A DNA stretch of 43,895 nt. Origin: a virus. A model generated the notes under the pieces. That model searched no databases. It saw nothing but the letters and a program-made list of their open reading frames with translations, and was not told the origin of the DNA. This document shows, piece after piece, positions 1-43,895 of the stretch. How positions within the stretch are numbered: position 1 is the stretch's first letter; each line of letters starts with the position of its first letter. Where the stretch lies: IMG/VR virus record IMGVR_UViG_3300020395_000027, positions 1 to 43,895 of that record; one strand, 5' to 3'. The position numbers were made by a program, and so were the translations under genes.

Positions 1-2
1 AT

Positions 3-143
3 AATGTCGCTCTTGGACGACTGCCCACTAATGTTACAACTGATCCCTCAGTTAGGGCCATGCGTGAGTTGGCTTACCTACCAAAAGGAGAGATGGATCC
101 ACACGAAGTACCAGATAGTGACCCTAGGGTAGCAGCAAGGTGA
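3..143 (+). CDS. C-terminal end of an unidentified upstream protein (partial)
   Basis: The window opens inside a gene. The third frame stays open from base 3 to a TGA at 141-143 and encodes 46 residues ending in SDPRVAAR. The other two frames are less convincing: one begins with a stop, and the other gives a peptide without the local codon pattern. The tail is hydrophilic and proline/acid rich ([16 protein letters not shown]), with no recognisable motif. In T4-like marine phages the gene before gp25 is usually another baseplate gene, with gp5 (hub) or gp53 (wedge) as candidates, but these 46 residues do not decide. Its stop overlaps the late-promoter-like motif that precedes gp25. Confidence 0.6.
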
Positions 144-149
144 TAAATA
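142..149 (+). promoter_or_regulatory. T4-type late promoter-like motif before gp25
   Basis: GATAAATA lies 22 bases before the gp25 ATG and overlaps the stop of the upstream gene. It matches the core of the T4 late promoter (TATAAATA) at seven of eight positions. Its place in the only gap between the two genes supports a role as the start of the gp25-gp6-giant protein unit. It is called by motif only. Confidence 0.5.
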
Positions 150-171
150 GAAACAGCCTTGCTGTGTCTAA

Positions 172-564
172 ATGCCTACCTTTCAGACATTTAAAGATCT
201 GAGTATTACGTTCAAGAAACATCCTGTATCTGATGATTTGGTACAGGTGAAAGATAAGGCAGCTATTGTGCAAGCAATTACTGCTTTAATTTTGACGTAT
301 AAGGGGGAAAGACCATTCCAACCTGAATTAGGATGCGATGTTAAGAATATGTTGTTTGAACCATTAGACTATGGTTCCGCAGTATTGATTAAATCTGCTA
401 TCCGAGAAACAATTGCTCGTTACGAACCTAGAATTGATATAGACAATATTGTTTGTACACCAGATTATGATACCAATGGTTACAATGTTGAATTGTGGTA
501 TACCATTATTGGTAGAGAGGACGCACCAATAGCTGTAGACTTCTTCTTAGAGCGTACACGATAA
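172..564 (+). CDS. gp25: Baseplate wedge subunit gp25
   Basis: This 130-residue protein matches T4 gp25 (132 residues) in size and layout. gp25 is the small lysozyme-like-fold wedge protein that, with gp6 and gp53, ties the baseplate to the tail tube and sheath. Visible family features are the N-terminal segment leading into a helix that ends in TYKGERPFQPELGC, and the EPR signature (RYEPRIDI, near residues 84-91), the most conserved motif of contractile-injection gp25 proteins. The C-terminal beta strands end in AVDFFLERTR. The stop TAA shares its last base with the ATG of gp6, so translation is probably coupled. No strong Shine-Dalgarno sequence precedes the ATG. Family assignment is firm and the structural role follows from the family. 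Confidence 0.95.
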   Translation: MPTFQTFKDLSITFKKHPVSDDLVQVKDKAAIVQAITALILTYKGERPFQPELGCDVKNMLFEPLDYGSAVLIKSAIRETIARYEPRIDIDNIVCTPDYDTNGYNVELWYTIIGREDAPIAVDFFLERTR

Positions 565-2357
565 TGCCTTATACACAGGTTGCCAATTTAGACTTTGAGG
601 ATATCAAAGTTGCTCTCAAAGATTACATGAGAGCACAAACGGATTTTACTGATTATGATTTTGAAGGATCGGCATTATCCAACCTTATTGACGTATTAGC
701 ATATAATACGTACTATACGGCATTTAATACTAATATGGTAGTCAATGAACTATTCATTGATTCTGCCACCTTAAGAGACAACGTAGTAGCGATTGCGAAG
801 CAGCTAGGGTACAGACCCAAGAGTGCTACCTCTCCTACTGCGTATGTCTCTTTTAATGTGACTTACAATAACCCAACAACCGATACAGAGATAACTCTTA
901 AGAAAGGAACAGGGTTTATTGCGACTTATGACAACAATGTGTATCAGTATGTTACACTTGATGATGTAAAAGGACAAGTTGTTAATGATGTTGCAACATT
1001 TACTAACATTCCTCTTAAAGAAGGAACACAATTAGTCAATACATTCACTGTTAATTCAGCATTAAAGAGTCAAAGATTCATTCTTGACAACCAAAATATT
1101 GATACCAACACAATTAGAGTAAAAGTATTTCCTACTGGAGGTAGTTTTAGCGAACCATACCTTGTGGCAGATAACATTTTGGGTGTTGATGGCAATTCAA
1201 AAGTATTTTTCCTTGATGAAATTGAAGATGAGAGATATGAGATCCTAATTGGTGATGGTGTTCTAGGTAAAAAGTTAGATGACAATGCAAGAATTGAAGT
1301 TTCTTACTTGACAACATCAGGTCCAGAGAGTAATGGAGTAAGAACTTTTGTTTTCTCTGGTGTATTAGAGAATGTAAATGGAAGTACCCCTGCTACTAGC
1401 GTTAGTGTAACTTCTACGGTTGCAGCTGCAGGTGGAGAGGAGATTGAGACTACACAGAAGATTAAGTATACTGCTCCTAAGGCATATGGCACACAGGAAC
1501 GTGCTGTAACCGCCCAGGACTACGAGGCAATCGTTCGGAAGGTATATCCTGCCACTAGTGACATTATCATCTTTGGAGGGGAAGATCAGGATCCACCTGA
1601 GTATGGAAAAGTATTCATTTCATTAAAACCAAATGATGCAAGTTACATTACATCTTTGACTAAGAATCAAATTGTAAAGGAATTAAAGCAATATGTGGTT
1701 GCATCTGTAGAACCTAAGCTAGTTGATCCTTCTATTCTCTTTGTTGAGATGACTAGTAAGATCTATTATAATGGATCTTCTACTGATCAGACAACATCAC
1801 AGATTAGAGACAAGGTTATTACTGGTGTACAGTCTTATCTTGATACTAGTGATACTGAAAAGTTTAATGGTAAGTTCAGATATAGTAAGATGGTAGGTGT
1901 AATTGATGATGCGGATCGTAATATCAATTCTAATTTAACTTCTGTTACAATGAGAAAGGATTTTTATCCTTCTCTTAACTCTACCTTCTTTTATGAGATA
2001 TGTTTCCAAAATGAATTTGATCAGGACTGTGATGATCCAGTCCTGTCTACCACTGGGTTTAGGGTCACTGAGTATCCTAATTTTGATGTTTATCTAGAGG
2101 ATAGATCTGGCAAAATTGTCCTATATAGACTAGATAGCGTAACTGGTGAGAAGGTTGTCCTTGACAGCGAAGTTGGCGATATAGATTATGTGAAAGGTGA
2201 ATTGATGATGTACAACATGACTATCATTAAAGGTAGTTTCTTTGACAATCGCATTTCTGTTAGAGTAAAACCAAAATCCAACGATATCAAGGCACTCCGT
2301 GAGGTTTATCTTGACGTTGACGTTGCTAATTCATCCTTCACTGCATACAAAGAGTAA
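564..2357 (+). CDS. gp6: Baseplate wedge subunit gp6
   Basis: This 597-residue protein belongs to the T4 gp6 / contractile-tail baseplate J family (T4 gp6 has 660 residues). gp6 dimers form the continuous ring of the baseplate and bind gp25, gp53 and gp7. The N-terminus shows the expected segment LDFEDIKVALKDYMRAQ followed by DYDFEGSALSNLIDVLAYNT, a helical region typical of the family in marine T4-like phages. The middle carries the baseplate-J-like sequence YGTQERAVTAQDYEAIVRKVYP (split here across residues ~307-330). A less conserved beta-rich C-terminal domain follows. The ATG overlaps the stop of gp25 by one base, and the next gene starts five bases after its stop, so all three are likely cotranscribed. 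Confidence 0.93.
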   Translation: MPYTQVANLDFEDIKVALKDYMRAQTDFTDYDFEGSALSNLIDVLAYNTYYTAFNTNMVVNELFIDSATLRDNVVAIAKQLGYRPKSATSPTAYVSFNVTYNNPTTDTEITLKKGTGFIATYDNNVYQYVTLDDVKGQVVNDVATFTNIPLKEGTQLVNTFTVNSALKSQRFILDNQNIDTNTIRVKVFPTGGSFSEPYLVADNILGVDGNSKVFFLDEIEDERYEILIGDGVLGKKLDDNARIEVSYLTTSGPESNGVRTFVFSGVLENVNGSTPATSVSVTSTVAAAGGEEIETTQKIKYTAPKAYGTQERAVTAQDYEAIVRKVYPATSDIIIFGGEDQDPPEYGKVFISLKPNDASYITSLTKNQIVKELKQYVVASVEPKLVDPSILFVEMTSKIYYNGSSTDQTTSQIRDKVITGVQSYLDTSDTEKFNGKFRYSKMVGVIDDADRNINSNLTSVTMRKDFYPSLNSTFFYEICFQNEFDQDCDDPVLSTTGFRVTEYPNFDVYLEDRSGKIVLYRLDSVTGEKVVLDSEVGDIDYVKGELMMYNMTIIKGSFFDNRISVRVKPKSNDIKALREVYLDVDVANSSFTAYKE

Positions 2358-2362
2358 AGTAA

Positions 2363-5300
2363 ATGCCTGCTGTAAAAACCAAGAGAATTTCCACTCTAAT
2401 TGAAACGCAGCTTCCAGCTTTTATTACTGATGAATATGAACTCTTTAGTAAGTTCGTTCAAAAGTATTATGAAGCACAGGAGGTACAGGGTGGTACGCTG
2501 GATATTATCAACAATCTCCAAAAATATGCAGATATAGATTATTATGAACAAAATCTTCTTAGACAGTCTGATATCTTGGACACTAGTATTTCTGCTAGTG
2601 ATGATACAATTGTACTACAAGATGCGACGAGTTTTCCAAAGAAAAACGGATACGTAAAAATTGATGATGAAATTATCTTCTACGGATCTAGAACAGATAC
2701 CCAGTTAAATGAGTGTTCTAGGGGCGTTAGTGGAAATACCTCACTAGGAGACCTATACGAGTCTAGCACCTTCTCTAGCACCACTGCGGCGGCACACAAT
2801 GCAGGACAGAATGTATATAACGTAAGTAATCTATTCTTATATGCATTTGTAAAGAATTTTGAGAACCAGTATCTAGGTTCTTTCCCTGAGAAGTATCTAA
2901 GAGGGGAAGTAGACAAAAGAACTCTTATTAAGAACATTCAAAAGTTCTACAAAGCTAAGGGAACTAAGAGTTCTATTCAATTCATCTTTAATACTGTTAT
3001 TGCTAAGGATAGTGATAACAAACCAGAAGTATACAAACCAAGAGATTTTACTTATAAGTCATCAGAATCTGACTGGATTAATGTTTATGCATTAAAGTGT
3101 AAGGTTGTTAGTGGTGATCCTAAGGATTTAATTGGTTCTAAGATTATTCAGACTGCTACAGCAGAATATGGTTATGCAGATGCTTTTGTAGATAATGTAA
3201 ATGCTGATGGTACATCAGATAATGAAAAGATTTATAATATTGTTCTAGCTTCAGAAACTGTTAATGGTGAATTTGCTATTTCTACCAAAACTAAACTTGC
3301 GAAATCCCTGTCAGGGACTGCGATCTCAGGGGATAGAATTGATGTATCTTCTACTCTTGGATGGGAGACTACTGGATCTGTATTAATTGGTGAAGAGACT
3401 ATTACATTCAGTGAGAAGACTGTAACGCAGTTTATTATTGATGAAAGACAAGCACAAGGAGCTACAGTTCATCCTTCTGGGGCATCTGTTTACAAACCAG
3501 TTACAATTTCTGGAAATGGTGTAACATTATTAACATTTGGTGTTGTTTATAATTTAAAACCACAAGATTCACATCCATATTCTAGTCCTGGTGATGACAT
3601 TCAAGTTTCTAATCCAGGTTTTGAAACTGATGATCCTAAGATAGTTAAAGTTGGTACGAAAGATACCAGATGGGTTTTTAATTCTGGTACTGCACCTCTC
3701 ATTCCGACACTACCATCTATTCAATCATCATTAAGTCAGTTAACTACTGATGTATCTTCTATTTTTGAAGATGACCAATATTATTACATTACAAGTTCTA
3801 GTTATCCATCATATAAAATTCTAGATGGATCTACTGTAAATGAAAATCTTCTTGATCAAAGAATACTTCGTATTATCAGGAAGCAAGCAACAAGAACTAC
3901 AGAAATTTATCAAACTCCTAGGAGAGATATTGGTATCCTTCTAAACGGTGTCCCTGTCTACGGTTTCAGGGATCATGATAGTATTCGTTTTGGTAAATTA
4001 GAAGAAATTAAAATTAATACTCAAGGAAGGGGTTATGAAAAACCACCTTTTGTGTTGATTGATCAAGTACCTAATAAGGCTAGAGCAGTCTTAACTGGTC
4101 AAGTTGTTGAAAGGATTATTGTTGATACTGAAGATATTTTTCCAAGAACTCCAGATATTACTATTACCTCTGGTCGTAATGCATCTGTTCGTGCAGTTGT
4201 AACTGGTGGTAAAGTAACAAGTTTAATACTTGATAATCCTGGTGAATTTTATTCTTCTCCACCAATTGTAAGAATTTCTGATACTGCTGGTAGAGGAAGG
4301 TTTGCTGATTATGAAGCAGTTGTTAATACTGATGGAAATATCACTGGATTTAACAAACGTGGAGAAGGAAATTTCTATAATCAAAATACTGTTAAAGTAG
4401 ATATCATTCCTGTTGGTGAAGATGCATCTGGTATCCCTTTATTGAAAGAATGGAATTTTAATAGATTTAATAAATTAGAAAACAATCTTGATACTGAGTA
4501 TGGTTATATTTTCCAGAATTATAATAATGCATTAGATTATGGTTATGGTCATGTTGCTAACCCTAAAGCTTTACGTGTTGATTTAAACGATAATATTAAC
4601 AGTGCAGGAACTGAACCTTCCACAAAAACTCATTCTCCTATTATTGGATTCGCTTATGATGGTAATCCTATTTACGGTCCATTCGGACATCAGGATCCAT
4701 TAGATTCTACCTCATCTATTGTGAGGATGACTTCTGGATATTCTTTGAATGGAAGTCGTTCTAATGGACCATCGTTAACTCAGTACCCTTTGGGTTCGTT
4801 TAATAACGATTACACATACACTCACAAGAGTGGCACACTGGATCAAAACAATGGAAGATTTTGCATTACCCCAGACTTTCCACAAGGAACTTATGCTTAT
4901 TTCATTACTATTAATAGTAATCAAGTACCGCAATATCCCTACATTATAGGAGAAAATTTCTATTCTTTACCTGTAGATAGTAATTACAATTCTAATATTA
5001 ATCAGGATGATATTCCAAAGAATTCTAAGAAATATTATGTTTCTGGAATGCAAGGAAATGGTGAAGGTCTTATTGCAAAAATTGCAGAGGTTAGTTCTGG
5101 AACAGTTGATGCTATAGATGTTATTAATACATCTGATAATTTCTCTATTAATTCTCAACTTTATTTTGATAATAGAGGAACGGAAGGTTCTGAAGTAGAA
5201 GCTATTATTTCTTCAGTTAAAGGAAAATCAGTTAATTACATAGAATCAAAAGAAAATAAAGTAGTAAAACTTACTACTATTCAAAATGCATATCTATTTG

Positions 5301-8300
5301 CTAATGATACATTAAATCAACCATCCTCAGGTGCATCTGGTTCTATTGTAGGTACAGTTAAGAATGATAATACAATTGTACTAAGAAACGTCAATGGTAT
5401 ATTTGATGAAACAGGAACATTCTCTGCGACTATTAAAACATTTACAATTTTACTAGATCAAAGAAGTTCATATACCAAAGGTGCAACATTAAGTCTTACT
5501 GATGGTGTCAATACACCAATTGCTACTGCTGAGGTATTAGAAGGTACATCCTCTCAAAACACAGTCCAGATCAAGGTTCTTACAGGTACGTGGATTGTAG
5601 ATAATACATATTTCTTACAATCTGATGATTTGTTTAATACATCTGGAACTAGGATTGAAAAACTAACATCATTAAGTGATGGATTAGAACCATTTGATGT
5701 TAATCAAAGTGTAGCATTGGTTGAGACAGCATCAAATCATGGATTGGGAATTGGTGATCAGGTAACAATTGATATTAATCCTAATGATGCAACTAAACTC
5801 AAGACTTATTACGTAAGAAAGAGGTTATATCAGGAAGCAGTTTTAATACCTCCTACTGCAACTACAAATATTAATTTTACAGGAATAGGAAGGTATGAAA
5901 TACTCAATGGTGGTGCTGACTATACAGCTGGTACTTACACTGGTGTGGCTCTTACTAGTGGGTCAGGATCTGGAGCAACTGCTACCTTCACTGTTTCTGA
6001 TGCAGGGATAATTTCTAATATTCAAATTGAGAATAGTGGTTCTGGATATGCAAGAGGTGATTATCTATCTGTTGCCGATGAAGACTTAGTAAGATCTGGT
6101 GCATCTACATCAACAGCAAGATTGACTTTATATGTTGGACATGTTGGTGTTCCTGCTGGTGGTACAAAAGTAACTGTTGATAATTCCTTAGGATTTTCTA
6201 CTGATGATTTAATTCAAATTGGTGAAGAAATCTTAAAAGTTACTGGTATTACTGGAAATGATATTTCTGTAACTAGAGGACAGGAAGGAACTACAGATAT
6301 AGATCACTTTGATGGACAAGAAGTAAAACTATACAAAGCACAATATAATTTTAATAATAATTTCCAAATATTTGCAGGTGCTAATTCTGGACGTATTCAA
6401 TCATATGATCCAGTAACACATAAAATTATTATTTCATATCCATACGGAACTTTAAAGACAACTGCAAATGAAGTTGTTCTAAGCTCTAGTTTCTTTGATA
6501 GTAGTGATCCTAAAAGATTAGTTGCTGTTAAATCTTCAGGAGATCTTACATACAAATTTGAATTCTCAGAAGATAATAGTACATTTGTACCTAATCCTAA
6601 TATTAACGTACAGGAATTTTACAAGTATAAGTTTGATACGTCTCATTCTAGTCTTACTGGAACTTACTTTGATATTAGTCCAAGTAAAAATCTAAATCTA
6701 GTTACTGTAGAGAAGACAGAAGGCACACATCTTCCTGGTAATGCTGGTGCATTTACAGATGTTAAGTTTGGTTTTGGATCTAGATTAGAAACAAATAATT
6801 ATCAAACTAAAGTAGGAACAGATTTTACAAACTTTTATTACTATGATAAGAAGAATGTAGTAAATGCAGAAGATGCTTATCTAAAGATTATTACAGACCC
6901 TCTACAAGGAACTAAGACTATCAATTATGTTACAGAAGACCGTTTTGTTTATGATGTTACTAGTCAGCCTCTTTGGGATGGTTCTGGATCCATTTCTTAC
7001 ACTACTACTGGTCAGTTCGCTATTGGTGAGATTAACAAAGTAGATATTATTAATCTAGGACTTAATTACAAAAAGGTTCCTATTATTCTAGGTGTTGATC
7101 CTACTCAGAGTTACAGAGCTTCAGCAACTGTAACATTTGATACATCTTCTAATATTATAACTGGTGTTGAAATAGTTGAGAAAGGATCTAATTATTCCAA
7201 ACCAAAAGTTATTATTACTGATGGTGATGGTTCAGATGCTTCATTTGATATTGTAGTAAGAAATGGTGAGATATTTTCTATAGTAGTTTCTAGTACTGGT
7301 AAAGGATATACATATGCTCCTACAATTAAAATTATAGAAAGTGATACTCAAGCTTTTGCTTCCAGTTCTACAATTGGAGTTCCTCAAAGTGTTAATATTA
7401 TACAGAATGGTGGTGGATACCATGAAGATAAAACAGTAGCATCTAATTTCTCCTCAAGTTATATTTTAGGTGTTCAATCAAGTGGAGAAATACCAGAGTA
7501 TCAGAAAGGTGAAACAGTAGTTCAAATCATTGATGGTGTAGAAGTTCTTAGAGCAAAAGTAATAGAATATAGAAGGGGTTCTAACCTTATTAAGATAGGA
7601 AATGTTGATGGTACTATTAGAGAAAATGTTTTAATAAGAAGTGTATTAAGAAGTAATGTAGTATCAACAGTAAAATCTATATTTGTTACTACATTTGCAG
7701 AATCTATTACTAGTTTCTATGATAACTTAGGATATTATACTTCTGATAAAGGTCGTCTTGGTGTATCTAATCAAAAAATATTAGATAGTGATTTCTATCA
7801 AGATTATTCTTATGTTGTTAGATCTAAAACACCTATTAATGAATGGCGTGATCTTATTAAATCTACTACACATCCAGCTGGATTTAAACTATTTGGTGAG
7901 GTAGATGTTGAGGCAACTGCTGGAACAGAAATGCCAGCAGAAGAGTTACCAAAATCATCTCATTTTAGTGTTATACAACTTTGGGATCCTGCAAAGAATA
8001 AGATTACTGTAGAGAATACAACATACGGCATAACACAATCTGTACAATCAGTTAAGAGTCAGAGAGTTCGTAAGGGTATTGGTTCTGCTGCAACTAGTGA
8101 ATTCTTATTTAATGAGGTTCGTGCATTTGAATTTACTCTTGCTGCACCTTTTGATGGTTATTATGATACAGATGGAAGATTACAAGGAACTACATCATTC
8201 CAAATTATTAATGATTTAGGAGTTCCATTCTCTCCTGCTTCGGATAAAGGAGTTATTGTAACTCTTGATGGTGTTATTCAAGATCCTGGAGTTGCATATA

Positions 8301-11300
8301 ATATTTCTGGTGATAATATTATTTTCACTGCTCCACCATTAGGACCAGGAACTAAAAATAATTCTTCTTATGAAGGTGTTACTTTTTATGGTAAAATATT
8401 CCAATTCAAGGATGATCAATATAATACCAAACATTTTAAAAAATTAAGAAATATTTTCCAACGTGATGGTATATGGATAGATGCTGCAAATCAAATTGAA
8501 AGAAATATTGAGTTTATTGTTAATGAATCTATTGGATATGGAAAATCTACATATCCAACATTAGATTGGAGTACCAAGCAGGATGATTATGAAGAAAACC
8601 TCAGATTTATTCTAGATGCATATCAGCATGATATTAGATTTGGTGGAAACATTAAAACTATTGATTATACATCTGCTTTCAATACTGAGGATCGGTATCT
8701 TTATATTAAAAATAATAAAACTGAATCTAATTCTATTTTTGCATATGCAACTAGATTAGCAAAGCTAGCAATGCGTAATTGGGATTACACTGATACTGGT
8801 GTAACTTATGCTCAAGGATCAAATACAATTAATCTATCATCTACTGATAATGTTGCTATTGGTATGTTTGTTAGTTCTGGTAGAGCATTCCCATCTGATA
8901 CAAAAATTACATCTATTGATAGTGCTACTCAAGTTACAGTAAGTCGTAATGCAATAGCAAACTCTTCTGGTGGAGGTGGTGTTCCAGTTGGAACAACAGA
9001 TTTATCTGGAACAGCACCAGCAGGAGGTACGACAATCCCAACTAGCACTGGTCGTGTTGTTGATGGTGAAACATATGATGTTCCTCCTGGTTCTACAGTA
9101 TCAGTTGCTACTTCTTTTGGTGGAACTGATCAGGCAACATTCTCTTGGAGTGGACTTAATACTGGTATGTTCTACAAAGCAGGACAACTAATTGAGGGTA
9201 ATAGACAGTATATTATTGACACAACACATGCTTGGATGGTTTCAACATATCCATCTCTTGCAGCAGTTGCAGGAACTGCCGCAGCTAAGTGTAAGAGAGA
9301 TATTGGTCTTTTCTTAGATGCATATGTGTATCATCTTAAACAGGGTGGTAACTTTAAAATTGTAGAAGCAGCACAGTTATACTACACGAAGAATGAATAT
9401 CCTTATGGTGAAACTAGAACTTCTCTAGTTGGAGTTCTTACTGAAGCACTTGCAACATTTAGTTATGCTAAGGATTTAGCAATACAGGCAATGAGAAATC
9501 AATTGCCATTTACAGATCCTAATGCATTAGTTGATTCTGTTTCACCTGTATGTGCAGAGGTAGAAAGCACATTAAACACATATCATAGTATTGTTAATAC
9601 GATTCTAGCAGAAGGTATGGGTCTTGTTGATAAGACAACTCAAAATCCTAATAAGAGTGGTAATTGGACTCCTACATTAACATATTCTAATTACAATATT
9701 ATAGGTGATGCTAACATTCCTTTCCAGGAGTGTAATACTGTTGCTTCTGCTATTAGTTCCTTATATGATAATTTGGATGATATTATTAATTTAAAATCTG
9801 TAACTAGAACATTACCAGATTATATTGATGGAGAAACAAAAGAATTTGAATTATATTGGGATGACAATACTGCTGTAGATAGTGAAAAAGATGAGAATTT
9901 ATTCTTGTCATTAAATGCTGTATTACAGAGACCTAAGTTTACTGAGGATTATCCAGGAGAGGATGCTTACTTTATTGATAGAACTGTAATTCCTAACGTA
10001 ATTAAATTTGATGTAGCTCCTATATGGGATCAAGATCTAGGTGCTAAGACTATTGGTGAACCTACTGCGGTTGAGAAAGTAGTTGGTATTGGTGTTGGTA
10101 ACTATAAGAGACTTACGATTGACTATAATTTAGTTGATGGGGTTAGAAATGGTCCTTTCTTAATTTTAGATGTAGAAGATTACACAGTACAAAGTATTGA
10201 AGCAGAAGATGCTTTATACGTATTCTTAGATGGTGTATTACAAAGAAAAGGATACTCGTATACTGTATCTGGTCCAAATATTTTCTTCAATGTTCCTATT
10301 ACAAAGGAAATGAAGATTGATATGAGATATCTCTATGGAAGAGATGTTGGTCAAGTTCTTAATATTTACGATTTTGCACCAGACACATATTATGCACAAG
10401 GTTCATTCTCTTTTGATTCTACTGTATTAAATGCTTTCTTAAAGTATGATTGGATGGGAGATGCTGCTGGATCTGCAATTCAAGTTTGGCAGCAAAGAGC
10501 AAATGGAACATATAATGTTATTGGTGAAATTAGCAATCCAGTAGTTACTGGAAATAATATAGTGTTTGATCTTAAGGGTCAGAATGCTGCTATTGAAAAT
10601 GGTTTAGATTATACTTTTGTACCAAAAAAATATTATGATAGAACATTTGTAATTGCAGATGCTGATATTTCTAATGTAACTGTATCATATGTACAAGATG
10701 AAATTGGAAGGAAAGTTCTTAAGACTGATGATGGTATTTGGTCAGGAAGTAATTATGGAATAACATATAAGAAACCATTTGTATCTTTATCAAATGGAGA
10801 TAAGATTAGTGTAGAAGGTGAAGAGGGATTCCGTAGTATTAAAAAACTACCAACAGAAGCTACTAGTAAAGATGGTAGATCAGGAGAACAACTAACTGAT
10901 GATATTTTTGGTTCAGTCTCAGTTGAGTCTTATACTGGAATTACGAGAGGAGAGGGTTTATCTGTAGTAGCAACTATTGAAAATGGTAGTATTACCAAAC
11001 TAACTTGGAACCAACGTAGTTATGATCCTATTACACAACCAACTGCATATCAGTATTTTACTCCACCAGTTCTTAAATTTGAACCTTTAAATGGTGAAGG
11101 TGGTGGTGCAAGAGCAAATGTTCTTGTAAGTAAAGGTCAAGTAATTAGTGTTGATTTACTTGATGGTGGTTCTGGATATACTAAAGCTCCAAAAGTTATT
11201 GTAACAAGAAGATTTGATGTTCTCTCAGACAGAGAAATTGGTGTATCACTAATTAATGTTGCTATCAGACCTTACTTAGATGTTGCCCAAAGTAGTTTAA

Positions 11301-12712
11301 TTATATCAACAATTGATGTTCTTGGTAACAGATTAGTTGATGCATTCTCTTTCTCTTCTGTTGATCTACAGAGTCCAGCAGATACCTCCCGTAAGATAAC
11401 TGCAGAGATTCAAACTGATAAGAAAAATATTGTAGATGGTACATCTGGATTTGATATGCCAGCTGGTCCTGTTCAACCTGGTCCTGCTCAAGTTGTATTC
11501 ATTGAACCACCACCTGCTGTTGATATTAATGGTGAAGGTGGGGTATTAAAACTTCAAGGTTCTGCAAGTGTTGTTTCTGCAGAGGTTCAAGATATTGTTT
11601 CTCTCAACTCTATTTCTACTGTAAGTAAAGCAGTTACAAGTAATATACAGAAAGTCATTCCTAATGATGCTCTATCTAATATCAACTTCTTTGAAACTGC
11701 TGCATATCTTGATATTGACTTTAATATTGGTGATACTATTGCTTATATCCCAGACACCATTAAGTTTAAACCAATGGGTCTACTTCTTATTGGTGATGAA
11801 GTTGTAAGATATCATAGAAAACTTTCTGATAGATTTACTAATATTCTTAGAGGTCTTAGAGGAACTACTGAGCAAGATTGGACTGCTGGTACTTTCTTGA
11901 GACAAATTCCAGAACTTGTATCTGTTGCTCCTGTGGGTGTTGTTCAGGTACAGTCTGAAAGTGATGTTAAGATTGTCAGTGCAAGTGCAGCTGCAGGAGG
12001 ATTTGAGAGAGTTACACAAAGACAAGTTGGTTCTGCTGATGAATTAAAAATCACCAAAGCAGCAACTGAACTTGTTTTAATTCCACCACCAGGCGGTGTT
12101 GTTGATGGATATGCAGAGGAACTATTCTTAACAGATCCAATTCCTGTTAGAGCTGGTAACACAACTGGTGGACATGATGGTGAAGTTGATCTTATTGAAA
12201 TCAATGATGGTTATCATGTTGGTAAGAGAAATGCAACTGAAGTTCTTATCGTTAACTCTGTTTTTGGAAGAACTGCAGAATACATTGGACAATATACTAA
12301 AACAAATGTTGGTCATACCATTGGTCACTTTGATGGTATTTTTGATGATGGTGTATGTTCTGTATCTGGTTTATCACTTGCGGAACTTGATTTATACTTT
12401 GGATCTCTTACTATAAAAGACTTTAGTGAAAGGAGAGATTCTAGTTATACACTAGCTGGTGATAAATTTGTAATGATGCCTCCATCAATTCAAAATCCAG
12501 TTGCGATTAGTTCTTCCGCAGGAACAATTCCCGCAACTATTAATGTTCAGGATACTACTTACTTCCCTGATGAGGGATATGTATTTACTAGTGGTGGAAC
12601 TGTTGTTCAGTATACTGGAAAAACAGCAACATCATTCACTGGATGTACTTTAACTAGAGGTACAAACTCAATTTCTAACGGTCATGAGTTAGTTCCGTTT
12701 GCAATTGACTAA
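2363..12712 (+). CDS. Giant modular baseplate/virion protein in the gp7 position
   Basis: This 3449-residue protein lies between gp6 and gp8, where T4 has gp7 (1032 residues). A baseplate wedge or peripheral role is inferred from position. The N-terminal 210 residues look like a conserved cap, with LPAFITDEYELFSKFVQKYYE and a helical DKRTLIKNIQKFYKAKGTKSS stretch. After this the chain is a string of beta modules: 'FP..G.I.IG.E.I' units at about residues 73-126, 318-369, 1266-1323, 3123-3179 and 3386-3449; GSGY-type units at about 548-680, 1177-1240, 1556-1690 and 2905-2951; and a YHYH-type domain at about 757-865. Two all-helical units (2041-2140, 2280-2385) stand out, followed by 'LDGVLQ..Y.V.G..I.F' units near 2510-2720. 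No signal peptide, transmembrane segment or enzyme motif is evident. The frame is open throughout, so this is one intact gene. Homology to T4 gp7 itself is not visible. Confidence 0.85.
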   Translation: MPAVKTKRISTLIETQLPAFITDEYELFSKFVQKYYEAQEVQGGTLDIINNLQKYADIDYYEQNLLRQSDILDTSISASDDTIVLQDATSFPKKNGYVKIDDEIIFYGSRTDTQLNECSRGVSGNTSLGDLYESSTFSSTTAAAHNAGQNVYNVSNLFLYAFVKNFENQYLGSFPEKYLRGEVDKRTLIKNIQKFYKAKGTKSSIQFIFNTVIAKDSDNKPEVYKPRDFTYKSSESDWINVYALKCKVVSGDPKDLIGSKIIQTATAEYGYADAFVDNVNADGTSDNEKIYNIVLASETVNGEFAISTKTKLAKSLSGTAISGDRIDVSSTLGWETTGSVLIGEETITFSEKTVTQFIIDERQAQGATVHPSGASVYKPVTISGNGVTLLTFGVVYNLKPQDSHPYSSPGDDIQVSNPGFETDDPKIVKVGTKDTRWVFNSGTAPLIPTLPSIQSSLSQLTTDVSSIFEDDQYYYITSSSYPSYKILDGSTVNENLLDQRILRIIRKQATRTTEIYQTPRRDIGILLNGVPVYGFRDHDSIRFGKLEEIKINTQGRGYEKPPFVLIDQVPNKARAVLTGQVVERIIVDTEDIFPRTPDITITSGRNASVRAVVTGGKVTSLILDNPGEFYSSPPIVRISDTAGRGRFADYEAVVNTDGNITGFNKRGEGNFYNQNTVKVDIIPVGEDASGIPLLKEWNFNRFNKLENNLDTEYGYIFQNYNNALDYGYGHVANPKALRVDLNDNINSAGTEPSTKTHSPIIGFAYDGNPIYGPFGHQDPLDSTSSIVRMTSGYSLNGSRSNGPSLTQYPLGSFNNDYTYTHKSGTLDQNNGRFCITPDFPQGTYAYFITINSNQVPQYPYIIGENFYSLPVDSNYNSNINQDDIPKNSKKYYVSGMQGNGEGLIAKIAEVSSGTVDAIDVINTSDNFSINSQLYFDNRGTEGSEVEAIISSVKGKSVNYIESKENKVVKLTTIQNAYLFANDTLNQPSSGASGSIVGTVKNDNTIVLRNVNGIFDETGTFSATIKTFTILLDQRSSYTKGATLSLTDGVNTPIATAEVLEGTSSQNTVQIKVLTGTWIVDNTYFLQSDDLFNTSGTRIEKLTSLSDGLEPFDVNQSVALVETASNHGLGIGDQVTIDINPNDATKLKTYYVRKRLYQEAVLIPPTATTNINFTGIGRYEILNGGADYTAGTYTGVALTSGSGSGATATFTVSDAGIISNIQIENSGSGYARGDYLSVADEDLVRSGASTSTARLTLYVGHVGVPAGGTKVTVDNSLGFSTDDLIQIGEEILKVTGITGNDISVTRGQEGTTDIDHFDGQEVKLYKAQYNFNNNFQIFAGANSGRIQSYDPVTHKIIISYPYGTLKTTANEVVLSSSFFDSSDPKRLVAVKSSGDLTYKFEFSEDNSTFVPNPNINVQEFYKYKFDTSHSSLTGTYFDISPSKNLNLVTVEKTEGTHLPGNAGAFTDVKFGFGSRLETNNYQTKVGTDFTNFYYYDKKNVVNAEDAYLKIITDPLQGTKTINYVTEDRFVYDVTSQPLWDGSGSISYTTTGQFAIGEINKVDIINLGLNYKKVPIILGVDPTQSYRASATVTFDTSSNIITGVEIVEKGSNYSKPKVIITDGDGSDASFDIVVRNGEIFSIVVSSTGKGYTYAPTIKIIESDTQAFASSSTIGVPQSVNIIQNGGGYHEDKTVASNFSSSYILGVQSSGEIPEYQKGETVVQIIDGVEVLRAKVIEYRRGSNLIKIGNVDGTIRENVLIRSVLRSNVVSTVKSIFVTTFAESITSFYDNLGYYTSDKGRLGVSNQKILDSDFYQDYSYVVRSKTPINEWRDLIKSTTHPAGFKLFGEVDVEATAGTEMPAEELPKSSHFSVIQLWDPAKNKITVENTTYGITQSVQSVKSQRVRKGIGSAATSEFLFNEVRAFEFTLAAPFDGYYDTDGRLQGTTSFQIINDLGVPFSPASDKGVIVTLDGVIQDPGVAYNISGDNIIFTAPPLGPGTKNNSSYEGVTFYGKIFQFKDDQYNTKHFKKLRNIFQRDGIWIDAANQIERNIEFIVNESIGYGKSTYPTLDWSTKQDDYEENLRFILDAYQHDIRFGGNIKTIDYTSAFNTEDRYLYIKNNKTESNSIFAYATRLAKLAMRNWDYTDTGVTYAQGSNTINLSSTDNVAIGMFVSSGRAFPSDTKITSIDSATQVTVSRNAIANSSGGGGVPVGTTDLSGTAPAGGTTIPTSTGRVVDGETYDVPPGSTVSVATSFGGTDQATFSWSGLNTGMFYKAGQLIEGNRQYIIDTTHAWMVSTYPSLAAVAGTAAAKCKRDIGLFLDAYVYHLKQGGNFKIVEAAQLYYTKNEYPYGETRTSLVGVLTEALATFSYAKDLAIQAMRNQLPFTDPNALVDSVSPVCAEVESTLNTYHSIVNTILAEGMGLVDKTTQNPNKSGNWTPTLTYSNYNIIGDANIPFQECNTVASAISSLYDNLDDIINLKSVTRTLPDYIDGETKEFELYWDDNTAVDSEKDENLFLSLNAVLQRPKFTEDYPGEDAYFIDRTVIPNVIKFDVAPIWDQDLGAKTIGEPTAVEKVVGIGVGNYKRLTIDYNLVDGVRNGPFLILDVEDYTVQSIEAEDALYVFLDGVLQRKGYSYTVSGPNIFFNVPITKEMKIDMRYLYGRDVGQVLNIYDFAPDTYYAQGSFSFDSTVLNAFLKYDWMGDAAGSAIQVWQQRANGTYNVIGEISNPVVTGNNIVFDLKGQNAAIENGLDYTFVPKKYYDRTFVIADADISNVTVSYVQDEIGRKVLKTDDGIWSGSNYGITYKKPFVSLSNGDKISVEGEEGFRSIKKLPTEATSKDGRSGEQLTDDIFGSVSVESYTGITRGEGLSVVATIENGSITKLTWNQRSYDPITQPTAYQYFTPPVLKFEPLNGEGGGARANVLVSKGQVISVDLLDGGSGYTKAPKVIVTRRFDVLSDREIGVSLINVAIRPYLDVAQSSLIISTIDVLGNRLVDAFSFSSVDLQSPADTSRKITAEIQTDKKNIVDGTSGFDMPAGPVQPGPAQVVFIEPPPAVDINGEGGVLKLQGSASVVSAEVQDIVSLNSISTVSKAVTSNIQKVIPNDALSNINFFETAAYLDIDFNIGDTIAYIPDTIKFKPMGLLLIGDEVVRYHRKLSDRFTNILRGLRGTTEQDWTAGTFLRQIPELVSVAPVGVVQVQSESDVKIVSASAAAGGFERVTQRQVGSADELKITKAATELVLIPPPGGVVDGYAEELFLTDPIPVRAGNTTGGHDGEVDLIEINDGYHVGKRNATEVLIVNSVFGRTAEYIGQYTKTNVGHTIGHFDGIFDDGVCSVSGLSLAELDLYFGSLTIKDFSERRDSSYTLAGDKFVMMPPSIQNPVAISSSAGTIPATINVQDTTYFPDEGYVFTSGGTVVQYTGKTATSFTGCTLTRGTNSISNGHELVPFAID
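4631..4955 (+). other. YHYH-type domain inside the 3449-residue protein
   Basis: Residues about 757-865 read HSPIIGFAYDGNPIYGPFG, then D.NNGRF...PQGTYAYFIT and finally YPYIIG. This is the pattern of the YHYH domain, found in secreted bacterial proteins and in marine phage structural proteins, whose function is unknown. The conserved AYDGNPIYGP core is intact. It may be a surface or glycan-facing module; that role is inference. Confidence 0.7.
8483..9520 (+). repeat. Two copies of an all-helical KCxRDI...AMRNW module
   Basis: Two helical stretches in an otherwise beta-rich protein resemble each other. The first (8483-8785, residues about 2041-2140) has YPTLDW, ILDAYQHDIRFGGN and LAKLAMRNWDY. 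The second (9197-9520, about 2280-2385) has YPSLAA, KCKRDIGLFLDAY, LKQGGNF and LAIQAMRNQ. The pattern is YP.L, a [KR]..I..ILDA.. helix, .GGN and an AMRN helix. The same pattern occurs twice in the 3721-residue protein downstream. The two copies here are separated by about 140 residues of beta and glycine-rich sequence, including a SIDSAT unit. Confidence 0.7.
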
Positions 12713-12733
12713 ATATTGCTATAAATATAAATA
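12709..12733 (+). promoter_or_regulatory. Tandem T4-type late promoter-like motifs before gp8
   Basis: A CTAAATA (12709-12715) overlaps the stop of the giant gene. It is followed by two overlapping perfect TATAAATA octamers at 12720-12727 and 12726-12733. The last ends 41 bases before the gp8 ATG. These are the best matches to the T4 late consensus in the window. Confidence 0.65.
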
Positions 12734-12774
12734 ACTCAGGCACAAACTATTACAACGTCGGATAAAGAAACACC

Positions 12775-14589
12775 ATGGCTGCTATTATTTCTGATAAGTT
12801 TCGTATATTTAACGCGAAACAATTCTTAGAATCACTTACTGAGGGTCCCACGGACACCAGTAATGAACGATCTAGGATGTACTTCTTTGTGGGTAGACCG
12901 CAACCATGGAGAGCATACTTAGAGATTTATTCAAAAGGTTCCACATCATTTACTGTAGGAGATGAGGTTTACGTAGGAACATATGGTTCCACTACCTTCC
13001 GTGCTACAATCGCTGCTGTTTATGATAGTGCCCTACTTCTTACCGACGTTTTTGGAAGTGCAGGTGTAAACTCCGCTCCTGCTCTAGCAACCGATCTTAA
13101 GTGCCGTACTGGTGGAGCAGGTGGTTCCGATACAGGTGCTGTTGCTAAGTCAGGTGTTTATCGTTATGCAACTGAGGACGTTCCTCCTCTACCTCTTGAT
13201 AACCAGAGTGAAAAAATTGCTCTTTACGACGAACTAATTGCTGCTAAGCGTATTACTGATGCTTTTGCAAGAACTGTTGTTCGTCGTTACAACTGGGATT
13301 TAGTAGCTAACCCTAAGTTTGACATGTGGAAACCTGATTACTCTGCTACACCTGGTGGCGGTGGTCAAATTGGTAAAACAACCGCAACAGGTCAAACTAG
13401 TATTGCTGATGCTAAGTTCTATGTAATGAACTCTCAGTATGAAATATTCAAGTGTCTTTACAATGGTGAAGATCCTTCTAACACAACTGGTCAAAACGCA
13501 ACTGAAGAACCAACTACTGCAGGTGGTAACTATGCTTCTGCTACAGGTCTTTATACAGAAAGCACTGGTGCTGGATACATTTGGAAGTATATGTATACCA
13601 TCCCAACTGATGATGTTCTGAAGTTCCTTTCTTCTGACTTCATGCCAATCGTTCTTCCCGCAAACGCTTCTAGAACTGCTGTTGTAGCACAGGCTGTAGA
13701 TGGTGCTGCTGACGTTGTTCTAGTTGAAGATGCTGGTTCAGGACTTCCTTCTTCACAAACTCTTTATACAAGTATTAAGGGTGATGGAGCTGGTGGTAAA
13801 GTTAAGTTTGTAACAAATGGTTCTGGTACAATCACATCTGCTGAGATTGAAGCTCGTGGATCAGGTTACACTTATGCTAATGTTTTAACATCTAATGGCA
13901 ATCTTTTCTCTGATGCTGGTTTAACAACTGCTGTAACAACTGGTGCTTCTGCTGTTGGTGCTTTTGAAGTTATTCTTCCTCCTGTTGGTGGACATGGTTC
14001 TGATCATGAAACAGAACTAAATGGTAAGCGTGTTATGACTAACATTCGTCTTACATATTCAGAAGGTTCTGGAGACTTCCCTGTAGATAACGACTTCCGT
14101 CGTATTGGTATTGTTTCTGATCCATTTAATTATGGAACAACAACTTTCTCTACTGCTGATACACTTTCTGGTTTAAAATCTCTTAAGATTACAGGTGCTA
14201 CTGCTGATTATTCTGTTGATGAAACAATCACTCAGACTGTAACTGGTGGTACTGCATATGGTACAGTTGTATCATGGACATTAGACAGTGGTTCTACTAC
14301 TGCTGGAGTTCTTAAGTACATTCAAACAAATGATGCTCATACAGATCAAGGTGTAGTAAGAGCTTTTGAAAGTAATGGTTCTAATGCTGTTTCTGGAGGA
14401 ATTTCTACTGCTTCTGGTAATGTAGATACAACTTATTCTTCCGCATTACTTGGAGTTACTTTCTCAAGTGGTTTAGCAACACCTGAAATTGAAAATAATT
14501 CTGGTGATGTCATTTATGTTGAGAATAGAAGACTAATCACTCGTGCTCCTGACCAGATTGAAGATATCAAGTTAGTTATTGAATTCTAG
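12775..14589 (+). CDS. gp8: Baseplate wedge subunit gp8, enlarged
   Basis: Blocks spread over this 604-residue protein match T4 gp8 (334 residues), the dimeric wedge protein that bridges gp6, gp7 and gp10. They are ISDKFR near the N-terminus, FFVGRPQPW at residues 37-45 (T4: FGRSEPW), the helix ending in VVRRYNW, GYIWKYMYTIP near 266 (T4: GYVWEYLFEIP), FRRIGIVSDPF near 441, and the C-terminal IYVENRR...DQIEDIKLVIEF. The extra length lies between these blocks: about 90 residues after position 50, a GSGY-type beta unit around 340-400, and a Gly/Thr/Ser-rich region around 455-575. The core is thus decorated with modules like those of its giant neighbours. It is preceded by tandem late-promoter-like motifs and only a weak ribosome binding site. 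Confidence 0.9.
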   Translation: MAAIISDKFRIFNAKQFLESLTEGPTDTSNERSRMYFFVGRPQPWRAYLEIYSKGSTSFTVGDEVYVGTYGSTTFRATIAAVYDSALLLTDVFGSAGVNSAPALATDLKCRTGGAGGSDTGAVAKSGVYRYATEDVPPLPLDNQSEKIALYDELIAAKRITDAFARTVVRRYNWDLVANPKFDMWKPDYSATPGGGGQIGKTTATGQTSIADAKFYVMNSQYEIFKCLYNGEDPSNTTGQNATEEPTTAGGNYASATGLYTESTGAGYIWKYMYTIPTDDVLKFLSSDFMPIVLPANASRTAVVAQAVDGAADVVLVEDAGSGLPSSQTLYTSIKGDGAGGKVKFVTNGSGTITSAEIEARGSGYTYANVLTSNGNLFSDAGLTTAVTTGASAVGAFEVILPPVGGHGSDHETELNGKRVMTNIRLTYSEGSGDFPVDNDFRRIGIVSDPFNYGTTTFSTADTLSGLKSLKITGATADYSVDETITQTVTGGTAYGTVVSWTLDSGSTTAGVLKYIQTNDAHTDQGVVRAFESNGSNAVSGGISTASGNVDTTYSSALLGVTFSSGLATPEIENNSGDVIYVENRRLITRAPDQIEDIKLVIEF

Positions 14590-14597
14590 AAACTACG

Positions 14598-14630
14598 CTA
14601 AATACTAGGGACTAGATCCTACCAGTATTT
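14598..14630 (+). promoter_or_regulatory. Late promoter-like motif within an imperfect hairpin
   Basis: CTAAATA at 14598-14604 is a T4-late-like core 38 bases before the next ATG. AAATACT (14600-14606) can pair with AGTATTT (14624-14630), with a further GG/CC after a bulge. The hairpin is followed by only four T residues. This may be a weak terminator overlapping a promoter, as seen more clearly near 43720. The promoter call is more secure than the hairpin. Confidence 0.4.
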
Positions 14631-14642
14631 TGGCGGAGTACG

Positions 14643-17600
14643 ATGCCACAGAAGACAAACTTAAATGTAAATCCCTATTACGAGGACTTTGACGCGAGTA
14701 AGAATTTCTATAAGATTCTATTCCGTCCTGGTTACTCTATTCAAAGCAGGGAACTGACTCAGGTACAATCAATTCTTCAAAACCAAATTGAAAGTTTTGG
14801 TAAGTATGCTTTCAAGCAAGGAGAACTTGTAATTCCTGGTGAGGTAGGTCTTAATACAAAATTAGATTACGTAAAATTATCGTCTGTCTCTGAGGTTGCT
14901 ATTTCAGAGGGAGACGATATTGTTTATAAGAAGTATGATATTAGTCAGTTAATAGGACAGAAACTAATTGGTCTTACTTCTGGAGTTACAGCTACTATAT
15001 TAACTACAAAGTTAGCAACTGAGTCTTCTGCTGATACTTTGTTTGTTAGTTATGTCAATAGTGGTAATTCCAACACAGAACCAACCTTCCGTCAAGGTGA
15101 AACTCTAGAAGTTGTTGATGGTGTTAATACACCACTTTTAGTTGTTGGTACAGATGGTAGTGTTCTTCCTACAAGTATTCAAGTAACAAATCCAGATACT
15201 CTAGAAGTAACTTCTTTAGAAAGTCCTGCTATGGGTTATGGTTCTGCTGTTAAAGTAGAAGAAGGTATTTACTTTGTTAATGGTTATTTTGTTCGTAATA
15301 GTGAACAGTTATTAGTAATAGATGAATATTATGATAAACCATCAGCAAAAGTTGGTTTTACAATTAAAGAAGAAATTGTAACACCTGAGGCAGAAGCAAG
15401 TCTGTATGATAATTCAATTGGTTCAGCAAACTATACTGCACCTGGAGCACATAGATTAAAGATTAGTTTAGAGTTAAAAGAATTTGCTCTTGATGCAATT
15501 ACTGATAAAAATTTTATTCAGTTATTGAATATTTTCAGAGGACAGGTTAGAAGTAAGATTTCCTCTACAGATTTTAGTGTTCTTGAACAAACTTTAGCAC
15601 GTAGAACATTTGATGAGTCAGGTGATTATATTGTTGATAATTTTTCTGTGGATGTTAGAGAGTGGGCACAGAAAGATGGTAACAAGGGTATCTACAGTGC
15701 TGATGAATTCAATCTTTATAATGGATATGATGCTTCTGATGCAGCTAAGAAAATGGTTGCAAGTATTGGTCCTGGTAAAGCATATATTAAAGGATATGAA
15801 ATTGTCAATAAAGAAACTAAGTATCTTGAGATCAATAAGGCAAGAGAAAGTCTTTCTAGTGATAACGTAAATCTTAAGACTAAAGGTCTTCCAACATATA
15901 GTATTACCAATGTATTTGGTAGTGTTCCTTTAAACAAAGAAGGATCTGAGTTAACTGCTTATCCAGATGTATTCTTATACTCTACATTTAATGATGGATC
16001 TATTGGTTTAAACAATACAGAACTATCTACTGATCACAGACAAACTATTGATAGAAGAGGTAAAATTTTTAATACTGATGATGGTATTAAAACTATTACC
16101 TTACAAATTACTAATACTACAACTTTAATTGGTGCAGTATCAGATGCCACATTCCAAACACAATTTGGTGAGTTATTTTATATTAAAACTAGAAGTGATT
16201 TAGGAACACCAACAGCTGTTAGTTCTTTTAAAACATTATCTTTTGCAACTTCAAACAAACCATTGATCAACTCTTCTGAGTCTGTTCAATTTTTAGAATT
16301 GACAGTTTATGGTAACAAGAGTGAACTAGAGTTACTATGCTTAGAATATGATTTATCTGATGGTGATAAGAAAAGAAAAATTTTCTTAACAGAATCTGAT
16401 GCTTCAGCAAATAATAATGAATTTGGATTTATTGTAGATTACTCAGAAATTATTACTCCTGTTATTGGTAAAACAAAACCAAGCAATTTCTTCTTACAGA
16501 AGAGAGGATCTGGATTTAATTCTGATTCTGATATTGTCTTATCCAAAGGTCGTTTAGAAGCAGGAACAACTGCATATAACACTACATTTGGTTATTCATA
16601 TTTTGATCCACAATTCTTTACTAAAATTATTTTAGAAAGTATTCCTGCAGGTGCTAATGCATTTGATGAAGGTAAATATGTATTTGGTATTAAAAGCAAT
16701 GCATATGGTGTTGTAGAAGGATCTTCTGCTGGTGTTTATAGTACAGGAAGGATTTTATTTGTTAAAACTTTATCTGGTAAGTTCCAATCTGGTGAGACAC
16801 TTAGAGATGAAAGTGGTAATACTGTAAAGATTGCAAGAGATAATACAATTTCACATTTCGTAGTTCAGAATAGAGGTTTAGGATATGCTGAAACTGGTGT
16901 TACATTATTAATTAATGGTCTTGAATTTGATGCATCAAAAATTGCATTAGGTCAAACAATTGCAGGTAATATTTACAGTGCTACTATTACTAACAGAAAA
17001 GCAGTAAATATTGAGTATGCACAACCACCAGCTGTAACTGTACAGAATCCTGAAGGTGCATCTGCTCCTGGTTCTGCAGCTGCTGTTGTACCTGTTCTAT
17101 TCAGAAATACAGTAACTACATATACTCCACAAAATGTTAAGTCTATAGGTTGTTCCTATGGATCTGGTAATGCAAATAGTTTCTCTGCAGACGTTGTTGT
17201 AGATAGTCAAGAATACTCTGATATTAAAGCAGTAACAAATTATACATTCTTTGGTACTCAAGGAACTAATTTCATTGAGTCAACTAGTTTTAGTGCAGAT
17301 GCATCTATTTTATTACAGCAAGGAGATCTTATACAATTCTCTGATAATACTAACAATCTAGTTCGTTCAGTAGTACAATATGCTACAAAACAAGAAGGAT
17401 CATCTAAATCTAGAATTTATCTAGATACAGTTCTTCCTGGGGATGTTACAAACACTAGTATTGTACGTTTACGTCCAAAAGTACAAAATACTAATTCAGG
17501 TACATTACTATTCCCAACTGGTAGCAAGCAAGTTTCTCAAGTTTCTGTTGGTGGTGATGACACTAAGATCAAGTATTACTTCCGTAGAGATTTTGTAACT

Positions 17601-20600
17601 ACTGCTTCTTCTGGTGGTGGTACAATTACATTTGCTGCTCAGTTACCATTTGGTACACAAAGGTTTGCTGCATTTAGTGAGAGTAACTTTGTTATTACTG
17701 TATTAGATGCAGGTGATGCTCCTAATATTGTTAAAGGGGATATTATCTATGTTGATGAAGATTCTGTAGAGATTTCATCTGCTACTGATACAGCTAGTGG
17801 TTTAACTTCTGGTAGTATTAGTTTGCAATTACCATCAACATATTTTGGAACTATTCCTACCAATGGAACCTATCCTAAACTAAAACTTTCTGCAACTCTA
17901 GAAGTAACTAATGCAAAACCAAGACTTAAGACTGCTATAAGAGATAAGAGAATTGTTATTGCTTCTGCTGGTGATCGCATTGTTCCATTTAGAGGAAGTG
18001 ATTATGATAGTGAAGTAGTAGAAACTCTATCATATTCCGATGCGTTTAAATTGAAATATGTTTATGAAGGAACTTCATCTCAACCACCTAATGTAGATTC
18101 TGCAGGTAATTTGATTTCTGGAACAGATGTTAGTTCTAGATATACATTTGATAATGGTCAGAGAGATACACTATATGATGTTTCTAGAATCGTTCTTAAA
18201 CCAGGTTTTGAACCTGCTGTTGGTCAATTATTAATTGCATTTGATTACTTTGAACATTCACAAGGTGACTTTGTTACTATAGACAGTTATTTACATGAAG
18301 CTGGTGTTTCAGAAGATGAGATTCCATCTTTCAACTCCTCGGTTCATGGTAACTTAGAACTTAAGAACGTAATTGATTTCAGACCTAAGGTAGATACTAG
18401 TGCTATTATTCCTGGTTTCCTTAATATTGCGTCTCTTGAAACTACTATTGGATCTTTTGCTGGTTCTGGTGCAATATTATCAAGTACTCCAGCTCCAGAT
18501 TTAGGATTGGAATATACATTTTCATTCAGTCAAGTTCAATACTTGGATCGTATTGATGGTATCTTCTTAGATAAGAAAGGTCAGTTTGTAGTTAAGGAAG
18601 GTAATTCATCTCTTAACCCAACTAAACCAGATCCTATTGACGATGCTGTACCTCTTTTCTATGCATATATTCCTGCATTTACAAAGACAACTAAAGATGT
18701 AAGGATTACTCCTGTTGATAATCGTCGTTATACAATGCGTGATATCGGCAAGTTGGAGAAGAGAATTGAAAGATTAGAATATTACACAACATTAAGCATT
18801 CTTGAGCAACAAGCTCTTAATATGCAGGTTAAGGATGAAATTGGACTTGATAGATTTAAGTCTGGTTTCTTTGTTGATAATTTTGAAGCACATAAAGTTG
18901 GAAACTTACAATCTCTTGATTATAGATGTTCAGTGGACAGTCAGCAAAGTGTCCTACGTCCTCAAGCAAAAGAAGATTCTGTTAACTTAGAAGAAGCAAA
19001 TGTAAGAGAAGATCAAAGAGCAGTTTCTGGATATAAGAAATCTGGAGACATGGTAACCTTACCATATTCCCCACTATCTTTACTTGGAAATAGTTTTGCA
19101 TCTAAAACTTTAAATCCAAATCCATTCGTTGTTCTTCAATATGTTGGTGATGGAGAAATTTCTCCATCTATAGATCATTGGTATGATCAAACAGAAGAAC
19201 CACTTGTAGTAGATACAAATACTGATCTCTTTAATATTTTTCTAGCAAAAGAAAATGTAAAAGAAAGTTTTTCAAGTCTCTATAATTCTTTTGTAGTTAA
19301 CTGGGTTGGAACATCTTCTTCCTTTACTGCAATTAATTCTTTAGGTGAAAATAATACACAGCAATCTACAACTTCTGTTACTAATGCATCTGTAGCAAGT
19401 TCTTCTAATATTAGTCCTCAAAATAATGATGTTGGTAAAGGAATTCAAACTAAGAGTATCGGTGAAAGTAAAGTTTCAACTTCCTTAGCATTCTTTGCAA
19501 GAAGTATTCCTGTTAAGTATGTCGTAAGACGAATGAAGCCAAATACTAAACTTTATGTTTTCTTAGAAGGAAGAAATATTGGACGTTGGGTAAATCCAGA
19601 TCTTAGATTTACAGGTATTGCTGGTAACTCTTCATCTGCATTTAATGGAGAGATTACAACTGATGAATATGGTAATGCTAGTGGTTTAATTATTGTTCCA
19701 TCTGGACTACCACCATTAGAAAATGCAACATGGACTGGAGATGTTAATACTGTATCATATGATACATCTGCAGAAGAGGTTTCTGTAACATCAGGTGAAT
19801 TAACATTTAGATTTACTTCTAGTTCTACTAATGCTTCTAAAGAGGAAGTTGATAGTTATACAGAAGTTAAGTATTATGCTACGGGTATTCTTCCAGAGAA
19901 TCCTTCTAGTATCATTTCTACAAAACCATCCTACTTTAAATCCAATGAAGGTGTTCAGTTAATTGAAAGCAATACTGATAATCCTGTAAGACCTAATCCT
20001 CTTGCACAAACGTTTAAAGTAGAAAATTTAGACGGTGGATGTTTTATAACAGGTGTTGATTTGTTCTTCAGTAAGAAGAGCACTAACATTCCAGTTAAAG
20101 CTTATATTACTAATGTTGATGCAGAGAAACCTGCCAAGAACATTGTTCCTGGTTCAGAAAAAACTTTATCACCAAATACTTTCCTTAAGTGTTCTGCTAG
20201 TGGAAACATGGCAGTATATAAAGGAGAAAATGTAACTGGTGCATCTTCTTCTGCATCTGGTCCTATACTTAAAGTATTTGATAAGAATAATGTAGAACTA
20301 GTAGCTACTGCTTCTGGTAAGTATAGTCTTACTAATGAGCAAGTTTATACTGTAGTTTTAAGTAACCATAATGGTAAATCTTTTGTTCAGAATGAAGATT
20401 TAATTATTCCATCTGTAACTCTTGCTAATGCAACCAATGCTACAGATTTAGTTCTGTCTATTGTAAAGGATAGTGGTAAAGTTTCTAAGATGAGAATTAC
20501 TAATCCTGGTGTAAACTATGATAGTGCAATTCTTACAATTGAAAGTCCACAACTTCCTGGTGGTGCAACAGCAACTGCAAGTATTGAAGTTTCTGGTGGT

Positions 20601-22742
20601 AAGATTTACAATGCTGAAGTATCTCTTACTGGTTTCGGTTATACAGAAGCACCTTCTGTGGTCGTTAAAGGCGTTGGTAATGGTGCTGGAGGGTGTGAAA
20701 TTCAAACTTATATAGAAATAGATACCCCTGCTGTTGTAATGGGTGTAGCAACCGATGCAGGTGAGGTTACAAATTCTACTACACCAACACATTTTGCATT
20801 TGATTATCCAGTTTATTTACAAAACGATTATGAATATGCATTGGTAGTAGAAACTGATTCTACTGATTATCAACTTTGGGTTTCTGAGCTAGGTGCAACT
20901 GATATTTCTACAAGCACTGTTATTACTACACAACCATCTCTTGGTTCTGTATATAAATCTCAGAATACTGAAAGTTGGACAGAAAATATTTTTGAAGATC
21001 TTAAGTTTACTCTTTACAGAGCAGAGTTTGATTTAACAAGACCAGCAGAACTTGTACTTAAAAATAATAGTCTTGGATATGAACTGTTAGATGCAAATCC
21101 AATTGAAACAAATGCAAGTTCTAATTCTGCTAGTACATCTGTACTATTCAAGAATAACAACGCAGTTCTTAAAGTAAATCATAGAGATCATGGTTTTGAA
21201 GATAGTGGAAATTCTTATGTGTTCTATAGAACTGCATTAGAAACAGGTGGTATTACTGCCTCTACTATTAATAGTAACTTATTCCAAGTTACTAACTCTG
21301 GAGTTGATTCTTATAATATTACTTCACCATCTCAAGCTGCAGGAAACTCTATTGGTGGTGGTACTTCTGTATACGCAAGTCATAACAGAAAATTTGAAAC
21401 TCTATATCCTCAGATTCATTATCTAACATTTACAGGAACTTCTCTAGATGTTTCTGTAAAAACAACTAATGTTGTTCCTGTAGATTCTACAACTACTAAC
21501 TATACTTCTTATTCTCAAACTGAATATGAGAAGACTTTCTTAAATGAACCACATTACTTTACAAATCAGAAGATGATTGCTTCTGATATTAATGAAACTT
21601 TGAATAGTATTTCATCATCTCTAGATTATAAGATGCAACTAACGTCTACTGTGTCTCATTTGAGTCCAATTATTGACCTTTCTAGTGCATCTGTTAAAAC
21701 AATTACTAATAGGATTGAAAATGCTACTGGTCAAGAGACTAGATTTGGTAGAAGAGATCAAGTTATTGAATTCTATCCTGTATATCAATTTGATCTTGCT
21801 GGTAATGCTGGAACAGAATTACAAGCTAATCAAACAATTGAAGGTCAGACTTCTAAGACATCTGGAACTATTGCAAGAGTTAATGGTCAAGTTGTATATG
21901 TTAGAGTGAAGACAAGTCAATTCTTCCAAAAAGGTGAGAAAGTAAATCTAGGAAATCAAACTGATTTAACTAATGTTACAGTTGATTCCAATCCAACACA
22001 AGTATTCGCATCTATTGAAGATGCTTCTACTATTGTAGCACGCAATCCTTCTGTTATTCTTGAAACATATGACAACATTATCACTGGTAAAACAGTTATT
22101 TGGAATAGTCAAACTCAAGAATTAACTGCTAGAGTTGATATTAAACCAATTAATGACAATTATACTGATAGAATTATTGATAATGCTTTCTATAATAGAA
22201 ATTCTGTTGTAGCTGATCAAATTGCTGATATCTTCCGTGTAGGAGACTTTATCAAATATCCAAATCAACCAGACGAAGAAGCAAATTATTTAGAAGTGGG
22301 TAAGATTACATATTCAAATGGTGTTGATTTTGTTGCAGAAGATACTTCTAAGAATGGTTCTGCAGTTTCTAAGTATGTAACTAAGGAAGTTGTTATTAAC
22401 AATCCAGCAACTGCTATTGATGTACATCTAATGGCAAATGTTAAGGATATTGCCAATATTCAAGTTCTTTATAAGTTCAAAAAAGCATCTAGTCAAGATA
22501 ACTTTGATGATATTGATTGGATATTATTCAATGGTAATGGACAACCAGATACTTTAGAATTAGCAACATCCGAAAATACAATATCAAGTGTTGTTGAGAA
22601 ACAATCTGCTTATCAAGATCTCAAATATAGTGTATCTGATATTGAAGAATATTCTTCATTTGCTATTAAAGTTGTTATGCTTGGTGATGATCCTTCGTTC
22701 TCTCCCAAGATTCAAGATATACGTGCTGTTGCTGCATTCTAA
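14643..22742 (+). CDS. Giant DUF4815-type virion structural protein (gp9/gp10 position)
   Basis: This 2699-residue protein has the hallmarks of the DUF4815 family of marine phage tail/baseplate proteins. The N-terminus reads NLNVNPYYEDFDASKNFYKI, then SRELTQVQSILQNQI. Near residues 1360-1416 is KLEKRIERLEYYTTLSILEQ followed by DEIGLDRFKSGFFVDNF. Near 1608-1650 is FFARSIPV...MKPNTKLYVFLEG. Later come NPLAQTFKVENLDGGCFITG and YLQNDYEYALVVETDSTDYQ. A GSGY-type beta pair (about 1933-2026) is inserted between these last two conserved blocks. By position it replaces T4 gp9 to gp10, but no T4 homology is visible, so a peripheral baseplate or fibre-attachment role is inference. GGCGGAG lies a few bases before the ATG and is a good ribosome binding site. 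It is the first gene of a four-gene unit. Confidence 0.85.
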   Translation: MPQKTNLNVNPYYEDFDASKNFYKILFRPGYSIQSRELTQVQSILQNQIESFGKYAFKQGELVIPGEVGLNTKLDYVKLSSVSEVAISEGDDIVYKKYDISQLIGQKLIGLTSGVTATILTTKLATESSADTLFVSYVNSGNSNTEPTFRQGETLEVVDGVNTPLLVVGTDGSVLPTSIQVTNPDTLEVTSLESPAMGYGSAVKVEEGIYFVNGYFVRNSEQLLVIDEYYDKPSAKVGFTIKEEIVTPEAEASLYDNSIGSANYTAPGAHRLKISLELKEFALDAITDKNFIQLLNIFRGQVRSKISSTDFSVLEQTLARRTFDESGDYIVDNFSVDVREWAQKDGNKGIYSADEFNLYNGYDASDAAKKMVASIGPGKAYIKGYEIVNKETKYLEINKARESLSSDNVNLKTKGLPTYSITNVFGSVPLNKEGSELTAYPDVFLYSTFNDGSIGLNNTELSTDHRQTIDRRGKIFNTDDGIKTITLQITNTTTLIGAVSDATFQTQFGELFYIKTRSDLGTPTAVSSFKTLSFATSNKPLINSSESVQFLELTVYGNKSELELLCLEYDLSDGDKKRKIFLTESDASANNNEFGFIVDYSEIITPVIGKTKPSNFFLQKRGSGFNSDSDIVLSKGRLEAGTTAYNTTFGYSYFDPQFFTKIILESIPAGANAFDEGKYVFGIKSNAYGVVEGSSAGVYSTGRILFVKTLSGKFQSGETLRDESGNTVKIARDNTISHFVVQNRGLGYAETGVTLLINGLEFDASKIALGQTIAGNIYSATITNRKAVNIEYAQPPAVTVQNPEGASAPGSAAAVVPVLFRNTVTTYTPQNVKSIGCSYGSGNANSFSADVVVDSQEYSDIKAVTNYTFFGTQGTNFIESTSFSADASILLQQGDLIQFSDNTNNLVRSVVQYATKQEGSSKSRIYLDTVLPGDVTNTSIVRLRPKVQNTNSGTLLFPTGSKQVSQVSVGGDDTKIKYYFRRDFVTTASSGGGTITFAAQLPFGTQRFAAFSESNFVITVLDAGDAPNIVKGDIIYVDEDSVEISSATDTASGLTSGSISLQLPSTYFGTIPTNGTYPKLKLSATLEVTNAKPRLKTAIRDKRIVIASAGDRIVPFRGSDYDSEVVETLSYSDAFKLKYVYEGTSSQPPNVDSAGNLISGTDVSSRYTFDNGQRDTLYDVSRIVLKPGFEPAVGQLLIAFDYFEHSQGDFVTIDSYLHEAGVSEDEIPSFNSSVHGNLELKNVIDFRPKVDTSAIIPGFLNIASLETTIGSFAGSGAILSSTPAPDLGLEYTFSFSQVQYLDRIDGIFLDKKGQFVVKEGNSSLNPTKPDPIDDAVPLFYAYIPAFTKTTKDVRITPVDNRRYTMRDIGKLEKRIERLEYYTTLSILEQQALNMQVKDEIGLDRFKSGFFVDNFEAHKVGNLQSLDYRCSVDSQQSVLRPQAKEDSVNLEEANVREDQRAVSGYKKSGDMVTLPYSPLSLLGNSFASKTLNPNPFVVLQYVGDGEISPSIDHWYDQTEEPLVVDTNTDLFNIFLAKENVKESFSSLYNSFVVNWVGTSSSFTAINSLGENNTQQSTTSVTNASVASSSNISPQNNDVGKGIQTKSIGESKVSTSLAFFARSIPVKYVVRRMKPNTKLYVFLEGRNIGRWVNPDLRFTGIAGNSSSAFNGEITTDEYGNASGLIIVPSGLPPLENATWTGDVNTVSYDTSAEEVSVTSGELTFRFTSSSTNASKEEVDSYTEVKYYATGILPENPSSIISTKPSYFKSNEGVQLIESNTDNPVRPNPLAQTFKVENLDGGCFITGVDLFFSKKSTNIPVKAYITNVDAEKPAKNIVPGSEKTLSPNTFLKCSASGNMAVYKGENVTGASSSASGPILKVFDKNNVELVATASGKYSLTNEQVYTVVLSNHNGKSFVQNEDLIIPSVTLANATNATDLVLSIVKDSGKVSKMRITNPGVNYDSAILTIESPQLPGGATATASIEVSGGKIYNAEVSLTGFGYTEAPSVVVKGVGNGAGGCEIQTYIEIDTPAVVMGVATDAGEVTNSTTPTHFAFDYPVYLQNDYEYALVVETDSTDYQLWVSELGATDISTSTVITTQPSLGSVYKSQNTESWTENIFEDLKFTLYRAEFDLTRPAELVLKNNSLGYELLDANPIETNASSNSASTSVLFKNNNAVLKVNHRDHGFEDSGNSYVFYRTALETGGITASTINSNLFQVTNSGVDSYNITSPSQAAGNSIGGGTSVYASHNRKFETLYPQIHYLTFTGTSLDVSVKTTNVVPVDSTTTNYTSYSQTEYEKTFLNEPHYFTNQKMIASDINETLNSISSSLDYKMQLTSTVSHLSPIIDLSSASVKTITNRIENATGQETRFGRRDQVIEFYPVYQFDLAGNAGTELQANQTIEGQTSKTSGTIARVNGQVVYVRVKTSQFFQKGEKVNLGNQTDLTNVTVDSNPTQVFASIEDASTIVARNPSVILETYDNIITGKTVIWNSQTQELTARVDIKPINDNYTDRIIDNAFYNRNSVVADQIADIFRVGDFIKYPNQPDEEANYLEVGKITYSNGVDFVAEDTSKNGSAVSKYVTKEVVINNPATAIDVHLMANVKDIANIQVLYKFKKASSQDNFDDIDWILFNGNGQPDTLELATSENTISSVVEKQSAYQDLKYSVSDIEEYSSFAIKVVMLGDDPSFSPKIQDIRAVAAF

Positions 22743-22751
22743 CTTCCGCGT

Positions 22752-22958
22752 ATGGACTTTATTAAAGTTAAAGGGCATGATGATCTCGTAAGAGATAAAA
22801 ATACTGGTGCCATAATTAATCTGGACGATTCTGCAATAGTTGCGAGACGTAAGTCAAAACAGCTTGGTTCCGCGTTGGAAGACATAAATACCTTGAAGAA
22901 TGAAGTATCTGAAATCAAATCTTTACTTAGAGAGTTAATTAAAAATGCCAGCAATTAA
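22752..22958 (+). CDS. Small conserved coiled-coil protein of T4-like marine phages
   Basis: This is a 68-residue protein. The N-terminus FIKVKGHDDLVRDKNTGAII resembles a short protein I recall from many marine T4-like phages at comparable positions. The C-terminal half (about residues 38-66) is a heptad-like helix, LEDINTLKNEVSEIKSLLREL, that could form a coiled coil. It starts nine bases after the stop of the DUF4815 protein and its end overlaps the next start by 14 bases, so it is translated within the structural operon. Its function is unknown. A chaperone or minor virion role for the neighbouring fibre proteins is only a guess. Confidence 0.75.
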   Translation: MDFIKVKGHDDLVRDKNTGAIINLDDSAIVARRKSKQLGSALEDINTLKNEVSEIKSLLRELIKNASN

Positions 22959-25900
22959 TGTAGCAAAAACTGATACCTTTGAATCTCAAAGGCAAAAGAT
23001 TAACCAAATTGGAGATCAGATTTTTAGCATCTCTCAAGGTGGTAGTGATCTTGCCACGGGTAATTTAAAAATAGGAGATGGAACAGTTACTGTTCCTTCT
23101 CTAGCATTTACATCAGATGCCTCGGTTGGTATATACAAATCAGGTGCTGGAAGTTTAGGATTTGTTTCATCCAACAAAAAAATTCTAGATTTAGAAACAG
23201 CAGATGTTGTCTTTTATAAAGACGTAAAAGTAAGACAAAGAATTTTATATGCTGGTGGTGTTTCTATACTAAACAGTGGATCTAGTTATGATGCAGGAAC
23301 ATATGAAGGTATTGGTCTTACTGGTGGAACTGGAGATGATGCGACTGCAGATTTTGTAGTTACAGAATTTGAAGGTTCAATTACACAAACTGGTGCTGGT
23401 TATAATCCAGGAGTTTATAGTTCTGTACCTTTTGGTGGAGGAACTGGATCTGGAGCTTTAATTACATTTACTGTGCCTGGTATTGTTGGTGCTTTAGGTG
23501 CTGGTTCTGGGTATGTACCAGGAACTTATACTGGTGTACCAATTACTGGAGGAAGTGGATCTAATGCTGTTGCTGATATTATAGTAACTGGTACAACAGG
23601 ATTTAATGGAACAATAGTTGGTGGTTCTGGATATACTGATGGAACATATCAAGGTGTATCTACATACAACCAACCAATTCAAACATTTGTTGTAACTGTA
23701 ACTGGTTCTGGTCCTTATCAATATGTAATTGATGGTAATAGTCAACCATCACTAACTTTAGATACTGGAAATACTTACAAATTTGATGTATCTGATGCAT
23801 CTAACAATGGACATCCATTTAGATTTGAAACTCAGTTTGGAGGAGACTTAAATCCAGGTGATGCTCCTGGTGTTACTGGAGTCAGAGTAGGAACCCCTGG
23901 TACTGCAGGTGCTTTTTATGAGGTTGTAGTTAAAGGATCGTCTACATCCACATCTGTACTTTATGACTGTGAAACTCATAACAATATGGGTGGATCAGTT
24001 ACTATCCAAGCTGGAACAACAGTTCATGAGGGTACAGGTGGAACAGCAGATGTAACCGTATCTGGAGGAGCAGTTACAGCAGTTGTGTTTACAACGGCAG
24101 ATGATTATGCAACTGGAGATATTATAGAATTTAACTCTGCTGATGTAGGAGGAACAGGATCTGGATCTACATTTACTTTAACAACTCCATCTTATAACGG
24201 AGTTGTTAGTTCTGTAACTTTTACAAGCATTGGTTCGGGATATGTTAAAACTGATGTTTTATCAGCAAATGATTCTGATCTAGGTGGAGGTGGTGGAGCT
24301 GGATTTACTTATACAGTAAATAGTGATCCTGGTATATTAACAGAAATTACTACGTTTGATAGTAAAGGATCTGGATATATTGCAAATGATGTCTTAACAT
24401 TATCAGCTGGTGTTACAGGAGTTGCAGCAACTCTTCCTGGTCAAAAAAATAACGTATCTACAACTTTAAGCACAGGTAGTGCTCAAATTACTGTTGCTAG
24501 TACAGCAGGTATTATTGCAGGAATGAATGTCTTTAATGGACAATCAGATACTGGAATTTTACAACCAAACACAACAGTTCAATCTATTGATAGTGCGACT
24601 GAATTAACATTATCCGCTATACCAGGAACTGCTGGAGCTGCTAGTTTATCATTCTCTTCACCAAATCTATTTGATATTACTGTAGCAAGTGCAACAGGTA
24701 TTAATGTTGGAGATATTGTTACCAAAACTGCTGGTGCTGGTGTTCTTGCTGCTAATACTACTGTAAGCACAATTACTGGAAATGTAATTACGTTATCAAA
24801 TACACCAACAACTGCAGGAGCTGCTACATTATCGTTCAGTCCTTCATATGGTTCACCTACAACTACATTACAATATACCATTTCTAAAATTGGTTCTGTA
24901 GAAAGTATTAGTATTAATAATGCTGGTAATGGTTATGTTGCTGGAGATTCTCTAGGAGTAAGTCCATTTGATTTAACTCAACCTATTTCATATACAGTAA
25001 CTAGAAGAGATGTTGTAGAATTTACATTAACAGCAACTGTACCTTCAAGCACTTTTTCTGTGGGAGATACTTTAGTTGAGAGTGGAGTAGCACAAGGAGC
25101 AAGTACAGAAATTATTGAGATTAGATCTCTTGGAGGAAATGTAACTTCATTACTTTGCACAGCTACTGGTCTTACTGCTGGATCTATAGTTGAAGAAGAT
25201 AGTAATCCTGGTCCTACTTACACTATTAATACATTTACTGATTTAGAAACAAAAATATTCATTGATACAGGTTCTGGAGCTACTATAACTCCAGATATAA
25301 CCTTATATGTTGGAAATACATATTCATTTGATTTATCAGATTCTTCTAACGATTCTCAGGAATTTGCTTTTTCTAGTTTTGCAGGAGGAAAGTGGGGAAC
25401 TAGTAGTATAGGACCTTTAGCAGCTACACTAGATGTAGCATCTGCAAATGTTACTTTAGCTAGCACTACTGGAATTGTAGCAGGAATGATTGTAACTGCT
25501 ACTGGTCAAGGTGGTGGATCGTTAGTTACTGGAACAAAAGTATCTGTGGTTGTAGATGCAACTACTATTACATTAGATACTGCACCATCTGGATCAGGAG
25601 CAGTAGATTTATCATTTGAAGGAACTGAGTTTACTGATGGTGTATCAACAGATGGTTCAAATATTAATATCAAGATAACTGATACCACTCCAAATCTTTA
25701 TTATTATGATAAATTAACTGCTGATCAAGGTGGTGAAGTTGGAAACGAAGCTTTATTAACAATTAATCCTACTAACCCAAAAGTATTTGGTTCTGGATTT
25801 GTATTATCTGTTTTAAATACACAACAATCTGATGTTATTTCTTCAGATATTTCAAGTGGTGAATTTTCTGCTGCAAGCATTGTTTCTTCTTCTACAATTA

Positions 25901-27771
25901 ATGGTGTTGATGCAACATTAACTGGTTCTGTAACTACACCACAGTTAAATGGAACTAATGTTGTTGCATCATCTATATCTTCTCAAACAACATTAACTAT
26001 TTCTGGAACTGATGTAACTGTTAATGCTCCATTTAATGTAGGTGCTACTGTTAGTGTTGATTCTGGTACTGGAAATGTTACTACATCTGGTTATGTAAAA
26101 ACAACTGGATTTTTAAATGTAAATGATAAAATTCTTCTTGAAGAAAATGAAATTCAAACTACTACTGGAAATGATTTAGTATTAAAACCAGTAGCAGGAA
26201 GAATTACTAAAGTAGATGGAACTCAAGCTTTGGTACTACCTGTTGGTAATACCGTAGAAAGACCACAATCACCAATTGCACAAAATGGTGCTATCAGATT
26301 CAACACTGACAATAATCAATATGAAGGATATAACTCTACTACAACCTCATGGTCTTCTCTTGGTGGTGTTAGAGACATTGATGGTAACACATATATTCTA
26401 GCAGAACTTACAGCAGGAGCAAATGACAATACATTATGGTTCTATAATGATGCTGTAAATACATTAAAATTAACGCCACAGTTTTTAGACTTTAGAGCTG
26501 TTAAGAAAATTTCATCTGGTAAATTAGGTCTTCCAGCATTTACAGAATGGGCAGCTAACACCGCAGTAACTACTGGACAATATCTAAAGTATAAAAATAA
26601 TCTCTATGAAGTAACAGGTGATGGAACAACTGCTTCTTCTGGTAATGAACCAACACATACTACTGGAGTTCAAAATAATGGTACTGCACAATTAACTTGG
26701 TCTGCTATTGCTGTTGATTCATTAACGTTTGAAGAAATTACAGAACTAAGAGTAGGTCCTAATAAAGATTGCCCGTTGGTTATTGGACAAGAACTAAAAC
26801 TTGACGATAACACGATTTCCACACAGGTACAGGATTTGGTATTGAGACCAAATGCAGGAAAACAAACTATTGTTGATTCTGTAACTCACTTTAGAATTCC
26901 TGCTGGTACTAATAACGAGAAAAGTATTGCAGCTGCTGGTGCTGGATCTATTAGATTCAATACAGATATTCAACAGTTTGAAGGATATAGTGGAACTAAC
27001 TGGTCTTCACTTGGTGGTGTTAGAGACGTTGATGGCAATACTTATATTATTCCAGAAAGTGCTCCAGCTGCAAATGAAAATATTCTATATTTTTATAATG
27101 ATAATCTCAATACATTACAATTAACAGATACTGCTTTAGATTTTACTGGGATTGACAGTATCACAACTAGTGGAGGTAATACACTAGCAGTAAATACAGA
27201 AATTGTTACCTTTAATACTGTAGATACAACGATTGATAATAGTGATGCTACAAGTACGTTTATTAGTAGTACAAAACAGTATCTTGATTTGGGATTATCT
27301 TCTGGATTGAATACAGATCCTATTATAAGATTAGATGATCAAGGTGATGTTTATCTCAACATAACTTTTGGATCTGGATCTTATAATGGAGTGAAGATTT
27401 TTGATGGTGATCTAAAAGAATTTGAATTAGCAGACTATAAGATTAGTTCTTCCACATTTACTTTAGATAAAGGTGGATTAGAATCTTCTGCTGTTGTTCT
27501 TTATCCAAGTGGAACATCTAAAGGATGTGAGGTAACTGTTGTTTCTAAATCTAGTTCTGGAAAAAGATCTATGACGAAATACTCTGTTATAGATAATGGC
27601 ACTGATATTTTTCATAATGAGTATTCTTCTTTGAATACTTCAAATGATCAATATACAGCAACATTTGATTTTACTGCTTCCACAGAACCTAGAATTACTT
27701 TAACTTTAAGTAATGATCATACAGTTGCCGATATTATTAACTTCACCGTACTAGTTCAGGAAATTAAGTAA
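22945..27771 (+). CDS. Modular tail fibre-like virion protein with cupredoxin-like domains
   Basis: This is a 1608-residue Gly/Thr/Ser-rich protein. Residues 1-100 form a conserved-looking head (FESQRQKINQIGDQIF, then VGIYKSGAGSLGF). Residues about 104-240 hold four GSGY..GTY.GV..TGG units. A cupredoxin-like domain (about 245-357) interrupts the fourth unit and is followed by more GSGY-type units. Two SIDSAT-type beta units lie near 505-635 and a second, ligand-less cupredoxin-like domain at about 766-941. Two fibre units carrying RFNTD..Q.EGY and WSSLGGVRD.DGNTYI (about 1067-1190 and 1290-1400) flank a CBM5/12-like W...PTHTTG unit (1201-1259). The C-terminus is a beta domain with IDNGTDIFHNEY. 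The ATG overlaps the previous gene by 14 bases. A peripheral fibre or decoration role is inferred from module content and position. Confidence 0.85.
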   Translation: MPAINVAKTDTFESQRQKINQIGDQIFSISQGGSDLATGNLKIGDGTVTVPSLAFTSDASVGIYKSGAGSLGFVSSNKKILDLETADVVFYKDVKVRQRILYAGGVSILNSGSSYDAGTYEGIGLTGGTGDDATADFVVTEFEGSITQTGAGYNPGVYSSVPFGGGTGSGALITFTVPGIVGALGAGSGYVPGTYTGVPITGGSGSNAVADIIVTGTTGFNGTIVGGSGYTDGTYQGVSTYNQPIQTFVVTVTGSGPYQYVIDGNSQPSLTLDTGNTYKFDVSDASNNGHPFRFETQFGGDLNPGDAPGVTGVRVGTPGTAGAFYEVVVKGSSTSTSVLYDCETHNNMGGSVTIQAGTTVHEGTGGTADVTVSGGAVTAVVFTTADDYATGDIIEFNSADVGGTGSGSTFTLTTPSYNGVVSSVTFTSIGSGYVKTDVLSANDSDLGGGGGAGFTYTVNSDPGILTEITTFDSKGSGYIANDVLTLSAGVTGVAATLPGQKNNVSTTLSTGSAQITVASTAGIIAGMNVFNGQSDTGILQPNTTVQSIDSATELTLSAIPGTAGAASLSFSSPNLFDITVASATGINVGDIVTKTAGAGVLAANTTVSTITGNVITLSNTPTTAGAATLSFSPSYGSPTTTLQYTISKIGSVESISINNAGNGYVAGDSLGVSPFDLTQPISYTVTRRDVVEFTLTATVPSSTFSVGDTLVESGVAQGASTEIIEIRSLGGNVTSLLCTATGLTAGSIVEEDSNPGPTYTINTFTDLETKIFIDTGSGATITPDITLYVGNTYSFDLSDSSNDSQEFAFSSFAGGKWGTSSIGPLAATLDVASANVTLASTTGIVAGMIVTATGQGGGSLVTGTKVSVVVDATTITLDTAPSGSGAVDLSFEGTEFTDGVSTDGSNINIKITDTTPNLYYYDKLTADQGGEVGNEALLTINPTNPKVFGSGFVLSVLNTQQSDVISSDISSGEFSAASIVSSSTINGVDATLTGSVTTPQLNGTNVVASSISSQTTLTISGTDVTVNAPFNVGATVSVDSGTGNVTTSGYVKTTGFLNVNDKILLEENEIQTTTGNDLVLKPVAGRITKVDGTQALVLPVGNTVERPQSPIAQNGAIRFNTDNNQYEGYNSTTTSWSSLGGVRDIDGNTYILAELTAGANDNTLWFYNDAVNTLKLTPQFLDFRAVKKISSGKLGLPAFTEWAANTAVTTGQYLKYKNNLYEVTGDGTTASSGNEPTHTTGVQNNGTAQLTWSAIAVDSLTFEEITELRVGPNKDCPLVIGQELKLDDNTISTQVQDLVLRPNAGKQTIVDSVTHFRIPAGTNNEKSIAAAGAGSIRFNTDIQQFEGYSGTNWSSLGGVRDVDGNTYIIPESAPAANENILYFYNDNLNTLQLTDTALDFTGIDSITTSGGNTLAVNTEIVTFNTVDTTIDNSDATSTFISSTKQYLDLGLSSGLNTDPIIRLDDQGDVYLNITFGSGSYNGVKIFDGDLKEFELADYKISSSTFTLDKGGLESSAVVLYPSGTSKGCEVTVVSKSSSGKRSMTKYSVIDNGTDIFHNEYSSLNTSNDQYTATFDFTASTEPRITLTLSNDHTVADIINFTVLVQEIK
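23254..23665 (+). repeat. Tandem GSGY-type beta repeats
   Basis: Four consecutive units of roughly 33-36 residues share the pattern SGY..GTY.GV..TGG.G..A.A...V. They begin near SGSSYDAGTYEG, GAGYNPGVYSS, GSGYVPGTYTG and GSGYTDGTYQG. The last unit is broken by the cupredoxin-like domain. Related units occur in the proteins encoded at 2363, 12775, 14643 and 28317. Confidence 0.8.
23677..24015 (+). other. Cupredoxin-like domain with a complete type 1 copper ligand set
   Basis: Residues about 245-357 have the strand pattern of a small cupredoxin: LDTGNTYKFDVSDASNNGHPF, a variable middle, then SVLYDCETHNNMGGSVTI. The candidate ligands are His290, Cys342, His345 and Met348. The Cys-x2-His-x2-Met spacing equals that of amicyanin (His53, Cys92, His95, Met98), and the His lies in the expected upstream loop. 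Copper binding is inference from this motif, and the fold has not been tested. Confidence 0.65.
25240..25770 (+). other. Degenerate second cupredoxin-like domain with inserted beta unit
   Basis: Residues about 766-941 repeat the framework of the first domain: LYVGNTYSFDLSDSSNDSQEF, and later NLYYYDKLTADQGGEVGNEA. The His, Cys, His and Met positions are replaced by Ser, Tyr and other residues, so no type 1 copper site can form. A SIDSAT-related beta unit (about 825-892, LASTTGIVAGM...) is inserted between the two halves. Confidence 0.5.
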
Positions 27772-28272
27772 ATGGCTACTAATCTAAAAAAATTTGAATC
27801 TCTTGGTGGATTTTCTGTAAGCGAAACAGTCCACATTGATGAAGAACATAATGCTATGTCTCTCAATTCTATTGAGATGAAAAACCAGTTTTACTCTGAT
27901 AGTAAAACAACTAACTATATTTTACGAGGTGTTAATACATCTACACTTCAGTTAGATAATGTTGGTACTCAAATCACAATTGACAATAATACTGTTAATT
28001 TTGTTACAGGTCATTTCCTTGGTGTCAATCCTACAGGAACTGTATTCTCTGGAAAAATTGAAAGTGCGGTTTATTGTGATGGAACTGGTGCAACATCCGT
28101 TCTTTCAAGTATGCTGACAATTATTAAACATGATGTTCCTACTAATGAATCATGGACAATTGAACCATTCACAGCAACAAACAGATTTAGTTACTCTACC
28201 GTAAGAACTGGAACTGTTCAAACAATTAAGTGGGCAGTATCTACAGAAGTTATTAGTATTGCTTGGGCTTGA
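27772..28272 (+). CDS. Small beta-rich virion-associated protein, unknown
   Basis: This is a 166-residue protein starting directly after the stop of the 1608-residue fibre-like gene, last in its unit. The sequence is soluble, with no signal peptide or membrane segment, and is rich in Thr, Asn and beta-type alternation. Notable pieces are SLNSIEMKNQFYSD near the N-terminus and TVNFVTGHFLG in the middle. The end (SWTIEPFTATNRFSYSTVRT and IKWAVSTEVISIAWA) looks like a beta sandwich. I do not recognise a family. Its location between two fibre genes suggests a minor structural protein or trimeric cap, but nothing in the sequence proves it. Confidence 0.75.
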   Translation: MATNLKKFESLGGFSVSETVHIDEEHNAMSLNSIEMKNQFYSDSKTTNYILRGVNTSTLQLDNVGTQITIDNNTVNFVTGHFLGVNPTGTVFSGKIESAVYCDGTGATSVLSSMLTIIKHDVPTNESWTIEPFTATNRFSYSTVRTGTVQTIKWAVSTEVISIAWA

Positions 28273-28274
28273 TG

Positions 28275-28281
28275 CTAAATA
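28275..28281 (+). promoter_or_regulatory. Late promoter-like motif before the 3721-residue gene
   Basis: CTAAATA lies in the 44-base gap, ending 35 bases before the next ATG. The wider context GCTAAATAC is identical to that at 14597-14605. It is a likely late-transcription start for the largest gene of the window. Confidence 0.5.
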
Positions 28282-28316
28282 CAATATAGGAAAAAAGTCA
28301 AGAGCACGGGAACACC

Positions 28317-31300
28317 ATGAGTTTTCATATTAATTCCGATAAAGAGAAAATTAGGGGCGTAAACCCTAAACTTATTGGTGATAATGAGACTACCATAAGA
28401 GTTGGCAGTGGAGCTGACGAACGAGAAATAATGCGTTTGGAGTTAGATACTCAAAGCGGTTTACCTCGTGTTGGTATTAACAGAACTGGTCAGAGAGTTA
28501 ATAATATTGATGTCACTGCAGGTGGTTCTGGGTATACATTAGCACCTACTGTTGTTATTGATGCTCCTCCTAGTGGAGGAACTCAAGCTCTTGCTTCCGC
28601 ATTTATTTTTAATGGTGCTGTTGTTTCTGTAGCAGTAAATGATCCTGGTAATGGATACACTACTGCTCCAAACGTTGCATTTACTGGTGGTAATGGAGCT
28701 GGTGCTGGAGCAACTGCAGTCCTTGATACTGTTGACTTTGAACTTGATATTAATGGTGCTATCAGAACCTCTACATCTATTATTTCTGATACTGCTAGAA
28801 TTTTAAACTTAGATATTGAGAACTTTGTTACTCCAGATCTAAATTTAAGAGCACCAAATCTTAAAACATTTATGAATGCCACTGGCACGCCATGGTCTTC
28901 TAATGTTATTGTATCTAAGGGTTCTTATAGGTATTCACAAGGAAATGTATACCAAGCAATGAATACAGGAACCACTGGTTCAGGTATTCCTACTCATAAA
29001 GATGGAATCGTACTTAATGGTGAGGTAAACTTTAAACATATTGGTTTTAGAGTTAATGATGTTAATGATTATGAATATCTTAATACTGGAGAAGCAGGTG
29101 TATTTCCAAGATCTATAACACCTATACTAGGTGACAGATCAGACAAAATTGCAACCACAGAATACGTCCTTAACCTAGCAACGAATGACGTTGGTGGTCG
29201 TGTTTATGTTTCTGCACAAATTGGTTCTGACCTTAACGATGGTAGATCTGCTGTAAACCCAGTTAGAACTATTAAGAAAGCAGCACAGATTGCATGGTCT
29301 ACTCCTGGTATTAAAGAAACTCTTATTGTTTCTGGTGGTGATTATGTAGAAGATAACCCAATATCACTACCACCTGATTGCTCTGTTGTTGGAGATAACT
29401 TAAGATTAGTAATAGTAAGACCATCTAACCTTGGTAAACATCTTTTTAAATTTGGTGATAAAAACTATGTTACTGGTGTAACATATAGAGATAAAATTGA
29501 TTCCAATGGAGACTCAATTGGAACTTGGGATTATGCTATGGTCTTTGACGATAAGCAAAGAATCACTATTGATAATGAAACAAATGGAGATGCTAGTGTA
29601 GAGTTTCCAATTGGTCATCAAATTTTTGGACCAGAAAGATTTCGTATTGGATTCCAAAATAATACAGGATTGTCATTATTACAATCTGGTGTTGAAGCTG
29701 TAGGTTTAAACACTGGTGCTAGAACACTTATTGCTGATGTTTCCTTTACCACAACCACAGGTGCCAGTGCTTATGTCTCTGGTACTATTGATGTACAGTT
29801 AAAATCTGGTTCTCTAATTGAAGGTGACCAGTACAGTTATATTACATCTGCATCTGTTGGTAGTACATCATCATTAACTATTTCAGGTACATCTGGTGAG
29901 AACACACTAAGGTTTACGAATGATCCAACATCTGAAATTCCAGTAAATGCTGTTGTATTTTTAGATGATACTGATAATTCTAGTTTTACATCAGGTTATT
30001 ACCAAGTAACTAGTATTGATACTTCAAACGCACCAACTTATTGGGATGTTCAGTTTATTCCAATTTTAGGTGCTCCTTCTTGGGATACTACACAGTCAGA
30101 AACCATTGTAATGAGTTCTGCTACTGCAACATCTAACACAATAGATACCATCAATCTAAAATCAATTAGAGCTGAGGGTGAAGTTGTTTCTTATGATGAA
30201 GATGTAACATCAACTCTACCTATTTCTAGAATTGATTTCTCTTTACAGGGAGACGCAAGTATTGCAACAGGTGGTTTTCAGCAAGCTCAGTTTGGAAGTG
30301 CAGAGGATATTGGTGGTATTGTTTTCTACACAAGTGCTCTTGTAGGTAGAACAAATTTCCATGAATTTAAAGAAGGACAAGAAATTATCATCTCTGGAAT
30401 GCCAACGGTATCTCCAGATTTGTCTTTCCTTAATGGTAAGCAAAGAATTTATAAAGTTTTAGAAGATGCTGATGGTCGTGCAAGAAGATTTGTAATTCCT
30501 AAAAAATTACCAACATTAACAACATCAAACTTTGATCCTGGTGAATTTGCAACTGTACAGTCATATTCTAAGACTGTTACATTATCACTACTAAACTCAC
30601 CAAATAAGTTTCCTCTTGCTACACCTGTTGAAAGAAGATATCAGGATGCTTCTTTATTAATTAGAAATAATAGGGAGTATATTGCAGAAGAGGTACTTGG
30701 CAGAATTAATAGAGAATTTGCAAAAGATTATTTTGCTGTATATAATATTAATACTTCTAACAATACTTTTGACATTTACTTAGGTACTACAGATCATGTA
30801 AACACTTATGTTAGTGGTGGTACAGTAACATTTGGCGGTACTTCATATGCAATTAGTGATTTTGCATATGACCATATAGGTGGTGTTGCTACAGTTACCA
30901 CGACATTTGCTGCGGTCAGTGCATTATCTGAAGATGATATTGTTAAATTAGCAGATATTCTTATTTCTTGTAGTGCAGGTCAAAAAGTATATCCAGCATA
31001 CAGTGCTCCAACCTCTGGAATCAATACTGGTGATGATAGTGATGAGCAATGTAAGCAAGATGTTATTCACTTCTTAAATGCTCTAGTAAGAGATCTTGAG
31101 TTTGGAACTAATCATAATGTTATTGAAGGTTCTAAAAAATATATTGTTGATGGAAAGATCACTTATATTGAAGATGAAATTATTCAAAATGTACGTGCTA
31201 TTGAATATGCTAGAGAATTAGCAATTTATGCAATGTGTAACTGGAGGATTAAAAATAGAACTCCTTCTGATCCTTTATACACTACAAAATATGCTACATC

Positions 31301-34300
31301 TACAAGATATACTGATGAGACAATTATCAATACAACTGCAGGAAATCCACGTTGTGATGATGTAAGAGCTGCTATTGATACTTTATCATACTTATGGGTT
31401 GATGTTATCTCTAATAATGCTAATGGAACTTATCTTGATGCTGCATATTTAATTGCGAGAAATGCTGATGTAATTGCAGATCAAGCACTTATTGATACAG
31501 AAGCTGCATATCCAACACTTGATCTTTCTGATTTACATCAAAGAAAATGTCGTAGAGATATTAAAATTGTACTAGAAGGATTAATAAGAGACTTAGTTCT
31601 TGGTGGAAACCATGGTATAGTTTCTACTGCAGAAGCATACTTTAGTGGAACAGTTCTTTCTGGTATCACAGAAGCACAAAGAGCAGAAACACTTTATGCT
31701 TTTGAAAGAGTAAAACTATATTCCATTCAGGCAATGCGTAACTGGTCTGATGGAAATGTTTTACTAACAACTCCAACAGGAGCTACATATGTTCCTCAAA
31801 CTGGAGCATTGACAGTAGTTATTCCAGATCCAGCAGTATTACCTGTAGCAAACTCAGATAGAATTGCTTTTTCTGAGGAAGCACTAACATTTAGTTGTGC
31901 ATATGGTGGTGGTGGTACTGACGCAGGTCCTTATAGAACTGACATTGCATTTGGTAAGAGTTTCTTAATTAGTAACGTAGTTTCTAGTGGTGGTAGCACT
32001 ACTATTTCATGTAATGTTGGTGCTGCAGGAAGCAATACCGATACACATACATTTGATAGTGCTCTTGCTAATGGTACTAAACTTATCTATGGTCCTGTTA
32101 CATTAACATCTCCAATTCCTAAGTATGAGGATTGGAGTATCTTAACTGGAGGTGGTGCTGCTCCTATTGGCATATTTACTCCAACAAATGTTACTTACGA
32201 TCCAACAAGTGGTGATCTAACATTTACTACTGCAACTGCACATAATTTAACAACATCCAATACAATTCGTTTCCAACCAGAATCATTGGTGTTTACTTGT
32301 GATATGGATAATGATGCTACAGAGCATAGATATCCACAAAATGGTCAACCTGCATATGGCAATAACCTTGTAATTACTGGAACAACATCTAATACAGTTA
32401 CAGTTAATGTTGGTGCTGTTGGTACTAATGCTCAATTTACACCTACTGCAGGAAGTTATGATCCTGCATCAGGAATAATGACATTGGAGATTGGTGCTCA
32501 CACTTTAGATGTTGGAGAAGGTGTTGTTATTGCTGATAATTCATTATCATTCAAGTGTGCAATGGATGGTAATACAGCAGTTAAGACATATCCAAGACCT
32601 TCTATTGATAGAGTTAGTGGAAGATCAATTCCAATTGCAGGAAAAACAGCAACTACAATTTCAGTTAATGTTGGTAAATCTCCTGCAGATAGAACATTCC
32701 AAGCAGGTTCTAGCACAGCATATGATCCTGTAACTGGAGATCTAATTATTGATGTAGGTACTCAACATGGTATTGGTGTAGGAAGAAATATTGTATTAGA
32801 AGATGGTGCTATAACCTTTACATGTAATCTTGATGGTAATGCAACTAACCATTCATATCCTCGTTCAACCGACCCTGCATCTGGAACATCTCTAGAGGTT
32901 ACTGATGTTACAACTTCATCACATACAGTAACCAATGCACCATACGATGCAGCTACTGGTATTATAACATTTACATTAGGAACTCATGGATTCACCACTG
33001 GTGATTATATCAAGATTGATGATGATGCATTAACATATAAATGTGAACTTGATGGTAATACAACTAACCATGCTTATCCTCGTGCTGGATTTGATTATGC
33101 AAGTAACCGTTGGTTACCGATTACAAAGATAGATGACAATACATTCTCAGTTGATGTTGGTGTTGCTTCTTCTTCTGATCAGTATGATCATACATTTGTA
33201 AGTGCTGCAGCTAACGGAATTAAGAGGCAAGAGGGATTAATAGTTGTTAATGTTGGTACTACTCCTCTTGTTAATTTCACTCCTACTGGAGCAACATACA
33301 ATACTACAAGTGGTGATTTAGTTCTTACAATTGGTGCAAATCATGGTCTTACTGCTGGAACAAGCATTAAACTTGCTACAGATTCATTAACATTTGAATG
33401 TCCTGCTGCTGTTGGAACTCATTTATTTGTAAGTGGAACTCCTGGAGGGATTACTCCTAATGCTGGAAGTGCTGTTACAGCAGCTGCTGGCACAACATAT
33501 AACCCAACAACGGGTGATATGGTTATAGAAATTGGTTCTCATAGTTTAACTACTTCTAACACTGTTGCAATTGCAAATGGTGCTGTAACCTTTACTTGTG
33601 ATGCTGATAATCATGGAACAAACCATGCTTATCCTCGTGCTACTGACCCTGTTTCTGGTAACAATGCAATTCCTATCACAGCAGTTGGAGCAACAACAAT
33701 TACTGTTAACGTTGGTGTAGCATCTTCAAATAGTCAGAGTACATATCCTCGTGCAACAGGTGCTGCTACTGGTAGCGGTGCTGACTATGCATATAATACT
33801 GCTTTACCTATTACTTCTGCAGATCAGGCAGCTGGTACAATTACAATTAATGTTAATGGTGGACAAGGTGCAATTAGTGTAGGATCTGCTCATACATTTA
33901 TATCTGCAACTGCAGGTGCTGTAATTTCTGGTGGTAACTATGCACATACATTTGTAAGTGGTCTTGCAAATGGTGTTAAATTTACACCACAATCTGCACA
34001 CACATTCGTATCTGCAACAACTAATGCAATTTCACATACTCCAAATTCACCTCATGCATTTGTAAGATCAAATACAGATTCTATAAGTGCTTATTCTACT
34101 AGTGCTGGATCAATTTGTGCAACTGTGGAATCTAGTGTTAATACATCATTAGAACTCTTTGCAGATATTCTAGATGGAACAATCTTCGCTGGAGCTACAA
34201 CTCAAACGTATGGAACTTTATATGATACTACTCCTATCATTACATATCCAGATAGTTACATCACTGATTTCTATAATCAAAGAATAGCAGTTCGTGGTAC

Positions 34301-37300
34301 TTATGATGATTATCCTATCATTGAGGCATCTCCTTATACACAGAACTCTTCTGTTATCTCCTTTAGAGGTGGTGGTGGTGCATTAGTTGATGGATCTAAA
34401 GTTAAACAACCTAACTGTCCATTTGCTGGTCTAGAACCAGATGGAACAGCATCCTTCCCTAATCAGGGTAAATCAATGGTTGCATCTGCGTTTACCATTG
34501 TATCATTTGGTGGTACTGGATATAAGATTATTAACGATGGTTATGTACAGTTAGTTTCTGTATTTGTTATTTTCTGTCAAGACGGTGTTCTTGCTGAGTC
34601 AGGTGGTTATGCATCTATTACTAACTCTGCTACTAACTTTGGTACATATGCTTTAAGGGGTAGGGGATATAGAGAAGAATGTTATGAATTTGATGTAGGA
34701 ACAGTTAATGTTGTATCTCAGACTCCAACTGGAAGAACCACTCTTACAGTTGGTGGTATTGGTAGAGAACCACTTGAGCATTATATTGTTAAGATTGATG
34801 GATATACAAATGCAGATCCAACAAAAGAGTTCTTTATTGATTCTGTATCTGGTGTTACTGTTGGACCTCCTTTCTCAGCAACTCTTATAATTGATGATGG
34901 TGTTGGTAATGGATTGAGTTTGATTGAAACCGCAACTGGTAATACTGTTACTGGTCTAACAGCATTACAGCAAGCACTTACACCAGCTGCTGCATCTAAT
35001 GCAACAATCAAGTTACATAGACCATCTATTGTTAACTCCTCATCACACACTTGGGAATTTGCTGGTTCTGGTAACAATTATCTTGCACTACCTGAAAACG
35101 GTGGTACTAAGGTTGAGGCAAACGAACAAGTATCCGAAGATTATGGTCGTGTCTATGTTTCTGGTACTGATGAACTTGGAGACTTCAAGGTTGGTACATT
35201 TGCTAGAATTGAGAACAGAACTGGTAACATTACCTTTACTGGTACGGTTACAATTTCTGAAGTTGAATTCTTGAAATTGAAAGGTGGTGATGTTGTTGTT
35301 ACTGGTTTTGATGCATCAAACACATTGGGTGGTGCTAATGCTAGTGACTCTAAACTACCTACTCAGAAGGCAGTTAAAGATTATATTACCAATAACCTTG
35401 GACCATATATCAACAAACCATATTCTACGAACGCCGTTCCTAGAGCACTGGTTGAACTTACTGATTCTGGTAAGATTTCTATTGATCAAATACCAGCACT
35501 TAGACCTTTCCAAGTCTTTACTGTTGCAACTCAAGCAGACAGACTAAAGATTGAAGGAGCACTTGCAGGTGATATTGCGATTCAGCAGGATACATCACAA
35601 TCATTCATTCTAAATGATGATCTTGATAGTCTATTCTTGGGATTTGCAGTAGATGCATCTTTGGTATTCAATGTAAACGATGTATATACTGGATCACCAT
35701 CCACAGGTAGAATTCAAGCTACTGAATATAGAGAGGGTGTAGTTTATCAAATTAATATTACAAACGGTGGTTCTGGTTATACTGTTGCTCCTACTGTGAC
35801 AATTTCTGGTGGTAATCCATCAGCTGGTGCAACAGCAGCAACTGCAGTTGCTACAATTGCTAATGGCGAAGTTGTTACAATTACAATTACCGAAAACGCC
35901 ACTTTCCTAGGTGGAAAAGGATATACAACACAACCAGTAGTTACAATTCAAGCACCTCCTGGTGCTGGTACACAAGCAACTGCAACTGCTTTAATTGAAA
36001 GTAGATTGTATGGTGATATCGTTAATCAGATCAAGATGCTTGATACTGATACATTTGATGATAGTGATTCACCATCTGCAAATACTATCAATATTAGCAG
36101 AGTTGTTAACACATCTTCTACTGATATTAATAATTGGGTATCTTTATCATCTAACCAGATTGCTGCATCTGATATCACATCAGGTGTTATTGAGACAGAT
36201 AGATTAGCAACAGGTGGTGCTGCTAACTCATTTACATTCTTACGTGGTGATCAAAACTGGGCAGCTGCTGTGCAATCCGTTAAAGGTGCAGAAACAAGAT
36301 ATTTTGCAAGATTATATTCACAAGCATCAATTGGTTCTAGTTCATTCATTTTTGTAACTAATACAAATGCTCTAATTGGACATGAAGTTGTAGCTAACGT
36401 TGCTGGTATAGCAGCAAATACAAATATTAATGGAGTTACCACTACTGGTGGATTGACAACTGTTTCTCTTAATAATCCAGTTACAGCAACAATTGCTGCG
36501 GGAACTGTTATTGAATTTGAAAGAGGAGATTCACCTCTAACATTTGATTCTTCTAATACTATTGGTAACTTTATTGATAGTGTTGTAATTGCAAATCCTG
36601 GAACAGGATATACTGATGGACAATATTTTGATATCTCTCTTGATGGTGGAGCAGGAAATGATCTAAGAGCAAATATTATCATTTCTGGTGGAGCAGTTAC
36701 AGATGCTACTGTAACAAATGCTGGTTCTGGTTATACTGCAGATTTCCAAGTTACTCCTAATCCATCTGCAATTGGTTCTGGATCTAACTTAGTTCTTCTT
36801 GCAAAAGTTAGCACTGTAAATAAACAGTTTGCTAATGTTGCTGTTGACATTCAAAGAGTTTCTGATCTAACAATTTCTGCTGATGATTTCGGAACCATTG
36901 GTGTTGCAAGATATAGAAAGTCTCAGTTTAATATTGGACAAGAAGGAAATGGATCTATATCTATTAAAATGGGTCCTGACAGTGGACTTGATGCTGACTT
37001 ATTAGATGGTCAGCAAGGTCAATACTACCTTAACGGTGCGTTCTTCGTTGATAGTAGTATCGTACCAGATAAACTTGCTAGTGGAGTATACAGTATTGAT
37101 ATTACTGGAAGATCTACTAACACACTTCGTGTTGAAACTGGTATTAACAACCCAACTTCTAATCCAGCACCAAGTGATTCCGTTCAAGGTTTAACTCTTC
37201 AAACAGTATTCAATAGTTCTAATGGTCTATTGACAGCATTCCCAAGTGTAGACACTGGTACTTCTAACTCAGCTAAACACTTAGTTATGACTCTCCGTAA

Positions 37301-39482
37301 TGGTGAGACTGGTATTGATGCTACATTTGGTGGTGTGAGACAACTTGCTTTTGCTAATGATGATAGAATTTATCTACGTGGTTCTGGTGATGGTGTAACT
37401 AGTTATGGATCTTGGTATGAAATTTGGAACTCAGGGAACCAAGGTATTGATTCAGGCTTAGATGCTGACAAACTTGATAATAAAGAGGGTGTGTGGTATC
37501 AAGATGGTTGGAATATTAAAGAAAATGAAATCTTTGATACAAGACTTCCAGTATGGAGAAGTTCCACTAAATTTAGAAATAAAATTGAGATTAAATCATA
37601 CACTGGAACTGATGTTTCATATAGGATTCTAGTAAGACAAGTTCTTGATATTAATCCTGGTGGAGACTTTGAACCAGGTTCTCAAATTAATATTTACAAC
37701 GTTAACAAGCAAGATATTGGTGACTTCTTTATTGATAATGTACAACAATTGAATGATCAGAATGATTCTGCAAACAGCTATACAATGCTTATTGGTAGAC
37801 TTGCTTCTGGTGGTAATCTTGAAACTGCTGTATTCTTAGGTGTTGCTGGTGATGAAAGAAACTTTGAAAACTATGAAATTTATGATAGCAATACAACACA
37901 ATATGCAGAAATTGGAAATGATAGTGGAAATGGTTTTGTAAGACTTGGTAGATATGATGGTAACGCTGCTACAAATCCATATATTTATTTCAATTCTTCG
38001 CAAGCACAAGCAGTAGATAACAATGGTGATCCAAGTTACAACTCTGCTATTATTGCTGATGGTGGTAATGCAACAGAGGGATCTGGTAGTCTTGAATTTA
38101 AAGTTGTAAATGAGAATGAACTTAAGGTTAATAATAATATTATCTGGAACGCAGGTAATGTAGCATTTAACTCTGCTAATGTAGCTTCTACAGCATCACT
38201 CAAATCTGCAGTGATGAGAGATACCAATGGTGATTTTGCTGCTGGTACTATCACAGCAAGTATAGTTGGTGCTTCATCACTAAACGTTCTTAAGAGTGGA
38301 GATACAATGACTGGTGGTTTAACAATCACTGGTAATAATAATATCAACATTCAAGGAACTGGTGGTTTAAGTGTTGGTGGAAATACAACTATTACAGCTG
38401 ATCTGACAGTAGATACAAACACATTATATGTTGACTCTACTGATAATCGTGTTGCAATTAATAATCTTGATCCACAAACAAAACTTCATATTATTGGAAC
38501 TGGATGGGAAGATAATACAGTTGGTTCAGATTTACTAAGATTAGAAGCAACTGGTAATATAGGTGCTGGATTTGCACTTAAGAATGCTGATGCAGAATAT
38601 TGGAACATTTATGCTGGAGGTTCTTCTGCTTGGGTAGGACAAGGTAACCTTGGATTTGTATATGGCGATGGAACAAACGAGGCCACAGACTATAAGATTG
38701 CATTTACTACTGGCGGTAATATATTACCTGGTGATGATAGTGCTCAAGACTTTGGTGCTGATGCAACTAGATGGCAAAATTCTTACGTTGACATTTCACA
38801 TGTACTTAATAGCGTAAGAATTGCTAAAGGAACTGCAAACCAAGAAGCAGATATCCATCTTAGAGGTGGTGGAACTGGAAATGGTGGAGGTAGAGGATTC
38901 CGTTTAGGATCTAACATTGGTGGTGGTGCTGATGTATTTGAAATCTATTCATCTCAAACAAATGGTCAAGATGATTGGAAGAGTTTAGCATCTGGAGAAC
39001 CAGCACTTGCTATTCAAGGTGCTAATAACAGAGTTGGTATTAACACTAATACTTTCTCTGGAACTGATACAACTGTCAGTCCCAATGTTTCTAGAGATTA
39101 CATCTTGAATGTCAGTGGAGATATGAACATTGACGGTCAGTTGTTCCAAAACAATGCCGAGTTTGTTACTTCTAGATGGACAGAATCTACAAATGATTCT
39201 GGTGCTAATATCTACAGAAACTCTAAGGTTGGTATTGGTAATGTTCCATCACCTGGTTATCAACTAGATGTTGCAGGAGATACAAACATTGCTGGTGTAT
39301 TCTATCTGAATTCAAACAGACTGTATGCTGACACTCAAGGTATTATTGCTCTTGCAGCATCAACTATCAGTGAGGATGTTGACATTCCAGCAAATTCTAT
39401 CGCTTCTTCAAATGGACCACTTGAATTGGCAAGCGGTAACACTATCACTATAAATAGTGGTGCAACATGGACTATTGGTTAA
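28317..39482 (+). CDS. Giant tail fibre / beta-helix virion protein
   Basis: This 3721-residue protein is the largest in the window. Its modules in order are: an N-terminal cap; paired GSGY-type units (about 55-142); a CBM5/12-like unit with YRYSQGNVYQA and PTHKDG (about 193-248); a fibre motif KIATTEYVLN; and the start of a pectate-lyase-like beta-helix (VYVSAQIGSDLNDGRSAVNP, near 292-415). Two helical KCxRDI units follow (about 905-980, 1063-1146), then a seven-unit single-Cys repeat array (about 1152-1806). The beta-helix resumes at about 1962-2122 (DGYVQLVSVFVIFC), followed by VYVSGTDELGDFKVG and LPTQKAVKDYI. More GSGY units occur at about 2475-2562 and 2752-2828, with two GLDAD.LD fibre motifs near 2890 and 3050. 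The end has fibre signatures (RVAINNLDPQTKLHI, GYQLDVAGDTNI). No C-terminal chaperone domain is apparent. A host-contact fibre role is inferred. Confidence 0.87.
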   Translation: MSFHINSDKEKIRGVNPKLIGDNETTIRVGSGADEREIMRLELDTQSGLPRVGINRTGQRVNNIDVTAGGSGYTLAPTVVIDAPPSGGTQALASAFIFNGAVVSVAVNDPGNGYTTAPNVAFTGGNGAGAGATAVLDTVDFELDINGAIRTSTSIISDTARILNLDIENFVTPDLNLRAPNLKTFMNATGTPWSSNVIVSKGSYRYSQGNVYQAMNTGTTGSGIPTHKDGIVLNGEVNFKHIGFRVNDVNDYEYLNTGEAGVFPRSITPILGDRSDKIATTEYVLNLATNDVGGRVYVSAQIGSDLNDGRSAVNPVRTIKKAAQIAWSTPGIKETLIVSGGDYVEDNPISLPPDCSVVGDNLRLVIVRPSNLGKHLFKFGDKNYVTGVTYRDKIDSNGDSIGTWDYAMVFDDKQRITIDNETNGDASVEFPIGHQIFGPERFRIGFQNNTGLSLLQSGVEAVGLNTGARTLIADVSFTTTTGASAYVSGTIDVQLKSGSLIEGDQYSYITSASVGSTSSLTISGTSGENTLRFTNDPTSEIPVNAVVFLDDTDNSSFTSGYYQVTSIDTSNAPTYWDVQFIPILGAPSWDTTQSETIVMSSATATSNTIDTINLKSIRAEGEVVSYDEDVTSTLPISRIDFSLQGDASIATGGFQQAQFGSAEDIGGIVFYTSALVGRTNFHEFKEGQEIIISGMPTVSPDLSFLNGKQRIYKVLEDADGRARRFVIPKKLPTLTTSNFDPGEFATVQSYSKTVTLSLLNSPNKFPLATPVERRYQDASLLIRNNREYIAEEVLGRINREFAKDYFAVYNINTSNNTFDIYLGTTDHVNTYVSGGTVTFGGTSYAISDFAYDHIGGVATVTTTFAAVSALSEDDIVKLADILISCSAGQKVYPAYSAPTSGINTGDDSDEQCKQDVIHFLNALVRDLEFGTNHNVIEGSKKYIVDGKITYIEDEIIQNVRAIEYARELAIYAMCNWRIKNRTPSDPLYTTKYATSTRYTDETIINTTAGNPRCDDVRAAIDTLSYLWVDVISNNANGTYLDAAYLIARNADVIADQALIDTEAAYPTLDLSDLHQRKCRRDIKIVLEGLIRDLVLGGNHGIVSTAEAYFSGTVLSGITEAQRAETLYAFERVKLYSIQAMRNWSDGNVLLTTPTGATYVPQTGALTVVIPDPAVLPVANSDRIAFSEEALTFSCAYGGGGTDAGPYRTDIAFGKSFLISNVVSSGGSTTISCNVGAAGSNTDTHTFDSALANGTKLIYGPVTLTSPIPKYEDWSILTGGGAAPIGIFTPTNVTYDPTSGDLTFTTATAHNLTTSNTIRFQPESLVFTCDMDNDATEHRYPQNGQPAYGNNLVITGTTSNTVTVNVGAVGTNAQFTPTAGSYDPASGIMTLEIGAHTLDVGEGVVIADNSLSFKCAMDGNTAVKTYPRPSIDRVSGRSIPIAGKTATTISVNVGKSPADRTFQAGSSTAYDPVTGDLIIDVGTQHGIGVGRNIVLEDGAITFTCNLDGNATNHSYPRSTDPASGTSLEVTDVTTSSHTVTNAPYDAATGIITFTLGTHGFTTGDYIKIDDDALTYKCELDGNTTNHAYPRAGFDYASNRWLPITKIDDNTFSVDVGVASSSDQYDHTFVSAAANGIKRQEGLIVVNVGTTPLVNFTPTGATYNTTSGDLVLTIGANHGLTAGTSIKLATDSLTFECPAAVGTHLFVSGTPGGITPNAGSAVTAAAGTTYNPTTGDMVIEIGSHSLTTSNTVAIANGAVTFTCDADNHGTNHAYPRATDPVSGNNAIPITAVGATTITVNVGVASSNSQSTYPRATGAATGSGADYAYNTALPITSADQAAGTITINVNGGQGAISVGSAHTFISATAGAVISGGNYAHTFVSGLANGVKFTPQSAHTFVSATTNAISHTPNSPHAFVRSNTDSISAYSTSAGSICATVESSVNTSLELFADILDGTIFAGATTQTYGTLYDTTPIITYPDSYITDFYNQRIAVRGTYDDYPIIEASPYTQNSSVISFRGGGGALVDGSKVKQPNCPFAGLEPDGTASFPNQGKSMVASAFTIVSFGGTGYKIINDGYVQLVSVFVIFCQDGVLAESGGYASITNSATNFGTYALRGRGYREECYEFDVGTVNVVSQTPTGRTTLTVGGIGREPLEHYIVKIDGYTNADPTKEFFIDSVSGVTVGPPFSATLIIDDGVGNGLSLIETATGNTVTGLTALQQALTPAAASNATIKLHRPSIVNSSSHTWEFAGSGNNYLALPENGGTKVEANEQVSEDYGRVYVSGTDELGDFKVGTFARIENRTGNITFTGTVTISEVEFLKLKGGDVVVTGFDASNTLGGANASDSKLPTQKAVKDYITNNLGPYINKPYSTNAVPRALVELTDSGKISIDQIPALRPFQVFTVATQADRLKIEGALAGDIAIQQDTSQSFILNDDLDSLFLGFAVDASLVFNVNDVYTGSPSTGRIQATEYREGVVYQINITNGGSGYTVAPTVTISGGNPSAGATAATAVATIANGEVVTITITENATFLGGKGYTTQPVVTIQAPPGAGTQATATALIESRLYGDIVNQIKMLDTDTFDDSDSPSANTINISRVVNTSSTDINNWVSLSSNQIAASDITSGVIETDRLATGGAANSFTFLRGDQNWAAAVQSVKGAETRYFARLYSQASIGSSSFIFVTNTNALIGHEVVANVAGIAANTNINGVTTTGGLTTVSLNNPVTATIAAGTVIEFERGDSPLTFDSSNTIGNFIDSVVIANPGTGYTDGQYFDISLDGGAGNDLRANIIISGGAVTDATVTNAGSGYTADFQVTPNPSAIGSGSNLVLLAKVSTVNKQFANVAVDIQRVSDLTISADDFGTIGVARYRKSQFNIGQEGNGSISIKMGPDSGLDADLLDGQQGQYYLNGAFFVDSSIVPDKLASGVYSIDITGRSTNTLRVETGINNPTSNPAPSDSVQGLTLQTVFNSSNGLLTAFPSVDTGTSNSAKHLVMTLRNGETGIDATFGGVRQLAFANDDRIYLRGSGDGVTSYGSWYEIWNSGNQGIDSGLDADKLDNKEGVWYQDGWNIKENEIFDTRLPVWRSSTKFRNKIEIKSYTGTDVSYRILVRQVLDINPGGDFEPGSQINIYNVNKQDIGDFFIDNVQQLNDQNDSANSYTMLIGRLASGGNLETAVFLGVAGDERNFENYEIYDSNTTQYAEIGNDSGNGFVRLGRYDGNAATNPYIYFNSSQAQAVDNNGDPSYNSAIIADGGNATEGSGSLEFKVVNENELKVNNNIIWNAGNVAFNSANVASTASLKSAVMRDTNGDFAAGTITASIVGASSLNVLKSGDTMTGGLTITGNNNINIQGTGGLSVGGNTTITADLTVDTNTLYVDSTDNRVAINNLDPQTKLHIIGTGWEDNTVGSDLLRLEATGNIGAGFALKNADAEYWNIYAGGSSAWVGQGNLGFVYGDGTNEATDYKIAFTTGGNILPGDDSAQDFGADATRWQNSYVDISHVLNSVRIAKGTANQEADIHLRGGGTGNGGGRGFRLGSNIGGGADVFEIYSSQTNGQDDWKSLASGEPALAIQGANNRVGINTNTFSGTDTTVSPNVSRDYILNVSGDMNIDGQLFQNNAEFVTSRWTESTNDSGANIYRNSKVGIGNVPSPGYQLDVAGDTNIAGVFYLNSNRLYADTQGIIALAASTISEDVDIPANSIASSNGPLELASGNTITINSGATWTIG
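29190..29560 (+). other. First part of an interrupted beta-helix domain
   Basis: Residues about 292-415 read GRVYVSAQIGSDLNDGRSA, PVRTIKKAAQIA, ETLIVSGGDYVEDNPI and LPPDCSVVGDN. This is the opening of a parallel beta-helix of the pectate-lyase-like type found in phage fibres. The matching later coils do not follow directly; they appear near 34200-34680. Confidence 0.6.
31041..31755 (+). repeat. Two further copies of the helical KCxRDI...AMRNW module
   Basis: Copy C (31041-31245, residues about 909-976) shows QCKQDVIHFLNALVRDLEFG, TNHNVI and LAIYAMCNW. Copy D (31504-31755, about 1063-1146) shows YPTLDL, RKCRRDIKIVLEGLIRDL, GGNHGIV and YSIQAMRNW. They match the two copies in the 3449-residue protein, giving four copies in two different genes. 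Confidence 0.7.
31770..33735 (+). repeat. Seven-unit tandem array of single-cysteine beta repeats
   Basis: Units begin near 31770, 32170, 32434, 32703, 32931, 33271 and 33489, so they are about 73-133 residues apart. The shared pattern is TYDP.TGDL....G.H.L..G..I....L.F.C..D.N.TNH.YPR..DP.SG....IT.V...T..VNVG. Each unit has one cysteine (FSC, FTC, FKC, FTC, YKC, FEC, FTC). Unit 6 has lost the TNH.YPR half. Several units end in HTF.SA..NG. Confidence 0.85.
33880..34080 (+). repeat. Run of truncated HTFVSA repeat ends
   Basis: After the full array, four short pieces (AHTFISATAGAV, AHTFVSGLANGV, AHTFVSATTNAI, PHAFVRSNTDSI) occur about every 15-22 residues. They equal the terminal strand of the larger repeats and look like remnants of deleted or contracted units. 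Confidence 0.7.
34200..34680 (+). other. Second part of the interrupted beta-helix domain
   Basis: Residues about 1962-2122 contain RGTYDDYPIIEASPYTQNSS, GKSMVASAFTIVSFGG, NDGYVQLVSVFVIFCQDGVL and GGYASITNSATNFGTYALRG. These are regular beta-helix coils of the type that, in smaller marine phage fibres, follows closely on the block seen at 29190-29560. Confidence 0.6.
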
Positions 39483-39488
39483 ATTAAA

Positions 39489-40334
39489 ATGTCAGCTTCA
39501 TCAGAATTCTCACTTGGAAGAGTTGATCCTAGCGTCGTTGCTGGATGTCCCACAATAGAAGAGGATCCAGAATATAATGGAGCTGGTTATATGTATTACA
39601 ATACAACTGAAAGAGAGTTGCGTGTAAATACTGGATTGAAGTGGAAAAATTTAAAAGAGAAATCTACTTTCAATACTCTTGGACTGGTTGCTAACATTGA
39701 TTGGAATATGAACCAAAATGGTTCAGAAACTATCAATGGTTATGGAACCAGTGGTTTGGGTGGAGGAGGATCTCTCCAAACAGCAACTAATGGTGCAGCT
39801 CAATTTCAATACAATGAGTTTCCAACCAACCAAGCATTTGTTATTAATGATCATGTAGCAACAGACTTTGTTAGTATAGATATCATGTATAAACCATCTG
39901 GTCAACCAGGTGATTATGCAATCATCTATAACAAAGAAAACTGTTGGGAAATATCTAGAAGAAACAATTCTTCTACATCATCAGATATTTGGTGGGCAGT
40001 TTGGGCAAATAATCAAAGTTGGTTTTGGGATGATGCACAATGTACCATTAATACAAATCAATGGTATCACTTAGTTTTAACCTATGATGGAAATTATGTT
40101 AAATTCTATAAGAATGGACAGCAGACTGATAGTTATACCTATCCACAGGGAGGAATTTTAAACAACCAAACTTCATGTTGGCCAAAACTTTGTTCTAGAA
40201 GTTGTGATCAAACCAATGCAAGTAGTTATCATTGTCCAGGTGGATATGCTTACTTTAGAATTTATAGTATTGCGTTAACACCTACGATGATTCAACAGAA
40301 TTATAATTATGCTAGGTCAAAATATGGCATTTGA
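39489..40334 (+). CDS. LamG (concanavalin-like) adhesin with fibre-tip N-terminus
   Basis: This is a 281-residue protein. Residues 1-55 are a short fibre-type adaptor containing G33-x-M-x-YNTT40 and GLKWKNL. Residues about 65-281 form a laminin-G-like jelly roll, with VSIDIMYKPSGQPGDYAIIY, WEISRRNNSS, and the classic NQWYHLVLTYDGNYVKFYKN near 190-209, ending in GYAYFRIYSIALTPTMIQQN. Such domains bind carbohydrate or protein ligands, so a receptor-binding or decoration role is likely but inferred. The domain has several cysteines (CW, QC, SCWPKLCSRSC, HC), more than usual for an intracellularly assembled phage protein. The gene begins six bases after the giant fibre gene and probably shares its transcript. 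Confidence 0.82.
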   Translation: MSASSEFSLGRVDPSVVAGCPTIEEDPEYNGAGYMYYNTTERELRVNTGLKWKNLKEKSTFNTLGLVANIDWNMNQNGSETINGYGTSGLGGGGSLQTATNGAAQFQYNEFPTNQAFVINDHVATDFVSIDIMYKPSGQPGDYAIIYNKENCWEISRRNNSSTSSDIWWAVWANNQSWFWDDAQCTINTNQWYHLVLTYDGNYVKFYKNGQQTDSYTYPQGGILNNQTSCWPKLCSRSCDQTNASSYHCPGGYAYFRIYSIALTPTMIQQNYNYARSKYGI

Positions 40335-40341
40335 TAAATTT

Positions 40342-40349
40342 AATAAATA
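40342..40349 (+). promoter_or_regulatory. Late promoter-like motif before the fibrinogen-like adhesin
   Basis: AATAAATA lies within TTTAATAAATAAG in the 40-base gap, ending 25 bases before the ATG. It matches the TAAATA core shared by the other gaps. AGAGG at about 40359 is rather far from the ATG to be a ribosome binding site. Confidence 0.45.
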
Positions 40350-40374
40350 AGTAGATAAGAGGTTTTTTGTAGCA

Positions 40375-41475
40375 ATGTCCCAATTAAATGTCGGAAGACT
40401 TAACATAAGTGAGCGACTTAAGTTGCCAAATTACAATGAGTCGCAAAGAGATGCTCTCTCTGCAGAACTTGGAATGATGATTTATAATACCACTTCCGAG
40501 ATGGTAGAGGTTTATAATGGTTCTAATTGGACTAATGCTGCTGGTGGTGGTGGAGCTGATGGATCAACTTCCGATCAAGCAGCAGAAAGTGTCACTGCTT
40601 TGAGAGATGAAGCTGGCATTACTACCGATGGTGTTTATTGGTTGAAAGATGCTCTTGGAGCAACATACCAAGCATACTGTAGTTTCAATAGTACATTTGA
40701 TGGTGGTGGTTGGGTTCTTCTATGGAACATAAATGGATCCAGTGCGAGTAGCAGTCTTGGTGGTCATACACATTGGGATAATACAACATTCTGGGGATCA
40801 TCAAATGAACAACAGCAATCATCTACTAGTCCATGGAGTAATAATGTAAAAACTAGAGCTTGGGATAAACATCCAATTTCAGAATTTTTAATTGTTTTAC
40901 ATAATACAAATGGATATGATACCAATAATCTAAGAGGATATGGTGTCTATCAAAACAATAATTTTCCTGGTCAAACTTATTATGATATTTCTTCTGGTGG
41001 AAATAATAAAATTGTAAGTAGTGGTGGTAGAAAATCTGGTGCTAACTACGTAGGAAATCTAACTTGGAATAGTAGAAGACCAAACAGTAGAGGTGGAGAT
41101 CCTTTTATTGATGGGACAGTAAATGGTAATAATAATGCTAACGATAACTTAGTTATCAACTCTACAGGATATTGGAATTCTAGTTCTAGAGGAGATTCAA
41201 GATTTGCTACTACTGCTGGAAGTGGAAATAGTACCTATGGTCACACTCATTCTGGTATGGGGATTAGACATGGACATAGTGGATGGGGATATTATGCTTC
41301 TATGACATACATTCAAGCATATTGCGAACCAAATGCTATGTATTGCAGTAACGGTAGTTGTGGTAATAATTACACAGGAAGTCCAGAGTCTGGAGCTCAA
41401 GTTCATACACAATGTAACAATAATGGATGGGCAGATGGATATATTGATTGTGGTTATTCCGTTTTTATAAGGTAA
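40375..41475 (+). CDS. Fibrinogen/intelectin-like adhesin
   Basis: This is a 366-residue protein. Residues 1-56 mirror the adaptor of the preceding gene (G33-x-M-x-YNTT40, then NGSNWTN). After a glycine hinge (57-62), residues about 72-118 show the start of a fibrinogen-related domain: ALRDEAG, TDGVYWLKD, YQAYCSF and DGGGWVLLWN. This resembles ficolins and especially intelectins, which bind exposed sugar diols or acetyl groups. The rest is Asn/Gly/Ser/Trp-rich (THWDNTTFWGSS, NNVKTRAWDKHP). It ends in a cysteine-rich segment (AYCEPNAMYCSNGSCGNN, TQCNNNGWADGYIDCGYS). Calcium or glycan binding is family knowledge and not proven here. It is probably a host-recognition tip and heads its own transcription unit. 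Confidence 0.78.
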   Translation: MSQLNVGRLNISERLKLPNYNESQRDALSAELGMMIYNTTSEMVEVYNGSNWTNAAGGGGADGSTSDQAAESVTALRDEAGITTDGVYWLKDALGATYQAYCSFNSTFDGGGWVLLWNINGSSASSSLGGHTHWDNTTFWGSSNEQQQSSTSPWSNNVKTRAWDKHPISEFLIVLHNTNGYDTNNLRGYGVYQNNNFPGQTYYDISSGGNNKIVSSGGRKSGANYVGNLTWNSRRPNSRGGDPFIDGTVNGNNNANDNLVINSTGYWNSSSRGDSRFATTAGSGNSTYGHTHSGMGIRHGHSGWGYYASMTYIQAYCEPNAMYCSNGSCGNNYTGSPESGAQVHTQCNNNGWADGYIDCGYSVFIR

Positions 41476-41479
41476 TCTA

Positions 41480-41746
41480 ATGGAAATTAAAATTGTAAAA
41501 AACATGTATGCTACTAACGCAGACAATAATTTCACTTATGTCTTGGAGTTTTCACACGAAGGAGAAGTGATTAAGAAAGATATTATAGAAGTTCCTTCAA
41601 ACGAGTATCGTGTTCCAATGGAAGACAAGTGTGGATCATTGACAAGATCAGGATTAAATGCTAATCTAGAACAACTGAAATATGAATACGACTTTGATAT
41701 GGCACAAGTTCCTATCACAACAGAAATAATTTCACCTCCATCTTAA
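41480..41746 (+). CDS. Hypothetical 88-residue protein
   Basis: This small acidic protein starts four bases after the fibrinogen-like gene, with an AAGGTAA ribosome-binding-like stretch just upstream. It has alternating strands at the start (EIKIVKN, NFTYVLEFSHEGEVIKKDII), a polar middle with one Cys (EDKCGSL), a short helix (LNANLEQLKYEYDFD) and a proline/serine end. No signal peptide, membrane segment or known motif is seen. It lies between an adhesin and three oxygenase-like genes in one probable transcript. Function unknown. Confidence 0.75.
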   Translation: MEIKIVKNMYATNADNNFTYVLEFSHEGEVIKKDIIEVPSNEYRVPMEDKCGSLTRSGLNANLEQLKYEYDFDMAQVPITTEIISPPS

Positions 41747-41755
41747 AAAAATTTT

Positions 41756-42352
41756 ATGATTATTGAATTGTTTCCATCTACATTATTTTTAGTAAAAGTA
41801 AAAAATCATAAAAAAATTAAAGAGGCATGTTTAGATTATGTTGTCCCAGAGTATGAAAAAAACCCATCAACGTTTGTTGATGCATGGGATGCTGATGTTT
41901 GGACAACCTTCAATCAAGAAAATAATTTTGACTGGAAAAATATAGTTTCTCTCTATATTAATGAATTAAAAGATTTTTCTATACAAATGGGAATTTTTGG
42001 AAATCCCATGGTTAGAGAAGCTTGGTTAAATGCTTATAAAGTAAATCAACATCAGGAGATACATGAACATCTTCCTGGTCACTTTTCGTGTATTCATTAT
42101 GTTTCATATGACAAAGAAGAACACTCTCCAACTATATTTGTCAATCCTTTTAGGCAAGTAGCTTTATCAAATTCACCTAATTTTGTTGGTGGTCCAGATG
42201 GAACACCTGCAACTTGGGTTGGTCAATCATTTGTAAAAGTAGAAGAAGGAGATTTACTAATTTTTCCATCTTTCTTGGAACATAAAGTTCCTAGACAAAA
42301 GTCTGATAAACTCAGAGTAACCCTCTCATTCAACCTCAACTTCGTTAGTTAA
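41756..42352 (+). CDS. 2-oxoglutarate/Fe(II) oxygenase-like protein (TIGR02466-like)
   Basis: This is a 198-residue protein. Its features fit the putative 2OG-Fe(II) oxygenases common in marine T4-like phages (TIGR02466-type). Metal-site residues are probably His103-Glu-His105 in HQEIHEHLPGHFSCIHYV, which corresponds to H.H....SGVYY in the family, and His176 in IFPSFLEHKVPR. Arg187 in LRVTLSFNLNF would bind the 2OG carboxylate. The double-stranded beta-helix strands GDLLIFPSF and LRVTLSFN are clear. The substrate is unknown; amino acid or protein side-chain hydroxylation is typical of the wider superfamily. It is the first of three adjacent oxygenase-like genes. Confidence 0.8.
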   Translation: MIIELFPSTLFLVKVKNHKKIKEACLDYVVPEYEKNPSTFVDAWDADVWTTFNQENNFDWKNIVSLYINELKDFSIQMGIFGNPMVREAWLNAYKVNQHQEIHEHLPGHFSCIHYVSYDKEEHSPTIFVNPFRQVALSNSPNFVGGPDGTPATWVGQSFVKVEEGDLLIFPSFLEHKVPRQKSDKLRVTLSFNLNFVS

Positions 42353-42354
42353 TT

Positions 42355-42960
42355 ATGGATATTAAGTTAGCAGTAAACCCTGCAATTTTTTCAGTATCAA
42401 CTGAGTTACCACCATTGATTTGTGATGCAATTCGTGACTGGGAATCTCTAGGTGAAACTGATAAAATCATTGAATACGCACATGCAAAAGTAAATGACAA
42501 TGATCCTGATGGAAGATCATCAATGGTAAAATGGTTACATGAAAGTAACTGGTTACCATCTGTTTTACTAGCATATGTCGGAAACATTAACCGAAGATAT
42601 TTTGGTTATGAACTAGTTGGATATGATAACGAGGTTGTACAATTTACCAAGTATGGTGTTGGAGATCATTACGATTGGCATATGGATGAAGATAGAAATC
42701 CATTTGAGTTGATGCAAAACAACTCAGGAGAGTTTGTAAGAAAGCTTTCTTATACATTTCAACTATCAGATCCTAATGATTATGAGGGTGGTGTTTTGGA
42801 ATTTCAGAATCCAATGAACACTAATGAAATTCACGTTATTGAGAATAAGCAAGGTCTTATCACTGTTTTTGATAGTAGGGTTCCCCATAGAGTTACAAAA
42901 GTAACATCAGGAACTAGGTATTCTCTTGTTGGATGGGTCAAAGGAGGGAGATTTAGTTGA
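42355..42960 (+). CDS. 2-oxoglutarate/Fe(II) oxygenase (prolyl-hydroxylase-like)
   Basis: This is a 201-residue protein with a complete 2OG-Fe(II) facial triad: His109-x-Asp111 in DHYDWHMDED, His178 in DSRVPHRVTKV, and the 2OG-binding Arg188 in GTRYSLVGW. The strands RKLSYTFQLSD, GGVLEF and GLITVFDS complete a double-stranded beta-helix of the P4H/PKHD type, as in PiuC-like proteins, although the protein is shorter. It is soluble and cytoplasmic. It likely hydroxylates a peptide or small molecule during infection; the substrate cannot be read from the sequence. It starts two bases after the previous stop, and its own stop overlaps the next ATG (TGATG), so the genes are translationally coupled. 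Confidence 0.88.
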   Translation: MDIKLAVNPAIFSVSTELPPLICDAIRDWESLGETDKIIEYAHAKVNDNDPDGRSSMVKWLHESNWLPSVLLAYVGNINRRYFGYELVGYDNEVVQFTKYGVGDHYDWHMDEDRNPFELMQNNSGEFVRKLSYTFQLSDPNDYEGGVLEFQNPMNTNEIHVIENKQGLITVFDSRVPHRVTKVTSGTRYSLVGWVKGGRFS

Positions 42961-43463
42961 TGGAAATTATTGATAATTTTTTACCAGATAATAATTTCTA
43001 CCACATAAAAAATATTATTACTAGTCAATATTTTCCTTGGTGTTATGCACCCACATTAAAAAATGTTGAAACTGGTGAGATAAATGAACTTGAGCATAAA
43101 GAAACACAAAATCAATTTGTTCATCTATTCTATAATTTTGATGTACCAGTAACAGAATACTTCCAAGAGCTAAAATGTTTTAGAGAAAAACTAGAGGTAA
43201 AATCTTTGGTTAGAATAAAAGCAAATCTAAATCCATGTGTTGATAAAGTTCTTGAACATGGATATCATATAGATTTACCAGACTGCACTACTGCAGTTTA
43301 CTATCTAAATACATGTGAAGGATATACAAAATTTGAAACTGGAGAAGTTGTGGAGAGTGTGGAAAATAGGATTGTTATTTTTGACAGTAATATTAAACAC
43401 ACTGGAACAACCACAACAAATCCTACAGGAAGATTTGTTATTAACTTTAATTTTTTTAGATAA
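42960..43463 (+). CDS. 2-oxoglutarate/Fe(II) oxygenase-like protein
   Basis: This is a 167-residue protein from the ATG at 42960. A TTG at 42957 would add one residue, but the ATG is preferred because the strong AAGGAGGGAG at 42941-42950 lies nine bases upstream. The probable triad is His103-x-Asp105 (GYHIDLPD), His147 (DSNIKHTGTT) and Arg158 (TGRFVINFNF). Strand patterns TTAVYYLNT, GYTKFETGE and NRIVIFDS match the double-stranded beta-helix of viral prolyl-hydroxylase-like proteins. The N-terminus IIDNFLPDNNFYHIKNII is the usual entry helix. It is distinct in sequence from its two neighbours, so this is not a recent duplication. Substrate unknown. Confidence 0.83.
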   Translation: MEIIDNFLPDNNFYHIKNIITSQYFPWCYAPTLKNVETGEINELEHKETQNQFVHLFYNFDVPVTEYFQELKCFREKLEVKSLVRIKANLNPCVDKVLEHGYHIDLPDCTTAVYYLNTCEGYTKFETGEVVESVENRIVIFDSNIKHTGTTTTNPTGRFVINFNFFR

Positions 43464-43466
43464 ATA
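43459..43466 (+). promoter_or_regulatory. Late promoter-like motif before the small coiled-coil gene
   Basis: GATAAATA overlaps the stop of the third oxygenase gene and ends 28 bases before the ATG at 43494. The octamer is the same as that before gp25, which also overlaps an upstream stop codon. Confidence 0.45.
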
Positions 43467-43493
43467 ATACACACACTATTCAATGTGATTACT

Positions 43494-43700
43494 ATGGATC
43501 CAGCACAACTTAAGAAAAATTTTGAGGAGCAAATTGCTTCTACTGTAAAGCAAATTACAGAACTAGAAGCAAACCTTACTAAAGCAAAAGAATATAAAAT
43601 TAAATTAGAAGGTGGTTTAGAAACTTTAGTTCTTTTAGAAGAGAAACCAGCAGAAGGTGGAGAAACACCTGCTCCAGCACCAGAAACACCAGCAGAATAA
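43494..43700 (+). CDS. Small coiled-coil protein with Pro/Ala/Glu tail
   Basis: This is a 68-residue protein from the ATG at 43494. A GTG at 43485 would add three residues, but the MDPAQLKKNFEEQI start resembles short proteins I recall from related phages and is preferred. Residues about 5-50 form a charged helix with heptad-like spacing (QIASTVKQITELEANLTKAK), and the end is a low-complexity PAEGGETPAPAPETPAE tail. There is no enzyme motif. It lies alone between a late-promoter-like motif and a strong terminator, just before the neck gene, so it may be separately expressed. It could be a minor virion or assembly protein; the function is unknown. Confidence 0.75.
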   Translation: MDPAQLKKNFEEQIASTVKQITELEANLTKAKEYKIKLEGGLETLVLLEEKPAEGGETPAPAPETPAE

Positions 43701-43705
43701 ATACC

Positions 43706-43742
43706 AGATCCCTTCTTCCTAAATAAGTAAGAAGGGATTTTT
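43706..43742 (+). terminator. Rho-independent terminator before gp13
   Basis: ATCCCTTCTT (43708-43717) pairs perfectly with AAGAAGGGAT (43729-43738) around an 11-base loop and is followed by TTTT. One or two more weak pairs can extend the base. This is the clearest terminator in the window and ends the adhesin-oxygenase-coiled-coil block. Confidence 0.85.
43719..43725 (+). promoter_or_regulatory. Late promoter-like motif in the terminator loop
   Basis: CTAAATA occupies the loop of the terminator hairpin and ends 24 bases before the gp13 ATG, similar to the spacing at gp25 and at 40375. Another AATAAATA lies just upstream at 43696-43703. Initiation here would begin in or just after the descending stem, so the gp13 transcript would not contain the full hairpin. 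Confidence 0.5.
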
Positions 43743-43749
43743 GTGTGAA

Positions 43750-43895
43750 ATGGCATCTCCAAGTTCAAAAGCAGAATTAATTACATATGCTAAGAGACAG
43801 TTGGGAGAACCTGTCTTACAAGTTAATGTAGATGATGAGCAAGTAAACAATGTAATTGACGACACGTTTCAGTTCTTTCAGGAGAACTGTTATAA
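43750..43895 (+). CDS. gp13: Neck protein gp13, N-terminal part (partial)
   Basis: The frame is open from the ATG at 43750 to the window edge, giving 48 residues (MASPSSKAELITYAKRQLG, then PVLQVNVDDEQVNNVIDDTF and QFFQENCY). This is the characteristic start of T4-like gp13, the head-completion neck protein that forms a ring with gp14 between portal and tail. The KAELI.Y.KRQLG.PVL.VNVDDEQ pattern is strongly conserved in marine T4-like phages. The terminal TAA of the window is out of this frame, so the gene continues. No clear Shine-Dalgarno sequence is visible. Confidence 0.88.
   Translation, partial: MASPSSKAELITYAKRQLGEPVLQVNVDDEQVNNVIDDTFQFFQENCY

Follow-up and report, generated by a model that had tools for sequence, protein, structure and literature searches.

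Whether the tail of a marine phage can carry a blue-copper-type metal site is the question raised by a 113-amino-acid stretch (23677-24015) of a 1608-residue ORF, in which a preliminary description had picked out the four residues of a type 1 copper site within a cupredoxin-like framework. The window, meaning the whole stretch of DNA analysed, is a 43,895-base virus record to which no larger genome corresponds, and is recognisable from its genes as the tail module of a marine T4-like phage, with the same gene order as gp080-gp085 of Synechococcus phage ACG-2014i and the 1608-residue ORF in the place of gp083. This ORF matches the 'virion structural protein' family phrog_6005, best over residues 713-1608, and it is by annotation, of phrog_6005 and of the orthologue records, that its product is placed in the virion. 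Proteomics of S-SM1 has been reported (PMC3037559), in the main text of which the cluster names T4-GC 350 and 1069 were not found. The features of the window discussed below are as follows.

172-564, 564-2357 and 12775-14589: ORFs of baseplate wedge proteins
2363-12712: ORF of a 3449-residue protein with a YHYH domain, baseplate region
6548..6844, + strand: degenerate cupredoxin-like copy without ligands, residues 1396-1494 of the 3449-residue protein (profile E 3.1e-9 to 6e-13)
22945..27771, + strand: parent ORF, 1608 residues, ATG start; tail/virion structural protein (phrog_6005; T4-GC_350 type)
23665..24021, + strand: copy 1, predicted cupredoxin domain with intact ligand set, residues 241-359 (profile E 1.5e-40; AlphaFold2 pLDDT 85.7; cupredoxin matches)
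23812..23814, + strand: His290, candidate first ligand (invariant in alignments of 27 and 76 homologues)
23968..23970, + strand: Cys342, candidate ligand at the end of the next-to-last strand (alignments and model)
23977..23979, + strand: His345, candidate ligand in the last loop (alignments and model)
23986..23988, + strand: Met348, candidate axial-type ligand in the last loop (alignments and model)
25213..25737, + strand: copy 2, second cupredoxin copy with ligands lost, residues 757-931 (profile E 1e-14 and 2.4e-5)

Predicted fold and candidate ligands of copy 1

The extent of the stretch and the numbering of its four residues agree with the ORF translation, as does the C-x2-H-x2-M spacing, which is that of the amicyanin loop; the repeats said to enclose the domain are likewise present, with GSGY-type units at residues 112, 150, 185, 227, 430 and 475. 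In the ACG-2014i orthologue, from which copy 1 is missing, a GSGY repeat unit continues unbroken across the position of the domain; copy 1 is thus a discrete module whose empty site in ACG-2014i is clean. The order of type 1 ligands (two His, one Cys and one axial Met or Gln) is present in copy 1, and since the whole 1608-residue ORF holds only four Cys and seven His, of which one Cys and two His cluster at the site, the set is more than would be expected by chance. With a single Cys in the domain, Cys342 was not considered to form a disulphide.

Structure prediction and comparison, which the preliminary description had proposed as its check, returned a cupredoxin fold and not a different one. 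AlphaFold2 modelling with 27 homologues gave a pLDDT of 76 and a pTM of 0.73, rising with 76 homologues to 85.7 and 0.82 (residues 241-359); the model is a nine-strand beta-sandwich whose best matches among solved structures are cupredoxins. Foldseek searches of the PDB placed rusticyanin at the top for both models (E 1.4e-4 for the 27-homologue model; E 2.8e-3 and TM 0.53 for the 76-homologue model), and the top match from VIA-align 2 was to 2dv6, a three-domain copper nitrite reductase, in its N-terminal domain (Z 9.5, rmsd 2.8 A, 102 residues). A Z of 9.5 is, by the note that accompanies VIA-align 2, somewhat above the level common for models without a clear match, a modest margin, so that the consistency of the match list counts beside the top score: the best 50 matches are of cupredoxin fold throughout, comprising nitrite reductase, rusticyanin, small laccases and the A domains of factor VIII. 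In the model the first His lies just before a strand, the Cys ends the next-to-last strand, and the second His and the Met occupy the loop before the last, predicted places along the chain that are those of type 1 ligands. Copy 1 thus very probably has a cupredoxin fold, as modelled, and there is good reason to expect a real metal site within it. The model also matched three BFVD entries (A0A481YVH3, A0A481Z6J5 and A0A481Z7Q7; E 1e-6 to 2e-5), small proteins described as 'beta-sandwich' and assigned by annotation to Marseillevirus and Pithovirus metagenome genomes, from which it appears that cupredoxin-like proteins may exist in giant viruses.

Ties to known cupredoxins in the sequence itself are weak when taken one by one, and in accord with the predicted fold. 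The window domain scores no match to the Pfam family Copper-bind (PF00127), and neither a Pfam search with the window protein alone nor a phmmer search of the PDB gave anything useful. With a family profile the best PDB matches were pseudoazurin (E 0.05) and copper nitrite reductase (E 0.11), both aligned on the Cys-x2-His-xn-Met columns; with the deeper alignment as profile, pseudoazurin was still at the top (E 0.17). Among NCBIfam models, plastocyanin (best E 0.004) and amicyanin (best E 0.006) were each matched by two family members, the amicyanin cut-off (TIGR02657) being reached neither by these two (E 0.006 or worse) nor by the window domain, which gave no match. Profile-profile comparison with phage plastocyanins gave weak scores only. 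One distant member, from ACG-2014j, narrowly passes the Copper-bind cut-off (21.3 against 21.2 bits); it is the C-terminal domain of the subtilase-like gp186 (L218; NC_026926.1 164875-166923), annotated as hypothetical.

Spread of the domain and the fate of its ligands

Relatives of the domain are numerous. A tblastn search with the window domain matched 42 phage records, and one with a more typical member matched 353 of 50,697 records, named for Synechococcus, Prochlorococcus, Pelagibacter or Methylophilales, or as cyanophage, marine or unassigned; at least 476 stretches of IMG/VR encode relatives, and profile searches of 23 whole phage genomes, picked since each had a match, found one to five copies apiece. 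The proteins concerned are annotated as tail fibres, baseplate parts, virion structural proteins or hypothetical proteins, and the domain is, as these searches indicate, a widespread marine-phage module. A scan of genome contigs with a single sequence pattern returned four loci, three of which (L134, L136 and L137) are probably phage contigs in metagenome bins, given the phage-type tail, lysis or virion proteins around the match. The fourth (L135, 2394-10295), in a SAR86 single-cell genome, is the only match of this pattern-limited scan outside phage-like contigs, and encodes a 2634-residue RTX/cadherin protein, identifiable from its domains as a surface module, which includes a copy of the domain whose loop reads CDVHSGM. 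The domain also occurs alone, in the 112-residue stand-alone protein gp080 of cyanophage PSS2 (L142, 3992-4330), encoded behind the tape measure genes, where His, Cys and His are lost.

Conservation across homologues, the second comparison that had been proposed, bore out the ligand assignment in that all four residues are invariant in the alignments of 27 and 76 homologues; part of the aligned loci had been found with a pattern containing C-x2-H-x2-M, and the conservation of Cys, His and Met in both alignments is therefore biased. A census of copies was accordingly drawn from profile rather than motif searches, giving 57 non-redundant copies from 23 isolates and the window, with the full set scored as His plus Cys-x2-His-x(2-4)-Met/Gln and the C-terminal ligands of split copies scored by motif. 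The full set is present in 38 copies, both the first His and the Cys-His-Met loop are missing in 14, the first His stands alone in five, and the Cys-His-Met loop without the first His occurs in none (0/57); the joint keeping or loss of the four residues has a Fisher p of 1.5e-9 (57 copies, kinship ignored). Several framework residues remain in the ligand-free copies, in which the Pro beside the ligand His falls from 82% to 0%; part of the framework is lost with it, as for the Tyr of profile column 25 (84% to 10%), so that the contrast between ligands and framework is imperfect. Loop length varies while the ligands are kept (C-x2-H-x3-M and C-x2-H-x4-M), and in a few copies Met gives way to Gln. 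Examples of the latter are locus L029, residues 1405-1531 (CHYHTGQ), and locus L255, residue 397 (CSVHPNQ), as in stellacyanin-type sites. The persistence of ligand-free copies indicates that the fold is useful without metal.

The window protein holds one copy of each kind, since copy 2, split by an insert of about 70 residues (roughly 823-893), has lost its ligands; the full set is kept in copy 2 of an orthologue (L042). The states of the two copies were compared across 54 orthologues less than 90% identical, fetched by C-terminal patterns and not by the ligand motif. Only copy 1 is intact in 30 of these and only copy 2 in 14 (copy 1 being broken or missing altogether), four have both intact and six neither; exactly one intact site is hence found in 44/54 and at least one in 48/54, counts in which copy 2 of L296 was set to intact by hand (the motif is visible, the automatic parse wrong), the divergent copy 1 of L297 was scored intact and that of L243, with C-x6-H-x2-M, was scored broken and may be intact. 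The one-site pattern has a Fisher p of 2e-5, uncorrected for the tree. Along a C-terminal-region tree, 13 changes of state are counted for copy 1 and 12 for copy 2, and independent pairs (mean of 9) differ in opposite directions in 5.9 and in the same direction in 0.3, with a median p of 0.06; a tree of the central region gave a median p of 0.25. The intact copy also swaps between close relatives, copy 1 being intact and copy 2 broken in the window and the reverse holding in L226. These sequence comparisons suggest that selection keeps one metal site per protein, and after allowing for the tree the pattern is only suggestive. An account in which two versions of the gene are swapped whole, as single haplotypes, was not favoured, both traits changing about ten times on the central-region tree, a count made uncertain by recombination in that region.

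Candidate function and competing explanations

The explanation given somewhat better than even standing here is that an accessory cupredoxin of the tail would bind copper at a type 1-like site and so stiffen a part of the virion that contacts surfaces. A cupredoxin domain would have been inserted as an accessory module into the repeat region of a tail- or baseplate-associated protein; it would fold metal-free in the host cytoplasm, copper being taken up after the virion comes into seawater or up against the host envelope. With the metal in place the Cys-His-Met loop would be locked, stiffening the module at its contact with the host surface or with an adjacent part of the tail. The ligand set makes copper the rather likely natural metal. 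Annotation and gene order place the carrier in the tail, where a metal site would be exposed to seawater or lie against the host surface or an adjacent tail component; the RTX/cadherin carrier of SAR86, a surface context, counts for the proposal. Against it stand the little access to free copper that folding in the cytoplasm would allow, the persistence of ligand-free copies and the 6/54 orthologues without an intact site. We infer the identity of the metal, the time of its loading and a role in stability or adhesion instead of electron transfer. The broader claim that marine phage virions are copper proteins, whose blue-copper-type tail sites load copper and need it for attachment or tail function, is put forward tentatively and may well not hold.

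The same ligand set would serve a redox-active blue copper site exchanging electrons, during attachment, with proteins of the host surface or envelope, and the electron carrier plastocyanin is itself encoded by several of these phages; the domain is, however, fixed in tail proteins of phages with unrelated hosts, and the intact site may be that of copy 1 or that of copy 2, a latitude that fits poorly with any one docking partner. This tolerance of position and the unrelated hosts are why stiffening is favoured over one redox docking partner, and electron transfer at attachment is considered improbable. Bound copper might instead be recognised in itself by a host surface protein as a 'Trojan horse', by analogy with the idea advanced for iron in the HxH motifs of phage fibres (PMC11705849), and the phages found here are all marine, where metals are scarce. 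Such direct recognition is nevertheless unlikely, since the metal of a type 1 site is, as is well established for the fold, buried. To our knowledge, no host receptor for a copper-bearing tail of this kind is known, and there is little probability that the copper acts as bait.

Other explanations dispense with copper or with metal altogether. Zinc can occupy cupredoxin sites. Iron pins are known in T4 gp37 (PMC11705849), and a real site holding zinc or iron as a structural pin would fit both observations, but Cys and two His with a variable axial residue (Met or Gln) is the copper pattern, and a site for another metal is judged unlikely. Nor does it seem probable that the domain is a relic of the fold, an Ig-like spacer whose ligands are kept by history or packing and not for metal binding: Ig-like modules are common on phage fibres and ligand-free copies persist with the framework intact, whereas the four residues are kept or lost jointly with the first some 50 positions from the others, the set is invariant in divergent intact copies, and most orthologues have exactly one intact site.

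Relation to known metal-binding proteins

Type 1 cupredoxins (plastocyanin, amicyanin, pseudoazurin, rusticyanin; PF00127) share with the phage domain the predicted fold, the His...Cys-x2-His-xn-Met order and the loop before the last strand; the phage domain differs in being embedded in large tail proteins without an export signal of its own, and most phage members are too divergent to be scored by the Pfam model. The N-terminal domain of the nitrite reductase 2dv6 is likewise a cupredoxin added to a larger protein, but serves an enzyme as electron donor, is no part of a virion and has 16% identity to the phage domain. Cyanophage plastocyanin (PetE), a member of the blue copper family in the same phage genomes (PMC3037559), is a separate soluble protein exported for host photosynthesis, with C-x2-H-x4-M. 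Tail-fibre residues also hold metal in the HxH motifs of T4 gp37 and Alteromonas phage R22Y (PMC11705849), where the metal is iron, the ligands are His pairs between the strands of a trimer, and there is no cupredoxin fold. The open-access papers searched contained no description of a phage virion with a domain of cupredoxin or plastocyanin type; the novelty thus lies in a known fold, here predicted, and ligand set in a new place, the tail proteins of phages.

Cupredoxins are known as electron carriers and as parts of oxidases; here the predicted fold, with a complete ligand set, appears again and again in the tail proteins of hundreds of marine phages, where it seems to have escaped annotation. 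Should copper be held at these sites, virions would be among the carriers of copper in the ocean, and recognition of the host could hinge on a trace metal. Copper is both needed by and poisonous to marine cyanobacteria; were virions copper proteins, its supply could bear on the infection of the most abundant bacteria of the ocean. The presence of dead and live copies in one protein provides a built-in control for the role of the metal.

A second possible metal domain of the window's tail module is the YHYH domain of the 3449-residue protein (4541-4930, residues 727-856; E 9.7e-30), a predicted metal-dependent hydrolase. Such domains resemble the cupredoxin copies in being metal-binding domains fused to baseplate or tail proteins of phages, where they are predicted zinc-dependent hydrolases (PMC7824862); they differ in belonging to another Pfam family, with His and Asp residues, and in being predicted to act as catalysts. 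A weak Phycobilisome-family match lies further along this ORF (9179-9346, residues 2273-2328; E 2.2e-4) and, at 21.6 bits against a cut-off of 22.2, may be due to chance. Behind the tail genes lie two adjoining 2OG-Fe(II) oxygenases (41756-42352 and 42355-42960).
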